A stretch of 64,000 bases of DNA from a virus: IMG/VR virus record IMGVR_UViG_3300025789_000822, positions 24,464 to 88,463 of that record. One strand, given 5' to 3'. The notes beneath the pieces were generated by a model. It was not told the origin of the DNA, did no database searches, and worked only from the letters and a program-made list of their open reading frames with translations. Both the position numbers and the translations under genes were made by a program. Position 1 is the first letter of the stretch. Every line of letters starts with the position of its first letter. Positions 1 to 64,000 of this stretch are shown piece after piece.

Positions 1-156
1 TGCACCCGGAGTTTGATTAACACTTAATACAGCTTGTTGTTCAAGACCAGTAAAAAGTTGTGTGAAGTTATCTTGTACCTTTTGGAAGGCAGTTCTAATA
101 GCATCTGCGCTAGGATCGTTGGGGAATGAACCAAAGTCAATATTCTGTTGTGACAT
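1..156 (-). CDS. Tail/virion protein, N-terminal part only (runs off window)
   Basis: Partial reading frame of 52 codons that starts at an ATG at 156 and continues past the left edge. The start reads MSQQNIDFGSFPNDPSADAI, followed by RTAFQKVQDNFTQLF. The same N-terminal pattern (F/T-S-PND, then LRTAFxKxxDNFTxLF) occurs in the late protein at 60181-60726, so the two share an N-terminal attachment-type domain seen in T4-like tail fibre or baseplate proteins. An AAGG ribosome site and a GATAAATA late promoter lie just upstream. Function beyond 'virion component' is inference. Confidence 0.7.
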   Translation of the reverse strand, partial: MSQQNIDFGSFPNDPSADAIRTAFQKVQDNFTQLFTGLEQQAVLSVNQTPGA

Positions 157-175
157 ATCTAATTACCTTATGTTG

Positions 176-183
176 TATTTATC
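176..183 (-). promoter_or_regulatory. Late promoter (GATAAATA)
   Basis: T4-type late -10 element, 19 nt before the start at 156. The predicted transcript has a short leader with an AAGG ribosome site. Confidence 0.7.
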
Positions 184-208
184 GTTTTCAGTATAAACAC
201 TCCCAACC

Positions 209-238
209 AAAAAAATACCCGACTATTGCCGGGTATTT
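209..238 (-). terminator. Rho-independent terminator after the 1019-aa gene
   Basis: 9-bp perfect stem (213-221 with 230-238, AAATACCCG arm) followed on the minus strand by a run of six T (209-214). It sits directly downstream of the stop of the 255-3314 gene. Confidence 0.75.
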
Positions 239-254
239 GATTTAATTTGCGATT

Positions 255-3200
255 TTATTTAAGACCTGCTAACTTTTTCCAATCATTGATAGAATCTTTT
301 GATTCGCTGATTTGGCGATTCAATTGACTTGCAACAACTGGAATTGTTGTTTGACCAGTAGATTTTTGTTTATTCAATCCACCAGCAATAACTTTAGTCA
401 TAAAGTCAATATCTTGTTCAAAAGTAGTATCTGATACTGACTTACCAGGACCTGCATCATTTGCCCATTCATCAAGTTTCTTGTCTTTTTTATCATCGTA
501 TTCAATTTCTTTTTTGACTTTTTTGCCTGCACGTTCTGCCTTGTTGTCATCTTTACCTTTATGACCTTCGTCATATTCGATATCTTTGGCAACTTTTTTA
601 GCAGCCTTTTCAGCTTTGTCGTCTTTCTCAGCAGTTGATTCTTTACCTTCAATCATTGCTAATTTCTTGTAAAGACTTTCAAAAGCAAAAGATTCTTCTA
701 CTGCTTCTTCTTCGTCACCGCATTCGCATGGGTCTTTATGGCATGTTGGGCAAACTTCGCTTTCTTCCATGTTCTCTTCTTCAAGAGGACCTTTTTTGTC
801 TGCGATTGCCAGTGATGTGTTAGCAGCATTATTACCTTTAGTTGCATTCATTGAGTTTGCTGAACCATTGTCTGGTGGATTATCTTCTGCAACTTCGTAT
901 GCCATTTGATCTTCTGATTCAACTTCATCAACAACTTCTTTATCGCCGTGATCGCAACCGCAAGATTCATAAGCCATACCGCATTCGTTACATGCTTCTT
1001 CATCAGTGCTTTCTTCGTCAGCATAGTCTTCTGCATCATGTGAATGACTGTGATCATCGCCACCTGACATTTTTTTCATCAATGCCATCATACCTTCATG
1101 GTCATCAACAACGTCAATTTTTGGCATTGCTGGTTCAATTTCTACTGAAGTTTCGCCAGGAATTGTTGCTGGTAGTTGTTCACCGTGACCTTCTTCGTCA
1201 CCAAAGATACCTAAACCAGCTTGTTTAATGAAAGCAAGAACTTGGTCTGCTTCGCTGTCACTAGCATTGATACTTACTGAATCAGGACTACCTTCTTGGC
1301 CTTTGCTTACTGAAACTGTTAGACCTTCGTTAATTTTAGATTTGCTTTCGTTTAACAAATTGTTTAACTCTTTATCCCATGCTTCAAATGCATATTCATC
1401 AATCTTGCTGTCATGATTACTTGTATCGGTAAATGTTTTTCCACCTACCGTAAACTTGCCACCTTTAGGTGTTTTAGCAAGTGCACCAGTAAATGCATTA
1501 CCTTCTTCAACACCATTTAATTCGTTCATTACGTTACGAACCCAAGCACTTACGTCACTTGTACCAATTTCGTCTAAGCCACTTAAGTGACCACAGCAAT
1601 TTTCAACTGCTGCCATGACTTTTTCTGGGCCATGTTTTGCTAACAAATTAGGATGTTGTCTAATGATACGATTGATAACTGCACTCTTAGCGGCTTCGCT
1701 TGAATCGTGATCTTCAGTCATACCACCTGCCATTGCTTGACTTGCCATTCCTGGAGTTGTTGCCGCTGGTTGCATGCCTTCTGTTTCCATCATACCTGCA
1801 CTACTCATGCCATAACACTCATCTAGGCCTTCTTTGTAGCCTTGATGATAAGCCATGCACTCGTCCATATCTTCATAGTTCTTACCACAATGTGGATGAC
1901 CTTTTAATCCATGTGCTTTACCTTCTAGTCTTGCTGCCATGACTTTGTGATTAGCACTTTCTTTAACTGCTTTTTTCTTTTTATCAGCGGCAGCTTTTTT
2001 CATTGATTCTTTTTTGTCGCCATCTTTGTCTAAGTCAATATAATCTGGCTTAGCTTTTTTGCCTTCATTTGTAGGTTTACCCATAGCACCTATTTGACCA
2101 CGATTATTACCCCAGAATGTTTCAGTCAACATTAACAATATTGTTCCAACCATGATTAAAAGTTCACCACCGCCACCAAAACCTGCCATACCAGTTAGTG
2201 CAGAACCACCAATTGCTTGTGCGGCGCCTGCGCCAAGACCTACTACGTGTAATAGTTGAAGCAATTTACCTTGCCAGTTGCCTGCTAAACCTTCGTTGAC
2301 TGCGGCTTGTGCTGGCGCTTGTTTACCCATTTTATCAAAGCCAAATGCTTGTGCCACTTTCAATGCATTTTCTCTGCTAGGAGTAAAATCACCACCTGTA
2401 ATTTGTTTTACTTTAGTTGCAATCTCTTGTACAGGTAAAAACTTCATTACTCTAGGTAAAATTGATTTGATCTTATCCATCATACCTTCGTCTATACGTG
2501 TCTTATGCATTGTTTTCATTTTGCTTTCAAAAGCGTTAGGATTACGGACGGCGCCTAAGTTTGCGCCTTCTGTGTCAATACCTTGAGTTGAAGCAATATC
2601 TGCCTCTTTGATTTTCTTCAATTGCGAACCTGCGATGCGTTTTGCTGCCTCTACACCATACTTAGGTGTTAGTTTACGAACCAATGCATCAAAGCCTGTT
2701 GTAGCATTGTTATGTTTGCCTATATCTTTTTCATCCAACTCTTCTTCAGACATAGGTTGTGTTGTACCTTGTTGAGTTTGTTGACCTTGTTGAGGTTGTT
2801 GTGTTTGTTGTTGACCTTGTGGAGTAACAACTGAAAGTTTCTTTTGTTGTGCTAAGTTATTGATAGTGTCATTTAAAGCCTTACCTGCAGGGCTTTGATC
2901 ATTTACTGTGATCATACCTGTAGTAGTTGCTTTGTTACTACCTTGTTGCATTACTGGAACTGGAGTAGGTGTTTCGTTGATAAGTTCTTTATCTAACTGC
3001 TCAAACCAGTCTTTTAGTGTGTGCTTTTTAGTTTTGCTTTTGTCATATGCAGGTAATTTAACATCTTTACCATGCTTAACACCAAATGCTGAGAAATCAT
3101 ATTTCTTTTCTTCACCTGTTTCAGCATCAGCATTTTTCTTAGGACGACCACGACCACGAGGTGCTGTATCTTGTTTGACTTTTTTGCCCTCTTCATCTTC

Positions 3201-3314
3201 ATCATCTTTACGACCATAACCACCTGGCTCAGCAGTGTGAATACGACCTTTACCAGTCTCTTTTGTAGCCTCTGATAACTGGCTGATCTTTTCTAACATG
3301 TCTTTGAAATTCAT
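255..3314 (-). CDS. Very large acidic late protein with AT-hook and hydrophobic segment; putative internal/ejected virion protein
   Basis: 1019 residues with an AAGGA ribosome site. No enzyme family recognised. Visible features: an AT-hook-like PRGRGRPKK at about 52-60; a Gln/Thr-rich linker near 165-190; a hydrophobic, membrane-type stretch at about 350-400; a DLDKDGDKK acidic motif near 430; and several Cys/His-rich knuckles toward the C-terminus (for example CNECG and CPTCHKDPCEC) that could bind metal. Many I/L-x-E sites (LNE, INE, VNE) resemble the recognition sequence of the T4 prohead protease gp21. It is last in a late transcription block behind gp16 and gp4 and is followed by a strong terminator. 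Inference: a DNA-associated head protein, possibly ejected with the genome. The 858-aa protein at 54510-57086 has a similar design. Confidence 0.75.
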   Translation of the reverse strand: MNFKDMLEKISQLSEATKETGKGRIHTAEPGGYGRKDDEDEEGKKVKQDTAPRGRGRPKKNADAETGEEKKYDFSAFGVKHGKDVKLPAYDKSKTKKHTLKDWFEQLDKELINETPTPVPVMQQGSNKATTTGMITVNDQSPAGKALNDTINNLAQQKKLSVVTPQGQQQTQQPQQGQQTQQGTTQPMSEEELDEKDIGKHNNATTGFDALVRKLTPKYGVEAAKRIAGSQLKKIKEADIASTQGIDTEGANLGAVRNPNAFESKMKTMHKTRIDEGMMDKIKSILPRVMKFLPVQEIATKVKQITGGDFTPSRENALKVAQAFGFDKMGKQAPAQAAVNEGLAGNWQGKLLQLLHVVGLGAGAAQAIGGSALTGMAGFGGGGELLIMVGTILLMLTETFWGNNRGQIGAMGKPTNEGKKAKPDYIDLDKDGDKKESMKKAAADKKKKAVKESANHKVMAARLEGKAHGLKGHPHCGKNYEDMDECMAYHQGYKEGLDECYGMSSAGMMETEGMQPAATTPGMASQAMAGGMTEDHDSSEAAKSAVINRIIRQHPNLLAKHGPEKVMAAVENCCGHLSGLDEIGTSDVSAWVRNVMNELNGVEEGNAFTGALAKTPKGGKFTVGGKTFTDTSNHDSKIDEYAFEAWDKELNNLLNESKSKINEGLTVSVSKGQEGSPDSVSINASDSEADQVLAFIKQAGLGIFGDEEGHGEQLPATIPGETSVEIEPAMPKIDVVDDHEGMMALMKKMSGGDDHSHSHDAEDYADEESTDEEACNECGMAYESCGCDHGDKEVVDEVESEDQMAYEVAEDNPPDNGSANSMNATKGNNAANTSLAIADKKGPLEEENMEESEVCPTCHKDPCECGDEEEAVEESFAFESLYKKLAMIEGKESTAEKDDKAEKAAKKVAKDIEYDEGHKGKDDNKAERAGKKVKKEIEYDDKKDKKLDEWANDAGPGKSVSDTTFEQDIDFMTKVIAGGLNKQKSTGQTTIPVVASQLNRQISESKDSINDWKKLAGLK

Positions 3315-3334
3315 AATGTGTCGTCCTTAATTAA

Positions 3335-3955
3335 TTAAACCATTGCACCAGTCTTTGGTTTAGGTGGCATTTTAATTTTAGTCATGGGACTCATGTCACC
3401 TAATCGTTTATCGTCTAAGTATGGTTTGAATGGGTCAAATGCGTTTGGAGTTTTCTTTCCATCGTATTGATATTCAATATTTGAATCTTTTGCTTGATCC
3501 TTGATACTGTCTAAGTATGAACCAGCATATGCTTTACTTGCAGCCTTTGCGCCTGCTTCTGTTTCTTCTTCATGAGTTAGCACAGGGCTATTTTTCATTT
3601 GATTAGCATATTGTTCTGCTTCGCCATTGATACTGTCATCATATGCAGAACCAATAACTCGTACCATATTCAAGTTGTATCCTAACAACTGTGCCATTTG
3701 TTGAATCATTGGCTCTGTTGCAGGATAACGGAATTTGCACTTAAGAATAGTAATTGATTCATTGTGAAGATCAGGGAATCCATATGGATCCTTCTGAATG
3801 GGCGTGCTTGTTGGCGCTGAGATTTCTACAGGATCAAACTTGTTTAGATTATGTTTGAACATTTCCAACCAGTTTTTATCCACTTCACCAGCGATCTTAA
3901 TAGTGTAATCATATGTATGTACACTTTCAACGATATATTGTTTGAGGCTCTTCAT
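3335..3955 (-). CDS. Conserved T4-like late protein, possible prohead core component
   Basis: 206 residues beginning MKSLKQYIVES, which resembles the T4 capsid-targeting leader (MKTYQEFIAEA of internal proteins II and III). The rest has an alternating beta pattern (YDYTIKIAGEV, ITILKCKFRYPA) and a disordered, Pro/Lys-rich C-terminus. It has its own GATAAATA promoter, whose element overlaps the end of gp16. I remember similar proteins in marine T4-like phages next to head genes, but cannot name the family. A head-core or internal-protein role is inferred from the leader and neighbours. Confidence 0.7.
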   Translation of the reverse strand: MKSLKQYIVESVHTYDYTIKIAGEVDKNWLEMFKHNLNKFDPVEISAPTSTPIQKDPYGFPDLHNESITILKCKFRYPATEPMIQQMAQLLGYNLNMVRVIGSAYDDSINGEAEQYANQMKNSPVLTHEEETEAGAKAASKAYAGSYLDSIKDQAKDSNIEYQYDGKKTPNAFDPFKPYLDDKRLGDMSPMTKIKMPPKPKTGAMV

Positions 3956-3975
3956 AATTTAATTCCCGTATAATA

Positions 3976-3983
3976 TATTTATC
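3976..3983 (-). promoter_or_regulatory. Late promoter (GATAAATA)
   Basis: T4-type late element 20 nt upstream of the ATG at 3955. It overlaps the stop codon of gp16. Confidence 0.65.
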
Positions 3984-4464
3984 ATTTAGTCTCAGTTTTT
4001 GCGCTGAGAACTCTAAGCAGTTCGTTGCGATCCAAAGACTTGCCTTCACCTAACGGGGTGTTTTCTATTTCTTCTGATTTAGCTGCCTGACGTTGATCCA
4101 ATGCGGCTTTCTTTAGTTGCAAATCAATCATCTTTAATTTTTTATTTAGTTTGGCAGTTTTTGCTGTGATTGCGTGTCCTAATAGATTACTAGCAACACC
4201 AAAGATTTCGCTACTAAATCTACTATCTACTTGCATACCTAAATCCATTAAATCTTTATAACTGCTTGTTGCTAGGTTGGCTAGTTCATCCATTTCAGTA
4301 TCAGCGGCTTCTAGTCCTCTGACTTGGGGTAATGCTGTTTCAATTTTTTCTAGATTACTAAGTGCTTCTGTAGTAATTTCTTGTGCAAATTCGGGGGTAG
4401 GCTTCGCCAAAGTGCTTATAACATCTTCAGGAAGCTCAAATAATTCTTCTAACTTTTTTGTAAT
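3982..4464 (-). CDS. 16: Terminase small subunit, T4 gp16-like, probable ATT start
   Basis: Small packaging subunit that works with gp17 at the portal. The central region (TEMDELANLATSSYKDLMDL, then an AITAKTAKLNKKLKMIDLQLKK helix) matches the helical gp16 pattern of an acidic helix, FSSEIFGVASNLLGHAI and a Lys-rich coiled coil. With an ordinary start the frame would begin at a TTG at 4410 and lack the usual N-terminal segment. The frame stays open upstream and reads I-T-K-K-L-E-E-L-F-E-L-P-E-D-V-I-S from an ATT at 4462-4464, seven nt after a perfect AAGGAG. This favours a non-canonical ATT start (160 aa). The upstream neighbour is a homing endonuclease whose stop codon lies between the AAGGAG and this ATT. 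Confidence 0.75.
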   Translation of the reverse strand: MTKKLEELFELPEDVISTLAKPTPEFAQEITTEALSNLEKIETALPQVRGLEAADTEMDELANLATSSYKDLMDLGMQVDSRFSSEIFGVASNLLGHAITAKTAKLNKKLKMIDLQLKKAALDQRQAAKSEEIENTPLGEGKSLDRNELLRVLSAKTETK

Positions 4465-4465
4465 T

Positions 4466-5050
4466 TTAATTCTCCTTAGTAAACCATGTACGTTTACCGT
4501 TGACTAATTTCCATGATTTACCACGATTAGCATCACCGCATTTTAATGGATCACTTTGAATACGAATTCTGCGCTGTTCTTCTGCTAGGATTAAAGCTGG
4601 CGTTTTGGTTTTCTTTTTTCCTGTCATTCCTAATTTCATTTTTTCAATTCTTTCAGGAGTCCAACTAGCTTCTGAACTGCAAGAATTTTTTACAAAGTTT
4701 GATACCTCTTCTGGGGTCATTTTTGCTAATATTTCTTTTCTAGAATTACTTAATTTTTTTCTAGATTCAGTTGACCATGCACCACCGGGGCCAGCTTCCT
4801 CTGTTAAGTTAGCCCATTTATCACTTTCAACTACATTCCACAACTTACTATAATGCAATCCCCAATGAATCAATTCTTCTTCAGATTGGCATTCTTTAAT
4901 AATTTCAGTAGTTACATCATTCCCGTGTACTTTTAGATGATTGGTCCAATATGTGCCGGACCCAAGATATTTGTACGGATCTTTTGATAAAGTTTTACCT
5001 AGATATTGTAATCCGGTTTTATTGTGAGTCTTTTTATAAAGATATATCAT
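4466..5050 (-). CDS. GIY-YIG homing endonuclease (Seg-like)
   Basis: 194 residues. The N-terminus has the GIY-YIG signature in the form IYLYKKTHNKTGLQYLGKT followed by KYLGSGTYW, as in T4 SegA-E and related free-standing phage endonucleases. The C-terminal half is rich in basic helix-turn modules (WTPERIEKMKLGMTGKKKTK; RGKSWKLVNGKRTWF), the usual DNA-binding tail. It is selfish DNA inserted between head genes gp4 and gp16. Its last codons supply the AAGGAG ribosome site used by gp16. It has its own ACTAAATA late promoter 6 nt from the ATG. Confidence 0.88.
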   Translation of the reverse strand: MIYLYKKTHNKTGLQYLGKTLSKDPYKYLGSGTYWTNHLKVHGNDVTTEIIKECQSEEELIHWGLHYSKLWNVVESDKWANLTEEAGPGGAWSTESRKKLSNSRKEILAKMTPEEVSNFVKNSCSSEASWTPERIEKMKLGMTGKKKTKTPALILAEEQRRIRIQSDPLKCGDANRGKSWKLVNGKRTWFTKEN

Positions 5051-5056
5051 AGAAAG

Positions 5057-5064
5057 TATTTAGT
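5057..5064 (-). promoter_or_regulatory. Late promoter (ACTAAATA) for the homing endonuclease
   Basis: Late-type element with 6 nt between it and the ATG at 5050, so the predicted transcript starts at or next to the start codon. Confidence 0.55.
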
Positions 5065-5501
5065 TACTTTCGTGTACCATTTCTAAAAAGATCGTCCTCT
5101 GTAATAACTCTAAATGTAAATCCTTGGCTTTGACAATAGGCCATAGCCGCTTTCCACTTAGCATGATTAATAGCAACTATCATTCTGTCCTTGGCGTTTG
5201 CTACTTTGCTTTCAATAAGACTTTGTTTTTTAGGTTTTATTTCTACAACTTCTGCTATCTTTTTACCAAACTTGTTTTCATATACTACAAAGAAATCAGG
5301 AATATAATTAGTTTTTTTGCCTGTAAAGGGATGAATATAAGGAATAATCATAGATTCACTAGCCCAATATAATACATTTTTATGTGTATCACAGAAAGTC
5401 ATGAATGTTAGTTCCCAACCTGAACGATATCTAGGCTTATGTTTGCCTATGTATTTTTGTGGTTGAGTGGGAGTAAATTGACCTTGTGCAAATCTAGCCA
5501 T
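5064..5501 (-). CDS. 4: Head completion protein gp4
   Basis: 145 residues, close to the T4 family length of about 150. The diagnostic order is present: KYIGKHKPRYRSGWELTFM, then VLYWASESMIIPYIHPFTGK, then YIPDFFVV, then EVVEIKPKKQ. This is a small restriction-endonuclease-like fold (E..., PDF, E-x-K) that acts at the packaged-head vertex before tail joining. Its start overlaps the end of the preceding 122-aa gene region and lacks a clear ribosome site, so translation is probably coupled. Confidence 0.9.
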   Translation of the reverse strand: MARFAQGQFTPTQPQKYIGKHKPRYRSGWELTFMTFCDTHKNVLYWASESMIIPYIHPFTGKKTNYIPDFFVVYENKFGKKIAEVVEIKPKKQSLIESKVANAKDRMIVAINHAKWKAAMAYCQSQGFTFRVITEDDLFRNGTRK

Positions 5502-5502
5502 A

Positions 5503-5871
5503 TCATAACACTACATTTCTTTGAACTGCTTGATTGGGTACAGGGATATTACCGGTACCATACAACGAGGCTTTGCTTCTAAATGTGTTCAGATAATAGC
5601 ATAATGCATTGCTGGCTTGTAATGTATTGTTTGAACCCTGAACTGCTTCAAGTAATTGTTGTACAGGGATGTTGGCTTGTTGAGCAATAGAAAAGAATAA
5701 TGCAGTAAAGTTTGCCGCAATAGTATTATTATCGCTAACGCCCTTAAAGTATGAAAATACCAAGTCATACTCTCCACCGTTAACGTGCAATGTGGTACTG
5801 TAAAAATTATCAAAAATTCTTACAGTTTGTGAGATATGATCTCTTTCAGATGTGATATTTGTATTAGCCAT
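5503..5871 (-). CDS. Conserved T4-like virion-cluster protein, unknown function
   Basis: 122 residues. Contains VRIFDNFYS, YDLVFSYFKGVSDNNTIAAN and a conserved C-terminus LYGTGNIPVPNQAVQRNVV. This arrangement is familiar from marine T4-like genomes beside tail and head completion genes, where it is unassigned. Its ATG lies 5 nt from an AATAAATA late promoter, so its mRNA is predicted leaderless. A structural or assembly role is inferred from location only. Confidence 0.75.
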   Translation of the reverse strand: MANTNITSERDHISQTVRIFDNFYSTTLHVNGGEYDLVFSYFKGVSDNNTIAANFTALFFSIAQQANIPVQQLLEAVQGSNNTLQASNALCYYLNTFRSKASLYGTGNIPVPNQAVQRNVVL

Positions 5872-5876
5872 AATAC

Positions 5877-5884
5877 TATTTATT
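5877..5884 (-). promoter_or_regulatory. Late promoter (AATAAATA), leaderless type
   Basis: Exactly 5 nt lie between this element and the ATG at 5871, placing the expected transcription start on the A of ATG. Confidence 0.65.
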
Positions 5885-5907
5885 CAACAATAATATGATT
5901 ATTATTC

Positions 5908-7197
5908 TTAATTAGTATTAGTATAGCCTGGAACTAAATTTGCGCCATTGTATTGTTGACCTGCTACAGGTTCGTTTGTGATTGGTATTGGTCCAATGGC
6001 GCCACCAGTAACTGGGAAGTTTGCAGTATTCAACGGTCCAGGAGATTGTCCAACACCACTAAAAACAAATTGATTGTTTCGTGAGCCAGCGGTAGCATTT
6101 AACAGAGCATTTGGTAACCCTGCATTAATTGCTGATGCTGGAGCAGGGTTAGGTGATGCATATTGATTGCCATAAGCAACCCCTTGCGCATTAATTGTAT
6201 TTTGATATAGATTAGGTGTGCCTTGTGTCAATGCACCACCTGCTGCCGGAACTAAGCCACCTTGTCCCAATGCATAACCATTTCCACCTGCTGCCATAAT
6301 AGGACTTGGGGTTCTATCATATGTTGCAGGATCTCCAAATCCAGTAACGATGTTGCTAGGATCTTTGCCATCTAAATGACCATAATCATACGTTACTGTT
6401 TCGTAATCAAATGTCATTTTGTTTTGCATGATACCATTAGTTTCATTGTAGTTATAACTATCATGAGAAAAACTAGTAATCATGGGATTAATAAATGTGT
6501 AGGCAGTAAAATTATGTTGATTAAATCCAAATACAGTTATACTATCAAAGAAAGGTACTTTAACATTAGTGCCACTAGGATACGTACCGTCATACCCCCA
6601 ACCATTGTCACCTGATATATCGAACTGATAAATATTTCTATTATTATAATTAATCGCTCCGGCGTTACCGCCTCTAGATCCGTTGAACTGTGCGTTTACA
6701 TTTAAACTATCTTGATAGTAGTATTGATAATATGATTGCCACATACCATTAATAGTATCACCGTTGTCATCGTGAAAACTTACTTCAACAGGTTCATATC
6801 TAATTTTTGTTTGTACAATTCTTTTTCTGTTGTACTGATTGAGTTGAGTTGTATTAATACTAAAAGTTGGAAGTTTTATATCTTTAACTAAAACGCCATA
6901 GTCACTAGTAGGTAACACATTAGTACCACTACGACCACCATTAAAAAACTGCATAGCAGCCGCATTAATTTTAAAATATGTGTGAAATAGATACTTGAAT
7001 TTAGGAGCATTCTGATAAGAATTAGTCCTAAAGATTTTGCTTGCGTGAGTATAATCACGTAGGTATTCGCCGAAATAAGAACCAGTCTGTGTTCTCGGGC
7101 CAGAGTATCCTGTACCATTAAGTACAGCACCTCCGGCCAAAGCCCCTACTGCCCCTATTGCGGCGTTTACTAAAAGGTTTTGATTAAACCCTGACAT
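5908..7197 (-). CDS. Baseplate/tail-tube junction protein, gp48/gp54-like
   Basis: 429 residues. The N-terminus has a glycine/alanine-rich hydrophobic stretch (about 10-30). The core reads KFKYLFHTYFKIN, VKDIKLPTFSINTTQLNQYN, RKRIVQTKIRYEPVEVSFHD and later ITVFGFNQHNFTAYTFINP with ITSFSHDSYNY. This is the tail-tube fold pattern shared by gp19, gp48 and gp54, with the RKxxVQTKxxYEPV block typical of the marine T4-like baseplate tube-initiator protein. Residues about 280-429 are a low-complexity Gly/Asn/Pro tail. It follows gp19 in the same late block. Choosing between gp48 and gp54 is not possible by eye. Confidence 0.75.
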   Translation of the reverse strand: MSGFNQNLLVNAAIGAVGALAGGAVLNGTGYSGPRTQTGSYFGEYLRDYTHASKIFRTNSYQNAPKFKYLFHTYFKINAAAMQFFNGGRSGTNVLPTSDYGVLVKDIKLPTFSINTTQLNQYNRKRIVQTKIRYEPVEVSFHDDNGDTINGMWQSYYQYYYQDSLNVNAQFNGSRGGNAGAINYNNRNIYQFDISGDNGWGYDGTYPSGTNVKVPFFDSITVFGFNQHNFTAYTFINPMITSFSHDSYNYNETNGIMQNKMTFDYETVTYDYGHLDGKDPSNIVTGFGDPATYDRTPSPIMAAGGNGYALGQGGLVPAAGGALTQGTPNLYQNTINAQGVAYGNQYASPNPAPASAINAGLPNALLNATAGSRNNQFVFSGVGQSPGPLNTANFPVTGGAIGPIPITNEPVAGQQYNGANLVPGYTNTN

Positions 7198-7209
7198 TGT
7201 TATTCAATG

Positions 7210-7842
7210 TTACTGACCAATACCAGTTACAGAATCACCTGTTTGACGTTGTACACCTGGCGTACCAACACCAGAACCAAGTGGCGCTTGAATTGCGTTA
7301 TCAAAACGTAATGTCAATGCAACTGTTACTGCATCGCTTGTGCCATAGTTCAATGTTTGATAGTTAACTTGTTGAATATAGCACCCATACAATTCCCATG
7401 TTTCTAACACAGCAGGAACAGCAGTGCCGTTACCACCATCAAGAATTTGAATGTTAGTTTGGAATTTATAATCTTGACCAGTAGCTGCTGATGCTTGTTC
7501 AACAAAGTCAAATTGTTTCTGAATTTGTGAACCAACTGCAAGTGCAACGGTACCAGATGCATCATCACGAATGTTGATTGCAAGTGTCTGCCATTTTGGT
7601 TTACCTGCTAGATACATTGTTGAGTTATATACGTTTAATGTAATATCGTCAAATTGTACTTGCGGTCTTGCGCAATCGATAACTTGTTTAGTCAAACTTA
7701 GACCCTGTGTTGCGCTTGCACCAAAATTTAGAAAGTCAACTCTGAATCTAAATTGTAGTTTAGGCATCAACAGACCTTGGTTGCCGCCTGATGTATCTCC
7801 TGCGACTGTCATGTTGAACAATGATTGTGAGGCTGTTGCCAT
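7210..7842 (-). CDS. 19: Tail tube protein gp19
   Basis: 210 residues. Includes the tube signature LQFRFRVDFLNFG near residue 30, VIDCARPQVQFDDITLNVYNS, an LAINIRDDA strand and, near the C-terminus, WELYGCYIQQVNYQTLNYG with VTVALTLRFDNAIQ. It forms the inner tube of the contractile tail. It lies immediately downstream of sheath gp18, has a GGAG ribosome site, its own GATAAATA promoter and an inter-gene hairpin. Confidence 0.93.
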   Translation of the reverse strand: MATASQSLFNMTVAGDTSGGNQGLLMPKLQFRFRVDFLNFGASATQGLSLTKQVIDCARPQVQFDDITLNVYNSTMYLAGKPKWQTLAINIRDDASGTVALAVGSQIQKQFDFVEQASAATGQDYKFQTNIQILDGGNGTAVPAVLETWELYGCYIQQVNYQTLNYGTSDAVTVALTLRFDNAIQAPLGSGVGTPGVQRQTGDSVTGIGQ

Positions 7843-7861
7843 TTTTTATCTCCTATATATG

Positions 7862-7869
7862 TATTTATC
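7862..7869 (-). promoter_or_regulatory. Late promoter (GATAAATA) for gp19
   Basis: T4-type late element 19 nt before the ATG at 7842, giving a short leader with GGAG. It lets the abundant tube protein be made independently of gp18. Confidence 0.75.
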
Positions 7870-7874
7870 AATTT

Positions 7875-7898
7875 ATGATACCCCTTTCGGGGTATCAT
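7875..7898 (-). terminator. GAAA-tetraloop hairpin between gp18 and gp19
   Basis: 10-bp perfect stem (7875-7884 with 7889-7898) closing a GAAA loop on the minus-strand RNA. There is no T-run after it, so it may be a weak terminator, a processing site or a 3' end stabiliser for the gp18 mRNA. Confidence 0.55.
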
Positions 7899-7904
7899 TT
7901 TCTA

Positions 7905-10900
7905 TTACTTAGAACCACCTTGACCACCTAGTGTTCCTGTTGCCAAGATACGTACTGGGATATAGATGAATTCAACTGCCTTCACGGGTTCGATTGCAAC
8001 GTCTACCCAAAGTTCGTTAGCATCGATTGTTGCAGGAGTATTGTTACTGTTATCACAAACTACCAAGTAGTCATAGATACCGCGTTTCGCTACTAAGTCA
8101 ACAAGCAATGTTTGTACAACACCAGAAATCTGTGTTCTTGTTAGTGCATCATTAGGTTCAAAGATGAACGGTCTTGCTGCAACTGCCAAGTTGTAACGTA
8201 GATAGCAGATAAGTCTTGCAACGTTAATTCTATCTAATGCAGATTGTGATGCATAGCTTGAAATGTTACCGAAACTTAACAATCCATTACCAGTAAAGAA
8301 TACTAGTGGGTTGATGTTGTTAGTATACAATACATCTCTGATTCCTTGACTTGTTTTAACTGTTACAAAGTCACCTGTTGTAGCATCGATATAACCAATA
8401 TTAGTTGCATTATCGATAATACCACGGCGAGTACCAGCTGCTGCCAACCAAGGATAAGCGATTTGATCGTTTCTTAGGAACGTTCTCAACATCATATATG
8501 ATGGGGGAACTGCTACCAAATTACCTTGCAAGTCGTCAGTAATACCGCTTGGATAGAATAGACCCAAGTATGTGTTACGTGTTACACAACCATCAACACC
8601 AGTTGATGCTGCACCTGCTGCATTTTTAGCCCATGCTGCAATTGCTGTGCCATTAGCAGGTAATGTCATTGGAGTATCACCAACGATGAATGCTGTGTCA
8701 CCGCGATCATCATTCAATGTTACCATATCTGGTTGCAATTCGCAATAGTTTGGTGCTGCCATTAAGTTGAAGAAGTTATCTTCATCTCTGATCGCTTGGT
8801 TAGTTGAAATTGTTGCTCTCATAGCAGTAACAACCATGTTACGTTGTGCTGCTGCACCAAAGTAAGGTACGCCTGTTGTTGCGTTTGCACCTGATACAGA
8901 TACCCATGCATCTTGATATTCAGGGATTGTTGAGTCAGGGAATCTAACGCTATTGAAGTAATCTGGACGATACTGTTTAACGTTATAACCTGAACGTCTT
9001 GTGTTGAACAACAATGTTCCAACTGGATACAAACTTGAATCTGGGCAATCCAAATCAATGTAATCGCTCATCAACAAATCTGCGATTGCTGGGATAGGAT
9101 CATCAATTGGGCTTGTGTCACCGTTAGTTGCCCAACGTGCATCAGCAAACAAGATACCTTGTGAGTTTACACGGTCAGCATTGTCAATTACAACCCATTG
9201 ATCAACATTGTTAACTGATTGCCAACGACTGATGATTGGATAGTTAACTAAATCTAATGTGTTAACCCAAAGATCACCGTAAGCAAGAGCAGTTACGCCG
9301 TCGCTTTGTGTTGTTGGAGCAGTTGCTGAACAGATAGGACCGTTAGGGTCAGTTGTGTTTGAACCACTTGTTGGGAAACCATTTGAATCATAGTTAGTAT
9401 TACCATAACCAGTCCAATATGAATTCACACTATTTGGATTATCTGTGTTAGGAACATTAGTTCTAACCATGATATCTACTTGGTCAACTACTGAGTAGAA
9501 CCAGTTAGTATTAGCTGCAGGAGCTGCTACTGGAGCACCACCGCTTGGTACTAATGTGAAATCTACCCAATTTGAAAGTTGAACATTATAAGTTTCAGCA
9601 CCCATACCAGATACATAAGTTAAACCTGTTACTGCGCCGCTACCATTTACTGAAACAACTCTAACAACTAAGTCGTTTGCAGGATGACTACCGCCCATTG
9701 ACACGCCACTGAACGTTACTGTATCACCTACAGCGTAGCCAGAGCCGGCTGCTGCAAATGTTGTTGGAGAAACATTATAGATAGTATTAATATTTGTAAC
9801 GTTAATTTGCAAACTAGTACCAACACCTGAAGTTGATGCTTGAGTTGGGGTGAATGAAATACCTGCATTTGCATTAGACAAGTTGTTTGAAACAAACGGA
9901 CCTGTTTTAACAAATGCAGTTGTTCCTGATACAAAACCTGCGGCTGCTAATACACCACTGCTTAGACCAGTTGATAACACGCAGTCATTCATTACGATAA
10001 CACCACCTGATGTTTGCTCAATGACAATAGCACCTGATGTTGCAACACTTGCGGTTGTGAATGGAATAGCTGCTGCTTGCCATGCTGTTACAAATTGTGT
10101 AGCATTGCATGTGCTTGGAATGTTAACAGTATATACTGAACTTAATGATCCTGTACCTGGAATGCTTGATTGTACATAAATGTGTGTAGCACCACTTGTC
10201 CAGTCAAAGTCAGTTACAGTACCTGTAGCAATTGTTGCACCTGTTGCAACACGTTCCCAATAATAGATTGGACCTTGTGCTGCTGGAATTGTTGCTGTAG
10301 GAACAAAGTTAGAATTGTATTGTGCATACACAGTACCAGCTGGAATCAATGCTCCGCCGGTTGCATCTAAACTTTCAATTACGTCCCAGTCGCTTGTTGC
10401 CAAATTAGCAGTTTTTGCCTTCCAACTAGCAGTTGTAGCAGACCATTCACTAATAACAGGGTTAAAACCGTTACCTGAAGAACCTACTTTTAACCATACA
10501 GAACCGCCCGGAGCTGGGAATTGCTGACTTGCTTGCCACAATGGTTGTTGAGCAGAAGTACCATAGAAGAATTGTGGTTGGTAGTAGTTACCAGATTCAA
10601 TTCCCAATTGTGACAATGCTGTACCAGAAATTGTCAAATATTTAGGATTTACACTTGTACTTCCACCTGTTTGTGATGAATAAATGTTTAATTTGCCACT
10701 TACAACGCTTGCTGTTACATAACCAAGACCTAATGCATTGATTTGACTCGCTAATACTGAAACTACATTATTTGGTGAAGATTCTACAGTAACTGTAACT
10801 GAACCACCACCGCTGATATTAAGTGATAGTGTGTTTCCTGCACTCAACGTTGGGTTACTATTTGTACCTCTAATAGTTGGCCATGAATTTAACCATGCTT

Positions 10901-11555
10901 GTGAACCAACCGATACCCAAGTGTTAGTTGAATTCTTAAAAAAGAATGTTTGTGCACTTGCTTGATCAGGGTCATTGTAGTTAGGAATAGAATTGACAGC
11001 ATATTGGCCGATTGAACCAATGCTGCTTAATGGAACTCCACCTGACAATTGTGATGTGTTGTTGATTACAATAGGAGCTTGTGATTGGAAAGCACCTGTT
11101 GATGCATCAAATTCATTGATACCCCATGTTGTTGTAGTTGTGTTCAACCAATATGTACCATCAGCTGGGTTGCCACTTGGACGACCTGTTTGACCAACTA
11201 AACTTGCCAAGTCAATATCTGCTCTCAAGCAATAGCAAGTGTTAGTTACACCTAATGCTGAATAGGCAGTCAATAGACCGTATTCGTTTAATTCATATCC
11301 TTGAATTGGAACACCGTTTGATGTTGTATAGAAGAATGGAGTGCCGTATGTTTGTACAAGGTCACGTTGACTTGTAATCAAATATAGTTGACCTGCATTT
11401 GCAGCAGTAGTACCTGGTGCAACACCAGTACCTGTTGGATCTGCTTTATTTGCCGCTGTCGCCAAAATGACTAACGGTGTTGAGTTTGTTGCGGCTGGTA
11501 GATATTGACTTTGATCAATGATATCTACTTGTACGCCTGGAGATACTAGTGCCAT
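7905..11555 (-). CDS. 18: Tail sheath protein gp18, greatly enlarged
   Basis: 1216 residues, nearly twice T4 gp18 (659). The N-terminus MALVSPGVQVDIIDQSQYLP and about 110 following residues, and the C-terminal part from about 790 (YPVGTLLFNTRRSGYNVKQY; AMRATISTNQAIRDEDNFFN; RNDQIAYPWLAAAGTRRGII; ISGVVQTLLVDLVAKRGIYD; VAIEPVKAVEFIYIPVRI) are classic contractile sheath. Between them lie roughly 650 residues rich in Ser/Thr/Gly/Asn with beta-repeat character, a surface insertion. It forms the contractile outer tail. The ribosome site AAGGAAA and a leader with a small hairpin follow an ACTAAATA promoter. Confidence 0.95.
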   Translation of the reverse strand: MALVSPGVQVDIIDQSQYLPAATNSTPLVILATAANKADPTGTGVAPGTTAANAGQLYLITSQRDLVQTYGTPFFYTTSNGVPIQGYELNEYGLLTAYSALGVTNTCYCLRADIDLASLVGQTGRPSGNPADGTYWLNTTTTTWGINEFDASTGAFQSQAPIVINNTSQLSGGVPLSSIGSIGQYAVNSIPNYNDPDQASAQTFFFKNSTNTWVSVGSQAWLNSWPTIRGTNSNPTLSAGNTLSLNISGGGSVTVTVESSPNNVVSVLASQINALGLGYVTASVVSGKLNIYSSQTGGSTSVNPKYLTISGTALSQLGIESGNYYQPQFFYGTSAQQPLWQASQQFPAPGGSVWLKVGSSGNGFNPVISEWSATTASWKAKTANLATSDWDVIESLDATGGALIPAGTVYAQYNSNFVPTATIPAAQGPIYYWERVATGATIATGTVTDFDWTSGATHIYVQSSIPGTGSLSSVYTVNIPSTCNATQFVTAWQAAAIPFTTASVATSGAIVIEQTSGGVIVMNDCVLSTGLSSGVLAAAGFVSGTTAFVKTGPFVSNNLSNANAGISFTPTQASTSGVGTSLQINVTNINTIYNVSPTTFAAAGSGYAVGDTVTFSGVSMGGSHPANDLVVRVVSVNGSGAVTGLTYVSGMGAETYNVQLSNWVDFTLVPSGGAPVAAPAANTNWFYSVVDQVDIMVRTNVPNTDNPNSVNSYWTGYGNTNYDSNGFPTSGSNTTDPNGPICSATAPTTQSDGVTALAYGDLWVNTLDLVNYPIISRWQSVNNVDQWVVIDNADRVNSQGILFADARWATNGDTSPIDDPIPAIADLLMSDYIDLDCPDSSLYPVGTLLFNTRRSGYNVKQYRPDYFNSVRFPDSTIPEYQDAWVSVSGANATTGVPYFGAAAQRNMVVTAMRATISTNQAIRDEDNFFNLMAAPNYCELQPDMVTLNDDRGDTAFIVGDTPMTLPANGTAIAAWAKNAAGAASTGVDGCVTRNTYLGLFYPSGITDDLQGNLVAVPPSYMMLRTFLRNDQIAYPWLAAAGTRRGIIDNATNIGYIDATTGDFVTVKTSQGIRDVLYTNNINPLVFFTGNGLLSFGNISSYASQSALDRINVARLICYLRYNLAVAARPFIFEPNDALTRTQISGVVQTLLVDLVAKRGIYDYLVVCDNSNNTPATIDANELWVDVAIEPVKAVEFIYIPVRILATGTLGGQGGSK

Positions 11556-11607
11556 AATAAAATTTCCTTTTGTAAAATTATGAGGTTTACCACCTAAGTT
11601 GTAATAT

Positions 11608-11615
11608 TATTTAGT
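11608..11615 (-). promoter_or_regulatory. Late promoter (ACTAAATA) for gp18
   Basis: Late-type element about 50 nt upstream of the gp18 ATG. The predicted leader begins with a short stem (11583-11586 with 11592-11595) and carries AAGGAAA. Confidence 0.55.
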
Positions 11616-11661
11616 ATAAAATCAAAAAAACACCGTATTAACGAACCTTCGAAGGTTAATT

Positions 11662-11669
11662 TATAAATA
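11662..11669 (+). promoter_or_regulatory. Late promoter (perfect TATAAATA), leaderless type
   Basis: Perfect T4 late consensus on the plus strand with 4 nt to the ATG at 11674. A 14-bp palindrome (AACCTTCGAAGGTT, 11644-11657) lies 4 bp upstream. Confidence 0.75.
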
Positions 11670-11673
11670 GAAG

Positions 11674-12030
11674 ATGATTAATAGACCTATATGCAACACA
11701 TGCAATAAAAATTACTGTGCCGTCAACTATAAACGTGACGGAGTGACGCATTATAGAAGTATATGCGATAGTTGTGGTAAATTAAAAACAAAAAAGAAAC
11801 CCAGAATTAGTAACTGGGAACGTGCAGGGTATAAAAAGAAAACCACATGTGACTTATGTGGTTTCAAAGCATTATACACTACACAAATCACCGTGTTTCA
11901 TATTGACGGTGATTTGACTAATGTTAACTTTACTAATCTACGTAGTGTGTGTCTTAACTGCATTGAAGTAGTTAAGAAGAAAGAAGTTAACTGGAAGCGC
12001 GGAGATTTACAAGTTGACTATAGACTCTAA
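11674..12030 (+). CDS. Small HNH-type zinc-ribbon nuclease-like protein
   Basis: 118 residues, on the strand opposite to its neighbours. Four Cys pairs are visible (C7/C10, C31/C34, C59/C62, C93/C96). Around residues 75-96 the motif FHIDGDLTNVN...NLRSVCLNC matches a compact HNH/endonuclease VII-like His-metal core. Similar proteins are common, usually as singletons, in marine T4-like phages. The 3' end overlaps the convergent gp1 gene by 24 bp. No ribosome site is present; the perfect late promoter lies 4 nt from ATG. A nuclease function is inferred from the motif, and a homing role is possible. Confidence 0.75.
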   Translation: MINRPICNTCNKNYCAVNYKRDGVTHYRSICDSCGKLKTKKKPRISNWERAGYKKKTTCDLCGFKALYTTQITVFHIDGDLTNVNFTNLRSVCLNCIEVVKKKEVNWKRGDLQVDYRL

Positions 12031-12642
12031 CTGTTTGTGCAAGTCATCAATTGTGCCATTGTTGTCAACATAATGATCATAGTTTAATCCTACACTACTA
12101 TACTCACTGGCATGAATCTTGAGGTCATCAAGTTTCTTTTTACTTAATGCCCAAGACATATTACCAATCTCGCCTTTATTGAAAGAAACTGCATCATCGT
12201 ACCAGCTAGGTTTTTCACCACGCTCGATACGCATAGTAAGTCCACCTGCATTTTTAATGGCTTCAATTTCATTGGTAAATCTGCAATCAGTAATGACGAT
12301 ATCTTCCTTACTGTTTCTAAGTTTGTTTTCTACACTGGCTACCCAAATGCCTTCATTAAATCCTTTGCGACAAACTTCAGTGCCCCAAAATTGTAATACC
12401 CATCTAGGAGTTAATGTAGGAATATTTAATCGTTCTGCCCACCACGGGTCAACTTGTTCTCGCCACTCACGACTTGCTTTTGTTGACCCTTCAAGTAATT
12501 CACGGTCCCAACCAAAGATTGCTGACACAGCATCTTTAAGTGCACCTGCATAACTTAATTTTTTGAAACCATGAAAACGAATTAGGTAGTCTGCGGCTGT
12601 ATCTTTGCCACTACCAATAAAACCTGTAATACCAATAATCAT
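12007..12642 (-). CDS. 1: Deoxynucleoside monophosphate kinase, gp1-like
   Basis: 211 residues from the ATG at 12642, chosen because AGGAG lies 8 nt upstream; a longer frame exists without a ribosome site. A P-loop GFIGSGKDT occupies residues 7-15, followed by the dNMP kinase pattern (LSYAGALKDAVSAIFGWDRE, WVLQFWGTEVCR, DIVITDCRFTNEIEAIKNAG, MRIERG). It phosphorylates dNMPs to feed phage DNA synthesis in the cytoplasm. It is transcribed from its own early sigma-70 promoter. Confidence 0.85.
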   Translation of the reverse strand: MIIGITGFIGSGKDTAADYLIRFHGFKKLSYAGALKDAVSAIFGWDRELLEGSTKASREWREQVDPWWAERLNIPTLTPRWVLQFWGTEVCRKGFNEGIWVASVENKLRNSKEDIVITDCRFTNEIEAIKNAGGLTMRIERGEKPSWYDDAVSFNKGEIGNMSWALSKKKLDDLKIHASEYSSVGLNYDHYVDNNGTIDDLHKQLESIVNL

Positions 12643-12666
12643 TGGGGCATCTCCTATAATATTATG

Positions 12667-12695
12667 ATTGTATGACAATATTTGGAGAATGTCAA
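12667..12695 (-). promoter_or_regulatory. Early sigma-70 promoter for gp1
   Basis: TTGACA (12690-12695) and TACAAT (12667-12672) with a 17-nt spacer, in the short gap between the neck gene and gp1. Confidence 0.75.
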
Positions 12696-12703
12696 CTATT
12701 ATT

Positions 12704-13498
12704 TTACCCTTGAATCCATGTCAACGGTTGACTGTAATCAACATATCGTTTCAATTCGTCAATTAACACTTCTTGTGCTTTAGAGCCTTCTGCTTTCATG
12801 GCAGTACCGTTCAATGTTGTGCCGCCACCCGGACCTGCAATGCTGCCGAACTTCTCACGTGCTTCACCAATAATAACTTTACATTGTGCTAAAATAAAGT
12901 CACCGATCCACACACCAGCGCCTGGGTCTTGTAGTAACACTGCTTCAGGGCGTTGCACATCTGCCCAAACAAGAATACGCTCACCTGAACCCTTGAAATC
13001 ACGTGTAATTCTAAGAACCTTAGTAACAGGATCAAATGTGTATGTCAAGAACCCACCAAACATACGTGCGGCTAATTCAACATAACCTGCATAAAAGTCA
13101 TATGTTGCCATACCACCTGTATAGTTATAGTTTAACAAATATGTGTTAAGAATAGCACTACTGAATGGGTCAAAACTGCTTGAACTTGGACCTGTTTCAA
13201 GACCAATACTACGTCTGAATAATTGTCTAACGTTAATAAATTCTTGAGGCAATGTGTAAGTGTCCACATTCTCAACAACTGTCATTAGTGTGTATGATTC
13301 TTGTGTGGCATTTTGTGCACGTTGACGATATACTTTGATAGCATAGTTATATGCGGCCTCATAATGCTCAGGATCAAGTTCCAAATCAATAATACCACCA
13401 CCTAAACGATAAGTGATGTTATTAAATAATGCTTGTTTTAATTCTTCTAAGTTATAACTAGTTGGTGTACTTAAATAACTGGCTGTGCTACTTGGCAT
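12704..13498 (-). CDS. Neck/head-tail connector protein, gp13-like
   Basis: 264 residues. The N-terminal third follows the gp13 plan: LKQALFNNITYRLGGGIIDL, then ELDPEHYEAAYNYAIKVYRQ, a Thr-rich strand and VDTYTLPQEFINVRQLFRRS. The rest is mixed alpha/beta with TYTFDPVTKVLRITRDFKGS and a C-terminal helix ALIDELKRYVDYSQPL-type. Proteins of this form close the filled head for tail attachment. The GATAAATA promoter lies about 20 nt upstream. Assignment to gp13 is by pattern, so moderate. Confidence 0.7.
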   Translation of the reverse strand: MPSSTASYLSTPTSYNLEELKQALFNNITYRLGGGIIDLELDPEHYEAAYNYAIKVYRQRAQNATQESYTLMTVVENVDTYTLPQEFINVRQLFRRSIGLETGPSSSSFDPFSSAILNTYLLNYNYTGGMATYDFYAGYVELAARMFGGFLTYTFDPVTKVLRITRDFKGSGERILVWADVQRPEAVLLQDPGAGVWIGDFILAQCKVIIGEAREKFGSIAGPGGGTTLNGTAMKAEGSKAQEVLIDELKRYVDYSQPLTWIQG

Positions 13499-13517
13499 AA
13501 TAATCCCCTGTTGCTAT

Positions 13518-13525
13518 TATTTATC
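13518..13525 (-). promoter_or_regulatory. Late promoter (GATAAATA)
   Basis: Late element 19 nt from the ATG at 13498. An imperfect inverted repeat (AATCCCTG / CAGGGGATT) brackets the element and the ribosome site. Confidence 0.65.
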
Positions 13526-13530
13526 AGGGA

Positions 13531-13944
13531 TTATAGGTCTCCATCTTTTCGGTTCTCGCTGTAAAATGCGTCAAACTGTCCACCGGGATATCGTGCCTCT
13601 AATTTTTTAACATTCTCAGCAACAACATCATTGGGATCAAGATTTAGTGCACGACATGCATTAACCCAGTACCACATAATATCACCCAATTCACGTTTCA
13701 TGTGAAAAATGTTTTCATCAGTTAGTGGTTTACCTTGAAAGAAAACCTTCTTGGGAATTTCAATAAACTCACCACTTTCAGCCGCAAGTCCTAAACATGC
13801 AGTCAATAGCAAACTAACATTTATATTAGTTGTATTACGCAGTTCAACGATGCGAGGTAAAAGGTGATCAAAGTTATTTGATTCTTTGCTGGTTACAGCA
13901 TTAACGAATTCGGTGTATTTGTTTAAATCAATATTTTGTGTCAT
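13531..13944 (-). CDS. mazG: MazG-type nucleotide pyrophosphohydrolase
   Basis: 137 residues, all-alpha. The metal-binding motifs are visible: LGLAAESGEFIEIPKKVFF (E-x-x-E type) and HMKRELGDIMWYWVNACRAL (E-L-G-D). MazG-family enzymes hydrolyse NTPs/dNTPs to NMPs; phage versions may also tune alarmone or nucleotide pools. It overlaps the upstream SGNH gene by 17 bp, so the two are translated together. Confidence 0.88.
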   Translation of the reverse strand: MTQNIDLNKYTEFVNAVTSKESNNFDHLLPRIVELRNTTNINVSLLLTACLGLAAESGEFIEIPKKVFFQGKPLTDENIFHMKRELGDIMWYWVNACRALNLDPNDVVAENVKKLEARYPGGQFDAFYSENRKDGDL

Positions 13945-14677
13945 TGTTTGCCTTTATAAAATTGTATAGTTCGTCTGCATATAGTTGATGAGGGATATCA
14001 GAATGATGCCCGTATTTTGCCTTTGAATTAGTATATCCTAAATTTATATATTTGGGATAAAATGATTCGTTGTTGTTATTATAGTTGTAATACTTGCCTG
14101 TGTCAATACTATTCAAGTAAAATTTAAGATATTTTTCATTTTCAGGAGAAAACATGTGTATAGTATTACACATTAGGTAATCAATGTTTTTACTCTTAAA
14201 AAAATATTGCAATTGCAAAATTAAATTTGCACTGGTGATTTCTGTATAAGGTGTTTGGTTAATTACAAACCTACGATAATCTTCTTGTATGTTACGCTCA
14301 CGTTCAGAATAACCTGTATAGTTTACATTTATCTGCAAGAAATCAGTAGATGAATTAGAAAACCAATCACAGTATTTTCCATTCTGTTGTTGATGCCATG
14401 TTGGGTATTGAAATGGTGCTTCAATACGTGAACTCTCAGTCCAACCAACAACAACAAATAAGTCACTAGTATCATGCTCACTACAATATTCTAGGACACT
14501 CCTAGCAATTGCACTATTAGTGTAACCACTTACTGCAATATTAACAGGAGTATATCCTAATTTTTGTGCTAACAAATTACCATAACTATGTTGACGATTG
14601 AAGGGGCTGTCTACTTCCCCGTCAATTTCAGAACCAGCTGAGTGACTACACCCCGCAATTAAACATATTTTACTCAA
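13928..14677 (-). CDS. SGNH/GDSL-like hydrolase, copy 1
   Basis: 249 residues. Block I is CLIAGCSHSAG with the nucleophile candidate Ser11; AVSGYTNSAIARS follows as the oxyanion-side block; VVVGWTESSRIE occupies the third-block position; and D227-x-x-H230 near the C-terminus completes a catalytic Asp/His pair. This is the pattern of phage SGNH-fold proteins. Possible substrates are acyl or acetyl groups on polysaccharides or lipids; none is indicated. Two further relatives occur in the window (26711-27523, 37479-38165). It starts one base after the 392-aa gene ends. Confidence 0.75.
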   Translation of the reverse strand: MSKICLIAGCSHSAGSEIDGEVDSPFNRQHSYGNLLAQKLGYTPVNIAVSGYTNSAIARSVLEYCSEHDTSDLFVVVGWTESSRIEAPFQYPTWHQQQNGKYCDWFSNSSTDFLQINVNYTGYSERERNIQEDYRRFVINQTPYTEITSANLILQLQYFFKSKNIDYLMCNTIHMFSPENEKYLKFYLNSIDTGKYYNYNNNNESFYPKYINLGYTNSKAKYGHHSDIPHQLYADELYNFIKANNDTKY

Positions 14678-15856
14678 TTAAAACGCCTTGAGAATAATCA
14701 TGTTGTCGTTGAAACGACCATTGGGTGATGTTGCAACAGACTTGATTTCTTTAAAGAACTTACGTGCCGCGGGCTTACTACCTGTAAGTGCCTTGATTTG
14801 TTCAGCGGGCTTACGTAGTGTTTTAACTTCACTTTGTTTGGGATCGAATCCTAGCAATGTGTTACCCTTAACTGTAAGTGTCTTGCTATATTCATCGGCA
14901 ACATAATGATGCATTTTACGTCTTGCTGTATCATAGACCCAAGCCTCATTACATTGATGTAGTTTAACAGGACTCAAACCAACCAAATCAACCTTTGTAG
15001 CATCATCCTTGAATGTTTTCAAGTGTTTCAGTTTGCTTACAATCTTTTCTACAGGTACTGCCTTGCGTTTGCGTGGTGCCTTGCTTGCCTTCTTAACACT
15101 TGCATAACCATTTAGATCGGCAATCACAGATTCAATGAACTTAATCATATAGCGAACCTGCATTTTGCTCATGTGAGCATAGGCTTCAACTAATTGTGCA
15201 TCTTTGCCAAGTTGCAATTCAGTAAATTCATTTAATACATTTTCCCAATGTTTAATAATTGGGGTAATATGTTGAGGTAAAATGTTGCGTTCGCCTAATT
15301 CTGAACTAACACGTTTTTTAGTTTCAAAGTCTTTGGGGTATCCTGCTAAACAGAATTCATCCATCAAGCCTTCTAATTCACCTGCGGCTTCACCTGCTTT
15401 TTCACGCATGATTTCCTGAATGTTCTTGCGTTCAACTTTAGGCTTATCATCTTCAATGACTTCATTTTTTTCTTCACCTTTACCCAATTGAACCAGTCGG
15501 TCGATCTGGTCGTCAAGCAACATTTTTTCACGCTCATTGAATTGCAAACCACGCAATGACAACCGTGCCATCCAACCCCAAGAGGTGTGCACTTTAGTGT
15601 CAGGGGCCTTTTTAACAAACTTGATTTTGTCTTTACCCTCGTTAGCCTCAAGATATTGAATCATAAAGTCTTTGGCATCAGGCTGTGAATAGAATCGTGA
15701 GTACCAATTAAATGCTTGTCCTAGTTGACCTTGCCGTTTGTCCTCTGCAGGTTGTGTTTCAAATAGTGGTTCAGAACCATAATATTGTGCATCAACATCT
15801 TTAGGTGTAAGGTCACGCACAAAAGAATGTGTTTGATAAGCGGGTTTGCGAGCCAT
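14678..15856 (-). CDS. Conserved phage protein of unknown function (392 aa)
   Basis: Not recognised. The N-terminus is rich in aromatic and acidic residues (LGQAFNWYSRFYSQPDAKDF). A strongly charged linker lies near 125-150, a helical middle near 150-240, then a very basic patch KKASKAPRKRKAVPVEKI near 252-270, and an ordered C-terminus ending SPNGRFNDNMIILKAF. The basic patch suggests nucleic acid binding. It is preceded by both an early sigma-70 and a late promoter, so it is probably made throughout infection. Confidence 0.7.
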   Translation of the reverse strand: MARKPAYQTHSFVRDLTPKDVDAQYYGSEPLFETQPAEDKRQGQLGQAFNWYSRFYSQPDAKDFMIQYLEANEGKDKIKFVKKAPDTKVHTSWGWMARLSLRGLQFNEREKMLLDDQIDRLVQLGKGEEKNEVIEDDKPKVERKNIQEIMREKAGEAAGELEGLMDEFCLAGYPKDFETKKRVSSELGERNILPQHITPIIKHWENVLNEFTELQLGKDAQLVEAYAHMSKMQVRYMIKFIESVIADLNGYASVKKASKAPRKRKAVPVEKIVSKLKHLKTFKDDATKVDLVGLSPVKLHQCNEAWVYDTARRKMHHYVADEYSKTLTVKGNTLLGFDPKQSEVKTLRKPAEQIKALTGSKPAARKFFKEIKSVATSPNGRFNDNMIILKAF

Positions 15857-15877
15857 AAAATCTCCATAGTTTCACGA

Positions 15878-15885
15878 TATTTATA
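15878..15885 (-). promoter_or_regulatory. Late promoter (perfect TATAAATA)
   Basis: Perfect T4 late element. It directly follows, by one position, the -10 box of an early promoter for the same gene, and a GGAG ribosome site lies downstream. Confidence 0.75.
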
Positions 15886-15914
15886 AGTATACAGCATATC
15901 CGATTTATTGTCAA
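15886..15914 (-). promoter_or_regulatory. Early sigma-70 promoter for the 392-aa gene
   Basis: TTGACA (15909-15914) and TATACT (15886-15891) with a 17-nt spacer beginning ATAAAT, the same extension seen at three other early promoters here. Confidence 0.8.
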
Positions 15915-15936
15915 GCCGTTTGATCCAAAAAATTTC

Positions 15937-15944
15937 GATAAATA
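15937..15944 (+). promoter_or_regulatory. Late promoter (GATAAATA) for the gp14-gp15-Nudix block
   Basis: Plus-strand late element, divergent from the promoters at 15878-15914. Exactly 5 nt separate it from the ATG of a 24-codon ORF at 15950. Confidence 0.7.
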
Positions 15945-15949
15945 ACTAT

Positions 15950-16024
15950 ATGCTTACTGATTCTAAATATAAAAAATGGTACTTCTCTATTAAATTGGCT
16001 AAAAAACTAGCCGTAGGAGTTTAA
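15950..16024 (+). CDS. 24-aa leader ORF, possible HNH endonuclease remnant
   Basis: Short frame encoding a 24-residue basic peptide that starts MLTDSKYKKWYFSIKL. The ATG sits at the predicted transcription start of the late promoter. The stop codon is one base before the GTG of the gp14-like gene, and the GTAGGAG ribosome site of that gene lies inside its last codons, so coupled translation is likely. The composition resembles the first residues of phage HNH homing endonucleases (basic, K-Y-x-K-W-Y-F), so it could be a deletion remnant. That resemblance is from memory. Confidence 0.45.
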   Translation: MLTDSKYKKWYFSIKLAKKLAVGV

Positions 16025-16025
16025 C

Positions 16026-17780
16026 GTGCCTAGGCTCAGCCTATACCGTCCAACGAAACAAAATGACTATCGATTTATGGATAGAACCATATCCGATATG
16101 TTAACTGCAGGTGGCACAGACTTATATATTCACAAATATCTAGGTCCTACTGATCAGGGGCCTAGTACTGACCCTACACAGCCACAGTATGCAGTTCAAA
16201 GTCCTACTAATATTCAAGACTTGTTATTCATGGAAAACCGTGATAGAACATATGATCCAAATATCTATAGATTGCGCGGGCATTACAATGTACAAAATCT
16301 TGACTTTGATTTAAGTCAGTTTGGTTTATTCTTAAATAATGATATCATTTTCGTCACTGTGCATTACAATGACATGATTGACATTATTGGTCGCAAATTA
16401 ATGGTTGGTGATGTATTAGAGTTACCTCACTTACTAGATTATAATCCATTAGATCAAACTATACCAGTTGCATTAAAACGCTTTATGCAAATTACTGATG
16501 CAAACTATGCAAGTGAAGGTTTCACACAAACATGGTACCCACATCTATGGCGTATCAAATGTGAACCTCTTGTTAATAGTGAGGAGTTTTCAGATATTCT
16601 TACACAACCTCTCAATCAAGACAATTATCTTGGTAACTGGGATAAGACAAAACCTTATCCAGAAGGCTATACTGTTACATTTGGTGGATTGATTTATAAA
16701 TCTTTGGCAGATGTTCCTGCAGGAACATATCCACCAAACGCAACATATTGGCAATTACAATCAAACGGTGGCCTTGCAGATATCATTTCTACATACAACA
16801 AGAATATTGCAATCAATGATGCTGTACTTGCTGATGCAGAAATACTTGTTCCTAAATCAGGTTACGATCAAAGTCAACTATATGTTGTACCTACATACGG
16901 CGAGTATGTTACCAACCAAGAAGGTAATACAGTTCCTTCAGGTCATTTGAATCAACCTGCACCACCTATCGGTGTACTTGCTCCTAATCCATTCGCAAAC
17001 TTCCCCAATATACCATCTCAGTTAGATGGCGCAAAGGTTGTAATATATCGCAATAGTAAGTTCAAGAATCCAAGTGTTGGTATTAAGGTTAGTAAGGCTG
17101 CATTAGCAAAACTACAAGACATGAATGGTGTCGGCAAGTATGTAGAAAATAAAATCAACAAACTTGTACAAGCACAATTATCATTAGCAGAGCAAGAACC
17201 TGAAAAGACAGCAGGTGGTAGTGGTCGTGTTGATAAGATTAAGATTCTCAAAGTAGAAACAATCAGTCCTATCATTATTGGACCATATGGTACTGCTGAC
17301 AACACATATGCTACAGCAGACCAAGACCCAAGTCTAGATAGTTTCACAGGAACGGTGACAAGTGTTATGGACTTTAGAGCAGACTGTGATCCAACATTCC
17401 AGTTTATCTCTAGATCGGCTCCAAGATCATTTGGTTATACAACTGGCTACATGACTGGTGATGGTAGTGCTCCAAATGGATTCCCAACAGGCGCAGGTAT
17501 TAGTTTCCCTGCAAATCCTACAGTGGGCGATTATTTCTTACGCATCGATTACTTACCTCAACTATTATATCGTTGGGACGGTAAGTTATGGATACAAATT
17601 AGCCAAAATGTCAGAACACAAACTGGATTTGGTAGTGTTGAAAATCAATCACAACTCTCATCATTTATTAATAACGATGCTCAAATTTATGTAAATAATG
17701 ATCAAGCAGTAATTCCTCAAGCACAACCATTGTCGAATGTACTACAGAATTCACCACCGACACTACCGCCGGTAATATAA
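16026..17780 (+). CDS. Neck protein, gp14-like, with carbohydrate-binding-like insertion
   Basis: 584 residues with a GTG start behind GTAGGAG. Residues 1-190 follow the gp14 plan: RLSLYRPTKQNDYRFMDRTI, IHKYLGP, NIQDLLFMENRDRTYD, DLSQFGLFLNNDIIFVTVHY, VGDVLELPHLLD and WYPHLWRIKCEPLVNSEEFSDI. Residues about 201-245 (GNWD...YPEGYTVTFGGLIYKS...PAGTYPP...YWQL) look like a CBM5/12-type chitinase carbohydrate-binding module. Another aromatic patch (LLYRWDGKLWIQI) lies near 515. T4 gp14 has 256 residues, so the C-terminal half is an addition. gp15 follows 9 bp downstream. Confidence 0.75.
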   Translation: MPRLSLYRPTKQNDYRFMDRTISDMLTAGGTDLYIHKYLGPTDQGPSTDPTQPQYAVQSPTNIQDLLFMENRDRTYDPNIYRLRGHYNVQNLDFDLSQFGLFLNNDIIFVTVHYNDMIDIIGRKLMVGDVLELPHLLDYNPLDQTIPVALKRFMQITDANYASEGFTQTWYPHLWRIKCEPLVNSEEFSDILTQPLNQDNYLGNWDKTKPYPEGYTVTFGGLIYKSLADVPAGTYPPNATYWQLQSNGGLADIISTYNKNIAINDAVLADAEILVPKSGYDQSQLYVVPTYGEYVTNQEGNTVPSGHLNQPAPPIGVLAPNPFANFPNIPSQLDGAKVVIYRNSKFKNPSVGIKVSKAALAKLQDMNGVGKYVENKINKLVQAQLSLAEQEPEKTAGGSGRVDKIKILKVETISPIIIGPYGTADNTYATADQDPSLDSFTGTVTSVMDFRADCDPTFQFISRSAPRSFGYTTGYMTGDGSAPNGFPTGAGISFPANPTVGDYFLRIDYLPQLLYRWDGKLWIQISQNVRTQTGFGSVENQSQLSSFINNDAQIYVNNDQAVIPQAQPLSNVLQNSPPTLPPVI

Positions 17781-17789
17781 AGGTCATAC

Positions 17790-19166
17790 ATGGCAGCGCA
17801 ATATTTTTATGATAATCAGATACGCAGATTCTTAATACAGTTTGCCAAAATCTTTAGCAACTGGCAAGTTACCAGAGGTAACGATCCTGCAGGCAACCCT
17901 ATTTACGTTCGTGTGCCTATTATGTATGGCGATCAAAGTCGTCAGGCTGCAACTGTTGTTAATAATAACAGTGCAAGTACACTACCATCTGCACCAATGA
18001 TTACTTACTACATCAGTGGTTTGGAATACAATCAAAAATGGACTACTGATCCTACATTTATTGACAAGATTAATGTAAGGCAACGTGCATACAATCCTGA
18101 TACACAAAGCTATGAGACTACACAAGGTCAAGCGTTTACTATTGAAAGATTGATGCCTGTACCATATACATTGCGTATTAATGTCGATTTTTGGACAACA
18201 AACTATCAACAAAAATTAGAAATCATTGAACAACTAGGCCCATTGTTTAATCCTGCACTTGAAATTCAAAGTACAGATAACTTTGTTGATTGGACCTCAT
18301 TAAGTTCTGTGTTTCAAGATGGATTGACTTTTACTAGCAGACAAATTCCAGTAGGTACAGGTAATCCAATTGACATTATGACCTGGAAGTTTTACATGCC
18401 TATCTGGTTGACAACTGCAAGTAAGTTGAAAAAGATGGGCGTTATTCAAAAAATTATCATGTCTATCTATCAAGGAAATGCTCTTACAGATATCCAGAAT
18501 GATGATTTGTTGTTAGGTACTAGACAAAAGATTACTCCATATGGTTACAAGTTATTATACATCGGCAACCAATTACAATTACTACCTGCCGACGAACCAT
18601 TCGATCCGTCTAACAATAGTCTAGATCAAGATGTTTCTCCACCTACTGATTTGTATTGGTCTAGTTTATTAAACGTGTATGGCAAAGTTCAGCCGGGTAT
18701 TAGCCAGATTTGGTTAGAGAATCCATATATGGATACCCCTATCGTTGGTACTATTGTTCCTAATCCATTAGATGACAGATTCTTAATCTTTAACGTAGAT
18801 CCACAAACATTACCACAGAATACATTAGATCCAGTTAATGCTGTTATTAATCCACAAATGCAAGGCCCTAATGCAGGACTACCCGGGCCTATCAATGGTG
18901 TACGCTATTTGATTGTTGAAAATATTGGAGCACCTGATACTACAACAGTTGCTTGGGGTGGTCTAGTCGCAAATGCAAATGATATCATAGAATTTGATAG
19001 TGGTACAATGCAATGGTTTGTTGCATACGACAGTCAAGCAGATACAGAAGTACAATATGTGACTAATCTTGCAACTACTCTTCAATATAGATATACACCT
19101 GATGAAGGTTGGATGAAATCATATGAAGGTTTCTATTACGCCGGCGATTACAGTATCGTAATTTAA
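17790..19166 (+). CDS. 15: Tail sheath/tube terminator gp15
   Basis: 458 residues, longer than T4 gp15 (272). The N-terminus AQYFYDNQIRRFLIQFAKIF, SNWQVTR, IYVRVPIMYGDQSRQAATV, MITYYISGLEYNQ and MPVPYTLRINVDFWTTNYQQ line up block by block with T4 gp15 (YFYNSSFRRY; RVPITYASKEH; YELSIFTRYEDD). The family caps the contractile sheath and joins tail to neck. The extra C-terminal half carries beta-type sequence with WYWSSLL and WGGLVANANDIIEF patches. An AAAGG ribosome site is present. Confidence 0.85.
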   Translation: MAAQYFYDNQIRRFLIQFAKIFSNWQVTRGNDPAGNPIYVRVPIMYGDQSRQAATVVNNNSASTLPSAPMITYYISGLEYNQKWTTDPTFIDKINVRQRAYNPDTQSYETTQGQAFTIERLMPVPYTLRINVDFWTTNYQQKLEIIEQLGPLFNPALEIQSTDNFVDWTSLSSVFQDGLTFTSRQIPVGTGNPIDIMTWKFYMPIWLTTASKLKKMGVIQKIIMSIYQGNALTDIQNDDLLLGTRQKITPYGYKLLYIGNQLQLLPADEPFDPSNNSLDQDVSPPTDLYWSSLLNVYGKVQPGISQIWLENPYMDTPIVGTIVPNPLDDRFLIFNVDPQTLPQNTLDPVNAVINPQMQGPNAGLPGPINGVRYLIVENIGAPDTTTVAWGGLVANANDIIEFDSGTMQWFVAYDSQADTEVQYVTNLATTLQYRYTPDEGWMKSYEGFYYAGDYSIVI

Positions 19167-19167
19167 T

Positions 19168-19575
19168 ATGTCCAGTAACGCTGCCGGTGTGTTCTTCTAT
19201 AGTGTTTCTACTAATAGATTTCTTTATCTATTAAGGGCTGATAATAAAAGTCCTACGTGGAGTATACCAGGTGGCGGCATCGAAAAAGATGAAACACTAT
19301 TAGAAGGTATTGAACGTGAGTGTATAGAAGAAATGGGATTCTACAATCAAGACTTCAAATTGATTCCCATTCAAAAGTTTGTCAATAATACATTTACATA
19401 TCATACATTCTTCTGTGAAGTCAAAGAAGAATTCATACCTACGTTAAATGCTGAACATGAAGGATATGCATGGGTCAAAGAAGGGCATTTCCCCAAGCCA
19501 TTACATCCTGGATTGTTTAGTACTGTGAATATTGATTTAGTTCAAGAAAAGTTACAGGCATTGATAAAAAAATAG
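19168..19575 (+). CDS. Nudix hydrolase
   Basis: 135 residues starting one base after gp15 stops. A complete Nudix box lies at residues 36-58 (G-x5-E-x7-RE-C-I-EE-M-G-F), preceded by WSIPGG. Nudix enzymes hydrolyse nucleoside diphosphates linked to another group (oxidised dNTPs, ADP-ribose, RNA caps); the substrate cannot be told here. It is co-transcribed with late tail genes, which is unusual for a housekeeping-type enzyme. Its stop overlaps a two-way terminator. Confidence 0.9.
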   Translation: MSSNAAGVFFYSVSTNRFLYLLRADNKSPTWSIPGGGIEKDETLLEGIERECIEEMGFYNQDFKLIPIQKFVNNTFTYHTFFCEVKEEFIPTLNAEHEGYAWVKEGHFPKPLHPGLFSTVNIDLVQEKLQALIKK

Positions 19576-19595
19576 GGAGATTAAATCCCCCTATC
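19566..19595 (-). terminator. Terminator between convergent Nudix and XhlA-like genes
   Basis: Stem ATAGGG / CCCTAT with a mismatched inner part. A run of six to seven T follows on the minus strand, so it ends the 19597-19917 transcript; it may also work on the plus strand. Confidence 0.65.
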
Positions 19596-19596
19596 T

Positions 19597-19917
19597 TTAT
19601 GCTCCGAGCATTTTGCTCACTACATGAAACCCTAGTGCACCTGCAGTTGCTGCACCTCCCATAACCATCCATTTCCATTTTTCTAAAGCACTAACTTTTT
19701 TAGAAAGTTCATTATGTTGCTGTGTGCTTTCAGTGGATAATTTTGTGATCATGTCGTGTGTATCTTTCATTGCTGATGATACACTATCTTTGATTTCTTT
19801 AATATCAGATTTCAGGTCGTCCATCTTTTCATGGATGTTGGCGACCTGAACCTGAAGCACTGCAATTTCAGTTTCAGACTTTTGCACCGATAATCGATCT
19901 GGTCTTGCAGTAGCCAT
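19597..19917 (-). CDS. XhlA-like membrane protein, possible holin or lysis accessory
   Basis: 106 residues. Residues about 14-80 are a long coiled coil (heptads in AVLQVQVANIHEKMDDLKSD and KVSALEKW). The last 22 residues form one membrane segment (WMVMGGAATAGALGFHVVSK). Coiled coil plus C-terminal transmembrane helix is the layout of XhlA/hemolysin-type phage lysis proteins. It lies 6 bp after a late structural gene. A tail or membrane adaptor role is equally possible. Confidence 0.65.
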   Translation of the reverse strand: MATARPDRLSVQKSETEIAVLQVQVANIHEKMDDLKSDIKEIKDSVSSAMKDTHDMITKLSTESTQQHNELSKKVSALEKWKWMVMGGAATAGALGFHVVSKMLGA

Positions 19918-19922
19918 ATCGA

Positions 19923-21302
19923 TTAAGCGTTATTAACTGTTACGATTGGTAGACTTGGTGTGTAGTATGTATTAGCGGCTACAGCACTATTGAATGTACC
20001 AATTACATTAGGTTGAGCATTTGCAAGAATTGCTAAACCTGTACCTGAACCAGTACCTGTTGCAGTAAATGATGTACCAGTCATGTTGCCGGCTGCACCA
20101 ACTGCTGTCCAGTTTGTTGTACCTGTTTGATAAATTGTATATACTGTACCAACACTTAGTGAACCAGGAGCAACTGTTGCAGGGAATGCTTGTGAATTAT
20201 AATCACTAATAGTATCAAGATATGCAGTTGAACTATCAGCATAAGTTACTTGGATATTGAACGTGTTAGGTGTCAATGCCGCATTCGCTAAGTTTGCTGT
20301 ATATACAGGAGCTGTAATACCTGTTACAGTACCAGTTACCAAATATTTGTGTTTGCCTTTTTGACGAACAATATATCCTGCTTCTGGTAATGCAGCCAAG
20401 ATTGGATCGCCATAACCATTATAACCAGCCGCATTAACTACTGAGTTAGCACCCAATACTGCTTGATTTTGAATAGCATTAGAAGTTACGCTTGAGTTTG
20501 ATGTCAATACTACGTTTGCACCACCTGGAACTGCGGCAACAGTAAATGCAGCCGCGTTAGTAATATTTCTAACAAAGTATGTTGTGTTTGCTGTTAAGCC
20601 ACCAAATGCTGTGTCAAACACAACTGGTGTACCTGCTACCAATGTTTGAGCATTGCCTGAAGTACCGATAACGTTACCAGTAGCACTACTATTAGCAACT
20701 GCAACTGTTACATTACCTACGTTGTTTGCAATTGTACCTAACAAGTTTACACTATATGAACCTGGAGTACCTTGATATGCATAAAGTTGTGTACCATTTG
20801 CTAACGCACCAAAGTTAGTACCTAAACCGACAACTGTTGTACTAGCGTTACTTGCAAAAATTGTACCAGAAATGTTAGCACCAAAAGCAACATTAACTAG
20901 TGTTTGACTACCAATAATTGCTGTGTTACCACCAACAACACCAAATGTACTTGAGCCAGTTGATGTGTTACTACCGTTTGGATTATTAAATCCTGAATCT
21001 ACGATACCAACTGTTGCTTTAACGTTTTGACCAGTTGTAGTAGTAATTGACGGGAATGTTTGTGGTTGAACACTTAATTGTGTAGCTGATACAGTAAATG
21101 TACTTGCTGAAACGATTTTGTTGATGTAATATGTTACACCTGCAGTTAAACCACCTACTGTACTTGCTGTAGCAAAAGGCATGCCTTTTGTAACACCTAG
21201 AGTATTAAGATTGTTTGATACTGTGACTAATTGTGATGAAGCAGTTGTTGCTGTAATTGTCAAAACTGCTTGTGCTTTTGCGATCTTTAGAGGACGTCCC
21301 AT
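19923..21302 (-). CDS. Late virion protein with repeated beta domains
   Basis: 459 residues, very rich in Thr, Val, Ala, Asn and Gly. After MGRPLKIAKAQAVLTITATT come repeats of a roughly 100-residue unit marked by GLTAGVTYYINKIVSASTFT, GLTANTTYFVRNITNAAAFT and SLSVGTVYTIYQTGTTNWTA. The same x-TxxTYYI/V unit is present in the tail fibre at 22956-26000. It looks like a decorative or fibre-associated surface protein. Its late mRNA begins with a 7-bp hairpin and has an AAAGGAAA ribosome site. Confidence 0.75.
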   Translation of the reverse strand: MGRPLKIAKAQAVLTITATTASSQLVTVSNNLNTLGVTKGMPFATASTVGGLTAGVTYYINKIVSASTFTVSATQLSVQPQTFPSITTTTGQNVKATVGIVDSGFNNPNGSNTSTGSSTFGVVGGNTAIIGSQTLVNVAFGANISGTIFASNASTTVVGLGTNFGALANGTQLYAYQGTPGSYSVNLLGTIANNVGNVTVAVANSSATGNVIGTSGNAQTLVAGTPVVFDTAFGGLTANTTYFVRNITNAAAFTVAAVPGGANVVLTSNSSVTSNAIQNQAVLGANSVVNAAGYNGYGDPILAALPEAGYIVRQKGKHKYLVTGTVTGITAPVYTANLANAALTPNTFNIQVTYADSSTAYLDTISDYNSQAFPATVAPGSLSVGTVYTIYQTGTTNWTAVGAAGNMTGTSFTATGTGSGTGLAILANAQPNVIGTFNSAVAANTYYTPSLPIVTVNNA

Positions 21303-21359
21303 TTGTTTTTCCTTTAGTTAGTTGCGGGTTCTAGCCGCTACGCAGTGGGTACTGCATAA

Positions 21360-21376
21360 ATTCTCACCATGAGAAT
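21360..21376 (-). other. 5'-terminal mRNA hairpin in the leader of the 459-aa gene
   Basis: Perfect 7-bp stem ATTCTCA/TGAGAAT with a 3-nt loop, beginning about 5 nt after the predicted late transcription start. A second stem GCAGT/ACTGC follows (21342-21355). Likely an mRNA stabiliser. Confidence 0.55.
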
Positions 21377-21385
21377 GTACGCAAG

Positions 21386-21393
21386 TATTTATC
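21386..21393 (-). promoter_or_regulatory. Late promoter (GATAAATA) for the 459-aa gene
   Basis: Late element about 83 nt upstream of the ATG at 21302, the longest late leader in the window. It is divergent from the promoter at 21418. Confidence 0.65.
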
Positions 21394-21417
21394 TTTATTG
21401 CGTAAAATAATAGACGC

Positions 21418-21425
21418 TCTAAATA
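21418..21425 (+). promoter_or_regulatory. Late promoter (TCTAAATA), leaderless type
   Basis: Plus-strand late element with exactly 5 nt to the ATG at 21431. This supports that ATG over an upstream TTG at 21398. Confidence 0.6.
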
Positions 21426-21430
21426 CAAGT

Positions 21431-22375
21431 ATGATTAAAGAATACGGATATCGCTATACTGCAACTCAATCGATTGCAGACCACGAACACAATTGGTTAG
21501 AAAAATTCAAAATAGAATTGTCTGCAAATGAATATCAAACTAATTTATTAATTAACCTCACTTGGCTAGAACCTAAAGACCCTAACTTATTGCAATGGAT
21601 TAAAGATAACATCGAAGGTTCTACTAAAATTTGGCTTGCAGGGACTGTTGACGGCACTGAATGGTTTACACATACATTATTATATGCTGATATAATAGCA
21701 TTAAATTATCCTTTAGAGTTTGCAGGATTCAGTCCTACCCAATGGAGTTCTTGGATGCCCAAATGGTTGATGGAAAATAAACAATATACTGATAATGAGT
21801 TGCAGTTGAATAAAAATTTTAGTAATGTCTATTTGAGTTATAATAGAAAACCTAGACCACATAGAGAACGATTAGTAAACCAACTTATTGATAATAACTT
21901 AGATAATAGGGGTTGGATAACATACGAAAAAAATGTTTTTCCTAGTATCGACCAACGTACTGCTATCACCGATCAGCAATTACATTCTACTGATTTAAGA
22001 TTTAGTAGACCTGAAGACCTTACAAGTTTAGGTAATTTAGATGTTTGGCAGAATAGTTATTGTGTTATTGTAAGTGAAACTGAACCAACTGACAGCTGGC
22101 AATTATCAGAAAAGACTTGGAAGCCTATTATGGGTTTAAGACCTTATTTGTGGAATGCAAACAAGGGAATAATTGAAGTTGTTCGTAAATTGGGATTTTA
22201 CACACCTAATGATTTGTTTGATAATCCAAATTTAGATAACAGCACAGAATCAGTAATCACACAGTTAAAAGTATTATGTGATATGTCAAATTTTGAATTG
22301 TATAATCTTTGGCAAAAACAATTGCCTATGCTACAACACAATCGCCAAAGATTTATAGAACTTGCTAGTAATTAA
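21431..22375 (+). CDS. Glycosyltransferase-like protein
   Basis: 314 residues from the ATG at 21431. The C-terminal half has the phage glycosyltransferase pattern: VYLSYNRKPRPHRERLVNQL, then SYCVIVSETEPTDSWQLSEK, TWKPIMGLRPYLWNANKG and VVRKLGFYTP. The E-K-T-x-K-P-I block is the donor-binding end of fucosyltransferase/exostosin-like enzymes. It could decorate phage DNA, virion proteins or host surface sugar. It sits alone on the plus strand between fibre genes, which suggests action on a fibre or receptor. Its last 4 bp overlap the convergent 185-aa gene. Confidence 0.6.
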   Translation: MIKEYGYRYTATQSIADHEHNWLEKFKIELSANEYQTNLLINLTWLEPKDPNLLQWIKDNIEGSTKIWLAGTVDGTEWFTHTLLYADIIALNYPLEFAGFSPTQWSSWMPKWLMENKQYTDNELQLNKNFSNVYLSYNRKPRPHRERLVNQLIDNNLDNRGWITYEKNVFPSIDQRTAITDQQLHSTDLRFSRPEDLTSLGNLDVWQNSYCVIVSETEPTDSWQLSEKTWKPIMGLRPYLWNANKGIIEVVRKLGFYTPNDLFDNPNLDNSTESVITQLKVLCDMSNFELYNLWQKQLPMLQHNRQRFIELASN

Positions 22376-22929
22376 GTACCACTAGCCATACTTGATACCG
22401 GGGGCAACACACCAGTAGTACCGGTATTAGGATGATTGGCGCCCAATTCCGTAATTGAGAATGGGGCCGCTGTTTCACCTGACACATTGATATATGATAC
22501 AATGTTTCCCTGACCTACATAAAAACTACGTTCGGCTGTGCCAGGAGGAATGATTTCGCTATTTGCAGTTGCTACTTGATATGGAACACCAAAAGGATTA
22601 ATTGTATATCCAGCGCCACTAATTGCTACACCTGCGTTTGTAGTAAGTATAAGATTACCATTATTCGTAACACTTTTTACAATACCAACTGTTGCACCTG
22701 TAGCATTACCAATCCAATAACCAATGTTCAATTGTGTTGTAAAAGTGGTACTTGATCCAACTACTGCATTTGAACTAGTTGTGCAGGTAACAGTTCCTGT
22801 ACCTGCAACGTTTGGATAACTTGATACAACTTGTACTGCTGAGGTAGTAGTTGCAATTCTAACTTTGTCAGTTTGAATATTTGCTGAAGCGTTTGCTGAT
22901 GAACTTGCTGTATAAACGTATGATGACAT
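22372..22929 (-). CDS. Late virion protein, probably fibre-associated
   Basis: 185 residues, rich in Thr/Ser/Asn/Ala/Gly with beta-strand repeats (TKVRIATTTSAVQVVSSYPN-like opening, GTVTCTTSSNAVVGSSTTFT, VKSVTNNGNLILTTNAG). A middle block, ERSFYVGQGNIVSYINVSG, looks like a small compact domain. It lies immediately downstream of the tail fibre but has its own GATAAATA promoter and AGGAAT ribosome site. No family recognised; a head fibre or fibre accessory is plausible. Confidence 0.7.
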   Translation of the reverse strand: MSSYVYTASSSANASANIQTDKVRIATTTSAVQVVSSYPNVAGTGTVTCTTSSNAVVGSSTTFTTQLNIGYWIGNATGATVGIVKSVTNNGNLILTTNAGVAISGAGYTINPFGVPYQVATANSEIIPPGTAERSFYVGQGNIVSYINVSGETAAPFSITELGANHPNTGTTGVLPPVSSMASGT

Positions 22930-22947
22930 TTTCTTATTCCTGTAATG

Positions 22948-22955
22948 TATTTATC
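22948..22955 (-). promoter_or_regulatory. Late promoter (GATAAATA)
   Basis: Late element 18 nt from the ATG at 22929, abutting the fibre stop codon. Confidence 0.65.
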
Positions 22956-25900
22956 TTAGAGTCTACCAATTGCCACTTCAATGACACCTTCGCCTTCGTG
23001 GTTCTCTAATGCTTTACCAATGATTGTTCCCATTTGTGGTGTAAGTGTTGGTCTTGCGTAGCCATCGCCACCGCTAATTAGCATATCACCCTTTTTAATG
23101 CTTCCGCGTACCTTAGTTGGTACACGTCCTTGTAGAGCAATAGCAACTGCGATGCCCGAACATGTTGAATTCATAACATAAGCAGGGTTAGTAGACACTA
23201 CGCCGGCAACTCTAGTTGTACCATCTTCTGCAACAGTAACTTCTTTCTCACCGCCAAATTCTAGTACGGTGCCCGGTTCATACTCTTGATCTGCTTCATA
23301 ATACTCAGCCAAGTCAGCATATGTTGCTTGTAGTCTTGAACCTGTAGTCAATGTCCAATTACCGGTGAATGTTGCAGCCGTTGTATTTGATCCTGCATTG
23401 ATAGTAGTTATACCATTCAATGTAGTGATATTGTTTTGTACTGCACCTGTTACGATTGTAGCATTGTTAGCATTTGCAATTGCTGTGTTAGATAATGCAT
23501 AATTAGCTGCCGCAATACCACCTAAGTACAATGAGTTGTTAGCATTAGCAACGGTACCTGTTACATTAGCACCTGTGATTGCTGTTAGTGAACTGCCGGT
23601 ACCGGTCACTAGTAAATAACTTGCTGCTGCTGTACCGCCTAAATAACTTGAGTTATTTGCACTAGCTACTGTTCCTGATACATTAGCACCGGCTACAGCA
23701 TTTGCTGTTGTTGCATATGCTACCGCACCACTTACATTGGCGCCTGCTACTGCATTGGCAGTAGTTGCATAAGCCACTGCACCTGATACATTAGCACCGG
23801 CTACTGAGTTAGCTGTTGTTGCATAAGCAACGGCACCACTTACATTAGCACCTTGAATGTTACTTAAATTATTACCGGCTCCATAATGATTACCTGTTAA
23901 GTTGGCTCCTGATATGTTACCTGTAACTGCAAGTGAAGTTAATGTGCCAACACTTGTAATATTGGGTTGTGCATTTGTATAAACTGTACCTGCTACTAGT
24001 GCGTTACCTACTTGACCTGTGACATTTGCACCAGTAATTGAACTTAATGCACTACCATTGCCACTTACGTTAGCCGCACTAACATTACCGATAACACTTA
24101 AATTAGTAAGTTGACTTAAGTTGCCTGTATCTGACAAATCAAAAATAGTTGTAGTGTAACCACTATTAACAATCTGTAAGTTACCTGAACTGTTTAATCT
24201 GAAATATTTGTGTGGATTAGTTGCGCTGACATTACTATTAGTCATAGTAATCATGCCAGCATAACCCGAGCCACCGTGACCATTGTTATTAGTAATAATA
24301 ACTTCACCGTTTGATGTTACGTTGCCATTTGCAACGAATGCACCACCGTATGTTAATGGGCCTGTGCCTGCACGCCCTAATGATGTAGTATCACCGTTAC
24401 CAAAAATGATATAAGCATTAGCACCAGAACTTTCGATACCTGATACTTGTAATGTGTCTACTACATTAACATCACCAATCCAAGCATCATCACCAACTTT
24501 AAAGTTTGTACCATTACCGTTATTGGTAGCAATAACTATTGAAGCGGTAATTGTACTTGCTACTCCTAAATTAACACCTACGTTTGCATTGCCGGTGATA
24601 TTGATATTTGTAGTTGATAAATTGCCTGTTGCAGCGTTGAATGATAAATTAGCATTTGCATATTCTGCAACATTTCCTGTTGTTGCATTCGCTAACATCA
24701 AATATGAAGTACCACTTGAAGTCGTAGTAATATTAGCAAAGTCTGTTACATTAGCGTGTCCAACATTCAAGTTAGGAACACGTGTAGTTGATGTTACAAT
24801 TAATGGTGCAGTACCTGTTGCAATATTAGAAACAAAATAACTTGCAGAGATTAAATTACTAGCAGCTATATTATTAGAACTAATGTTACCGCCAGTAGCG
24901 CCGCCACTTAAAACTAAACTGCTATTGTTTTGGTCATATGTAAAATTAGCACTACCTGCTAACAAATTATTGTTATTAAATTGAACTGAATTTGCAGCTC
25001 CTTGTGCTCCGTTGCTACCACTGCTACCACCAATTGAAGAAATTGCACGGCCGCCTTGTCCATAAACAGTTGCTGTTAAACCACTTGTAGTTTGTAATGG
25101 TAATATAGGACCTGCTGTACCGTTTGGATATAATGAATTTGAAACAGTAATCGTAGTAGCACTAGGGATACTGTTGATGTAATATGTTGTGTTTGCTGTA
25201 AGACCACTAGTAGATAAACTACCCAAGAACACAACAGGTTGATTTACTTCAAATAATACGTTAGCATTAGCAACTGAGTTACCAATGTTAATTACGTTTG
25301 TTGCTACAGTGGTAGCAGTAACATTATTGCTGTATGAATATGCTGTATAAGTAGAAGTGTTGACAGCATTTGAAAAATCAGAAGTGTTATAAAGAGCAAA
25401 ACTATTTGAAGTTTGTGCCTTTACATAGAAATTACCACCGTTTAATGCATTACCAATACTACCGGCAATATTAGGTGCACCTGTTATAGTGATGACAGAA
25501 CCATTGGTAAAATAGTTATTCTGTGTAGTAGTTACTACTGTTAAGTTTCCGGCGGTAGTATTTCCGTTACCTATCTTGATGTTCTGAATATAGGCAGTGA
25601 TTGATGTTTTGGGTGTCCATGAAAGATTACCCAACCCGTCAGTTTGTAATACATAACCAATAGCGCCGCCTGCAATAGTAACATTACCTAGATCACCTAA
25701 GTTAATATTGCCACCTGCATTACCGCCAGCATTTATCCAGTTAGTACCGTCAAAAGCAAGAACTTGTCCTAACCCAACGTCAACTGGGTTAATATTTAAG
25801 TTACCAACACTGCCATCGATTTGACTAAAACTTATCCCTGAATAAGATGTTAATACTTCGATGTTTTCATTGGGTGTTGTTTTACCAATGAATAGACGTT

Positions 25901-26000
25901 TTTGGTCAGTTGCCCAACCAAATTCTGCTTCGTCTAATTGTGGCAGGTCAACTAAATTACCTGACCTTTGTTGAATCTTTGATATTTGTACGATTGACAT
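22956..26000 (-). CDS. Long tail fibre protein with C-terminal autocleavage-like domain
   Basis: 1014 residues. The N-terminus SIVQISKIQQRSGNLVDLPQ...LDEAEFGWATDQKRLFIGK is the common phage fibre attachment domain (Mtd-N-like). A long shaft follows, built of short Asn/Gly/Ser repeats (GNISAANVSG, ISGANLTGN), including four near-identical 18-residue units at about 715-775. The C-terminus from about 890 (YADLAEYYEADQEYEPGTVL, VAGVVSTNPAYVMNS, KVRGSIKKGDMLISG, IGKALENHEGEGVIEVAIG) resembles the peptidase G2/chaperone-like domain of marine phage fibres. It binds the host receptor. The ribosome site lies in a hairpin loop. Confidence 0.88.
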   Translation of the reverse strand: MSIVQISKIQQRSGNLVDLPQLDEAEFGWATDQKRLFIGKTTPNENIEVLTSYSGISFSQIDGSVGNLNINPVDVGLGQVLAFDGTNWINAGGNAGGNINLGDLGNVTIAGGAIGYVLQTDGLGNLSWTPKTSITAYIQNIKIGNGNTTAGNLTVVTTTQNNYFTNGSVITITGAPNIAGSIGNALNGGNFYVKAQTSNSFALYNTSDFSNAVNTSTYTAYSYSNNVTATTVATNVINIGNSVANANVLFEVNQPVVFLGSLSTSGLTANTTYYINSIPSATTITVSNSLYPNGTAGPILPLQTTSGLTATVYGQGGRAISSIGGSSGSNGAQGAANSVQFNNNNLLAGSANFTYDQNNSSLVLSGGATGGNISSNNIAASNLISASYFVSNIATGTAPLIVTSTTRVPNLNVGHANVTDFANITTTSSGTSYLMLANATTGNVAEYANANLSFNAATGNLSTTNINITGNANVGVNLGVASTITASIVIATNNGNGTNFKVGDDAWIGDVNVVDTLQVSGIESSGANAYIIFGNGDTTSLGRAGTGPLTYGGAFVANGNVTSNGEVIITNNNGHGGSGYAGMITMTNSNVSATNPHKYFRLNSSGNLQIVNSGYTTTIFDLSDTGNLSQLTNLSVIGNVSAANVSGNGSALSSITGANVTGQVGNALVAGTVYTNAQPNITSVGTLTSLAVTGNISGANLTGNHYGAGNNLSNIQGANVSGAVAYATTANSVAGANVSGAVAYATTANAVAGANVSGAVAYATTANAVAGANVSGTVASANNSSYLGGTAAASYLLVTGTGSSLTAITGANVTGTVANANNSLYLGGIAAANYALSNTAIANANNATIVTGAVQNNITTLNGITTINAGSNTTAATFTGNWTLTTGSRLQATYADLAEYYEADQEYEPGTVLEFGGEKEVTVAEDGTTRVAGVVSTNPAYVMNSTCSGIAVAIALQGRVPTKVRGSIKKGDMLISGGDGYARPTLTPQMGTIIGKALENHEGEGVIEVAIGRL
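23680..23855 (-). repeat. 54-bp tandem repeats in the fibre shaft
   Basis: Just over three 54-bp units encode GANVSGAVAYATTANAVA-type 18-residue repeats. The units differ at synonymous sites (cattggcgcctgc versus cattagcaccggc), so they are not a very recent slippage product. Confidence 0.8.
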
Positions 26001-26026
26001 AAGTGTATTCTTACCCTAATACACTT
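26001..26026 (-). promoter_or_regulatory. Hairpin controlling tail-fibre translation
   Basis: 9-bp perfect stem (26001-26009 with 26018-26026, AAGTGTATT arm). The AGGG ribosome site is in the loop and the ATG follows directly. The late promoter overlaps the distal arm, so late transcripts lack most of it while read-through RNA would fold. Confidence 0.65.
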
Positions 26027-26033
26027 ATTTATC
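26026..26033 (-). promoter_or_regulatory. Late promoter (GATAAATA) for the tail fibre
   Basis: Late element 25 nt before the ATG at 26000. The predicted transcription start near 26020 falls inside the hairpin arm. Confidence 0.7.
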
Positions 26034-26040
26034 TAATTAC

Positions 26041-26727
26041 TTATAGGAATTTTGTGTAGTATTCTTCTAGTTTTCTAAACCATAAGTCTGTGTATTTGTC
26101 AAACTCAGCACCTTCAACAATAAATTCCTGATAGATAAAGTCTGCACTACACATAAAAATCACGCCCTTGCGAATCTTTGTTCCCCAAACTTCATTATGT
26201 GCGTTAGCATATGCGGCTGTTTGAATGAAGTAGTCATCAATCCATTCACGTTTTTTGGGCTTGTTGGTCTGCTTATGATCCATGATCGCTTCATCACCGT
26301 CATGCACTCCTACTAAGTCTGTTGTCCCTGCATAGACTTGTGGGAAGTACAAACTAACTTCTGTGCCCCAGTATTCATTGCATTTGCTAAGACCTTGATA
26401 GATGATGTTTTCTGCCATTCTATGACTTTGCACACTATATGGATTGCTACCAGGAATACCAAGTTTATCGGTTTTGATGTAATCTTCGAGCCACTTGTGC
26501 ATACGTGTACCGCGCCCTGCAGCCTCAGTAGTAATCTCTTGTGCTTTTTGTACACCTACACGTTTGCGCCAGTTTTGTAATGCTTGTTTGCTTTCTTCTG
26601 ACTTAGTAGCGTCCAAAATAGTTGTTACACTAGGAACTTTGTATCCATCGGGAGTAACGTATTTACGTGATCCATCGATAGTTTCTCGTTTTAATTGTAC
26701 ATAATTGTACTTATTTGTCAAGGCCAT
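26041..26727 (-). CDS. PD-(D/E)XK nuclease, RecB/Cas4-like
   Basis: 228 residues. Motifs in order: VPSVTTILDATKSEESKQAL; AAGRGTRMHKWLEDY near 70-84; AGTTDLVGVHDGDEAIMDHK near 132-152 (the Asp and D-x-K of the active site), then QTNKPKKREWIDDYFIQTAA with the conserved Q/Y helix. This is the phage RecB-like exonuclease family common in T4-like marine phages, presumably used in recombination or host DNA breakdown. It overlaps the upstream SGNH gene by 17 bp. Confidence 0.8.
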   Translation of the reverse strand: MALTNKYNYVQLKRETIDGSRKYVTPDGYKVPSVTTILDATKSEESKQALQNWRKRVGVQKAQEITTEAAGRGTRMHKWLEDYIKTDKLGIPGSNPYSVQSHRMAENIIYQGLSKCNEYWGTEVSLYFPQVYAGTTDLVGVHDGDEAIMDHKQTNKPKKREWIDDYFIQTAAYANAHNEVWGTKIRKGVIFMCSADFIYQEFIVEGAEFDKYTDLWFRKLEEYYTKFL

Positions 26728-27523
26728 ATTTATATTCTAATCCCATTTCTTTTCTATACCATTGATTAGTTGACTCAAAATGTCTTTTATACTCTGTAGG
26801 ATAATCTTTTAATGACAAAAAGTTACCCTGTATAGCTTTTATTTCCCCGTAAATACTAACTAATTGCTCATAGATAAAATCTGCTAATACAACTTGTGCT
26901 TGCTTTCCGTGATGTGCCTTATCTAACGCTTTTGGATAGCATGAAGTTATTTCTGAAAAATCTTTTAATCTGCAAACATCGGTATCTACTCGTGATCTTA
27001 ATCCAATATAATTTTGATTAATATAATCCCTGGTATTTGAACTTTTATCTGGAAAATAATCTGACGTAAGATAAGGTATGCTATGTGATTTAAAAAGGTT
27101 TATAATAGAGTCCCAATATATTAACTTGCGAACTTCACTCTTCAATATCCCCACATCATCTAGTTGTTCAAATATAGGTTTAGCTACCAAGGTCGTTTCT
27201 TCGGTGTCTAAAAAAGAAATAGTATGATAATCTTGTATTTTTTCTTTTGCAAAATTAATTAGATATTCTTCTCGTCTAGTATTTTGTGACATTGCAACAA
27301 TGAATAAGGGCTTGCTATTCGTAGTTAGATTTTTATAAAAATATTCAAATGTTCTACGGTGTATACCGTCATTACCTGATCCAGGTATGGCAAGATTGAC
27401 AATAGGTACGCCTAACTTATCTGCAACTAGTTTAGGCCAACCTTCATTGGGCGGATCGTATAATGCTTGGCAATACGTAAAACTACAGCCCACTGTTACT
27501 AAATGTGTAATTTCTGTCGTCAT
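26711..27523 (-). CDS. SGNH/GDSL-like hydrolase, copy 2
   Basis: 270 residues. Block I is VTVGCSFTYCQ (Ser14), the next block VNLAIPGSGNDGIHRRTFEY, then FIVAMSQNTRREE in the third-block position and D201-x-x-H204 (ALDKAHHG) as the catalytic pair. The SGNH fold is the same as at 13928-14677 but the sequences are diverged. The start codon overlaps the HesB stop (ATGA), so the two are co-translated. The substrate is unknown. Confidence 0.72.
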   Translation of the reverse strand: MTTEITHLVTVGCSFTYCQALYDPPNEGWPKLVADKLGVPIVNLAIPGSGNDGIHRRTFEYFYKNLTTNSKPLFIVAMSQNTRREEYLINFAKEKIQDYHTISFLDTEETTLVAKPIFEQLDDVGILKSEVRKLIYWDSIINLFKSHSIPYLTSDYFPDKSSNTRDYINQNYIGLRSRVDTDVCRLKDFSEITSCYPKALDKAHHGKQAQVVLADFIYEQLVSIYGEIKAIQGNFLSLKDYPTEYKRHFESTNQWYRKEMGLEYKYGLDK

Positions 27524-27849
27524 TGAACTCTAAAACTTTCCCCACACCCACAACGATCTCGTTCATTGGGATTGTTAAACTCAAAGCCTTCATTGAGGCC
27601 CTTTCTAACATAATCTATTTCCATACCTTCAACATAAACTAAGTCTCTACCATTAATATAGACATTAGCACCGTGATTTTCATATTTGAACCAATCACGT
27701 GTAATTGGTTCTTGATCCATATATTCTAATACATAGGCCATTCCACTGCAACCTGTAGTTTTGACACCAATATGAATACCCACGCCTTTACCACGCTTTG
27801 CTAACTGTTGTTTGATTTTTTTGGCTGCAGATTCTGTTATTGTAAGCAT
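27520..27849 (-). CDS. HesB/IscA-type iron-sulfur carrier
   Basis: 109 residues. The three A-type carrier cysteines are in place: Cys34 in TTGCSGMAY, and Cys100 and Cys102 in CGCGESF at the C-terminus. The LTITESAAKKIKQQL opening and VYINGRDLVYVEGMEIDYV middle fit the family. It transfers Fe-S clusters to client proteins. The radical-SAM protein in the window is an obvious possible client, as is host or phage primase-type machinery. An AATAAATA late promoter is 5 nt from the ATG. Confidence 0.9.
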   Translation of the reverse strand: MLTITESAAKKIKQQLAKRGKGVGIHIGVKTTGCSGMAYVLEYMDQEPITRDWFKYENHGANVYINGRDLVYVEGMEIDYVRKGLNEGFEFNNPNERDRCGCGESFRVQ

Positions 27850-27854
27850 GAAGA

Positions 27855-27862
27855 TATTTATT
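27855..27862 (-). promoter_or_regulatory. Late promoter (AATAAATA), leaderless type, for hesB
   Basis: Exactly 5 nt between the element and the ATG at 27849. A possible TATACT box lies further upstream but has no good -35. Confidence 0.6.
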
Positions 27863-27915
27863 TTATCCTAACATGCAGTATATAACAATTGTTTGCGAAA
27901 GTCTAGTATTATGGA

Positions 27916-28251
27916 TTATTTGTTTAGCGCATTTTGCGCCATTTGAGCAACGACTTTCTTTTGGTCGTCAGCTTGAGCAGGTTCAGCGTTTGGTGATTCA
28001 GGCTGACCTTTGAATGTGATTTTATCACCTTGTATGTTAGTGATAACTGATTTTAGTGGGGGAACCTTAATCATGTTGTACAAGTCATTCTTGTCAAGGA
28101 TAAGGTTATATTTTTGGAAATAGTTCAATAGGTCATCTACGGAAAAATCAGGGGGAATTTCTCCCTGATCTAATCCTTGTTGTAGTTGTCGTGTTAGTGC
28201 TACAAGTTTTGTAACAGTAGCACTATCCTGATCGAACTCAAATAATCGCAT
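27916..28251 (-). CDS. Conserved small late protein, unknown function
   Basis: 111 residues starting MRLFEFDQDSATVTKLVALT. It has a helical region with PPDFSVDDLLNYFQKYNLIL and a disordered Gln/Ala/Lys-rich tail. The M-R-L-x-E-F opening resembles other proteins here that may carry a capsid-targeting leader. It starts two bases after the 230-aa gene and shares its late promoter. A prohead core or internal protein role is inference. Confidence 0.65.
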   Translation of the reverse strand: MRLFEFDQDSATVTKLVALTRQLQQGLDQGEIPPDFSVDDLLNYFQKYNLILDKNDLYNMIKVPPLKSVITNIQGDKITFKGQPESPNAEPAQADDQKKVVAQMAQNALNK

Positions 28252-28253
28252 GA

Positions 28254-28946
28254 TTATCTTTTTAGTCTACCGATACTTCCGGCTGGTTCTTCTTCTTCGG
28301 GTTCTGGTGGAGTTTCTGCGGTTAAGCCTGGCTCTTCATCTGGCATTTCCATACCAAGATCAGCGCCATCTTCTTCACCTGCTGTTGGCATAGGTTCGCC
28401 AATTTCACCACCGAAGTCTGCACCGCCTTGACCAGTAATGCTATTCAATGCACTCTTTAAGCCTTGTTCGCTTTGCGTCAATGCAGCCTGCAATGAAGTC
28501 AATGCTTCATTTGCTTGACCAGTGAATTGTTCACTTTCGTTAACTCCAATTTCACTTTGGATGCTGTCAGACAATGCTGGTAGTTCTTTAACTAGCATAT
28601 CGCTAACTTGTTCAATCATTTTACGCACTGAATCAACTAAGTCTTGTGCAGCCAAAACAACTTGTGATTTTTCTACTTCTTCGTTTTCAAATACGATACG
28701 AGGACTAGGTCTACGCAATAGTTGTGCAAAATGACTTGACAATGCTTGTTCCATGAATACTAATTTCATGTATGCAGGACTGTGTTGGTTACTTGCTTGT
28801 CTTGATTCTTTGATAAGACCGTGAACTCTGTTTAACATAGTTTGGGTCTTGATCTTGTCCAAGTTTGAAACATCGAAATTAAATTCGAAATTTTGTTTCA
28901 ATGCAGTAGACGCATAATTTTTTGTTTCTAGGTCGTTTAGTCTCAT
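28254..28946 (-). CDS. Conserved late protein with acidic tail, possible scaffold/core protein
   Basis: 230 residues. Mostly helical (LNRVHGLIKESRQASNQ; VLAAQDLVDSVRKMIEQVSD), ending in a Glu/Pro-rich stretch of about 50 residues and a basic RLKR tip. Long helices plus acidic tail plus basic end is typical of phage scaffolding or core proteins. It has a GATAAATA promoter. No family recognised. Confidence 0.65.
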   Translation of the reverse strand: MRLNDLETKNYASTALKQNFEFNFDVSNLDKIKTQTMLNRVHGLIKESRQASNQHSPAYMKLVFMEQALSSHFAQLLRRPSPRIVFENEEVEKSQVVLAAQDLVDSVRKMIEQVSDMLVKELPALSDSIQSEIGVNESEQFTGQANEALTSLQAALTQSEQGLKSALNSITGQGGADFGGEIGEPMPTAGEEDGADLGMEMPDEEPGLTAETPPEPEEEEPAGSIGRLKR

Positions 28947-28970
28947 GGTTGTTATTCCGTGTTGATTATA

Positions 28971-28978
28971 TATTTATC
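28971..28978 (-). promoter_or_regulatory. Late promoter (GATAAATA)
   Basis: Late element 24 nt before the ATG at 28946. It overlaps the stop of the preceding gene, and a GGAA ribosome site follows. Confidence 0.65.
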
Positions 28979-29468
28979 ACAATTTCTTAAAACTCGGGGT
29001 TTTGTCAAACTTACGATTTTGAATATATCTTGATTTATTTATGAAGGTTTGTAACTCTTCCGTAAGTAATCGTTTTTTTCGTGAATCTTCTTCCCATTTA
29101 ATGGTATAAATTAGTTTGGACTCAGCATTTTTTGCTTTTTTTGCTAGTTTTTTATGTATTTGAATGTTCAAATCATTACTAGATAATTTTAAATCTAATT
29201 CTAATACTTTGCCGGCTTCTCTGTAATATCGGTCATTGTCTAATGTACACCAAACCACTGCATTTTTTATAGAAAAGAATTCATATTGTTGGTCATAAGG
29301 TTTAATAAAAGTCACCAAAAAGCCACTTTGAGTTTTAGTGATTTTATATTTGCTAAACAATTCATATGAACCGTCATCTACTGGAATAACTATAACATCT
29401 TTTAAGTCATCAGGTATAAGTTGTTTATTAATAAACTGATCTATCTTTAATTTCTTTACATTCTTCAT
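28977..29468 (-). CDS. Conserved phage protein of unknown function
   Basis: 163 residues, basic. Begins MKNVKKLKIDQFINKQLIPD. A beta-rich middle (SGFLVTFIKPYDQQYEFFSI; NAVVWCTLDNDRYYREAGKV) is followed by a Lys/Arg-rich helical tail. The start overlaps the upstream gene's stop by 4 bp (ATGA). It is the second gene of a two-gene late unit. No function can be assigned. Confidence 0.65.
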   Translation of the reverse strand: MKNVKKLKIDQFINKQLIPDDLKDVIVIPVDDGSYELFSKYKITKTQSGFLVTFIKPYDQQYEFFSIKNAVVWCTLDNDRYYREAGKVLELDLKLSSNDLNIQIHKKLAKKAKNAESKLIYTIKWEEDSRKKRLLTEELQTFINKSRYIQNRKFDKTPSFKKL

Positions 29469-29908
29469 AGTACCTCAAAATGAATGTTTTTAAGTTCCGG
29501 TGTTATGTCTAAAAATGCAGGAGTTACATCATATTGACCTTTGCATTTAATCATCGGTACACCTTCACAGTCTGTGTATAATGCCCCTAGGGGAATTATT
29601 CCGTTCTCAAATACGCTTGGATGTTGAATTTCAAATTCAAACTTCCAAACTGAGTATTTCTTATCTTCTTCTTGTTCATAAAAGAAACCAAATTGATCAA
29701 ATTCATCAAAACGTATTTCTGTTTTATAAGGTACTTTAACTACTTCAGGTTGACTACGTAGTGATATTACTTGTAGTATGGTGTCATAGTTACATTGTGT
29801 ATTTCTATCATGTATCCATGATTCTACGTTGTCGCCCACAGGCTTAGACCTGTTCATTACTCCTGTTTGAGTAATATCAAAAAGCGTATAACAACATATG
29901 CGGTACAT
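29465..29908 (-). CDS. Conserved T4-like late protein, unknown function
   Basis: 147 residues from the ATG at 29908 (MYRICCYTLFDITQTGV). A start 6 codons earlier would lie across the promoter and terminator, so it is rejected. The pattern DxWIHDRNTQCNYDTILQVI then SLRSQPEVV, FGFFYEQEE and VWKFEFEIQHPSVF is familiar from marine T4-like phages but unassigned. A TCTAAATA late promoter lies 5 nt from the ATG. Confidence 0.75.
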   Translation of the reverse strand: MYRICCYTLFDITQTGVMNRSKPVGDNVESWIHDRNTQCNYDTILQVISLRSQPEVVKVPYKTEIRFDEFDQFGFFYEQEEDKKYSVWKFEFEIQHPSVFENGIIPLGALYTDCEGVPMIKCKGQYDVTPAFLDITPELKNIHFEVL

Positions 29909-29913
29909 AATGT

Positions 29914-29921
29914 TATTTAGA
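29914..29921 (-). promoter_or_regulatory. Late promoter (TCTAAATA), leaderless type
   Basis: Exactly 5 nt before the ATG at 29908, immediately after a strong terminator. Confidence 0.6.
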
Positions 29922-29925
29922 GCCA

Positions 29926-29955
29926 TAAAAAAACCCGAGAATTTAATCTCGGGTT
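29926..29955 (-). terminator. Strong rho-independent terminator after the 138-aa structural gene
   Basis: 9-bp stem AACCCGAGA/TCTCGGGTT (29932-29940 with 29947-29955), loop of 6, then seven T on the minus strand. Confidence 0.85.
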
Positions 29956-29977
29956 AGTTTTTAGTTACAAACTAAAA

Positions 29978-30394
29978 TTAAGCGCCGTAAACTGTAGTGA
30001 ACGTAGCTGCGTTTGTACCAGTTGTTGTGTTAGCAACTGAAGCTGAAGTCAAAGCTGCATTAACAGCAGCAACAACGTTGGCACCAGCTGAACCGTCTAC
30101 TGACCAAGCACCTGTTGGATATGTTGCGAATGCAAATGTATCTGAAGTTGTGTTTGTATATTCGTAGATATAGATTGTTGCCAATTGTTGAACTGTTTCA
30201 ATGATAACGTTAGCTTGTGTAGCACTGAAGTGTGTACCTGAAGCGGCCGTAATTGTCATGAAGTCTAGTTTTGGACCTTGTGGTTGAACAACGTAACCAG
30301 AATCGATTGCGTTAACACCTGGGTTTGTGTAACCAGGGTAGTCTAAGTTGAATACTGGATAGAAGTCACCGTTCGTGCGTGTAAATTGTGCCAT
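29978..30394 (-). CDS. Small late virion protein
   Basis: 138 residues. Opens AQFTRTNGDFYPVFNLDYPG, has a compact alpha/beta core (FSATQANVIIETVQQLATIY, AFATYPTGAWSVDG) and a Thr/Ala-rich end. The isolated monocistronic unit with a 5' hairpin, AAGGAA ribosome site and strong terminator suggests an abundantly expressed virion protein such as a capsid decoration or tail component. No homologue recognised with certainty. Confidence 0.75.
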   Translation of the reverse strand: MAQFTRTNGDFYPVFNLDYPGYTNPGVNAIDSGYVVQPQGPKLDFMTITAASGTHFSATQANVIIETVQQLATIYIYEYTNTTSDTFAFATYPTGAWSVDGSAGANVVAAVNAALTSASVANTTTGTNAATFTTVYGA

Positions 30395-30418
30395 TTTTGA
30401 AAATTCCTTAATGTTTGT

Positions 30419-30435
30419 TGAAGCCTACTGCTTCA
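30419..30435 (-). other. 5'-terminal mRNA hairpin
   Basis: Stem TGAAGC/GCTTCA with a 5-nt loop that begins one nt after the predicted late start at 30436. Likely protects a heavily used mRNA. Confidence 0.5.
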
Positions 30436-30441
30436 TACATT

Positions 30442-30449
30442 TATTTATG
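30442..30449 (-). promoter_or_regulatory. Late promoter (CATAAATA)
   Basis: Late element 47 nt before the ATG at 30394. The leader carries a terminal hairpin and AAGGAA. Confidence 0.6.
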
Positions 30450-30477
30450 CCTGGCACAAAAAAATGATGGTTTTGGA

Positions 30478-31635
30478 TTATCTTCCGGCTAGATTTTGAC
30501 GACTAAAGCCCATTCTATCTACGAACTTAAGACCGTTTGCAACGAAACCTTCTTGAGTTTCAGTACCGTCTTGTAAGAATCCTTTAACAGGGCTAGACTT
30601 TGCTGCATGGTCTAATTGTTTCACTACATCCATTTTTAGATTATAGATAGCAACCCAAATCTTAAATGCACCCATGACACCTTGTTTGTTAACCTTAAGG
30701 TGTTCCATGATCTTTTCTTTCATCTTATCTGTCATGGGTCTTGATTCTACATATTCTATAAAACCATTGTATAGATTACTTAAGTTACCTGATACAATAC
30801 GTTTGTTAATATACGTAGTAAATAGTTGGTTGAATGTATTACGTGCTTGTGGGGCAGTATTCATTAAGTCTTTTACTGCGGCACCATATGTGTTTAGTTC
30901 TTTGATGGCAGTGTTCTTTAATTTGTCATTGATTCCCAAGTTAGGCGTGATTGGCATTTTACTTGGAATAATAGCAACATTACTATTGTTCTTTAAGTTA
31001 CCAATGCTACCGTCAAGACTTGATGCTTCATCAGTAGTAATTGCATTTGCAGGAATAAATTGGTGAACTGCAATTCCTGCATCTTTTCCAGCAATTAATT
31101 TTCCAACTTCACTGTTTGCATTTACCGCATAAGCAATACCATTTGGATTTGCTTTGAATCTATAAACGCCCTTGTCATCTTTCAATGGCTTGCTGAATAA
31201 CAAATCACCCCAGTAATAACCATTGCCACCGCGATCTGCTTGTTCTAATCCAGGCCAAATAGTAGAAATTAATCCATATAAATCGCCGCGGTTAACCCCT
31301 CTGGCTGCATCATATTGTACAAACTCTTCTGGACTGAATACTTGGCGGCCCGAACCGTCTTTCTTGTTGAACATATGTTTGTCCATGATACTAAATTTAC
31401 CATTGGGGCCACGACCAAAAATCAATGCAGGATAACCATCCCACTTAATAGTAATTGCGTTTGGATTACTTACAGTTCTTTCAATGGCATCAATTGCTTG
31501 TCTAGCACCTTCTTCATCATTCAAGAATACTAAATCCTCAGGATGGTCTAAGTGGCCTTTAGCCTCTTTAATAACTACACGGTCAATATTGTCTAATTGA
31601 CTTTTTAGTTTCGCCAATGATTCTGATAAGTTCAT
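30478..31635 (-). CDS. Ligase-like nucleotidyltransferase (KxDG motif)
   Basis: 385 residues. The sequence ITIKWDGYPALIFGRG at 61-76 contains K64-W-D-G67, the adenylation motif I (K-x-D-G) of DNA/RNA ligases and capping enzymes. Downstream are FSIMDKHMF (about 81), NGYYWGDLLFS (138-148, motif III/IIIa-like), AGIAVHQFI (186-194, motif IV-like) and QEGFVANGLKFVDR (361-374, resembling the motif V lysine with its conserved end). Lys64 would carry the nucleotide. It is joined by a 4-bp overlap to a Gln-rich putative internal protein and lies in a late cluster, unlike a replicative ligase. Substrate unknown. Confidence 0.65.
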   Translation of the reverse strand: MNLSESLAKLKSQLDNIDRVVIKEAKGHLDHPEDLVFLNDEEGARQAIDAIERTVSNPNAITIKWDGYPALIFGRGPNGKFSIMDKHMFNKKDGSGRQVFSPEEFVQYDAARGVNRGDLYGLISTIWPGLEQADRGGNGYYWGDLLFSKPLKDDKGVYRFKANPNGIAYAVNANSEVGKLIAGKDAGIAVHQFIPANAITTDEASSLDGSIGNLKNNSNVAIIPSKMPITPNLGINDKLKNTAIKELNTYGAAVKDLMNTAPQARNTFNQLFTTYINKRIVSGNLSNLYNGFIEYVESRPMTDKMKEKIMEHLKVNKQGVMGAFKIWVAIYNLKMDVVKQLDHAAKSSPVKGFLQDGTETQEGFVANGLKFVDRMGFSRQNLAGR

Positions 31636-32975
31636 ACTGCTCTGCGAATCTTACGTTTTGATTCAGCTACCTTAAGATTTGGAGTTTTAGCTTGTGGTTC
31701 TGCCTGCGGATTATTTGTTGCCTGATTGCCGGCCGCTACCTTAGGAGGTTCTGCATTGGGTGCTTTTGCTACTTGCAACGATTTAACTAATTGATTATAT
31801 GCTTCAACATCAAGTTGTGACAACTGTTTTAGTTGTTTTTTAATTTCAGATGCTAATTGAAAACTATTTGACTGACCACCTGCTTGTGCTCCTGCTTGTG
31901 CTCCTGCTTGTGCACCTGTTTGAGTGGTAGACTGTGATTGAGCAGTGGGTTGTGCCTGCGTAGTTTGTTGACCTTGTTGTGTGCCAGGGGCTTGTGATTG
32001 AGATTGACCTTTGGCTGCATTTCCACCTGCTTGTTGTACCGCATAAGCAATACCAGCTAGGGTGTTCAATGCGGCTTGTGCAGACTTACCTACTTTGTTT
32101 CCGTCTTGCGCAATAGCTTTATCGAGTTGATTAATTGCATTGTTTACATCTTGTTCTTCATCTCCGTAACCAACATTGCCCATGAAGTTTTTAAACCATT
32201 CTTGCATATATTGACCAACTGTTTTACCCTCAGTGATCATACTTTCAAAAATATTGTTTAATTTCAAATACTTAGTTTCAGCAATATAATAAGTTTTTCC
32301 TTCTTTGAGAACACCTAGTCCTAATTGTTTCCATGTAATACCAACAGACTCAAGTAGTTTATTGATAAAATAGATTCTCCAGGCTTCGCTCATAGTCTGT
32401 CCTGCTTTTATACGATTAATAGCACTATTTGCAAAGTTAGGATCAGGATTACCCTTCTTGATAATCTGTTGAACTGTTGCTACACCATTTTCCCACTCAG
32501 GATATCCCTTACGATCTGCCATGTAGTTGACTAATTCTTTAGTCAAGGCCATTTTTTGATTCTTATCTTGTGTAGCATTAATTGCTTTAGCCGCACCCTG
32601 AATATATGAGTTCATATTCTGAGTAGTTTGAACTTGTTGATTATACTTGCCAACAGCCTTACTTGTATCTGGTTTAGCTTTAACTGCTGTTGGTTGAGGC
32701 GCAGTTGCCGGTGCCCCTGGTTGATTTGGTTCAGGAGTTACAGTACTAGGGTTAACTTGAGTTGCTCCGGCACCTGATGCGCCACCGGGAGTAATCAATC
32801 CACTGTTGATACCTGTATTCAATGCATTGGCTGCATTGGCTACAAAGTTTTTCATAAAGATGTCTTGGGCTCTATTTGATTGTTTTGTTTGAGGATCAGC
32901 AAATGCACCCTTAACTTTACCGGCTAGATCACCGAAAAAACCTTCTTCAATATCTTTAAATTCATTTAGTTTCAT
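31632..32975 (-). CDS. Putative internal head protein with capsid-targeting-like leader
   Basis: 447 residues. The N-terminus MKLNEFKDIEEGFFGDLAGK resembles the T4 capsid-targeting leader and has an I-E-E/G site suited to prohead-protease cleavage; ITEG and LKEG sites recur. The middle (about 115-320) is helical and ordered (EAWRIYFINKLLESVGITWK). Flanking parts are Gln/Thr/Pro/Ala-rich and disordered, including an AQAG repeat. It overlaps the ligase-like gene by 4 bp. Role inferred: packaged, possibly injected protein. Confidence 0.65.
   Translation of the reverse strand: MKLNEFKDIEEGFFGDLAGKVKGAFADPQTKQSNRAQDIFMKNFVANAANALNTGINSGLITPGGASGAGATQVNPSTVTPEPNQPGAPATAPQPTAVKAKPDTSKAVGKYNQQVQTTQNMNSYIQGAAKAINATQDKNQKMALTKELVNYMADRKGYPEWENGVATVQQIIKKGNPDPNFANSAINRIKAGQTMSEAWRIYFINKLLESVGITWKQLGLGVLKEGKTYYIAETKYLKLNNIFESMITEGKTVGQYMQEWFKNFMGNVGYGDEEQDVNNAINQLDKAIAQDGNKVGKSAQAALNTLAGIAYAVQQAGGNAAKGQSQSQAPGTQQGQQTTQAQPTAQSQSTTQTGAQAGAQAGAQAGGQSNSFQLASEIKKQLKQLSQLDVEAYNQLVKSLQVAKAPNAEPPKVAAGNQATNNPQAEPQAKTPNLKVAESKRKIRRAV
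31881..31916 (-). repeat. 12-bp tandem repeat in a Gln/Ala linker
   Basis: Three 12-bp units (tgcttgtgctcc) encoding repeated Gly-Ala-Gln-Ala within the disordered part of the 447-aa protein. Confidence 0.85.
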
Positions 32976-33210
32976 CTTTTTTCCTCAAAGTCTTTGCAAA
33001 TCTTGCTTGATCCTTGCCCTTGATAGCACTTATAAGTTTTTTCTCTAAAAGTTCAGCCTTTTCAGGAGAATAATGACGGCTCATTAATTCAATTAGATTG
33101 ATAGCACTAGTGATAATGTTAGAGGCTCGGGATTCGATGACATGATTAATGTCACGTTTTTCCCCAATCGATTGTAATTCTTCTAAGAGGCTCTTGGTCT
33201 TTTTTTGCAT
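32962..33210 (-). CDS. Small helical protein, unknown function
   Basis: 82 residues, highly charged and helical (KSLLEELQSIGEKRDINHVI; SPEKAELLEKKLISAIKGKD). First gene of the late unit that continues with the 447-aa and ligase-like proteins; it overlaps the next gene by 14 bp. The ribosome site AGGATCC is part of a 12-bp palindrome (33214-33225). No family recognised. Confidence 0.65.
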   Translation of the reverse strand: MQKKTKSLLEELQSIGEKRDINHVIESRASNIITSAINLIELMSRHYSPEKAELLEKKLISAIKGKDQARFAKTLRKKDETK

Positions 33211-33229
33211 AGCATAGGATCCTATAGTG

Positions 33230-33237
33230 TATTTAGT
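33230..33237 (-). promoter_or_regulatory. Late promoter (ACTAAATA)
   Basis: Late-type element 19 nt before the ATG at 33210. Confidence 0.55.
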
Positions 33238-33250
33238 CTAAATGACAAAT

Positions 33251-34654
33251 TTATTTCTTAAGTGAGTTTAGCAACATTTTGAGTTTTGCACTCTGTACAT
33301 CTGCAACCACACGTTTTTCTTCAGGTTCTACAGTATCATGCACTGCTTGATTTACTGATCCTACTTGACTTGTTGTTTTGATCCTATTTAAAATTTCATT
33401 AGATGAAGGTTGTTCTCTAGTTTGTTCCGAGTCACTATCACTAATACGCATAGTTTCGATATTGTAATCCAAATCAATCTTTTGACCAACACCCGTTGAA
33501 CTACGACTTTTCATACATTGAATCTGATACTTACCACGCTCACGCATACTACGGCTTGTAAAAATACCAAACACATAGTCAGCAGTATTAATCTTACTAA
33601 TACCACCTGCAATGTGACTATGATCAAACTCGATTTCTTCCACAGCACTACGATTTAACTGACTTGCAGTAATCATTAATAATCCAAGTTCTTTTGCTAG
33701 ATTACGTAATTCTTCAGCCACATACTTGTCCTTAACGAACTGATCAGTTGGGCTGACTTTAACACTAACCGGCATAACCAAGTCCAAATAGTCAATCATA
33801 ACAAAGTCAACTTTAATACCTGTTTGAATCTGTACTTCTTTTAAGTATGCACGAATATCGTTGACGTTGCTTTGCGCAGGCAATGATTTAACACGATATT
33901 TACCTGCTCTGCTACCATGCATCTTGACTTTGATAGTTGCATCGTCAATGTCTTTGCGAATGTCTTTTGTGCCCATGTTAGTCAACATCGCATCAGTACG
34001 CAAACTAGTAAGTTCTTCACTCAATTCAAGTGTGACATAAACACCACTTAATCCTTGTTGCAACCAGTTCAATGCACTATTCATCATGACTAATGATTTA
34101 CCTGATCCTGAGCCACCTGCAAAGATGTTTAATTCACCTCTACTCATGCCACCATACATAATACGATCAAGTTGTGGCCAGCCAGTACTTACTTGACCAC
34201 CTTGATTGAAATAACGATTCAATCGATCCTTGGGGTCAGCAAAGTAATCAGTACCCATGTCACGTTGCAAACTGATTTGTACAGCATCTTTGATTAGTTT
34301 TTCAACTGGATCAAAGTCACCCTTCTCCAACATGTCTGCTGCCTTGAGAATAGCACGTTCAAGTTCTTGGCGCTTTGTGAATTGTTCAAATTCTTCTAAG
34401 AACCAATCATAATGCCCACTGTCTAGTTCTGCAACTGTGTCAATTTCTACCCCAGTCGTTGCTTTAATCTGCGTAGGATCGGGAATAACATTATATTTCT
34501 TGCTATGTTCAACAATAAATTCTGCGACCGGGCGCAATCTACGGTCAAAGTTTTCTGGATTTATAATGTTGATGACACGTGTATACAATTCTGCGTTCGT
34601 AACCATCATGCGCAAAAACAATGTTTGCACATCTGTGTTATAATCTTTTATCAA
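33251..34654 (-). CDS. 41: Replicative DNA helicase gp41
   Basis: 467 residues, a DnaB-family hexameric helicase. Walker A GGSGSGKS is at about 180-187, Walker B-like FVMIDYLDLV near 285, and KELGLLMITASQLNRSA with the H4-type block. The N-terminal helical domain (TLFLRMMVTNAELYTRVINI) is the gp41/DnaB hub. It unwinds DNA at the fork with primase gp61, whose gene overlaps its start by 17 bp. Confidence 0.93.
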   Translation of the reverse strand: MIKDYNTDVQTLFLRMMVTNAELYTRVINIINPENFDRRLRPVAEFIVEHSKKYNVIPDPTQIKATTGVEIDTVAELDSGHYDWFLEEFEQFTKRQELERAILKAADMLEKGDFDPVEKLIKDAVQISLQRDMGTDYFADPKDRLNRYFNQGGQVSTGWPQLDRIMYGGMSRGELNIFAGGSGSGKSLVMMNSALNWLQQGLSGVYVTLELSEELTSLRTDAMLTNMGTKDIRKDIDDATIKVKMHGSRAGKYRVKSLPAQSNVNDIRAYLKEVQIQTGIKVDFVMIDYLDLVMPVSVKVSPTDQFVKDKYVAEELRNLAKELGLLMITASQLNRSAVEEIEFDHSHIAGGISKINTADYVFGIFTSRSMRERGKYQIQCMKSRSSTGVGQKIDLDYNIETMRISDSDSEQTREQPSSNEILNRIKTTSQVGSVNQAVHDTVEPEEKRVVADVQSAKLKMLLNSLKK

Positions 34655-35609
34655 GTTTTCTCCTACTCATCTCTACTTTAATTTTACTAGTAGTTGCGTT
34701 TTGCAATATACTTAGTAGTGTTGGCAATCTACCATATTTAACCACAGCATCGTTAACGTCTTTGATATTGTCAGCCCAATCAGGAATACTAACAAAAAAT
34801 CCCAAGTCTAATGCTCTATCACATATCTCTAAACCAGGCTTATCATGATCAGGCACTACAATGATTTTTCTGTTAAGGCTTCTCAATATCTGTACCTGAT
34901 CGTCATTGATTGCGTTGTGTGTTAGTGCACAGCCATTGATACTAAGTGCATCAAAAATACCTTCTACTACAATACAAACTTCCCATTCAGGTTTTTGAAA
35001 GTCATAACCAAACACATATCCCGATTGTTGTTCATTGATAAACTTAGGCTTTCTGTCGTCTAAGAATCTACTAGTATGTCCTACAATCTTGTTGTTATGT
35101 GTAAAGGGGATAATAATACGATTATTATATCTTCCTTCAGCGTCAGGTGTTACCATAAAGGGATAATCTGTTGGTTGCACCCCACGTTTTTTCAAGTAGT
35201 CTGTATATACCTTATGTCTGTGATTATTAGCATCAACCAGTTCAGCATCAGGTAGTTCCATTTCTTTGAACTTAACCCTGCTTTTTATTTTTTTAACTTG
35301 TATAAGGTCCAATACATCTTTGTTTTGCAGGCTTTCTAAATTCCAACGATTGATTTGGTTGTCATCTATCCCACACCAAGACAAAAATTGTCGTGTGTTC
35401 TTTGTTAGGCTTTTGCCCAATGAGAAACCACATTTGAAGTTACAATTGAAACAATGAAATGACCAATTAGTTCCATCTGATTTGATACCACCGCGCATAC
35501 GACGGTCAACTGAATGCCCACGATTGTGGCAGCATGGTGCATTAAAACTATGCCAGCCACTTTGTGTTAATTTTTTCTTACCCGGAATGACCGTTAGGAT
35601 ATCAAACAT
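34638..35609 (-). CDS. 61: DNA primase gp61
   Basis: 323 residues. The N-terminal zinc ribbon has APCCHNRGH (about 25-32) and FHCFNCNFKCGF (52-62). The Toprim core shows CIVVEGIFDALSI, then IIVVPDHDKPGLE with the D-x-D-type metal site. It makes RNA primers at the fork with gp41. Its early promoter is placed so that transcription should start at the ATG itself. Confidence 0.92.
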   Translation of the reverse strand: MFDILTVIPGKKKLTQSGWHSFNAPCCHNRGHSVDRRMRGGIKSDGTNWSFHCFNCNFKCGFSLGKSLTKNTRQFLSWCGIDDNQINRWNLESLQNKDVLDLIQVKKIKSRVKFKEMELPDAELVDANNHRHKVYTDYLKKRGVQPTDYPFMVTPDAEGRYNNRIIIPFTHNNKIVGHTSRFLDDRKPKFINEQQSGYVFGYDFQKPEWEVCIVVEGIFDALSINGCALTHNAINDDQVQILRSLNRKIIVVPDHDKPGLEICDRALDLGFFVSIPDWADNIKDVNDAVVKYGRLPTLLSILQNATTSKIKVEMSRRKLDKRL

Positions 35610-35615
35610 ATTGAT

Positions 35616-35643
35616 ATTGTAACATAACTGTAGGAATAATCAA
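35616..35643 (-). promoter_or_regulatory. Early sigma-70 promoter for gp61, leaderless type
   Basis: TTGATT (35638-35643), 16-nt spacer, TACAAT (35616-35621). Six nt separate the -10 box from the ATG, so the predicted +1 is the A of ATG. Confidence 0.55.
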
Positions 35644-35657
35644 GTAATAAGGTAGAA

Positions 35658-36371
35658 TTATCTTGATAATACGTTGGTAACTTCGCCGCCGTTGCTATTG
35701 AACTGAACTCTAACAAATGGATGGAATCCTTTTACTACATACCCATAAGTGCTACTATCGTTGCTGTAGTTTGCGCTGGCTAATATAGGATACCAATCTG
35801 TGTCTACTTGGGTAGAACCTTGAATAATGATGTTACCAGTATACTCACGCAGTTGTGTTTGGATAGTCAATACTGGATTATTGTCTGTACTGATAACGCT
35901 GGTATAATATGATGTGTTATTGCTTGTGCTATAAGGTTGATCATTGGCGTTGAATTGATATGTCAAGTTAGGGAATGGTTGACCTGTTGGAATTGATACA
36001 TTTGCTGATGGTACAAACTTAGGTTTAATACTATCAACAATATATAGATCCCCACGACCTCCCTGGTTTTGATCTACATACACAGGATAATTAAATGCAC
36101 CAACAGGAATCTCTAATGTATAGTAGCATTTCTGTGCACTAATACCAAACAATTCAGCAGGAGTAGTTTGTAATACCATGATTCCATTTGCAGGAAATAC
36201 AGGTACCAAATAAGTTTGTAATAATGTTACTGAACCAGTAATGTCAATTGCTCTAAAAGTAATATTTGCTCCGGTTACATCCACTGGTTTTTGTTCTTGA
36301 TTTAAGAATTGAAATTGAAGTTGATTATCAACACCTCTGTTAAGAGTAATTGGTCTAGAATATTGTGGCAT
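35658..36371 (-). CDS. Late virion protein, possible baseplate/fibre component
   Basis: 237 residues from the ATG at 36371, chosen for its AAGGAA ribosome site; the frame could extend to a GTG at 36458. PQYSRPITLNRGVDNQLQFQ then FLNQEQKPVDVTGANITFRA describe a beta-sandwich like the BppU-type N-terminal domain. Later parts are beta-rich with NDQPYSTSNNTSYYTSVIST and a C-terminal GFHPFVRVQF strand. It lies downstream of a late promoter and a short leader ORF. Confidence 0.7.
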   Translation of the reverse strand: MPQYSRPITLNRGVDNQLQFQFLNQEQKPVDVTGANITFRAIDITGSVTLLQTYLVPVFPANGIMVLQTTPAELFGISAQKCYYTLEIPVGAFNYPVYVDQNQGGRGDLYIVDSIKPKFVPSANVSIPTGQPFPNLTYQFNANDQPYSTSNNTSYYTSVISTDNNPVLTIQTQLREYTGNIIIQGSTQVDTDWYPILASANYSNDSSTYGYVVKGFHPFVRVQFNSNGGEVTNVLSR

Positions 36372-36406
36372 ATAATTCCTTGGCGAGTTACCTGATAGGA
36401 GTACAA

Positions 36407-36466
36407 CTATCTGACGCGGTGTATAATAGAAAACTTGAGTTGAAAATGATGATAACACGCAAACAT
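36407..36466 (-). CDS. 19-aa upstream ORF in a late leader
   Basis: Short frame starting MFACYHHFQ with a perfect AAAGGAG ribosome site, placed between the ACTAAATA promoter and the 237-aa gene. It could be a leader peptide, or the ribosome site may serve the longer GTG start at 36458. Low certainty that the peptide matters. Confidence 0.35.
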   Translation of the reverse strand: MFACYHHFQLKFSIIHRVR

Positions 36467-36479
36467 TGCTCCTTTGATG

Positions 36480-36498
36480 TATTTAGTCAAACTAAATA
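36480..36498. promoter_or_regulatory. Back-to-back divergent late promoters
   Basis: A perfect inverted repeat, TATTTAGT-caa-ACTAAATA, forms two late elements pointing outward: minus toward 36371, plus toward 36549. Confidence 0.6.
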
Positions 36499-36548
36499 TG
36501 AAAATATTAAGTATGGGTTTATCCGATTAAATAATACAGAATAACAAT

Positions 36549-36926
36549 ATGAATCAAGATTTTTTCAAAAAACTAACTGAAAATCACCCTTTCATCACTA
36601 TTTGTTCTTATGCCAATCAAGATTATGTTGGTATAATTCAAAACCGTGATGACCTCGTGACCACAATGTATGACTATGGTTCTATTGTAGAATCTGACCT
36701 AAGAGCAAAGTTCTTAGAACTAGGAGATATTTGGTGGTGGGAAAGTAACAGAGCAATACCCATCAACTTGTTTCTTAGAACCGAGTGGATTGTATTCAAG
36801 CCCTATATTAGAACATTCAGCAACAAGAGTTTGAATATCATTCATGGCCCTGTTGTTAGTATGACAGACTTCGCCAAGCGCAGGGGCAAGCGCAAATCAA
36901 TTACACTTGTAAAGAAGATTCCTTAA
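36549..36926 (+). CDS. Conserved T4-like protein, unknown function
   Basis: 125 residues on the plus strand. The pattern HPFITICSYANQDYVGIIQN, FLELGDIWWWESNRAIPINL and a basic FAKRRGKRKSITLVKK end is one I recall from many marine T4-like phages, always unnamed. The WWWESNR block is very distinctive. It may be expressed from the plus half of the divergent late promoter. Its 3' end overlaps the convergent Pol III-like gene by 26 bp. Confidence 0.7.
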   Translation: MNQDFFKKLTENHPFITICSYANQDYVGIIQNRDDLVTTMYDYGSIVESDLRAKFLELGDIWWWESNRAIPINLFLRTEWIVFKPYIRTFSNKSLNIIHGPVVSMTDFAKRRGKRKSITLVKKIP

Positions 36927-37482
36927 GCAGATTCATATGCACGACAACTAATTGTGCATAGGCAATCGCATGACTTTTTTTGAAACTATATCCAGTGTGA
37001 TCCTTTTCCCACACACTTTCATTCACTTCTTTCCAACTCTTACCGACCAAATGACGTTTAGCGGGTCTGATAACTGCTAAGAACATAGCAAGTCTTGGGA
37101 TACTATTCACTGGTTCAGGCATCTTTTTAAGTGTGTCATATTGCTGACCCAAGTGAATTAGTTTTTCAACGGTGTCCTTGTCATTTAACATTGACCAATC
37201 AGGCTCGCCCATCAACTCAATCAAATGTAATTCATCACGTACTTGATTGTATATATGAACATTCAATAAGTCTAACTTAAAGTATCCACGTTTTTCTGCA
37301 TCGGCGTAGTGCAAACTAGACATTTGATGTACAGGATCGTATGGTATTTCTGTAACATAGACACCAGTGGGATGTTTACGGATAGGCGTTACATTACGCA
37401 TACTTGCAGGGGTATGCTTAATCAATGATAAAATTTTATCACGGTCACCTAAATCAATATCTACATCACTATCAATTATCAT
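36901..37482 (-). CDS. Miniature DNA polymerase III alpha-like protein
   Basis: 193 residues. The N-terminus aligns without gaps to the C-family polymerase palm: D4-S-D6-V-D8 plus R14-D15, where E. coli DnaE has catalytic D401-x-D403. RKHPTGVYVTEIP (35-47) matches the KHAGGVVIAP block, GYFKLD71LLNVHIYN matches the block with catalytic D555, LAVIRPAKRH the ALFRPG region, and GYSFKKSHAIAYAQ (164-177) the GYGFNKSHSAAYA motif. All three acidic residues are kept, but the protein is about one sixth of DnaE. Possible roles: minimal nucleotidyltransferase, decoy, or clamp-associated factor. Last gene of a long early operon. Confidence 0.65.
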   Translation of the reverse strand: MIIDSDVDIDLGDRDKILSLIKHTPASMRNVTPIRKHPTGVYVTEIPYDPVHQMSSLHYADAEKRGYFKLDLLNVHIYNQVRDELHLIELMGEPDWSMLNDKDTVEKLIHLGQQYDTLKKMPEPVNSIPRLAMFLAVIRPAKRHLVGKSWKEVNESVWEKDHTGYSFKKSHAIAYAQLVVVHMNLLKESSLQV

Positions 37483-38165
37483 AATACAAATATACCTTTT
37501 TCCTTAGCATTGATGATTTTTATTTCATCTGAATCAATCAATTCATTTATCATATTATACAGGATTTTATTATTTTGTTCAGATAAATGGCAAGGTCTAG
37601 GATCAGGTTCGTTGGGTAAAGGTCTAGCAGTTTCATTGGTAGATACATGTACTAATCCAGTGATACATGATCCATGTATATTCGTCAATTGAATAGGTTT
37701 ACTAATGTTAGAATCTTCTACCCCTTCAAAAGGAAGAATATTAACTAGTTTAATGTTGTTTTCTTTACAGATTCTGTTAACGTCATCAAATATTTTTTGA
37801 CTTAAATAGGTATCTAAATCTAAATCTTGTGTATAACGTAATGCATCCCATACTGTTTTCATTTCTTCCATATCTGATTTAGGTAAAAATGCCTTTTGTG
37901 GGTTATCATCAAATAACATAAAAGCATAACGCTCTAGATAATCAGGCAATGAATGTATTCTATGTGGCATAGTATAAACAAACACCACATGTGTATATTT
38001 CTTATAATTTTCTAAAAACTTTTTAAATGAGTTCCAAACACTAGTGCCCGGTTGACCATAGTGATCCTCAGAATTTTTATGAATTAGTGCTGGCCAACTA
38101 TTTTCAGACCAATCACTGCCATAATATGGATGAGCATAACTATCACCGAACACACCTAATCTCAT
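37479..38165 (-). CDS. SGNH/GDSL-like hydrolase, copy 3
   Basis: 228 residues. Block I is RLGVFGDSYAHPY with D8-S9, the classical GDS form. YGQPGTSVWNSFKKFL is the second block, and HVVFVYTMPHRIHSLP takes the third position. Near the C-terminus DPRPCHLSEQNN supplies a His in the catalytic position. It overlaps neighbours by 4 bp on both sides, so it is tightly coupled to DexA and the Pol III-like gene. Substrate unknown. Confidence 0.72.
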   Translation of the reverse strand: MRLGVFGDSYAHPYYGSDWSENSWPALIHKNSEDHYGQPGTSVWNSFKKFLENYKKYTHVVFVYTMPHRIHSLPDYLERYAFMLFDDNPQKAFLPKSDMEEMKTVWDALRYTQDLDLDTYLSQKIFDDVNRICKENNIKLVNILPFEGVEDSNISKPIQLTNIHGSCITGLVHVSTNETARPLPNEPDPRPCHLSEQNNKILYNMINELIDSDEIKIINAKEKGIFVL

Positions 38166-38722
38166 CTAGGTTCTACCAATCCAGCTTTCATCAATTTCAT
38201 ATATGCACGTTGTACTACAATTGCTTGATGTTCTGCGTCATCTACTGCCTTGTGACTTGTGACATGCTTACCGTCTTTAAGACTAACGCCTGCAATCTCG
38301 TATAATGTACGTGTGTCACGCATAGTCCAAAAGGGCCAGGGAATGGGATTTGGATTATCACTAGTTTGTCGCCATGCATTTTCCATAACCACTAAGTCAA
38401 AGGGCGCACCATTGCTCCATACTGCTTTTCGATTCCAACAGAATTTGTAAAGAATTTCCATGCATTCTTTGAATGGCATTCTATCACGATCACCCATAGC
38501 CTCTTCGATTGCTTCTGGGCTTTGTTCACCCCACCAACGTAGTGTATCGTCATTGATTCTACGATTGTAGATTTCTGTTTGATCCTCAATTGTTGGTCTG
38601 AGTTCTAATCGCTCTGCGATACCATTACCCTTGGGGTCAAATCTTACAGCACCGATAGTCAAGATAACACAATCAGGTGTAGTATCTAAACTCTCAATGT
38701 CAATCATAATGTCATTTGCCAT
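38162..38722 (-). CDS. dexA: DexA-like 3'-5' exonuclease (DEDDh)
   Basis: 186 residues. DEDDh active site: D8-x-E10 in IMIDIESLD, an Asp at about 109 (WSNGAPFDLVVMENAW), then SHKAVDDAEHQ with His157 and Asp161/162. RWWGEQSPEA is typical of the DexA/Rv2179c-like branch. It degrades single-stranded DNA or RNA from the 3' end. Early operon. Confidence 0.85.
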   Translation of the reverse strand: MANDIMIDIESLDTTPDCVILTIGAVRFDPKGNGIAERLELRPTIEDQTEIYNRRINDDTLRWWGEQSPEAIEEAMGDRDRMPFKECMEILYKFCWNRKAVWSNGAPFDLVVMENAWRQTSDNPNPIPWPFWTMRDTRTLYEIAGVSLKDGKHVTSHKAVDDAEHQAIVVQRAYMKLMKAGLVEPR

Positions 38723-38724
38723 GT

Positions 38725-39006
38725 TTATCCAAACTTTAATATAAAAATTATGTATTTCTTTTCATCAACTATTTCAAACTTGTCCGTGATGTTGCCATCC
38801 ATTGTGTTCAATTTGAAACCATAATTGTTTTCTACGTATTCTTCAAAGTCGTATGCATCAAACTGTCCTGTTAGGACATCTAATGTTTCCATATATTCTT
38901 TGCGAATCTTTTTTAGTGATTCCCAATATTGAAATCGTTTCTTTCTGAATTCAATTTCAGGATCATTTTCATCATAATCCTTAAATGATTTTGGAATGTT
39001 ACTCAT
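38725..39006 (-). CDS. Small acidic protein, unknown function
   Basis: 93 residues, charged and helical in the first half (FRKKRFQYWESLKKIRKEYM), then YDFEEYVENNYGFKLNTMDG and a C-terminal strand KKYIIFILKFG. The Y-G-F-K-L...I/F tail weakly recalls the small paralogue family directly upstream (short helix, then charged turn, then hydrophobic end). It overlaps the radical-SAM gene by 8 bp. No family recognised. Confidence 0.6.
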   Translation of the reverse strand: MSNIPKSFKDYDENDPEIEFRKKRFQYWESLKKIRKEYMETLDVLTGQFDAYDFEEYVENNYGFKLNTMDGNITDKFEIVDEKKYIIFILKFG

Positions 39007-41086
39007 TGCTCTTCCAAATATTGTCCACTTGTCTTACTTCATCAATTATATCTTTAGATAGATAATTAATCAATAGTACTGGGCGATTCTCATTAGTAGG
39101 ATTTGGCATACTACTATGAAGTAGTCGGGTGTTATATATTAATGCATGACCTTTAAATACATCTGGTTGAGTAGAATTTTGCAAGAACCAAACATTGTGA
39201 TCTCCGTTATAACACTGGTTTATATCAAAGTCCATTTTTTGACTGTGAGGTGCTATCCCAGTACCAGCATTTAGTTTGCCCATTTTATCTAATGGTACAA
39301 TAACTTGTATACCCAGTAACCTTTTGTCAAAATTCCATTTGCTAAACCTATGAGGGGTATCAATATGAGGACTAAGCCAAGTTGAGTTTGCGTTGATTGT
39401 GACAATATCACTGGAATACAATACTGCATTCTTTAGATATTTGGTCACATACATATTGATATGATAATCAATCTTTTGCACTTCTAGCCAGTCTAAAACA
39501 CTTTGACTCCACCAAACTGCAATGTCAGGCAGATTTTTAATATCATCACGTTCAGCATATTGTTTACTGCTACTAGACGCTCTAACAGGATACAATGTTG
39601 ACAGTTTATCAGTAATGCCGTCTAGTATTTCGTTTCCAATAATATTGTCCGTGATTACATATCCGGGGCCGTCTATTAGCATATTTTGATATGCATGTGT
39701 AGGATTTTGCCCACGAATATAAAAATCACCTGGAATAATTCCATGATCCCATACTTTGTTTAATTCATCCCATAATTCAGGAATATTATCTTGTAGTTTT
39801 CTGTTTCTGAATTCATCGGATTCTGTGATAAAATGTTTTGACTGTGCAAGCAAAGTAGAGTTTATCTGTTGTGGTTCTTGTAACCATTTGATAACAATAT
39901 TAACCGTATCAATCAATCCAGGATTGACATAATCATATAAATTTTCAGGATAAGCATTGTTAAACTTTTCTAATAGTTTATTTGCCTTATCAATGCCTTG
40001 TTGTTTATATATAGGAGACAACAAATTAATCAATGCATATTCAGGATGTGATACTCTGTTAGCAAACACGCTGGCATGGTATACCAGATTCTTTTCTTCT
40101 TCTGGAATATTAAATTCGTTGAACAAGTCATACCAAAACTCAAGTAAGTCAATGCATTGTATTGCATTGAATAAACTAATTGTGCAACTTAATCCCACTG
40201 TAAATCTAGTAGTTAGTTCATCGTTTGGATCAACATGAATATGTAATCTACTTTTATGAACTAAGTTAACATATGTTCTAAGATTACTTTCGACTTTGCC
40301 CCACTTAAACGGATAACGTATATACTCGTTAACTTGTTTGTAACCATCGATAGAAACAGATACGTGAATACTTTTGAAGTTATTCCATAACTCAATCAAT
40401 TCATCAGAAATGCCTGTTAGATTAGTAACATAACTCAGTCTTACATTTTTTGCTCGACCTGTAGCAATGATTAACTTTAAATATTCTAAATGTTCTTCTG
40501 TGATAGTAGGTTCGCCGCCGATAAGGCTAACAAATTCCACATTGGGGAAATCTGCAACTAATTTCTGTACAGTTGAACTATCAATAGACACACGTTTATA
40601 TTGTACTTGTTTCTCAGGTTCTATGCGCCAAACACTATTCCATTCTTCTTCCCACAATGAACTAAGACTAGAACTACAAGTCATGCATTTGCTGTTGCAC
40701 TTAGTACCAAATGTTAAGTCTAAGTATTTTACATTATTTGGATCTAAATCTTTTGTGATAGGTAATTCTTCACCTAAACTTTTATTCCAAATTGTGCGCA
40801 TTGACGCAATATTATTTTCTTCTGCTTCTTTGCAATTTAAACAAGCCTTGGGCCATTCACCGTTTATTAATTGCCCACGCAACTCTTTAAGATTAGGTGC
40901 ATTGATTCTAATATGTGGATCTTTGCCTACTACACCATAGTCAAAGTGACCATCTTTATACATCTTCCAATGATCAGTGCGAATATTACAGCATGGAATA
41001 TACTCACCGAATGAGTTAATCGATGCTGATCCAAATGCTAGACTACAGTATATTGGCTTCTTTACATCCACTTCAAATCCATCCAT
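38999..41086 (-). CDS. Fusion of radical-SAM (twitch-type) enzyme and 2OG-Fe(II) dioxygenase
   Basis: 695 residues. Radical-SAM part: C130-x3-C134-x2-C137 binds the SAM cluster; GGEPT at 190-194; strand patterns LSYVTNLTG and SIHVSVSIDGY. N-terminal cysteines (C14, C32/C33, C82/C85) could bind an auxiliary cluster. A helical linker (about 310-460) follows. The C-terminal 180 residues are a PhyH-like dioxygenase: H574-x-D576, distal H657 in LLHSSMPNP, and Arg668 for 2-oxoglutarate. Two radical-type chemistries in one chain suggest a dedicated modification (peptide, tRNA, nucleotide or sugar). It is the gene after a seven-gene array of small paralogues and its start overlaps the last by 25 bp. 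Confidence 0.85.
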   Translation of the reverse strand: MDGFEVDVKKPIYCSLAFGSASINSFGEYIPCCNIRTDHWKMYKDGHFDYGVVGKDPHIRINAPNLKELRGQLINGEWPKACLNCKEAEENNIASMRTIWNKSLGEELPITKDLDPNNVKYLDLTFGTKCNSKCMTCSSSLSSLWEEEWNSVWRIEPEKQVQYKRVSIDSSTVQKLVADFPNVEFVSLIGGEPTITEEHLEYLKLIIATGRAKNVRLSYVTNLTGISDELIELWNNFKSIHVSVSIDGYKQVNEYIRYPFKWGKVESNLRTYVNLVHKSRLHIHVDPNDELTTRFTVGLSCTISLFNAIQCIDLLEFWYDLFNEFNIPEEEKNLVYHASVFANRVSHPEYALINLLSPIYKQQGIDKANKLLEKFNNAYPENLYDYVNPGLIDTVNIVIKWLQEPQQINSTLLAQSKHFITESDEFRNRKLQDNIPELWDELNKVWDHGIIPGDFYIRGQNPTHAYQNMLIDGPGYVITDNIIGNEILDGITDKLSTLYPVRASSSSKQYAERDDIKNLPDIAVWWSQSVLDWLEVQKIDYHINMYVTKYLKNAVLYSSDIVTINANSTWLSPHIDTPHRFSKWNFDKRLLGIQVIVPLDKMGKLNAGTGIAPHSQKMDFDINQCYNGDHNVWFLQNSTQPDVFKGHALIYNTRLLHSSMPNPTNENRPVLLINYLSKDIIDEVRQVDNIWKSNE

Positions 41087-41427
41087 GCTTTTTCTTTGTC
41101 ACTCATAATATATATTCTATTTCTGCGATCACTTCTATTTTCATAGACATCCCACGCCCAATGAGGATTTAACTCTACTTGCTTGAGACTATCCCTATTA
41201 AATGAGTTAAGTGTTTGGTATGTTTCAAGTTCACATGAATTACCCCATGTATCAAAACACCATTTCCGAAATTCATTGAAATTTATCAAGTGTGTGATTC
41301 TAGTTTGATAATAACTGCCGACACCTAATGAGATGGAGCCTGACACTACATCAACATAGTATTTGAAAAGACCATGCCCTTTATGTCTACGGTCTAGTTT
41401 TGTAAATTTTAGTTTAATATCACTCAC
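41062..41427 (-). CDS. Small W-tail paralogue 7 (just upstream of the radical-SAM gene)
   Basis: 121 residues if started at the GTG at 41427, which overlaps the previous stop as in the other members; the frame is open to an ATG at 41511, giving a longer overlap. Opens SDIKLKFTKLDRRHKGH, then FNEFRKWCFDTWG, and ends with the family tail YIMSDKEKAWMDLKWM. The tail codons overlap the start of the radical-SAM gene. Function unknown. Confidence 0.65.
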   Translation of the reverse strand: MSDIKLKFTKLDRRHKGHGLFKYYVDVVSGSISLGVGSYYQTRITHLINFNEFRKWCFDTWGNSCELETYQTLNSFNRDSLKQVELNPHWAWDVYENRSDRRNRIYIMSDKEKAWMDLKWM

Positions 41428-41734
41428 ACAATTTCCAATGTACGTATGTTTTTTCATCCATGATAATGTATTCGCTTGCTTTGAACCAAGCGCCTTGATA
41501 TACAGGTTCACCGTAGAATTTTTTACACCAAAGCTCCATTGCAGATTCTATGCCTCGCATCCTATTAGGTGGCATCATTTTAATAAATGTTTTTTCTACC
41601 CATTCACCGTTTTCCCATAATTTCTTTTTAGTCTTAGTAGAAATACTAGGATCAAGGTCATAAAAGTGACCAGTGATTGGGTCACTTAATCCTCTGTCTA
41701 TTGCCATTAATTTTTTAGTTGAATAACCTGCCAT
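41420..41734 (-). CDS. Small W-tail paralogue 6
   Basis: 104 residues with a perfect AAAGGAGG ribosome site, the best in the array. Family pattern: ESAMELWCKKFYGEPVYQGA then WFKASEYIIMDEKTYVHWKL. The terminal Trp-x-Leu is slightly altered (HWKLCE). The N-terminal 40 residues are unlike the other members. Unknown function. Confidence 0.65.
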   Translation of the reverse strand: MAGYSTKKLMAIDRGLSDPITGHFYDLDPSISTKTKKKLWENGEWVEKTFIKMMPPNRMRGIESAMELWCKKFYGEPVYQGAWFKASEYIIMDEKTYVHWKLCE

Positions 41735-41744
41735 ACTACCTCCT

Positions 41745-42122
41745 TTATGACCACCTTATAGCCGCTATTGTAGCATACTTTGCATGTTTTTGTCTAATCT
41801 TTATGGTCAATCGATTTTCGGCAACATTGTTATCAACCATGCCCCAGTTCCAATCCCAACCCTGTTTACCCACATGTTCTTCTAGCCAAGGTCTGTAATG
41901 ATCGTTTGGGTCAGCACTTTCAACATATTCAAAATAATCACCAATTCCATTCCATCCTAATCTATGACTAGGCCCGACTTTAACAGGACCCTTGGGCCAT
42001 TTAACACTGATAACGACTCCGGGCATGAATCGCCACCAAAGTTTTTCTTTGATGTTTAGTCCACATACCATGAACAAGTCTCTCCTAATGTAGAATAATC
42101 CTTTTATTTCTAACTTGCTCAT
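41745..42122 (-). CDS. Small W-tail paralogue 5
   Basis: 125 residues from the ATG overlapping the previous stop (ATGA). A longer N-terminal domain (LFYIRRDLFMVCGLNIKEKL, VVISVKWPKGPVKVGPSH) precedes the family block: HYRPWLEEHVGKQGWDWNWG, then IKIRQKHAKYATIAAIRWS. The R-W-S end is conserved. Unknown function. Confidence 0.65.
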   Translation of the reverse strand: MSKLEIKGLFYIRRDLFMVCGLNIKEKLWWRFMPGVVISVKWPKGPVKVGPSHRLGWNGIGDYFEYVESADPNDHYRPWLEEHVGKQGWDWNWGMVDNNVAENRLTIKIRQKHAKYATIAAIRWS

Positions 42123-42322
42123 AACCACTTCAATGAAAAAAACATTGCATCCTTTTCGTCACGAAAATGAACGTCAATTCTAAACCAGCAATTTCTTTCA
42201 GTTTTTTCTTCCCAACCCAACTCAACTAGTTTATATGTTAGAAAACTAGGACAGTGTTCGGTAGCCCATGTGATTGCATCATGTACATCAAAGTCACCGT
42301 GAATATATTTGCTTACAACCAT
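42119..42322 (-). CDS. Small W-tail paralogue 4
   Basis: 67 residues, using an ATG that lies out of frame inside the Arg-Trp codons (AGATGG) of the previous gene. Almost pure family domain: DVHDAITWATEHCPSFLTYK then IDVHFRDEKDAMFFSLKWL. Overlaps both neighbours, so translation is coupled. Unknown function. Confidence 0.65.
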   Translation of the reverse strand: MVVSKYIHGDFDVHDAITWATEHCPSFLTYKLVELGWEEKTERNCWFRIDVHFRDEKDAMFFSLKWL

Positions 42323-42522
42323 CTTAATGAGAAATAGGTAGCATCTTCGCCCGTACGAAAATAGAAATCCGTAGCATTGTATTGATACACACAATTCCAT
42401 TTATTCTTGAATTGACCCATGTGTTCACCTAACCAAGTTTCTATTTCATAGATTTTTGTGTTATCCTCAGTCTGAGGCAAGCTAATCTTAACTGGCCAAA
42501 GTTCTTTTTTAAGTTGTCTCAC
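42313..42522 (-). CDS. Small W-tail paralogue 3
   Basis: 69 residues with a GTG start; its GGAG ribosome site is formed by the Trp-Ser codons (TGGAGT) that end the previous gene. Family block: KIYEIETWLGEHMGQFKNKW then TDFYFRTGEDATYFSLRWL. Unknown function. Confidence 0.65.
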   Translation of the reverse strand: MRQLKKELWPVKISLPQTEDNTKIYEIETWLGEHMGQFKNKWNCVYQYNATDFYFRTGEDATYFSLRWL

Positions 42523-42523
42523 A

Positions 42524-42841
42524 TTAACTCCAGCGCAATATAAACCACTCTAAATCTTTTTTATCACGAAACCAAAACTTGCTGTTATTTACATACCAAC
42601 GCATTTTAGGAGTCCATACACCGTCAGGTGCAGTAGGGCCAAATGTACTCTTTGCCCAAGACTCCATTTCATTCCAATCATAATTGCGGTTAGGATGCAC
42701 AGTTAAATATCGTGCACCATATACTCGACCTTCACTTATATCAAATGCCTTCCAACCTAATGCGGACATTACAATTTGTGTATCAATGTCTTTAGTCATT
42801 TGATCGGCAACTTGATTGATTATATCTTCTGTTATATTCAT
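42524..42841 (-). CDS. Small W-tail paralogue 2
   Basis: 105 residues from the ATG overlapping the previous stop (ATGA). Longer N-terminal part (TEDIINQVADQMTKDIDTQI; VYGARYLTVHP), then the family block NEMESWAKSTFGP and SKFWFRDKKDLEWFILRWS. Unknown function. Confidence 0.65.
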   Translation of the reverse strand: MNITEDIINQVADQMTKDIDTQIVMSALGWKAFDISEGRVYGARYLTVHPNRNYDWNEMESWAKSTFGPTAPDGVWTPKMRWYVNNSKFWFRDKKDLEWFILRWS

Positions 42842-43059
42842 GACCATCTTAATGTAAACATTATGTAATCTTTTTCATAACGAAACTTAAACTTCATTTC
42901 CCCGTCGTCCATAGTTATCCAACGTGTGTGTCGTCTAAATTTACTATTATTATTCTCTAACCATTTCATTATTTCCGTGTAATGTTTAACGTTTGCTGAT
43001 GCCTGATACCATCCTGGATTAGTATGTTCCCAACCACTATGATCATAATAGGCATACAT
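42838..43059 (-). CDS. Small W-tail paralogue 1
   Basis: 73 residues. Starts in a TAATG overlap with the zinc-finger gene. Aromatic-rich N-terminus (MYAYYDHSGWEHTNPGWY), then KHYTEIMKWLENNN and MKFKFRYEKDYIMFTLRWS. First of seven tandem relatives that share a helix with Trp, a charged turn and an x-F-x-L-R-W end. Unknown function. Confidence 0.65.
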   Translation of the reverse strand: MYAYYDHSGWEHTNPGWYQASANVKHYTEIMKWLENNNSKFRRHTRWITMDDGEMKFKFRYEKDYIMFTLRWS

Positions 43060-43757
43060 TAGTATCCACCGGCAACCAATAACTCTTTTACTTGTGGCAC
43101 GATGTTGCTATTACGCTTAAATCTAATAGCCCATTGCTCGGGGTCGATATACTCAAGAATCATTTTTTGTTGTGATTCATCTAATCGTTCAATAAAGCCA
43201 ATGCCACTTTCACTTTGATACAACATCCATGGACTGATTCTACCTGCAGTGATAGCATAACAGATTTTGTTTGTGTTGCAATAACGCAAACAGTCTTTAC
43301 TTAATATACCTTCATCACTTGAAAGTTTGATTGTGGTTTCAATACTACGTGCAATAGCATCTAATGGATCTTCGTCTTTGCTATACTCAATCAAAAACTT
43401 TGTATAGTTTGTATCACTACACCAACTGTCAACTTTGATATTGTTTTTTAATAACCAATCGGCATAACGTTCAACATTGATAACATTGACATTAACACAG
43501 TAATGTCCAAACTTAACAAACACCAAATAATAAGAACTCTTGATAAAGTCTAAGTATGTTCTTTCTTTTTTAGTTGGTGTGTTCTTTTTATAAAAAGATA
43601 GCCATGTTTGAAAACCAATACGGTTACCCGTTTGGTCTTTGTCTTGCCATCTACGTTTGTTTTCACACAAGTGTTTTACTAGTGTGGTCTCACGTAAAAA
43701 TTCTCTACTACAAAATTCGCAACTGTGTTTGACTTCAGTTACCGCTGTCTTCTTCAT
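43059..43757 (-). CDS. Zinc-finger protein conserved in T4-like phages
   Basis: 232 residues from the ATG at 43757 (MKKTAVTEVKHSCEFC). A C2H2-like finger, C-E-F-C...TTLVKH-L-C, occupies the first 30 residues. Then WQDKDQTGNRIGFQTWLSFY, YLDFIKSSYYLVFVKFGHYC and ISPWMLYQSESGIGFIERLD blocks are recognisable from marine T4-like genomes but unnamed. It overlaps the clamp-loader gene by 23 bp. DNA or RNA binding is inferred from the finger; it could be a transcription or replication accessory factor. Confidence 0.72.
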   Translation of the reverse strand: MKKTAVTEVKHSCEFCSREFLRETTLVKHLCENKRRWQDKDQTGNRIGFQTWLSFYKKNTPTKKERTYLDFIKSSYYLVFVKFGHYCVNVNVINVERYADWLLKNNIKVDSWCSDTNYTKFLIEYSKDEDPLDAIARSIETTIKLSSDEGILSKDCLRYCNTNKICYAITAGRISPWMLYQSESGIGFIERLDESQQKMILEYIDPEQWAIRFKRNSNIVPQVKELLVAGGY

Positions 43758-44322
43758 ATTGTTTAATGTCTTTATCTGTAATAAGGTCACTTAATAACTC
43801 AATTTCATCGTATTTTAAATTTGGAAACTTCTCCGCAAGATATACCTTGCGTTTGTGACTTTCTACAAATGCCTCTGATATCAGAGTTACATCACTATCA
43901 CTGGCTTTAGGATAGATTTTCTTATAGTACTCTTTTGTGTCTTTTAGTTTAGCAGACTCACGTAGTTTACTCACACGTTCTTTGATGTGAGGTATCCACT
44001 GATGAAACTGTTTGCCTAGACCCGGACTTGCCGCACACAACATATACCATTGCAATTTAGGATGCTTTTGCACAAACTCATTGAACATGTATTTGTTTGC
44101 ATGTGCTTCCACACTCATAACATAATAGCGTGACACACCCTCATTACCCTTAACTGCACTGACCCAGTGTAGCATCATAAAGGGAACAAACTTCTTTTGT
44201 TGTTCAGGACTTAACTTATCATAGTACGAATAGTCTTTTCTGTCAATAGCCTCTATGGCTTTGAACAAGTCAAAATCTTGACTTTCAAACTTTTCGTCTG
44301 CCGATACTTTTTCTTTTGCCAT
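43735..44322 (-). CDS. 62: Clamp-loader small subunit, gp62-like
   Basis: 195 residues (T4 gp62 has 187). DLFKAIEAIDRKDYSYYDKL, SPEQQKKFVPFMMLHWVSAV, KHPKLQWYMLCAASPGLGKQ then FHQWIPHIKERVSK follow the gp62 plan, where T4 has YLMAAVPRGKRYGKWAKL. With gp44 (not in window) it loads the sliding clamp used in replication and in T4-type late transcription. Confidence 0.7.
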   Translation of the reverse strand: MAKEKVSADEKFESQDFDLFKAIEAIDRKDYSYYDKLSPEQQKKFVPFMMLHWVSAVKGNEGVSRYYVMSVEAHANKYMFNEFVQKHPKLQWYMLCAASPGLGKQFHQWIPHIKERVSKLRESAKLKDTKEYYKKIYPKASDSDVTLISEAFVESHKRKVYLAEKFPNLKYDEIELLSDLITDKDIKQYEEDSGN

Positions 44323-44630
44323 TAGTTTTTCAACATCTCGTATGTGATAATGTGTGCAATTCCTTGACCCAAATCTTGTTCACTAGGGATAATGTGTAGT
44401 GTTTGATGGTGACGGTCAGTGCGTTCATCATACTTACTGTATTCCATGACATATCCACCATTGGCACTGTAAATTGTAAAACTCATACCACGTTGGTCAA
44501 GAATTCTACCTCTACTAAGACCTACACTTGCTTTAGTAACATAATTACCAGGTTCAGTCTCCATGTTACGTGAATCTTCCCATGCTTGTCTGCACTTGTT
44601 TGCAAACCATTTATTAAACCAACTAAACAT
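44322..44630 (-). CDS. Conserved small protein, unknown function
   Basis: 102 residues. The amphipathic Trp/Lys-rich start MFSWFNKWFANKCRQAWEDS is followed by MSFTIYSANGGYVMEYSKYD, ERTDRHHQTLHIIPSEQDLG and a C-terminal HIITYEMLKN. I recall the same arrangement in marine T4-like phages without a name. It lies directly before gp62 with a 1-bp overlap. A replication-linked role is possible from context only. Confidence 0.68.
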   Translation of the reverse strand: MFSWFNKWFANKCRQAWEDSRNMETEPGNYVTKASVGLSRGRILDQRGMSFTIYSANGGYVMEYSKYDERTDRHHQTLHIIPSEQDLGQGIAHIITYEMLKN

Positions 44631-44641
44631 ATTTTCCTCTT

Positions 44642-45142
44642 TTAAAATGCTTGACTATAATCTACTATCTCACAGTTACGACTTACTTCTTTTACAAAAT
44701 AAACACAACGGGGTTCTTTACTATCATCAATTGGTACACATAAGAATTGACCATTTCGTAGTCGGGGAGCATACCATGTTACATCAGGATAAATATCTAA
44801 GATTTCAATCTGTAAAAATGATGGGCTAAAACTTGTCAATGGATTAAATTCAAATGCATTAAACCCACGATCATTAAGACTACTCAATGGAAGTGTTTCT
44901 AAATCCCCATGTTCTTTTTCACCAATTAAGATTTGCCAATCTACTGGCATTTTGATTGTTCTGTCACCCACACGCAACACAAGTGCGGGGCTGTTAAAAC
45001 TTTCTAAAAAGATTAGGGGAATGTAATGATAGTCTACATTGCTTGGATTAGAGTTGTCGAGGATAGCAAAACGCATATCATCAATTTCTTCCGGCAATGT
45101 TTCTAAGTTGTAAAATGTATTATCTAATGTAAGTATGCGCAT
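44642..45142 (-). CDS. Conserved T4-like early protein, unknown function
   Basis: 166 residues: MRILTLDNTFYNLETLPEEI, DDMRFAILDNSNPSNVD, IPLIFLESFNSPALVLRVGD, KMPVDWQILIGEKEHGDLE and SLNDRGFNAFEFNPLTSF. The pattern is strongly conserved in marine T4-like phages and unassigned. First gene of the long early operon running to 36.9 kb. The early promoter is placed so that the transcript should start at its ATG. Confidence 0.7.
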   Translation of the reverse strand: MRILTLDNTFYNLETLPEEIDDMRFAILDNSNPSNVDYHYIPLIFLESFNSPALVLRVGDRTIKMPVDWQILIGEKEHGDLETLPLSSLNDRGFNAFEFNPLTSFSPSFLQIEILDIYPDVTWYAPRLRNGQFLCVPIDDSKEPRCVYFVKEVSRNCEIVDYSQAF

Positions 45143-45148
45143 GTTTAT

Positions 45149-45177
45149 AGTATATCAGTTAGTGCTATGTTTGTCAA
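45149..45177 (-). promoter_or_regulatory. Early sigma-70 promoter, leaderless type
   Basis: TTGACA (45172-45177), 17-nt spacer, TATACT (45149-45154), then 6 nt to the ATG at 45142. Drives the operon containing gp62, the W-tail array and the radical-SAM fusion. Confidence 0.78.
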
Positions 45178-45181
45178 CATA

Positions 45182-46636
45182 TTAATAGTCCAATTTCTCC
45201 AAAGTAAATGGATATTGGGCTTCCTTGTAAAATGCTTTACGCTGTGTTAAATGTCGCTTTGCAAACTTGCAACTACTAGTGATATCCCAAATCTCTACGT
45301 GATCTTTGTCTTCTGCTTTACGAATACCACGACCTATACTTTGAATAACTCTAACGAACGATTTACCAGGTTCCAAGAGAACCAAGTTAAAGATGCGAGG
45401 TATATTGATACCAACAGCCGCGACACCATAGGTCGCAATAATAATCTTGTTACTGCTTGTTTTAATTTCGTCATACTCTTCTTTACGCTCAGTTAGTTTT
45501 GTTTCACCACTAACAAACACACTATCAGGTAGTCGTGAGATTAATTCTTTACCTGCGTTAACACGATCAACCAATACCAATGTGTTACCTGTTTCATTGA
45601 TTTTACTAATCAATTGTGCAATCTTGTCTAATCGTTTTTCGTCTTCTAATAAATGTTTTAGTTCGCTTTGATAGTTGGTGAATTCAACATGGTCTTTTAG
45701 TTGTACAATGTTAACGTGACATTGTGCAAGTACACCACGCTCTTGTAATTCACTTGCCGCAAGTTTACCAATCACCGGGCCTAGACTTACTAATAATGAC
45801 ACTTGTTCATGCTTTGCTTTGGGGATAGTTCCTGTTAGTCCCCAACGAATTGGTACTGCGCTAAACACACCAGTCAATAATGTTTTAAGTGCATCAGCTT
45901 TGGCCATGTGAACCTCATCAACCATGACACAAACAACACCCTCAATAAACTCACCAATTGGAATTTCTGCTTCACCGCTCTTTGTATTCTTTAGCATGTT
46001 GTTTAAACTCTGCCATGTACAGATAGTATGTGTTTTGTTGTATTCTTTTCTATCACCGAAGTACACACCTACATCTAATCCTAAGTTGATATAGTCTGCT
46101 TCTGTTTGTACAACTAAACTCTTGTTGGGAACAATAACGATACTACGACCATATGCCTCTACACTTTTACTCAAGGTCGCAGTCATCAATGTTTTACCTG
46201 CACCCGTAGCAATCTCTTGTAGACTTTGAGGATTGGCTAAAAAGTTATTGACAATCTGTACTTGATAGTCACGCAACATAATAGGCTGACCTTCACGTTC
46301 ATGACCTTTGGGCCAATTCTTGTGTGAAAACGTAGATTCGGACACTTGAGTAAAATTAAAGGTTGTGCTGTATGTGCGTAAATCTGTTACATCAATATCA
46401 TAGTCAAAGTCAACTAAGATAGGAATGATTTCATCTAACAGATTAACATAACTACTGCCACCTAAACTAAAATAACTTGCCTTACCATTCCATCGACCTA
46501 GTTTGAATGCAGGTCTGAATCGTGCAGTTGGATCTTCAAATTCGAATTTTTTCATCAATGCCTTACGTGCATCCAATTCAAGACCTTCAATCTTTACATT
46601 GACTTCATCTTTAATTAATAATTTAGCTTCTCTCAT
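45182..46636 (-). CDS. uvsW: UvsW helicase
   Basis: 484 residues. The N-terminal UvsW-specific domain (FEDPTARFRPAFKLGRWNGK, YFSLGG) is followed by superfamily-2 motifs: Q-type RDYQ at 122, ATGAGKT at 143-149, DEVH at 240-243, GLTGT, and C-terminal QSIGRGIRKAEDK. It unwinds recombination intermediates and R-loops and helps switch from origin- to recombination-driven replication. Confidence 0.94.
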   Translation of the reverse strand: MREAKLLIKDEVNVKIEGLELDARKALMKKFEFEDPTARFRPAFKLGRWNGKASYFSLGGSSYVNLLDEIIPILVDFDYDIDVTDLRTYSTTFNFTQVSESTFSHKNWPKGHEREGQPIMLRDYQVQIVNNFLANPQSLQEIATGAGKTLMTATLSKSVEAYGRSIVIVPNKSLVVQTEADYINLGLDVGVYFGDRKEYNKTHTICTWQSLNNMLKNTKSGEAEIPIGEFIEGVVCVMVDEVHMAKADALKTLLTGVFSAVPIRWGLTGTIPKAKHEQVSLLVSLGPVIGKLAASELQERGVLAQCHVNIVQLKDHVEFTNYQSELKHLLEDEKRLDKIAQLISKINETGNTLVLVDRVNAGKELISRLPDSVFVSGETKLTERKEEYDEIKTSSNKIIIATYGVAAVGINIPRIFNLVLLEPGKSFVRVIQSIGRGIRKAEDKDHVEIWDITSSCKFAKRHLTQRKAFYKEAQYPFTLEKLDY

Positions 46637-47604
46637 CTTACATCCACCGGTCTTGAGTTTTTAATCACTATTACTTTTCCTGTTTTTTCTACACGTTTGC
46701 TAGAACCTTTACGTACTGAATGTACTAATTCTATCAACTGATTTGATTTCTTACGCATAGTATCAACTTTAACATTAAAGCGGCCCAGCATACGAATCAT
46801 TTCATTTATGTATAATGTGCTTTTTGGTATAAACACATTGCTAGTTATCTTTGACAACCAATTAGCTACCTGTAGTATGTCATCTAAATCTACCTCTGTA
46901 ACATACTCACATGCAAATTTTAAACTAGGTTCATTACTAATTAATTGTTCGTCTACACTAATGCCATAGTGTGACAATTCATATAGTGTGGGTATGTCTA
47001 ATTTTAAATCAATGTTGATAGTTGCATCATACAATATTTCATTGATGGCAACAATCATTAAGTTACCATTGACATTGCGTAGTGTAGGTTTCCAAATAGT
47101 GTTTTCGTATTCTTTCAATGTATTTAATACACCAAGTAACTCATCTGAATAATCAACTGTAAAGAATTCAGGCAACAATACTGATGCAATTTTTAATGCA
47201 TAGGTACTAAACTTAGCAACATACATTCTATCAGACTTGTTCCACTCAAAGGGATTATCGTCTACATTCTTAAATGCACTAATAAAGTTTTTATTAAAGG
47301 GTAGTGTGATTGTTAGATTATCATTTACCAAGGACACTCTAGCATTTGTATATTGTGTTGCACTTTCTACAACAGTAGCCTTCCAATTTAGTTTAACAAG
47401 GTCCTGATAATGTAAACTATGTTTGCTTAGTTGACGTTGATATTTTTCTACTAGTCGGTCAAACAATTTTGCTTGATTGGTAGTCACACGTTTATGTGTG
47501 TTAATCATTAGTCCCAAATTGGTTAAGAATTTTTCATCGTACTGGCTCAAATTAATCTTACCATTAAGGAAAAAATAAATTAATTGCTCTTTGCTGTCCA
47601 TCAA
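46633..47604 (-). CDS. Protein of unknown function upstream of UvsW
   Basis: 323 residues. The middle (SLVNDNLTITLPFNKNFISA, NPFEWNKSDRMYVAKFSTYA, LKIASVLLPEF) resembles the HARP-type substrate-recognition module that accompanies fork-remodelling helicases: the chain predicts, from its own residues, a strand, then F-x-W-N-x-x-D-R-x-Y, then a helix. The C-terminus is basic (VRKGSSKRVEKTGKVIVI). It overlaps the UvsW start by 4 bp, so it may act with UvsW. The HARP likeness is a weak visual match. Confidence 0.68.
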   Translation of the reverse strand: MMDSKEQLIYFFLNGKINLSQYDEKFLTNLGLMINTHKRVTTNQAKLFDRLVEKYQRQLSKHSLHYQDLVKLNWKATVVESATQYTNARVSLVNDNLTITLPFNKNFISAFKNVDDNPFEWNKSDRMYVAKFSTYALKIASVLLPEFFTVDYSDELLGVLNTLKEYENTIWKPTLRNVNGNLMIVAINEILYDATINIDLKLDIPTLYELSHYGISVDEQLISNEPSLKFACEYVTEVDLDDILQVANWLSKITSNVFIPKSTLYINEMIRMLGRFNVKVDTMRKKSNQLIELVHSVRKGSSKRVEKTGKVIVIKNSRPVDVR

Positions 47605-47644
47605 TTATTATATCACTTTCAATGCAATAACACAAACATATAGG

Positions 47645-47670
47645 TAAAAAAAGGGGACCGTAGTCCCCCT
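47645..47670 (-). terminator. Rho-independent terminator after the AAA ATPase gene
   Basis: GGGGAC-TACG-GTCCCC stem with a UACG tetraloop, followed by seven T on the minus strand: an almost ideal terminator. Confidence 0.9.
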
Positions 47671-47689
47671 AAAACTTCAAGAAAGAAAA

Positions 47690-48715
47690 TCAATCACGGC
47701 GCATAACAGTATTCTCAGCGTATGCTCTCCAGTTGTTGGACACTTTGACCAAATCAGCAATCTTCAAACACATACGCAAACTGATTTCACGCAATTTGTT
47801 TTTGTTGTCTTCCATGAATTGCAAGACTTCTTCACCTTCACCGTTTTCAAAGTTGTAGTCAACAAACAATCCACCTTCAGCATCACGGTGAACTTGTTTG
47901 ATACGCAACATTTTGTCACGTTGGGTATCAATAGTCAAGTCAAGAAAGTGACAACGTGATTCAAGAGCCTCGAGGTGATCTTGCATTTTCTTGCTCTTGA
48001 CATTTTGAAACTTCAAGTTAGTAATGAAAATTGCACTACCTTTGAATTCAAAACTGTCAGGGATACCTTCTTGACGCAAAATGCGGCTGTCACTATTCCA
48101 GCAAATCTTGCGGCGTTTGCCACTGTCAAGTGCTGCCTTCAAAATGTTCAATGACAATTCATCACCGAACACGCTGTCGCAGTCATCGAACACAAGAATG
48201 TTCTTAGCATCACTATACTTGTACAATTGCACATACAAGCCCAGTGCAGTCATTGCACCTTTGACAACTTCATACTTGATACGCTTGCCTGCAATTTTGT
48301 CAAACATAGCAGACTTTTCAAGCTGGCGCTCAACACCAAAACTCTTACCAACACCGGGCGGGCCTGATACAATCATAGCACGAATGTCACCATTGATACA
48401 TGCTTTGCTCATGTCATCCAAAATGCTAAATCGTGTTGCAATACGATCCATTGCTTGTTCATCAGTCTCAGCCACTTTAGGTGTTGACTTAAATTCTACT
48501 GTATTTTCCATTGTCCCTCCGTCTGTAAATTCAATATCTGAAATATGTTCAACTTTAATTTTGATTGTGTCAATTGCGATAGGGAACTGTCCCTCATTAC
48601 GCACAGTTACAAAGCCACCACGCTTGCCTGTTTGAAAACCTTTAACAAGTGTAAATGCAGTATCAACAACTTTTTCATTACGATAAGTACCTGCTTTTAC
48701 AAGAATCTTTGACAT
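47690..48715 (-). CDS. AAA+ ATPase
   Basis: 341 residues from the ATG at 48715 (AAAGG ribosome site). Walker A SGPPGVGKS at 118-126, Walker B ILVFDDCD at about 174-181, a sensor-like FKGSAIFITNLKF and an arginine-rich ALESRCHFLDL. The N-terminal 90 residues are a separate beta domain (FVTVRNEGQFPIAIDTIKIK). This single-AAA protein type occurs in various phages; its target is unknown. Monocistronic: strong early promoter and strong terminator. Confidence 0.8.
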   Translation of the reverse strand: MSKILVKAGTYRNEKVVDTAFTLVKGFQTGKRGGFVTVRNEGQFPIAIDTIKIKVEHISDIEFTDGGTMENTVEFKSTPKVAETDEQAMDRIATRFSILDDMSKACINGDIRAMIVSGPPGVGKSFGVERQLEKSAMFDKIAGKRIKYEVVKGAMTALGLYVQLYKYSDAKNILVFDDCDSVFGDELSLNILKAALDSGKRRKICWNSDSRILRQEGIPDSFEFKGSAIFITNLKFQNVKSKKMQDHLEALESRCHFLDLTIDTQRDKMLRIKQVHRDAEGGLFVDYNFENGEGEEVLQFMEDNKNKLREISLRMCLKIADLVKVSNNWRAYAENTVMRRD

Positions 48716-48753
48716 ATTTAGCCTTTCGTGTGTGTTAATCAATCAATACAAGT

Positions 48754-48782
48754 ATTATAGCACCGAACCCATTTATTGTCAA
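48754..48782 (-). promoter_or_regulatory. Early sigma-70 promoter (perfect consensus)
   Basis: TTGACA (48777-48782), 17-nt spacer beginning ATAAAT, TATAAT (48754-48759). Drives the AAA ATPase. Confidence 0.9.
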
Positions 48783-49003
48783 GCCTTGAGGATCTCAACA
48801 ATACGACTATGGATGATATCCATTTCTGCCTGCTCAACATAAAAATCAGTAGTGGGGTCATAGTATTGACCCTCTTTGTTGTCATAATACAACACACGAC
48901 CGCTAAAATTGAAAGGACCTTCTAGACCTTTGCGAGGACCGTACTTCAAACGCATTTGATCCATCTGTTGTTTATCTGCAACAACTTTGTAACCCATAGA
49001 CAA
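48779..49003 (-). CDS. Small conserved early protein, unknown function
   Basis: 74 residues: MGYKVVADKQQMDQMRLKYG then PFNFSGRVLYYDNKEGQYYD and a helical end. The GGGAG ribosome site is strong, and a perfect early promoter lies upstream. No family recognised; early position and size suggest a host-takeover factor. Confidence 0.65.
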   Translation of the reverse strand: MSMGYKVVADKQQMDQMRLKYGPRKGLEGPFNFSGRVLYYDNKEGQYYDPTTDFYVEQAEMDIIHSRIVEILKA

Positions 49004-49028
49004 CTCCCTTTCAACTGAATAAGACTAT

Positions 49029-49057
49029 ATTATATAGCCAAAATGATTTATTGTCAA
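49029..49057 (-). promoter_or_regulatory. Early sigma-70 promoter (perfect consensus)
   Basis: TTGACA (49052-49057), 17-nt spacer beginning ATAAAT, TATAAT (49029-49034). Drives the 74-aa gene. Confidence 0.9.
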
Positions 49058-49063
49058 CCTGGG

Positions 49064-49444
49064 CTATGAAAAGTCACGGCTACAAAAGGCGTACCCATCC
49101 TCATCATCCCAATCGTATTCAGGATTGTACCAAGGCCTACTATCTGACTTGCCTTGTTCATTGTGTTGTAGATTCTTTCGTCCGTTCTGATTTACAAAGT
49201 TTGGTGATTTGTATGTTTCAACCATAGTTACAAAGTCTTGGTAAGATATAGTATCACCATACTCATCCACAATCATTTGATCTTTGAGGAACTCTTTCCA
49301 CTGACGCCATGAAGTCAGTTTGTTCCAAGTATAGCCTTGAAATGAGAATGACCATCCAAATGATGATTTACCAATGTGATATTCTTCATCGTATCGATTA
49401 CAGCATTCACATTTATTTTTAGCAACGTAATAATTAGTTCCCAT
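49064..49444 (-). CDS. Small phage protein with CxCC motif
   Basis: 126 residues: MGTNYYVAKNKCECCNRYDE, then HIGKSSFGWSFSFQGY and WRQWKEFLK. This G-T-N-Y-Y...H-I-G-K-S-S-x-G-W pattern is widespread in phages of many hosts, without known function. Cys/His residues near the N-terminus could bind metal. It overlaps the 47-aa gene by 11 bp. Confidence 0.7.
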   Translation of the reverse strand: MGTNYYVAKNKCECCNRYDEEYHIGKSSFGWSFSFQGYTWNKLTSWRQWKEFLKDQMIVDEYGDTISYQDFVTMVETYKSPNFVNQNGRKNLQHNEQGKSDSRPWYNPEYDWDDEDGYAFCSRDFS

Positions 49445-49577
49445 TTTCTAACTCTTTCAGTTTATCAAATGCATCAACACGGCTCAAATAATAAAACAAA
49501 ATAGTATCACCGTCGAGTATGCACCAGTACTTAAGCATTGCATTTTTTAAGGGCAAAAACTTAACCGAGTATTTCAT
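49434..49577 (-). CDS. 47-aa early protein
   Basis: Short frame beginning MKYSVKFLPLKNAMLKYWCI and ending KLKELENGN. It starts in an ATGA overlap with the upstream gene and its stop lies past the next start, so it sits in a coupled chain of tiny genes. A strand-turn-helix pattern. Function unknown. Confidence 0.6.
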   Translation of the reverse strand: MKYSVKFLPLKNAMLKYWCILDGDTILFYYLSRVDAFDKLKELENGN

Positions 49578-49801
49578 TTAATATCAAAATGTTGTTTAAT
49601 CAATCGTGCACCGAATTCAGGATCATATGGGAATGGTTCATTTTTCCATTTGATTAATTCTGTTGCACATTCGTTTACAATCAATTCGGCAAATTTTTCA
49701 TCACGGACTCGATTGTACAAAACAATTTCTCTTAAGTCTGGAATTTCATTTCTGGCTAATGTGTCAGATTGTCTAGCCAATTGGTAAACTAGTTTATTCA
49801 T
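49574..49801 (-). CDS. 75-aa early protein
   Basis: Starts at the ATG of an ATGA overlap (49801), giving MNKLVYQLARQSDTLARNEI. The block RDEKFAELIVNECATELIKW is seen in many small phage proteins of unknown function. Coupled to both neighbours by 4-bp overlaps. Confidence 0.65.
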   Translation of the reverse strand: MNKLVYQLARQSDTLARNEIPDLREIVLYNRVRDEKFAELIVNECATELIKWKNEPFPYDPEFGARLIKQHFDIK

Positions 49802-49968
49802 TTTACAACACGAATTTGAATGCAACGGCTTGTTAAAAGATTAGAATTAGGCAAACTGTCTTGCAAAAACTCGCAACTTTTTCTATCAGCAATATATGGA
49901 CTATAGGTAACCGTGTTACCACCATATCCACCTAATGTTACCAATACCCACACTAAAACGGTATTCAT
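49798..49968 (-). CDS. 56-aa protein with signal-type N-terminus
   Basis: Begins MNTVLVWVLVTLGGYGGNTV, a short hydrophobic segment that could be a signal or membrane anchor, followed by a polar part with two Cys (SCEFLQD; SRCIQIR) that may form a disulphide. Good GGAG ribosome site. Overlaps the next gene by 4 bp. Unknown function; an envelope-directed small protein is a guess. Confidence 0.6.
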   Translation of the reverse strand: MNTVLVWVLVTLGGYGGNTVTYSPYIADRKSCEFLQDSLPNSNLLTSRCIQIRVVK

Positions 49969-49988
49969 AATTTAACTCCAATTCAGTA

Positions 49989-50093
49989 TCATAAAAAAAG
50001 AAAATATATCGGCAAGAATACCATTGCCCAAACAATGAGAGCAATTAACCAACCTGGCAAATTTAACAAATCCAAAAATTCATCTAAACTCAT
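49989..50093 (-). CDS. 34-aa single-span membrane peptide
   Basis: Encodes MSLDEFLDLLNLPGWL followed by a hydrophobic span of about 18 residues to the C-terminus. Starts in an ATGA overlap with the upstream 52-aa gene. Resembles small early membrane peptides of T4-like phages. Function unknown. Confidence 0.6.
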   Translation of the reverse strand: MSLDEFLDLLNLPGWLIALIVWAMVFLPIYFLFL

Positions 50094-50248
50094 TCTTCAA
50101 CTCCAAAATGTTCGTTAACAGTGGTTTCTGTAGTAAGTATTTGTTGCGTAAAAACAACACCACCATATGCCAATTGATATGAATCAGCTACGGCTTTGAG
50201 AAAAAATTGAAAAATTTGGCCCTTAGATGTGATCAAAATGTATGTCAT
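50090..50248 (-). CDS. 52-aa early protein
   Basis: Begins MTYILITSKGQIFQFFLKAV, ends EHFGVEE. First gene of the tiny-gene chain 49064-50248, behind AGGAG and a perfect-consensus early promoter with an operator-like repeat. A-D-S-Y-x-L-A-Y-G-G-V-V-F recalls short phage proteins of unknown role. Confidence 0.62.
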   Translation of the reverse strand: MTYILITSKGQIFQFFLKAVADSYQLAYGGVVFTQQILTTETTVNEHFGVEE

Positions 50249-50252
50249 TTTT

Positions 50253-50283
50253 GCTCCTGATGCACTAATTATACATCAGGAGC
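50253..50283 (-). promoter_or_regulatory. Operator-like 10-bp inverted repeat around the -10 box
   Basis: GCTCCTGATG (50253-50262) and its perfect complement (50274-50283) flank an 11-bp centre that contains TATAAT. The arm nearest the gene also includes the ribosome site. Confidence 0.7.
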
Positions 50284-50296
50284 CATTTATTGTCAA
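50268..50296 (-). promoter_or_regulatory. Early sigma-70 promoter (perfect consensus)
   Basis: TTGACA (50291-50296), 17-nt spacer beginning ATAAAT, TATAAT (50268-50273). Drives the tiny-gene chain. Confidence 0.9.
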
Positions 50297-51018
50297 ACCG
50301 TGCTTGGAGTCACACTCCATTTTTTTACTGAAAAATAATGAAGTTTACCTGTGCGGCGCTGTTCAAACTTACCATTAATATTAACAGGTTTATTTAACAT
50401 ACATTCAAACAAATTAGTTAATGGATTATCATCCTCAATATTAACTTTTACTTTGTTATTGTATTCATCACTAAACCAATATTCATAGGTATCATCATTT
50501 CTACGGTATGATTTAGTTTTTCTAATGTATTTTAATTGTCGTGTTTCTTCACCTGATTCAAGACGAACAACCTTTACTGAATTAATTTCATTAGTTTCTC
50601 CGTTAAACAAGATAGTTAATTCTAAATCATACAAGTAAAAGTATGGAAGTTTATATGCCATACCCAATAGTTTGTCCGAGTAAATATGCATACCACTACC
50701 CTTTGGATCAATATATTCATTATGAATGAACATATACAAATCATTTTGAAATTTGCTTAGTTCATCACCGCGCAATCTAGCGACCATAAACTTTTGGCTA
50801 TAATATTTTTTAATATCATACGCCAATCTACGATCTTGAGGGTCAACATAACTAACCAATCTACCATCTTCCAATGACATTAAAGATTTAGACTTCATTC
50901 TAAAAAGACAGCAACTAAGAACTAATAGGTCTTCTTCAAAACTAGTATATCTTTCACGATAAGTGGATGATAACAAATCATTGAAGTCGTATGAATCCGT
51001 TGTTTGTAAGTTAGCCAA
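50293..51018 (-). CDS. Conserved phage protein downstream of UvsY, unknown function
   Basis: 241 residues from a TTG at 51018, chosen because GGAAG lies 8 nt upstream and it starts just inside the UvsY stop. Other starts are deep inside uvsY. Contains DSYDFNDLLSSTYRERYTSF, FEEDLLVLSCCLFRMKSKS, then a beta-rich half (HIYSDKLLGMAYKLPYFYLY; VKVVRLESGEETRQLKYIR). The -35 box of the next promoter overlaps its last codons. No family recognised. Confidence 0.65.
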   Translation of the reverse strand: MANLQTTDSYDFNDLLSSTYRERYTSFEEDLLVLSCCLFRMKSKSLMSLEDGRLVSYVDPQDRRLAYDIKKYYSQKFMVARLRGDELSKFQNDLYMFIHNEYIDPKGSGMHIYSDKLLGMAYKLPYFYLYDLELTILFNGETNEINSVKVVRLESGEETRQLKYIRKTKSYRRNDDTYEYWFSDEYNNKVKVNIEDDNPLTNLFECMLNKPVNINGKFEQRRTGKLHYFSVKKWSVTPSTV

Positions 51019-51469
51019 TTGTAATATCTTCCATACCGGCTGTGCGCAGCCTAACGATGTGGCCCATTTGCCACTGTTTGGCATCAATGCCTTTCATGAT
51101 GCCAAGATACTTGTTGCGTAATAATGCAACTTCATTAATAAGAATTTCAAAGTCAATGACTTCTTCTTCACCGTCAACATACTTTTCAGCATCACGTGCA
51201 GTCAATGCACGTTGATAACCTTCTAAGTATTTTTGAAAGTGCTTTCTACGAATCTTGCGTAATTGAATGTTAAGGAAACTGAGAACCGCTTCAATCTCTT
51301 GTAATTGATTAAAACGATACTCAGTAATCCCGGGAAGTGCGGCAATGTTCTTTTCAACATTGCCCTTCACTGCCACTTCATATCTAGCCGATGCCATTTC
51401 GTTTTCGTAATACGCTAAGAAATCGGGTAGTACGGACAAGTCCGCGGTAATTTTAGAGTACCAATGCAT
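51011..51469 (-). CDS. uvsY: UvsY recombination mediator
   Basis: 152 residues from the ATG at 51469 in a TAATG overlap. MHWYSKITADLSVLPDFLAY, ALPGITEYRFNQLQEIEAVL, FQKYLEGYQRALTARDAEKY, VDGEEEVIDFEILINEVALL and RNKYLGIMKGIDAKQWQMG are the hallmark blocks. UvsY loads UvsX onto gp32-covered ssDNA. uvsX, uvsY and gp32 are all within 4 kb. Confidence 0.93.
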   Translation of the reverse strand: MHWYSKITADLSVLPDFLAYYENEMASARYEVAVKGNVEKNIAALPGITEYRFNQLQEIEAVLSFLNIQLRKIRRKHFQKYLEGYQRALTARDAEKYVDGEEEVIDFEILINEVALLRNKYLGIMKGIDAKQWQMGHIVRLRTAGMEDITIG

Positions 51470-51747
51470 TAGCAATCTTCGTCTTCATCATCGTTGTAAG
51501 AATAATCATCCAAGTCTTCTTCATAGTCATCAAAGTCTTCTTCGAAACTATCACTAGTACTTTCAATAAAATATCCTACTGCTTTTTGAATACTTGAATC
51601 GCCTTTGAATGTTCGTTTAATCTCTTGTGGATCATAATCATTGTCCACAAGATAATTAACTAGTGATTCAGCGGCGTCGTTTACATCACCAACTTGAATA
51701 CTGGGCTTTAAGATATCCCACATCTCGCTTACTAAATTTAAGTTCAT
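51469..51747 (-). CDS. Acidic small protein between UvsX and UvsY
   Basis: 92 residues. A helical start MNLNLVSEMWDILKPSIQVG and NDAAESLVNYLVDNDYDPQE, then an extremely Asp/Glu-rich tail of about 25 residues. Conserved at this place in marine T4-like phages without a known function. Overlaps uvsX by 4 bp. The acidic tail may mimic DNA or bind the recombinase. Confidence 0.72.
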   Translation of the reverse strand: MNLNLVSEMWDILKPSIQVGDVNDAAESLVNYLVDNDYDPQEIKRTFKGDSSIQKAVGYFIESTSDSFEEDFDDYEEDLDDYSYNDDEDEDC

Positions 51748-52811
51748 GCTTCACTTTCCTCCTCCTGAAGTGCAACTGTACTTATCTTAGCTTGTCGTTG
51801 TGGAAACTCTGCCATTACTCGGTCAAGACAATTATCGTCATTACGCTCCCAACCCTTACGGAACTTCTTAATGATTTCACCGTCAAGTGTTGTATAGACT
51901 AAACTGTTACCTTCTTTTTTAACAAGTTCTGCTTTTTCAATTAAGTCAAGCAAACCACTATATGGACTCATACCAGTGTCGTAAGGAATCTTAACTTGTA
52001 CGCTTTCAAAAGGCTTGCTATAACGTGTTTTCATAATCTTACATGCACTACGAATACCACGCACTTCGCTTACCTTGTTACCATCCTCATCCTCTTTGAG
52101 TTTGAGTTTCTTCATAGCAACTACAATTGAACTTGCGTAAACGAAACCTTGACCACCTGAAATCTTGTCATCAGGGTCAAACATGTCTTGACTTGCATAT
52201 GTGTGATTAGTCGCAACCAACCCAACATTATAACTACCAAACATGTTAACACAGTTACGAACAAGTGCAGTTAATGCTTTGGGCTTACGACCCATGTCAC
52301 CCTTCATGTCACCTGCTTCAAACTGATTAACGTCAGTAGGAGTCAACAACATACCCAATGAATCAATGATAAACAATACCTTAGGACGATCTGTTTCTGG
52401 CATTACTTTGTATGACTTCATGAATTCGCTGATGGTTCTACCAACGTCATCAATCATAGCCATATTCAATTTCAACAACTTATCTTCTTCTGTTGAAACA
52501 CCAAGTGCATGTAGCCATGCTTCGTCCAATGCATTTTCTGTGTCAACCAACACAACAAAAATACCTTGCTGTTGAGCATGACGTACTAAGTTACCTGAAC
52601 AGATAAAACTTTTACCTGAACCTGATTCACCTGCGAATACAGTAACCTTACCTAGAGGTACACCTTTGTTGAAGTCACCACTGATAAGATAGTTCAATGC
52701 ATGGTTGCCTGTACTAATCCAATCAGTTGGATCGTTGAATCCAATACTAAGACCATCGATGGCCTTAGTAATGTCTTTGCGAAACTTACTTACGTCAAAT
52801 GCTTTTGCCAT
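51744..52811 (-). CDS. uvsX: UvsX RecA-like recombinase
   Basis: 355 residues. Walker A GESGSGKS at 61-68, VLVDTENALDEAWL, Walker B VLFIIDSLGMLL near 150, VATNHTYASQDMFDPDDKIS and a C-terminal winged part. Performs strand exchange in repair and recombination-dependent replication. Confidence 0.96.
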   Translation of the reverse strand: MAKAFDVSKFRKDITKAIDGLSIGFNDPTDWISTGNHALNYLISGDFNKGVPLGKVTVFAGESGSGKSFICSGNLVRHAQQQGIFVVLVDTENALDEAWLHALGVSTEEDKLLKLNMAMIDDVGRTISEFMKSYKVMPETDRPKVLFIIDSLGMLLTPTDVNQFEAGDMKGDMGRKPKALTALVRNCVNMFGSYNVGLVATNHTYASQDMFDPDDKISGGQGFVYASSIVVAMKKLKLKEDEDGNKVSEVRGIRSACKIMKTRYSKPFESVQVKIPYDTGMSPYSGLLDLIEKAELVKKEGNSLVYTTLDGEIIKKFRKGWERNDDNCLDRVMAEFPQRQAKISTVALQEEESEA

Positions 52812-53056
52812 TAACGATCCTTAGGCAGTGAGTGAATAACTTTGATTAATTCAATCAAATCTGATTCTGAAGTTACCAACAACTTACGATTAGTCCAATC
52901 GTCATTGTGGTCACGACCACCGATTTCTAACAAGAAACCGTTGTCATATTGTTGTACTTCATAATTTTGATTTACCTTAGCCAATTCATTAAGAATTGCA
53001 ATGTCTGATTCTAATTTAGTAGAATCGGTTGTGTTTGTTTTTGTTCGTGTTGCCAT
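52811..53056 (-). CDS. Small protein upstream of UvsX, unknown function
   Basis: 81 residues from the ATG at 53056 (GGAG ribosome site). Thr-rich start, then SDIAILNELAKVNQNYEVQQ, FLLEIGGRDHNDDWTNRKLL and a helical end. Overlaps the uvsX start by one base. Not recognised. Confidence 0.65.
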   Translation of the reverse strand: MATRTKTNTTDSTKLESDIAILNELAKVNQNYEVQQYDNGFLLEIGGRDHNDDWTNRKLLVTSESDLIELIKVIHSLPKDR

Positions 53057-53070
53057 TTTAGTTTCTCCTA

Positions 53071-53301
53071 TCATCTGGCTGCTTGTTTGATTTTATCTGA
53101 AAACGAAACTTTATCAAGTAATTCGGGACACTGGTCTGCCATTCTTTCCAATTCATAATCATTTGGATAATGACGTAAAGCACCACGTGCACGGTCTCTA
53201 ATAATACTAGGAACCCTTGGTGTCTTACCAGGATCGCACAATTCTTCCAAAAGTTTCTTACCCTGTTTTAATGCTCGGTATCTTTCGTCTGGTAGTGTCA
53301 T
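53071..53301 (-). CDS. BPSL0761-like small protein
   Basis: 76 residues: MTLPDERYRALKQGKKLLEE, PGKTPRVPSIIRDRARGALR and HYPNDYELERMADQCPELL. This matches the BPSL0761-type family of small bacterial proteins best known in proteobacteria, so it may have been taken from a host. GGAGAAC ribosome site. Lies between gp32 and uvsX. Role unknown. Confidence 0.7.
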   Translation of the reverse strand: MTLPDERYRALKQGKKLLEELCDPGKTPRVPSIIRDRARGALRHYPNDYELERMADQCPELLDKVSFSDKIKQAAR

Positions 53302-53355
53302 GGTGTTCTCCTTGCCCTAAATAGAGGGAAGTATCCTTCCCCCTATTTTTTACTT

Positions 53356-54348
53356 TTAGGCTTTGTTTTGTCTTGCACGGATCATTGCTAAGATGTCCTG
53401 TGCTTTATCGCTTGATGTTGCTTTTGGAACAACGATTGGATCAGATGCTTCTGGAACATCTTCGTCAGTGCTAGTCACTTGAGGTGCAGACACAACGGGT
53501 GCGCTAGGTTCAGTAGACGCTTGATGTTTAGCCGCTGCCGCTCCAGCCGGGGCTTCTAGTCCATATGGACGATAGTAAGCACCCCAACGCTCATTATCAA
53601 AAGGCTTACCATCAACGCTTGCTTCAAACATTTCTTTGATGATACGCAATTCTGCTTCACCTGGCTTCTTAGGCAAGAAGTCTACCAAGTTGTATAGACC
53701 ATGTGAAGTAATAGCTGCCTGTTCAGCCTCAGTTAGTGCACTTTCTTTACGTGCCCAGTTACTAGTTGAGTAATCAGCATAGCCACCCTTGCTTGTTTTC
53801 TTGATGTTGAAATCAAGACCACGCATATAGTCTGTTGGCAATTCTTCCATTTCAGGATCCAACAATGAACTCTTGATGATAGTAAAGATTTGTGGGCTGA
53901 TGATGAATCTACGAATAGGGTTCGCAGGAGTCTTGTCATCGCCTAGTGGGTTTTGACGAACAAAACCTTGGAAGATATAACTACGTTTCTTCCAATAACG
54001 ATTTGCCATTTCCTTAAGTGTTTCATCCTTATACCAAGGACGAACCTCAGCAAGAACTGGACAGCTTTCACCATACATTTCCATGCATGGAACTTGCACA
54101 TCAATTTTCTTAACATTAGGGTCACCCTTAACGCCATTGAATGCTAGTTTAATGATTTGACGTTCTACCCAGAAACCATAGGGGTTTGCATTGTCTGCAT
54201 CTGGAAGGAAACGAACTGTGGCTGTTGAGCCTTCATCGATATTCCAGTGGGGGTAAATTGAGTTGTCTGATTGACTTGAAGAACCCTTGTTTTGGGTCTT
54301 GTTTTCTTGTGCCGCAATACGTGCACGAATTTCTGCTAATGATGCCAT
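53356..54348 (-). CDS. 32: Single-stranded DNA-binding protein gp32
   Basis: 330 residues (T4 gp32 has 301). The N-terminal LAEIRARIAAQENK helps cooperativity; the core shows IYPHWNIDEGSTATVRFLPD, FWVERQIIKLAF, VPCMEMYGESCPVLAEV and WKKRSYIFQGFVRQNPLGDD (OB-fold with the zinc-site area). The Pro/Ala/Asp-rich C-terminal tail binds partners. Own early promoter; ribosome site AAGGAAA. Confidence 0.95.
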   Translation of the reverse strand: MASLAEIRARIAAQENKTQNKGSSSQSDNSIYPHWNIDEGSTATVRFLPDADNANPYGFWVERQIIKLAFNGVKGDPNVKKIDVQVPCMEMYGESCPVLAEVRPWYKDETLKEMANRYWKKRSYIFQGFVRQNPLGDDKTPANPIRRFIISPQIFTIIKSSLLDPEMEELPTDYMRGLDFNIKKTSKGGYADYSTSNWARKESALTEAEQAAITSHGLYNLVDFLPKKPGEAELRIIKEMFEASVDGKPFDNERWGAYYRPYGLEAPAGAAAAKHQASTEPSAPVVSAPQVTSTDEDVPEASDPIVVPKATSSDKAQDILAMIRARQNKA

Positions 54349-54425
54349 GATATATTTCCTTATAAATTGAGATGGTCTCGTTTTTTTAATGTCGCTACTC
54401 CCAATGAGTAACTAACATAAGAGAT

Positions 54426-54454
54426 AGTATAGCAGTACTTTCTTCTCATGTCAA
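54426..54454 (-). promoter_or_regulatory. Early sigma-70 promoter for gp32
   Basis: TTGACA (54449-54454), 17-nt spacer, TATACT (54426-54431). The leader of about 70 nt may allow autogenous control as in T4, but no pseudoknot was worked out. Confidence 0.82.
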
Positions 54455-54476
54455 TAGTATTTATGCCGGATATGGT

Positions 54477-54501
54477 AAACCTCACCTTTTAAGTGAGGTT
54501 T
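54477..54501 (-). terminator. Hairpin terminator after the 858-aa gene
   Basis: 9-bp stem AAACCTCAC/GTGAGGTTT with a 7-nt loop just below the stop at 54510. The T-run is short on the minus strand. Confidence 0.65.
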
Positions 54502-54509
54502 TTATGAGT

Positions 54510-57086
54510 TTATTTACCCAATAATCGTTTTAAGTCTGCTAGTTCATCACGTTCAACTGACTCATTAGCACCAACTAATTTACCACGCAAGTTCTTTTCG
54601 TTCTTGCCTACCTTCTCAGTTGGTCCTAATTGACCTGCACGTTTCTGATTAGCATCAAGACCTTCTTGTATACCTAACAACTCCTTAGCAGCATAGTAAC
54701 CTTCGGAAGCCATTTCATTTTCATCATCACTTTCTAGACCAATTCGTTTAGCTAACTGCATAGCTTCATAAATGTCAGTGATACCTTGATGCTTTGACCA
54801 GATACAGAATGTTTGAATATCTTTATGCAAACCTCTTTCTTGTAATTCTTTATAGATTCCTCTTACATCACCGCCCGCTCGTTGAACAACGTCCTGAAAT
54901 GCTTCTGGTGTATGTGCGTCTTCCGCCACACCTAGTTTCTTATCTCTCTTTACAGCATCACTGTATGTTTTCAATACACCAGGATTCTTTTTAACAAGTT
55001 TGTTTAACGTTTTGCCACTTTCAATATCTTTTGATTTTTGAACATCTTTGGCATATTTTTTAGTTAAGTCAGGTCTTGCCTTCAACAAATCTCTTAGCAT
55101 TTTATCATATTCATCTTCTTCTAATGAGCCTTCCGCCACACCTTCTTCTCCAATTCCTATTCTGCGTTTGATTTCACGCTTCATATAGTCATTGTCTTGT
55201 TTGTTAATCTTACCTGATTTGGTAACTCTAGGTGACATTTTTCGTTGTAATGGATCGATATCAAAACTGTGATTGTCTCTTGGGAAATGCATTTTGCCTG
55301 CACCAGCTTCAACTGTGTCAGCAATCTTATCTCCAAACTCTTGTCTTATTTGAGCAATTACTTCATCACTATCCGGGTACTCATCATTAAGACCATAATA
55401 TGCTTCTGGGTCTACAGAGTCCTTATATTTGTCAATTAAATCATCTAATCTGGCACGTTGTGTGTCATCAAGACCTTCCGCTACTGCCTGAGGAACCATG
55501 TTAATGAAGTTTTCTTCCATGCCTTCTTCTTTTTCTTCGTCCATTATGCCAAATAATCCACCTAAGATTCCTTTAAATGCACGTCCATAATTTTCCATGT
55601 CATGCCCTGAGAAATCATCGCCCTTTTGTTTAGCTATTTCCTCTGCATCTTTTAATTTGCTCATCAATGCGTGTCTTTGTTCAGGCTCTAGTGTTTTTAC
55701 TTTTTGAGCAAGTTTAGGATTCTTTTTTAATAATTCATTAAATTTTGCATAGTCATCGTCTTCAGCTTCGTATACAGGATCGACTGGTCTACCATCCTTA
55801 CCCATTACTTCACCTTTGTCTAAAAGCAAACGATCTTTTTGTTGGTCGATTCTACGTTCAATTTCTTTAATCTTTTCTACGTTACCTTCTTTTTGTGCAC
55901 GTTGATAGTATTGTTCTAGTTTTTGTAATTGCGGGCTGTTATCAAATGAATCCTTAGCCAATTCATAATTAACTCCCCATAGTGATGCAATCAATGCCGC
56001 ACCACCTAAAATCTTGCCAATCATACCTTCTTCTACTTCTTCCTCTTCAGGAATAGTCTTTAGGTCTGTTGCTTCACCCATTATATTACTTGCCCATTCA
56101 CTTAATTCACTGACTTCTTTCATCTCGCCAATGTTTTTACGTAGGCGTGAAAGAATAGGCATCACGCTTTCAATACGTGGGTCAAGTGTTTCTTGTACAA
56201 ACAATTCATTTAGATTAGCTTGTTCATCACCTTCTGTTTCCATCAATGTTGGAGTATAACTTTCAAAATATGCTGTGTAACCACGATGACCAGTCATGCG
56301 GCTTAATGTTTCACGTAAACTATTGTAATGATTAATACCTTCATTAACTAATTGTTGCGCTGATTCATTGAATTGTCCGTTGCGTGTAGCACGAACGAAT
56401 CCGCCCATTTTGTTATATTCTTCGCAAATACTCTTGATGTGATTCCAACGCTCATCGTTTGGAACTCCGCCTTCTGCAATATGACGGGCATACACACGTG
56501 CAATACCAGGGCGCATAGTTGGTGCAAGAATTCTTTCACCTTGTTCGTTTTCTAAAAAGATTTTAGCAATGTTACGGAAACGTTGTTCACCTTCTTGGAT
56601 TTGTCTTGTGTGCTGTAAAATAATTTTTACGCTAGGCACTGAATCATTGTAACTAGCACTTTTACCCATTGGGTAGTAGCCTTCAGATAGTTTATCTTTC
56701 ATTTTGTGGTATTCCCTATGTCTCATATCGTCACTGATGCGGTCTGCATCACGTAATTCAAAACTTAACTGACGGCGTTGTGCCCAGTTCTTAAGCTGTT
56801 TTAGTAATCCTGTCCAAGTATCATCATAGTCTAGTCCAGGGGTCATTCCACTTGGACTATCTGATTGTTCGTTGTCATAGTATACGACTAGGTTCTGTGC
56901 ATCGTCAATGCTGACCCAGGCTTTGCCGTAATCTTCCCCGTCTTTACTAAATGTAAATTCAATAACGTCAGCGGCAGGGCTTGCTTCTACACGCTGATTT
57001 TTTGCATTTAATGGTACAGGTTTGTAACCCCTGACTTTTAACAGGTCGTATAACTTTGTGTTGAAATTTTCTGTATTTACTGCCAT
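54510..57086 (-). CDS. Very large late protein, putative internal/ejected virion protein
   Basis: 858 residues. Ordered N-terminal domain (NFNTKLYDLLKVRGYKPVPL; VIEFTFSKDGEDYGKAWVSI). The middle has IAKIFLENEQGERILAPTMR and MRPGIARVYARHIAEGGVPN. A hydrophobic segment (GKILGGAALIASLWGVNYEL) lies near 355-375, and the C-terminal half carries repeated ...VAEG-(L/S)-(D/E) and PELAQKVK/PDLTKKYAK modules spaced by charged linkers. The repeated A-E-G sites look like prohead-protease substrates. Similar architecture to the 1019-aa protein. The ACTAAATA promoter is 5 nt from the ATG. Confidence 0.72.
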   Translation of the reverse strand: MAVNTENFNTKLYDLLKVRGYKPVPLNAKNQRVEASPAADVIEFTFSKDGEDYGKAWVSIDDAQNLVVYYDNEQSDSPSGMTPGLDYDDTWTGLLKQLKNWAQRRQLSFELRDADRISDDMRHREYHKMKDKLSEGYYPMGKSASYNDSVPSVKIILQHTRQIQEGEQRFRNIAKIFLENEQGERILAPTMRPGIARVYARHIAEGGVPNDERWNHIKSICEEYNKMGGFVRATRNGQFNESAQQLVNEGINHYNSLRETLSRMTGHRGYTAYFESYTPTLMETEGDEQANLNELFVQETLDPRIESVMPILSRLRKNIGEMKEVSELSEWASNIMGEATDLKTIPEEEEVEEGMIGKILGGAALIASLWGVNYELAKDSFDNSPQLQKLEQYYQRAQKEGNVEKIKEIERRIDQQKDRLLLDKGEVMGKDGRPVDPVYEAEDDDYAKFNELLKKNPKLAQKVKTLEPEQRHALMSKLKDAEEIAKQKGDDFSGHDMENYGRAFKGILGGLFGIMDEEKEEGMEENFINMVPQAVAEGLDDTQRARLDDLIDKYKDSVDPEAYYGLNDEYPDSDEVIAQIRQEFGDKIADTVEAGAGKMHFPRDNHSFDIDPLQRKMSPRVTKSGKINKQDNDYMKREIKRRIGIGEEGVAEGSLEEDEYDKMLRDLLKARPDLTKKYAKDVQKSKDIESGKTLNKLVKKNPGVLKTYSDAVKRDKKLGVAEDAHTPEAFQDVVQRAGGDVRGIYKELQERGLHKDIQTFCIWSKHQGITDIYEAMQLAKRIGLESDDENEMASEGYYAAKELLGIQEGLDANQKRAGQLGPTEKVGKNEKNLRGKLVGANESVERDELADLKRLLGK

Positions 57087-57091
57087 AAGTA

Positions 57092-57099
57092 TATTTAGT
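57092..57099 (-). promoter_or_regulatory. Late promoter (ACTAAATA), leaderless type
   Basis: Exactly 5 nt between the element and the ATG at 57086. Confidence 0.6.
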
Positions 57100-57106
57100 C
57101 CAATCC

Positions 57107-58654
57107 TTACCCTAAGACGGCAAAGAAGGGTAATGGGGCAATGATTTCTTGGTGATCTCTAATATGTGATTCTAAATCGCTGTTATAGTCACTTAGTAGT
57201 TGAAAGATTCTAACTACTAACAATGATGACATAACCAAATCGTCTGTGTCGCCGATTTTGGCAGCATAACTTCCCCCACTAGCAACAAACGCTTTTAATT
57301 CACTAATCAATGATCTACTATGTAGTGTCATCTTTTTAGATTCTAGTAGTGTCTTGAATTTAGCACAGGCTGCTAATTTAGGTTTCTGCGATGTAGTGAA
57401 GCCTTTACGCTTTTTACCGGGTTCACTAATAAAGATACCGGGAATGTTACTTTCTCCGTATTCTGCTAATGAGATTAATGCGGCTTCACCGATACTGTTG
57501 TTTTCTACAGAGTAGTAAACATTGTTAGGTTCTTTTGTTATGTCAGTAATATACTTGTTAATTTGCGCTAATAGTTTGATTTGGCTGGGGATGTCTGTTT
57601 TGTTGTGTTTCCATTCACCAATTTGCGTAGTGGTGTTTGCTTCGTAAATTTGAATGGCAGCATTGTCGCCACCGGTACCAAGACTTGGGTCTAACCCTAC
57701 TACATAGATATTCCCTTTAACTGGTTGTTTATACCAACGTACTTGCCCCATACGTGTAATAGGTTCTATGCCTTCTAGCTGAATAAGTGTGTTAGGATTG
57801 ATTAAGGTTTCGTCAGCAATAATGAATTCGCAACCAATTTCTCGATTGAAACGATCTTCACCCAACTGTGCTTTCATTTCAGCAGCCCATTTTTCATCAC
57901 GTCCCGGTTGCTCAGTCCAATATGCACGATATGCTCTGAATCCGTTTATACCTAATTCAGTTTGATTGCCATACTCATCTTCTGTTTTATTAGCACCTTT
58001 CCAAATCAATGCAAACTGGTCTTCATCACTATTTGGTGTACTTGTAATAATCGCCTTACCACCAGTTGATAGTGTTGGTGTAATAGAAGTCCAGAACTCT
58101 TGCGCAATACTAGGTCTAACAAATGCAAACTCATCAAGATACAATAATGTAATAGACATACCACGACCAGTATTTTCAGTAGTTGTCGCACTAACAATAC
58201 GACTACCGTTCTCAAAGTCTAAACTACCTTTGTTGTATGTTGTTACACCAGCTTTAATATGGTCGAGGCAGTTTTCATATGCATAACGAATACGTTGCAT
58301 AATTTCCTGAGCGCCTGTATATTTGTGTGCGGCAATTAGAATAGTACTGTCAGGGACAAACATAGCGTACCACAAAAGATATCCGGCTGCACTTGTTGAC
58401 TTACCTGACTGTCGAGGCATGAGTGAAATACTATAACGATAATTGTGATATGTGTGAATTAACTTCTCTTGGTAGGGCCAAGGATGATACAACATACTAC
58501 CCTTAGTAGGGTGTTGTATGTAAAAGAAGTTATCCATGAAATATAGATAACCTGTTTCTGGATCACAACACTTTACAAAATCATCTAATTCTTTTTGTGT
58601 TGCAAAGTGTGTTTTTGTATAAGGTGTTTTAACTAATGTGGGTGCGTTTGCCAT
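57107..58654 (-). CDS. 17: Terminase large subunit gp17
   Basis: 515 residues. ATPase: Walker A RQSGKS at 81-86, Walker B LYLDEF at 171-176, coupling motif ITSTPNS. RNase H-like nuclease: VVGLDPSLGTGGD with Asp322, SVENNSIGEAALISL and a C-terminal DTDDLVMSSLLV. Packages concatemeric DNA with gp16. A perfect TATAAATA lies 5 nt from the ATG. Confidence 0.96.
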   Translation of the reverse strand: MANAPTLVKTPYTKTHFATQKELDDFVKCCDPETGYLYFMDNFFYIQHPTKGSMLYHPWPYQEKLIHTYHNYRYSISLMPRQSGKSTSAAGYLLWYAMFVPDSTILIAAHKYTGAQEIMQRIRYAYENCLDHIKAGVTTYNKGSLDFENGSRIVSATTTENTGRGMSITLLYLDEFAFVRPSIAQEFWTSITPTLSTGGKAIITSTPNSDEDQFALIWKGANKTEDEYGNQTELGINGFRAYRAYWTEQPGRDEKWAAEMKAQLGEDRFNREIGCEFIIADETLINPNTLIQLEGIEPITRMGQVRWYKQPVKGNIYVVGLDPSLGTGGDNAAIQIYEANTTTQIGEWKHNKTDIPSQIKLLAQINKYITDITKEPNNVYYSVENNSIGEAALISLAEYGESNIPGIFISEPGKKRKGFTTSQKPKLAACAKFKTLLESKKMTLHSRSLISELKAFVASGGSYAAKIGDTDDLVMSSLLVVRIFQLLSDYNSDLESHIRDHQEIIAPLPFFAVLG

Positions 58655-58659
58655 AGTAT

Positions 58660-58667
58660 TATTTATA
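58660..58667 (-). promoter_or_regulatory. Late promoter (perfect TATAAATA), leaderless type, for gp17
   Basis: Exactly 5 nt between the element and the ATG at 58654. Confidence 0.75.
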
Positions 58668-58676
58668 AGAAATATA

Positions 58677-58958
58677 CTACTTCTTAGAAAATGGGCTTTC
58701 TCCTGTTAAGTCAGGTTTAGCAAACATAACTTTGAACCATTCTTTATCGCCGGGTTTAATGTTATTGTCACGTATATACTGTGCTTTTTCGGCAGCTAAT
58801 ACATGGTTGGGTATATATGTGTATTCACCGTTAACTTTACCGTTACCACTTAAACGTTTTAAATCATCCAATGTCATTTCTTTTTCTGGACCTGGATTAA
58901 AATTTTGCATATTTTTATATGCATTTTGTAATTTTGCTTGGTTAAACGGATCGAACAT
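58677..58958 (-). CDS. Small late protein upstream of gp17, unknown function
   Basis: 93 residues from the ATG at 58958 (MFDPFNQAKLQNAYKNMQNF). An upstream in-frame ATG would lie in front of the promoter, so it is rejected. DLKRLSGNGKVNGEYTYIPN and NIKPGDKEWFKVMFAKP follow. Its placement before the terminase is conserved, as I recall, in related phages. No function known. Confidence 0.65.
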   Translation of the reverse strand: MFDPFNQAKLQNAYKNMQNFNPGPEKEMTLDDLKRLSGNGKVNGEYTYIPNHVLAAEKAQYIRDNNIKPGDKEWFKVMFAKPDLTGESPFSKK

Positions 58959-58962
58959 ATAG

Positions 58963-58970
58963 TATTTATT
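58963..58970 (-). promoter_or_regulatory. Late promoter (AATAAATA), leaderless type
   Basis: Four nt between the element and the ATG at 58958. Confidence 0.6.
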
Positions 58971-58985
58971 GTGTCTACATATGGA

Positions 58986-59006
58986 ATCTCGGGGAGACCC
59001 CGAGAT
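58986..59006 (-). terminator. 9-bp hairpin after the methyltransferase gene
   Basis: Perfect stem ATCTCGGGG/CCCCGAGAT with a 3-nt loop (58986-58994 with 58998-59006), 8 nt past the stop. There is no T-run, so termination efficiency is uncertain. Confidence 0.6.
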
Positions 59007-59013
59007 ATGCATA

Positions 59014-59727
59014 TTATTTAATGTCTAGTGGACGCTTTTTAGTTGCGACAATGCAGAAATACTTTTCTTTCATTGTAATTCGCTCTCCATTTACTGGATC
59101 ATTAAGGTCTGTTGGCATACTGATATCAAATTGATAGTCATTGAATAAATCAATATCAAATCCACAACGTTGAAGCAATGATGCAATCATTTGCGGGCCC
59201 AACACGCTATAGTGATTAGGGTTAATTTCATGTTTACGATCACATTCCGGAGCAGGAACTTCAATGTAAATCTTACTACCTTGTTTTAAAATACGATTGT
59301 ATTCCATTAAACTAAAGATAGGATATGGACTATGTTCTAATGCTTGACGCAAGAAAATAAAGTCTACGCTTTCATCATAGTAGCCATCACGTTGTGGGAT
59401 AAAACTTAGGTCGTATTTTTTAATAGTGTGGCCTTTGCCTTCACAAATAGCAACATCACCGGGGCTTAGTGTAACACCAACTAAGTCTGTGTACCCTCTA
59501 GATTTCATTTCATCTAAAAAGTAACCAGGTCCGCATCCTAAATCTAAGATTTTAGCGTCTTTTGGTAAGTTTAATGGGTCAACATAAGTTGCCACGATTT
59601 GTTTTGTAATGTTACAATGTAACTCACTATCGCCCTCATCATAGATGTGTGCAGTATAAAGCCATTCATTGTAGAACTTTAACTTAACTAAGTCAAGGGT
59701 GTTGTTGATATCGATTAGATTTTGCAT
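59014..59727 (-). CDS. SAM-dependent methyltransferase
   Basis: 237 residues. Motif I ILDLGCGPGYFLDEM at 60-74; VGVTLSPGDVAICEGKGHTI gives the acidic/second strand; VDFIFLRQALEHSPYP is the class I post-motif typical of small-molecule, sugar or lipid methyltransferases rather than DNA ones. IYIEVPAPECDRKHEINPNH resembles methyltransferases of glycan biosynthesis. The start codon and AGGA ribosome site lie in a 10-bp hairpin. It may work with the sugar genes at 61.5-63.5 kb. Confidence 0.82.
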   Translation of the reverse strand: MQNLIDINNTLDLVKLKFYNEWLYTAHIYDEGDSELHCNITKQIVATYVDPLNLPKDAKILDLGCGPGYFLDEMKSRGYTDLVGVTLSPGDVAICEGKGHTIKKYDLSFIPQRDGYYDESVDFIFLRQALEHSPYPIFSLMEYNRILKQGSKIYIEVPAPECDRKHEINPNHYSVLGPQMIASLLQRCGFDIDLFNDYQFDISMPTDLNDPVNGERITMKEKYFCIVATKKRPLDIK

Positions 59728-59728
59728 A

Positions 59729-59766
59729 AGATTCCTAAGTTTGATAATATTACTTATTAGGAATCT
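59729..59766 (-). promoter_or_regulatory. Hairpin sequestering the methyltransferase ribosome site
   Basis: Perfect 10-bp stem (59729-59738 with 59757-59766, TTAGGAATCT arm) with an 18-nt loop. The AGGA ribosome site is in the 3' arm, one nt from the ATG. Read-through mRNA would be poorly translated. Confidence 0.6.
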
Positions 59767-59777
59767 ATGCAGTTAAA

Positions 59778-60179
59778 TTATTTTCCTGTGCGATAATTTT
59801 TCAATTTTCTGCTAGTAGTTGGACTAACTTTATGGACATCATCAGGCTCAGCACTTTTCTTACTAGGTTTTGCAAGTGTGTGATATTCACCGGGGATAGT
59901 TTTCATCGCTGCCTGAACCATATTATGTTCTTCATCTGTATATGGATGTATGCCATTGAACTTTTCTGTTGGACTAGCAACATCCATATCAACTGGTTTA
60001 GTTGATTTACCATCTGCTATGGCCATAGCCATCCACAAACGATTCATATGATAAACACGATCATATCCACCTGTATCACGTGCAATATAACTGCCTGGGC
60101 CCGGGACTACGCTTTCGTGATCCTTGTGTAAACTTGATCTAGGTGGACCAGCTTCGCTAATAAATTCACTTGCTCTCAT
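59778..60179 (-). CDS. Putative injected internal protein with T4-like capsid-targeting leader
   Basis: 133 residues from the ATG at 60179 (AAGGATC ribosome site; an upstream start is inside the previous gene). The leader MRASEFISEAGP matches the T4 internal-protein targeting sequence MKTYQEFIAEA in its E-F-I-x-E-A core, where gp21 cleaves after Glu. The mature part has YIARDTGGYDRVYHMNRLWM, AMAIADGKS and IHPYTDEEHNMVQAAMKTIP, then a Lys-rich tail. I recall this body widely in phage genomes but not its function. Confidence 0.72.
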   Translation of the reverse strand: MRASEFISEAGPPRSSLHKDHESVVPGPGSYIARDTGGYDRVYHMNRLWMAMAIADGKSTKPVDMDVASPTEKFNGIHPYTDEEHNMVQAAMKTIPGEYHTLAKPSKKSAEPDDVHKVSPTTSRKLKNYRTGK

Positions 60180-60180
60180 T

Positions 60181-60726
60181 TTATGATCCTTGATTTGTTG
60201 CCATGACAATATTACTTTGCGTAGCCATAACTGAATTAGAATATCCGTCTAATGCGATAGCCAATCCTGGAACAACATTACCAAGCCACATTACTTGTGA
60301 GCCGATAAAATGTAATACTGTGTTATTTGAAATAGGATTCGCTAAAATTTGTACGTTTCCCGATGTACCATCAACTGTCATATCAAAACTCGACACACAA
60401 TTTCCAAAAAATGTTGAACCATATGCTGTGAATTTCACATTGCTTGAATCTGCGCTTACTTGAGAATATAATTGAATTGTTTGACTGTCTGAGGTAGATG
60501 TATCTGTAGATTGAATATAGAATTGGCCTTGACTAAAAGTATTTGCAGGAGATTCAAAGATGATTTGTCCTGCTGTGTTTCCTGTAGTCAATACGTTGCT
60601 GAAATTGGTAAAACTAGCAAAAAGATTAGTGAAGTTGTCATTAATCTTGTTGAACGCCGTGCGTAACGGGTCACCTTGCCCGTCATTTGGGCTAGTGCCT
60701 ATATTAATAATTTCTTGTATAGCCAT
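60181..60726 (-). CDS. Late virion protein, tail/fibre-type
   Basis: 181 residues. N-terminus IQEIINIGTSPNDGQGDPLR then TAFNKINDNFTNLFASF shares the domain seen at 1-156. The remaining residues form a beta-rich Ser/Thr/Asn domain (GQFYIQSTDTSTSDSQTIQL, FTAYGSTFFGNCVSSFDM). AGGAAG ribosome site and GATAAATA promoter. Probably a short fibre or baseplate-associated component. Confidence 0.75.
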   Translation of the reverse strand: MAIQEIINIGTSPNDGQGDPLRTAFNKINDNFTNLFASFTNFSNVLTTGNTAGQIIFESPANTFSQGQFYIQSTDTSTSDSQTIQLYSQVSADSSNVKFTAYGSTFFGNCVSSFDMTVDGTSGNVQILANPISNNTVLHFIGSQVMWLGNVVPGLAIALDGYSNSVMATQSNIVMATNQGS

Positions 60727-60744
60727 GATAATCTTCCTATCATG

Positions 60745-60752
60745 TATTTATC
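60745..60752 (-). promoter_or_regulatory. Late promoter (GATAAATA)
   Basis: Late element 18 nt from the ATG at 60726. Confidence 0.7.
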
Positions 60753-60760
60753 ACAAATAC

Positions 60761-61027
60761 TTATTTGGGGATATTGTCAAAAATCTTCTTTTGAGTGTTG
60801 TACCATTCAATCCAACCATCATTATTAACTGCGCATTTATAGTAAGTTGTATAGTTTCTGACTACAACTTCATCAACTTCGCTTAATTTAGTCTGATCGG
60901 GTAACTTTTCTAGTTCAGGACAGGGTACAAGTAATGTGTCGGGAACATCAGGAAACTTGGGTACTACAGGAACTGAAGTTGCACATCCTGTTAACAATAC
61001 TAAACTTAAAACTATTAGACTTCTCAT
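60761..61027 (-). CDS. Outer-membrane spanin subunit (Rz1-like lipoprotein)
   Basis: 88 residues. The signal peptide SLIVLSLVLLTGC has a clear lipobox (L-T-G-C) with acylated Cys15. The mature part is Pro-rich near the start (PVVPKFPDVPDTLLVPCPEL) and ends with a helical YKCAVNNDGWIEWYNTQKK. Works with the inner-membrane spanin to fuse the two membranes at lysis. ATGA overlap with the upstream gene. Confidence 0.85.
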   Translation of the reverse strand: MRSLIVLSLVLLTGCATSVPVVPKFPDVPDTLLVPCPELEKLPDQTKLSEVDEVVVRNYTTYYKCAVNNDGWIEWYNTQKKIFDNIPK

Positions 61028-61497
61028 TTCTTATCTGAAGCCTTTCCTATGATTCTAAAATCAGGCTGTGCTGCCGCATCATTGTGGGCCTTGACAAATA
61101 CGTCAGGAATCTTGCATTCACTATCGTATTTTGTAACTTCTCTGTCAATATATTCCACAACAGTATCACCTTTTTGTTGAACTACTTGTTTCCTAGTCAA
61201 AACTTTAGTGACGATTTGAACGTTTTGTTTTTGCGATTCTACTTCGGCTTGTGCTATTTTTGCTTGTGCCTCAGCCATTTTATTGCGCCAGGCCATTTCT
61301 GTGTCGTAGCTACCGTAGAAATATACACCTGCAATAGTAAGGATAGTTGAAATTATTCTTACAGGCTCTCTGTATGGCAATGTAGCAAGCCAAAAATTCA
61401 TAATTAGGCCTGCTACATATAATCCTATACCACTGAATAATACTGCTAGTACTATAAAGTGAAGGAAACTATCGGGGATAAAGTTGAGTAACCACAT
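61024..61497 (-). CDS. Inner-membrane spanin subunit (Rz-like)
   Basis: 157 residues from the ATG at 61497. Two hydrophobic segments (about 12-30 and 48-64), then a long coiled coil (MAEAQAKIAQAEVESQKQNV) and a CKIPDVFVKAHNDAA end typical of Rz-like proteins. Most i-spanins have one membrane span; two would require a periplasmic N-terminus, or the first may be a holin-like addition. Preceded by a GCTAAATA late element 8 nt from the ATG. Confidence 0.78.
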   Translation of the reverse strand: MWLLNFIPDSFLHFIVLAVLFSGIGLYVAGLIMNFWLATLPYREPVRIISTILTIAGVYFYGSYDTEMAWRNKMAEAQAKIAQAEVESQKQNVQIVTKVLTRKQVVQQKGDTVVEYIDREVTKYDSECKIPDVFVKAHNDAAAQPDFRIIGKASDKK

Positions 61498-61504
61498 TGT
61501 ACTC

Positions 61505-62566
61505 TTATTTAGCAAAAAATTCTAAAACACTTTGTACAATGTATTCAATTTCTCCATCTGTTAGTTCGGGGTAAATAGGCAGACTTAGTACTCCCCTAGT
61601 TAAGAACACACTGGTCGCTAACATAGTTGGTTTAATATATGGCTTAGCAATAGGTAGTTCGCTTAGTGCACGTTCATAGTGAATTTTAGTTTCAATGCCC
61701 TTATTTGTTAAGTATTGTTTTAGTTGATCTCGTTGCTTTGTATATACTACAAACTTTTGATCAGCATGAGTTCTAAATCCTGCGCTTAAACATTTCATTG
61801 GTGCATTTTTAAATTGATCACAGTAATATAAGCGTGTGACTTCTCTACGTTTTTGCCAAGCACTAATATATTGTGCACGTACTAACAAGTGAGCGGCATC
61901 TTGTTCGCTTAATTTACTATTAGTGCCTACATATTCATTGTACCCTTTGTCATTGTCTCTATAACGTTTTGCATATTCATACAATTCTTCGTTGTTAGTT
62001 ACAATAGCACCACCGTTGCCACTTGCATTTAAGTTCTTTGTAGGGTCAAAACTGATTGCCATGCCCTCACCAAAGTTGCCATCAGCGACTAGCCAGTGTT
62101 GTGCCCCGTCAACAATTACATCAGAGGGAATATCATATGTTTGTGGTGCACCATATAGTCCTACAAAACATTTATAGGTTAAACTATCTGTGTTTGATAC
62201 ATTGATTAAGCCATTGCTATCGGTATCACATAGTTCAATATCCCAACCTGTGTTGATGAATGCGTTTAATGTGGCAGGATATGTAACATTGGGGATATAA
62301 ACTTTAGGTTTGATATTAAAGTCAAAAGGATTGTTTGCTAGATAATGAAATCTAGCAATCATTTCTAAAGCCTGTGTTCCGCTATGTACAGTTAGTGCGT
62401 ATTGCGCGCCTGTGTAATCTTTAAGCCACTGTTCAAACTTATTAGTATAAGGTCCGCCGACCAAACACCCACTTCTGAGTACTTGATCGGTGGCAAATAA
62501 TAATTCTGCTTTTAAGTTACTGTATTGTCTTTGCAGACCAAAATGGGGAATTTGTAAGCCACTCAT
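61505..62566 (-). CDS. DegT/DnrJ/EryC1-type nucleotide-sugar aminotransferase
   Basis: 353 residues. PLP-binding landmarks: HSGTQALEMI near 61-70, DGAQHW at 153-158, and the Schiff-base Lys177 in SFDPTKNLNASGNGGAIVT. The C-terminal KIHYERALSELP and LSLPIYPELTDGEIEYIV are family hallmarks. It transfers an amino group to a keto sugar-nucleotide. Its start lies 50 bp inside the epimerase gene, so both are made together. Confidence 0.9.
   Translation of the reverse strand: MSGLQIPHFGLQRQYSNLKAELLFATDQVLRSGCLVGGPYTNKFEQWLKDYTGAQYALTVHSGTQALEMIARFHYLANNPFDFNIKPKVYIPNVTYPATLNAFINTGWDIELCDTDSNGLINVSNTDSLTYKCFVGLYGAPQTYDIPSDVIVDGAQHWLVADGNFGEGMAISFDPTKNLNASGNGGAIVTNNEELYEYAKRYRDNDKGYNEYVGTNSKLSEQDAAHLLVRAQYISAWQKRREVTRLYYCDQFKNAPMKCLSAGFRTHADQKFVVYTKQRDQLKQYLTNKGIETKIHYERALSELPIAKPYIKPTMLATSVFLTRGVLSLPIYPELTDGEIEYIVQSVLEFFAK
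61506..61513 (-). promoter_or_regulatory. Late promoter (GCTAAATA) for the spanins
   Basis: Late-type element 8 nt before the ATG at 61497, embedded in the last codons of the aminotransferase gene. Would give late, near-leaderless lysis mRNA. Confidence 0.45.
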
Positions 62567-63488
62567 AATATTTTTCGAACCCTTCTTCTACATCGACCTT
62601 CGGATCAAACTGAAAATCTTTTCTTGCATTATCAATATTTAATGCACCGCGGCTTGGGAAATCTGCGTCTTTACCGCGCACTTCGATATTACCCTTGCCT
62701 ACAATCTTTACTGCTAATTCGGCAGCATCAATTAGAGTTCTACTGTGGCTTTTTGTGATGTTGTATGTTTTGTTTGTTGCATATGGACTAAGTGAGGCTG
62801 CGACAATTCCGTCTGCCGCATCGTCCACATAAGTGAAGTCGAGGGTTTCACCGGCTCCGTTGACCTTGAGGGTTCCTCCTCGCATGGCTGTAAGCATAAA
62901 CTTTGCAATAACTCTATCTTCCACGTCAAGCGGGCCGTATACAGCACTAGGACGCACAATAGTATAGTTAAAACAACCTCGGCGCGTGTAATCTTTGACA
63001 ACATGTTCTCCTGCTAATTTCATAATGCCATATTGGCCTTGTGGTTTACAAATGGCATCTTCTGTAACATCATCAGTAAAGTCTCCATAGACCATACTTG
63101 AACTAATATACATAAATCTATCTACTGAATATTTCTTGCTCAATTCACATAGATTCATTAAACCTTCCATCATTGTTCTTGCACCAATCATGGGATTAGC
63201 ATTGACAACTTTTTGACGGGGGAAACTTGCCATATGAATCACTACTTCAGGCTTATATTTGTCAAATAACCAATTCATTCCTTCAACATCACTGATATCG
63301 ATTCTATGAATTGCAGTAGTACTAATTTTCTTTAATCGTTCTGCCACAAGGTAATCAAGTTCGTCTTGCGGAACCAATCCATAATTAGTTCGGGTATCTG
63401 TAATAGAAACTTCATGTCCTAAGTTTTCTAAACGTGCTACTACATTGTGACCTATCAAACCGAGGCCGCCGGTTACTAAAATTCTCAT
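62517..63488 (-). CDS. NAD-dependent nucleotide-sugar epimerase/dehydratase
   Basis: 323 residues. An extended SDR enzyme: TGGLGLIG (residues 6-13) binds NAD, ISSSMVYGD holds the catalytic Ser, Y153-x3-K157 (YGIMK) the active pair, and RPSAVYGP the substrate end. Acts on UDP/GDP/dTDP-sugars. With the aminotransferase it may build an amino sugar for virion, DNA or host-surface decoration. Confidence 0.88.
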   Translation of the reverse strand: MRILVTGGLGLIGHNVVARLENLGHEVSITDTRTNYGLVPQDELDYLVAERLKKISTTAIHRIDISDVEGMNWLFDKYKPEVVIHMASFPRQKVVNANPMIGARTMMEGLMNLCELSKKYSVDRFMYISSSMVYGDFTDDVTEDAICKPQGQYGIMKLAGEHVVKDYTRRGCFNYTIVRPSAVYGPLDVEDRVIAKFMLTAMRGGTLKVNGAGETLDFTYVDDAADGIVAASLSPYATNKTYNITKSHSRTLIDAAELAVKIVGKGNIEVRGKDADFPSRGALNIDNARKDFQFDPKVDVEEGFEKYYEWLTNSPFWSAKTIQ

Positions 63489-63730
63489 TCGTGTTTCAAC
63501 CTATAAAATGTTAAATCTTTTTCTTCTAAATATGCTACGATATCATAATGATAACCATAGTTGTATGGATCAGTCCTTCGATGCCATTCAGGCTGTTGCT
63601 TACTATTTTCCATAACAAACTTTCCTGCTTCTGTTTGTTGCCATTCCCAAATAGGCTGTGCTACAAACAAATCAGGATCCTCAACGTCACCCATTCTAAT
63701 TGAATGTACTTTAGTTTTTACAATTTTCAT
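63485..63730 (-). CDS. Small conserved protein with W-tail-like end
   Basis: 81 residues: KTKVHSIRMGDVEDPDLFVA, QPIWEWQQTEAGKFVMENS, then YHYDIVAYLEEKDLTFYRLK. The C-terminal E-E-K-D-x-x-F-x-x-L-K resembles the end of the seven small paralogues at 41.1-43.1 kb, suggesting a common fold. Common in marine T4-like phages with unknown function. Overlaps neighbours by 4 bp on both sides. Confidence 0.7.
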   Translation of the reverse strand: MKIVKTKVHSIRMGDVEDPDLFVAQPIWEWQQTEAGKFVMENSKQQPEWHRRTDPYNYGYHYDIVAYLEEKDLTFYRLKHE

Positions 63731-63942
63731 TTAAGTATACCTGACAAATAAATCAATGCAATAACAATGTTGGGGATAATTAGTGCGGCTTCTTTCCATA
63801 ATACTCCACTAGTAGTCCACATAATAGCAGTAGCAAGCCCTGCATATTTATTATATGGTATGAAATCATGGCTAGTTAAAAATACAGTTAACAAACTGCC
63901 AAATGTCCCTGCCCATTTCACGTAGAATACGGTTGGCTTCAT
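63727..63942 (-). CDS. Small membrane protein
   Basis: 71 residues with two or three hydrophobic spans (WAGTFGSLLTVFLTS; YAGLATAIMWTTSGVLW; ALIIPNIVIALIYLSGIL). The start overlaps the upstream stop (ATGA). Recalled from cyanophage-like genomes as an unnamed membrane protein. Function unknown. Confidence 0.7.
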   Translation of the reverse strand: MKPTVFYVKWAGTFGSLLTVFLTSHDFIPYNKYAGLATAIMWTTSGVLWKEAALIIPNIVIALIYLSGILK

Positions 63943-64000
63943 ACTGCCATTTCAGCCTTGATAGTACCATGTGATTTATAACCATCTAACACAATATCAC
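63939..64000 (-). CDS. Thymidylate synthase, C-terminal end only (runs off window)
   Basis: Nineteen full codons before the stop, reading DIVLDGYKSHGTIKAEMAV. The final strand, G-Y-x-x-H-x-x-I-K-A-x-M-A-V, is the invariant C-terminus of ThyA-type thymidylate synthases, which make dTMP from dUMP. The rest lies beyond the right edge. Confidence 0.65.
   Translation of the reverse strand, partial: DIVLDGYKSHGTIKAEMAV

Follow-up and report, generated by a model that had tools for sequence, protein, structure and literature searches.

What does a small, basic protein do in a T4-like phage when its first residues recall the capsid-targeting sequence (CTS) of the T4 internal proteins? The question is raised by a 133-residue ORF in the window, i.e., the whole 64,000-nucleotide stretch analysed here, which corresponds to positions 24464 to 88463 of a virus record 88,463 bp long. 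The record, a fragment from an uncultured T4-like phage, carries tail, replication and packaging genes and lacks head genes; no major capsid gene was seen on reading its ORFs, and a search for the S77 protease across the 88 kb found none. We consider it likely that the product of the ORF travels in a T4-type head as an internal-protein-like passenger, being loaded, cut after Glu9 and most likely injected. In the proposed mechanism the leader MRASEFISE would attach to the core of the prohead and bring the protein inside, a gp21-type S77 protease would cut after Glu9, the basic 124-residue mature protein would stay inside the DNA-filled head and, by analogy with the T4 internal proteins, would most likely enter the next host with the DNA. 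The locus has the following features (here and below a slash marks a predicted cut):

59778..60179, minus strand: ORF of 133 aa, predicted capsid-internal (IP-like) protein; homologues share its start methionine
60153..60179, minus strand: capsid-targeting-like leader MRASEFISE, residues 1-9; predicted cut between 60153 and 60152 (ISE/A)
59781..60152, minus strand: predicted mature chain, residues 10-133, 13.7 kDa, pI 9.1; superfamily profile match
60187..60191, minus strand: Shine-Dalgarno sequence AAGGA, 7 nt 5' of the ATG, within the end of the upstream gene
60181..60726, minus strand: upstream gene, gp9/10-like tail/baseplate protein (PHROG 677, E 7e-10)
60745..60751, minus strand: late-promoter-like ATAAATA 5' of the two-gene unit of gp9/10-like gene and leader gene; weak evidence
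57107..58654, minus strand: large terminase (gp17-like), third gene downstream; several relatives have a similar neighbourhood

The first-pass annotation had proposed a protein of 133 residues, and the ORF at 59778-60179 on the minus strand was confirmed by its Shine-Dalgarno sequence and by homologues that use the same start methionine; a longer version with a TTG start, which overlaps the upstream gene and is without homologue support, was rejected. The ATG of the leader gene lies one base past the stop of the gp9/10-like gene, a neighbour that provides a late structural context, and downstream follow a methyltransferase, a small protein and then the large terminase. The late-promoter motif is enriched in front of genes with a T4-style MKT leader (83/121 versus 473/2,518 control genes) and not in front of the MRA-leader set (21/118, same control), and because of this missing enrichment it was left out of the evidence.

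The same annotation had also stated that the E-F-I-x-E-A core of the T4 IPII/IPIII leader is kept, and this holds when the N-terminus, MRASEFISE/AG, is set beside T4 IPII and IPIII, which both begin MKTYQEFIAEA (read from AF158101) and share the EFI-x-EA core, with internal methionines and a permuted pattern as controls. A leader-like start was found in 67 of 68 unique family members, the single exception (L060) being a fusion that itself begins in a leader-like way (MNLRELFEVN). The cleavage rule of gp21 is L/I-x-E (PMC9026906). Consistent with this rule, the P1 residue is Glu in all 60 unfused unique homologues of the alignment, P3 is Ile or Leu in 57/60 and Met or Val in the remaining three, and P1' is mostly small (Gly, Ala or Ser in 49/60; Asn, Thr, Asp, Gln or His in 11/60). 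The leader was placed with a regular expression that is biased towards this pattern; the conservation of the alignment columns M1 (100%), E5 (97%) and E9 (100%) does not depend on that expression alone. Alignment entropy is low in residues 1-10, rises to high values over residues 11-28 and drops back in the body, a profile that reads as a leader followed by a variable linker and then a domain. That an ordinary protein merely resembles the leader at its start by chance, for which the shortness of the motif speaks, is a reading with negligible probability: the strict motif stands at 16/1,361 gene starts versus 2/6,401 internal methionines in seven records, a degenerate DNA pattern for MRAxEFIxEA gave at least 120 matches in IMG/VR and a permuted pattern of identical residue content and degeneracy gave 0, and the Glu is conserved in 60/60 homologues. 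Judged by these counts, the leader motif exceeds chance.

The comparison of homologues suggested at the outset, which looks for bodies that vary while the leader stays fixed, gave a positive result; many bodies stand behind one leader, and one body stands behind two different leaders. Among the matches listed from IMG/VR, the MRAxEFIxEA leader precedes at least 25 BLAST clusters of bodies and the T4-style leader MKT[YF]xE[FY]xAEA at least 34, and the latter set takes in genuine relatives of T4 IPIII and IPII. The passengers named by Pfam are the anti-CBASS protein Acb1 (E 3e-23), an ART-PolyVal ADP-ribosyltransferase (E 2e-28) and an FMN reductase, with weaker matches to GNAT and, at the borderline, to an SLT transglycosylase. 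Moreover, the body of the focal protein itself stands behind the near-T4 leader MKTFLEYLAEA in four loci (L066, L334, L374 and L076). Leader genes lie side by side in 124 adjacent pairs versus 44 expected, an excess that is merely indicative because the loci were chosen by their leader. By these sequence comparisons, the leader is a tag that is separate from the body. They also bear on the idea that the motif is a short amphipathic helix for docking to another structure, such as the tail or the baseplate, with an EFI-x-E likeness to T4 that is convergent. The gp9/10-like nature of the upstream gene would fit such a helix, whereas the occurrence of the motif on dozens of unrelated bodies including enzymes, the presence of its T4-type form on true T4 internal proteins, the invariant P1 Glu and the swap of the same body to a T4-type leader all argue against it, and we regard it as very improbable.

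If the leader is a head-loading tag, the machinery for it should be sought in relatives with a more complete record. Of 28 leader-bearing records, 12 contain both full-length gp23 and a gp21-type S77 protease, and none contains just one of the two; the other 16 have neither, some of them being longer than 100 kb, and may represent fragments from which the head module is missing. The two closest relatives by terminase (G001 and G003, 84% identity) each contain an S77 protease and gp23, and their gp23 shows LLxE/S at a plausible end of the propeptide, matching the cut site of the leader. The 364-kb record of G001 (L093, L094) has, besides the full gp23, two extra short partial gp23 matches in frames of 139 and 124 aa. 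Packaging and clipping are well supported by inference because the P1 residue is invariant, P3 is hydrophobic, leaders are swapped, leader genes occur in tandem, and gp23 and the S77 protease are found wherever the head module of relatives is present. The earlier claim that the protein is sent into the prohead and trimmed there by the protease thus stands as a prediction with strong comparative evidence, which comprises leader conservation, portability and the co-occurrence of gp23 and S77.

A second protein of the window touches on the same question:

3335..3955, minus strand: second, weaker leader-like N-terminus, MKSLKQYIVE/S; weak match to PHROG 14802 'virion structural protein' (E 0.0018)

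The PHROG 14802 member of PA5oct (EST35_0202), to which this protein is related and whose body is unrelated to the focal protein, is a structural protein detected by ESI-MS/MS, the members of CBB and PHA46 are located near a head-completion gene, and in L331 a PHROG 14802 member is preceded by MKTFKEYLAEA. The isolates of PHROG 14802 were considered as a direct demonstration that a virion protein bears a leader, and were rejected as such; as their N-termini are without a clean leader, this family lends weak support only.

What the leader would carry at our locus is a body of a basic superfamily. The family has 107 confirmed candidates in IMG/VR and joins a wider superfamily by a profile match with E 3e-43, a figure that includes the shared leader; the superfamily occurs in over 100 phage contigs, often as tandem groups of at least two in one genome. 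It is without a match in Pfam, PHROGs and isolate phage records, yet common in environmental phage contigs. Sequence searches of Pfam, PHROGs and the PDB yielded no credible family for the body, a single PDB row with E 0.07 being taken as noise, and no relatives of it were found in the INPHARED isolate phages or among 84,980 species genomes of bacteria and archaea (GTDB). Two AlphaFold predictions reached mean pLDDT values of 62 and 73, and Foldseek retrieved no PDB fold for the body. The only solid viral match of Foldseek (E 4.6e-6) is to a phage protein with the annotation cytidyltransferase-like, in accord with fusions of the focal domain to a nucleotidyltransferase-like protein. In L060, L065, L070, L072, L073, L075, L079 and L081 the domain forms the C-terminal part of a longer protein, and several of the longer partners are nucleotidyltransferase-like by a GRFNPxHxGH-type motif noted on reading. 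Most of these fusion proteins open with a leader-like N-terminus of their own; the internal leader and its Met are kept in L065, L072, L075, L079 and L081 and lost in L060, and where kept they possibly serve as an internal start or for internal cleavage.

These properties of the body have to be weighed against a reading in which the protein is packaged and clipped and serves the head itself, as a core or structural component comparable to T4 gp67/gp68 or to IPIII in its assembly role; it would then help to assemble the head or condense the DNA and would have no task after injection. In its favour are a conserved body with 20 invariant alignment columns, a basic character (mature pI 9.1, and a pI above 7.5 in 43/60 homologues), a family as widespread as its 107 candidates indicate and the late structural neighbourhood near TerL. 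The body was called conserved after comparison of its divergence with that of TerL and the tail genes, and it is more conserved than expected of a typical anti-defence gene. In G001 and G003, however, it retains 51-56% identity versus 84% for TerL and 68-76% for the tail tube; its divergence outpaces that of these two and lags behind that of the spanin gene. Furthermore, the gene shifts its position, adjoining paralogues come and go, and in some phages the domain is fused to an enzyme-like protein, all of which speak against a purely structural task. We therefore consider this reading unlikely and continue with the internal-protein-like passenger.

How close this passenger comes to known systems can be judged at several levels. 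It shares with T4 IPI, IPII and IPIII and their CTS a short N-terminal leader with EFI-x-E/A and a small basic body, as well as variable bodies behind a fixed leader and neighbouring genes, and genomes of relatives encode gp23 and a gp21-type protease. The differences are that the T4 CTS comprises 10 residues and begins MKTYQ while the focal leader has nine and begins MRAx, that no similarity to T4 internal proteins was detected in the body, and that the focal family has homologous paralogues, often in tandem, and in some phages a nucleotidyltransferase-like fusion. Targeting by the T4 leader depends mainly on residues 4 and 7, Tyr4 and Phe7 (PMC9026906). Aligned from the cut, Phe7 is kept in the focal leader as F6 and Tyr4 is replaced by Ala; the MKTFLEYLAEA homologues retain an aromatic residue at position 4. 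Because Tyr4 is not matched, the protein is filed as IP-like and membership of the strict T4 IP class is not claimed. The simplest reading of a leader without Tyr4 is co-evolution with a different scaffold, and the resemblance to T4 internal proteins in action is strong. The ejection proteins of the giant phages SPN3US and phiKZ are likewise head proteins with N-terminal propeptides removed by a prohead protease (PMC5694885), but several of these propeptides exceed 100 residues and their cleavage motif is AxE or SxE.

The T4 internal proteins are well-proven cases of delivery with phage DNA, and injection of the focal protein would follow solely by analogy with them. T4 injects Ip1, Ip2 and Ip3, each of them an inhibitor of a different GmrSD (type IV) restriction enzyme (PMC12373910). 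For the role of the focal body, we hold anti-defence as a tentative possibility, deem a head- or DNA-associated function somewhat less probable and assign the rest of our estimate to another early host interaction. Acb1 is encoded behind the T4-type leader MKTFREYLAE/AEQ with a good Shine-Dalgarno sequence (L275:2104-2571, plus strand), and an Acb1-like protein of the isolate Vibrio phage pv27 (L395:392-916) begins MKPKSFREHLNQTSTDFITE/AP and resembles the long T4 IPI leader; the N-terminus of T4's own Acb1 (57B) was checked and shows no such leader. This arrangement suggests that leader-borne Acb1 might be a virion-delivered, pre-loaded anti-CBASS enzyme. More broadly, we are evenly divided on whether T4-like phages from the environment share a general tag for head loading (MRAxEFIxE or MKTxxEFIAE) that marks a large and exchangeable repertoire of delivered proteins, a repertoire that would comprise at least dozens of unrelated families including the focal diversifying superfamily, ADP-ribosyltransferases and Acb1. 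If true, counter-defence would already be present as the DNA enters, and the recognisable tag of 9-10 residues would allow a sequence search to list candidate delivered effectors in uncultured phages.

Two further observations were made alongside. In the window, aminotransferase-like and nucleotide-sugar epimerase-like genes at 61505-63488 on the minus strand, identified by reading, adjoin a spanin-like pair and possibly serve glycan tailoring. In other records (L154:2992-3612; L168:6261-6890, minus strand; L214:708-1337, minus strand; L036:14411-14752), a leader-like start is followed directly by a twin-arginine motif (DRRGFLGALGAGA), and it would be odd for a Tat-exported enzyme to bear a head-targeting tag; three of these proteins read like GH19-type lysozymes.
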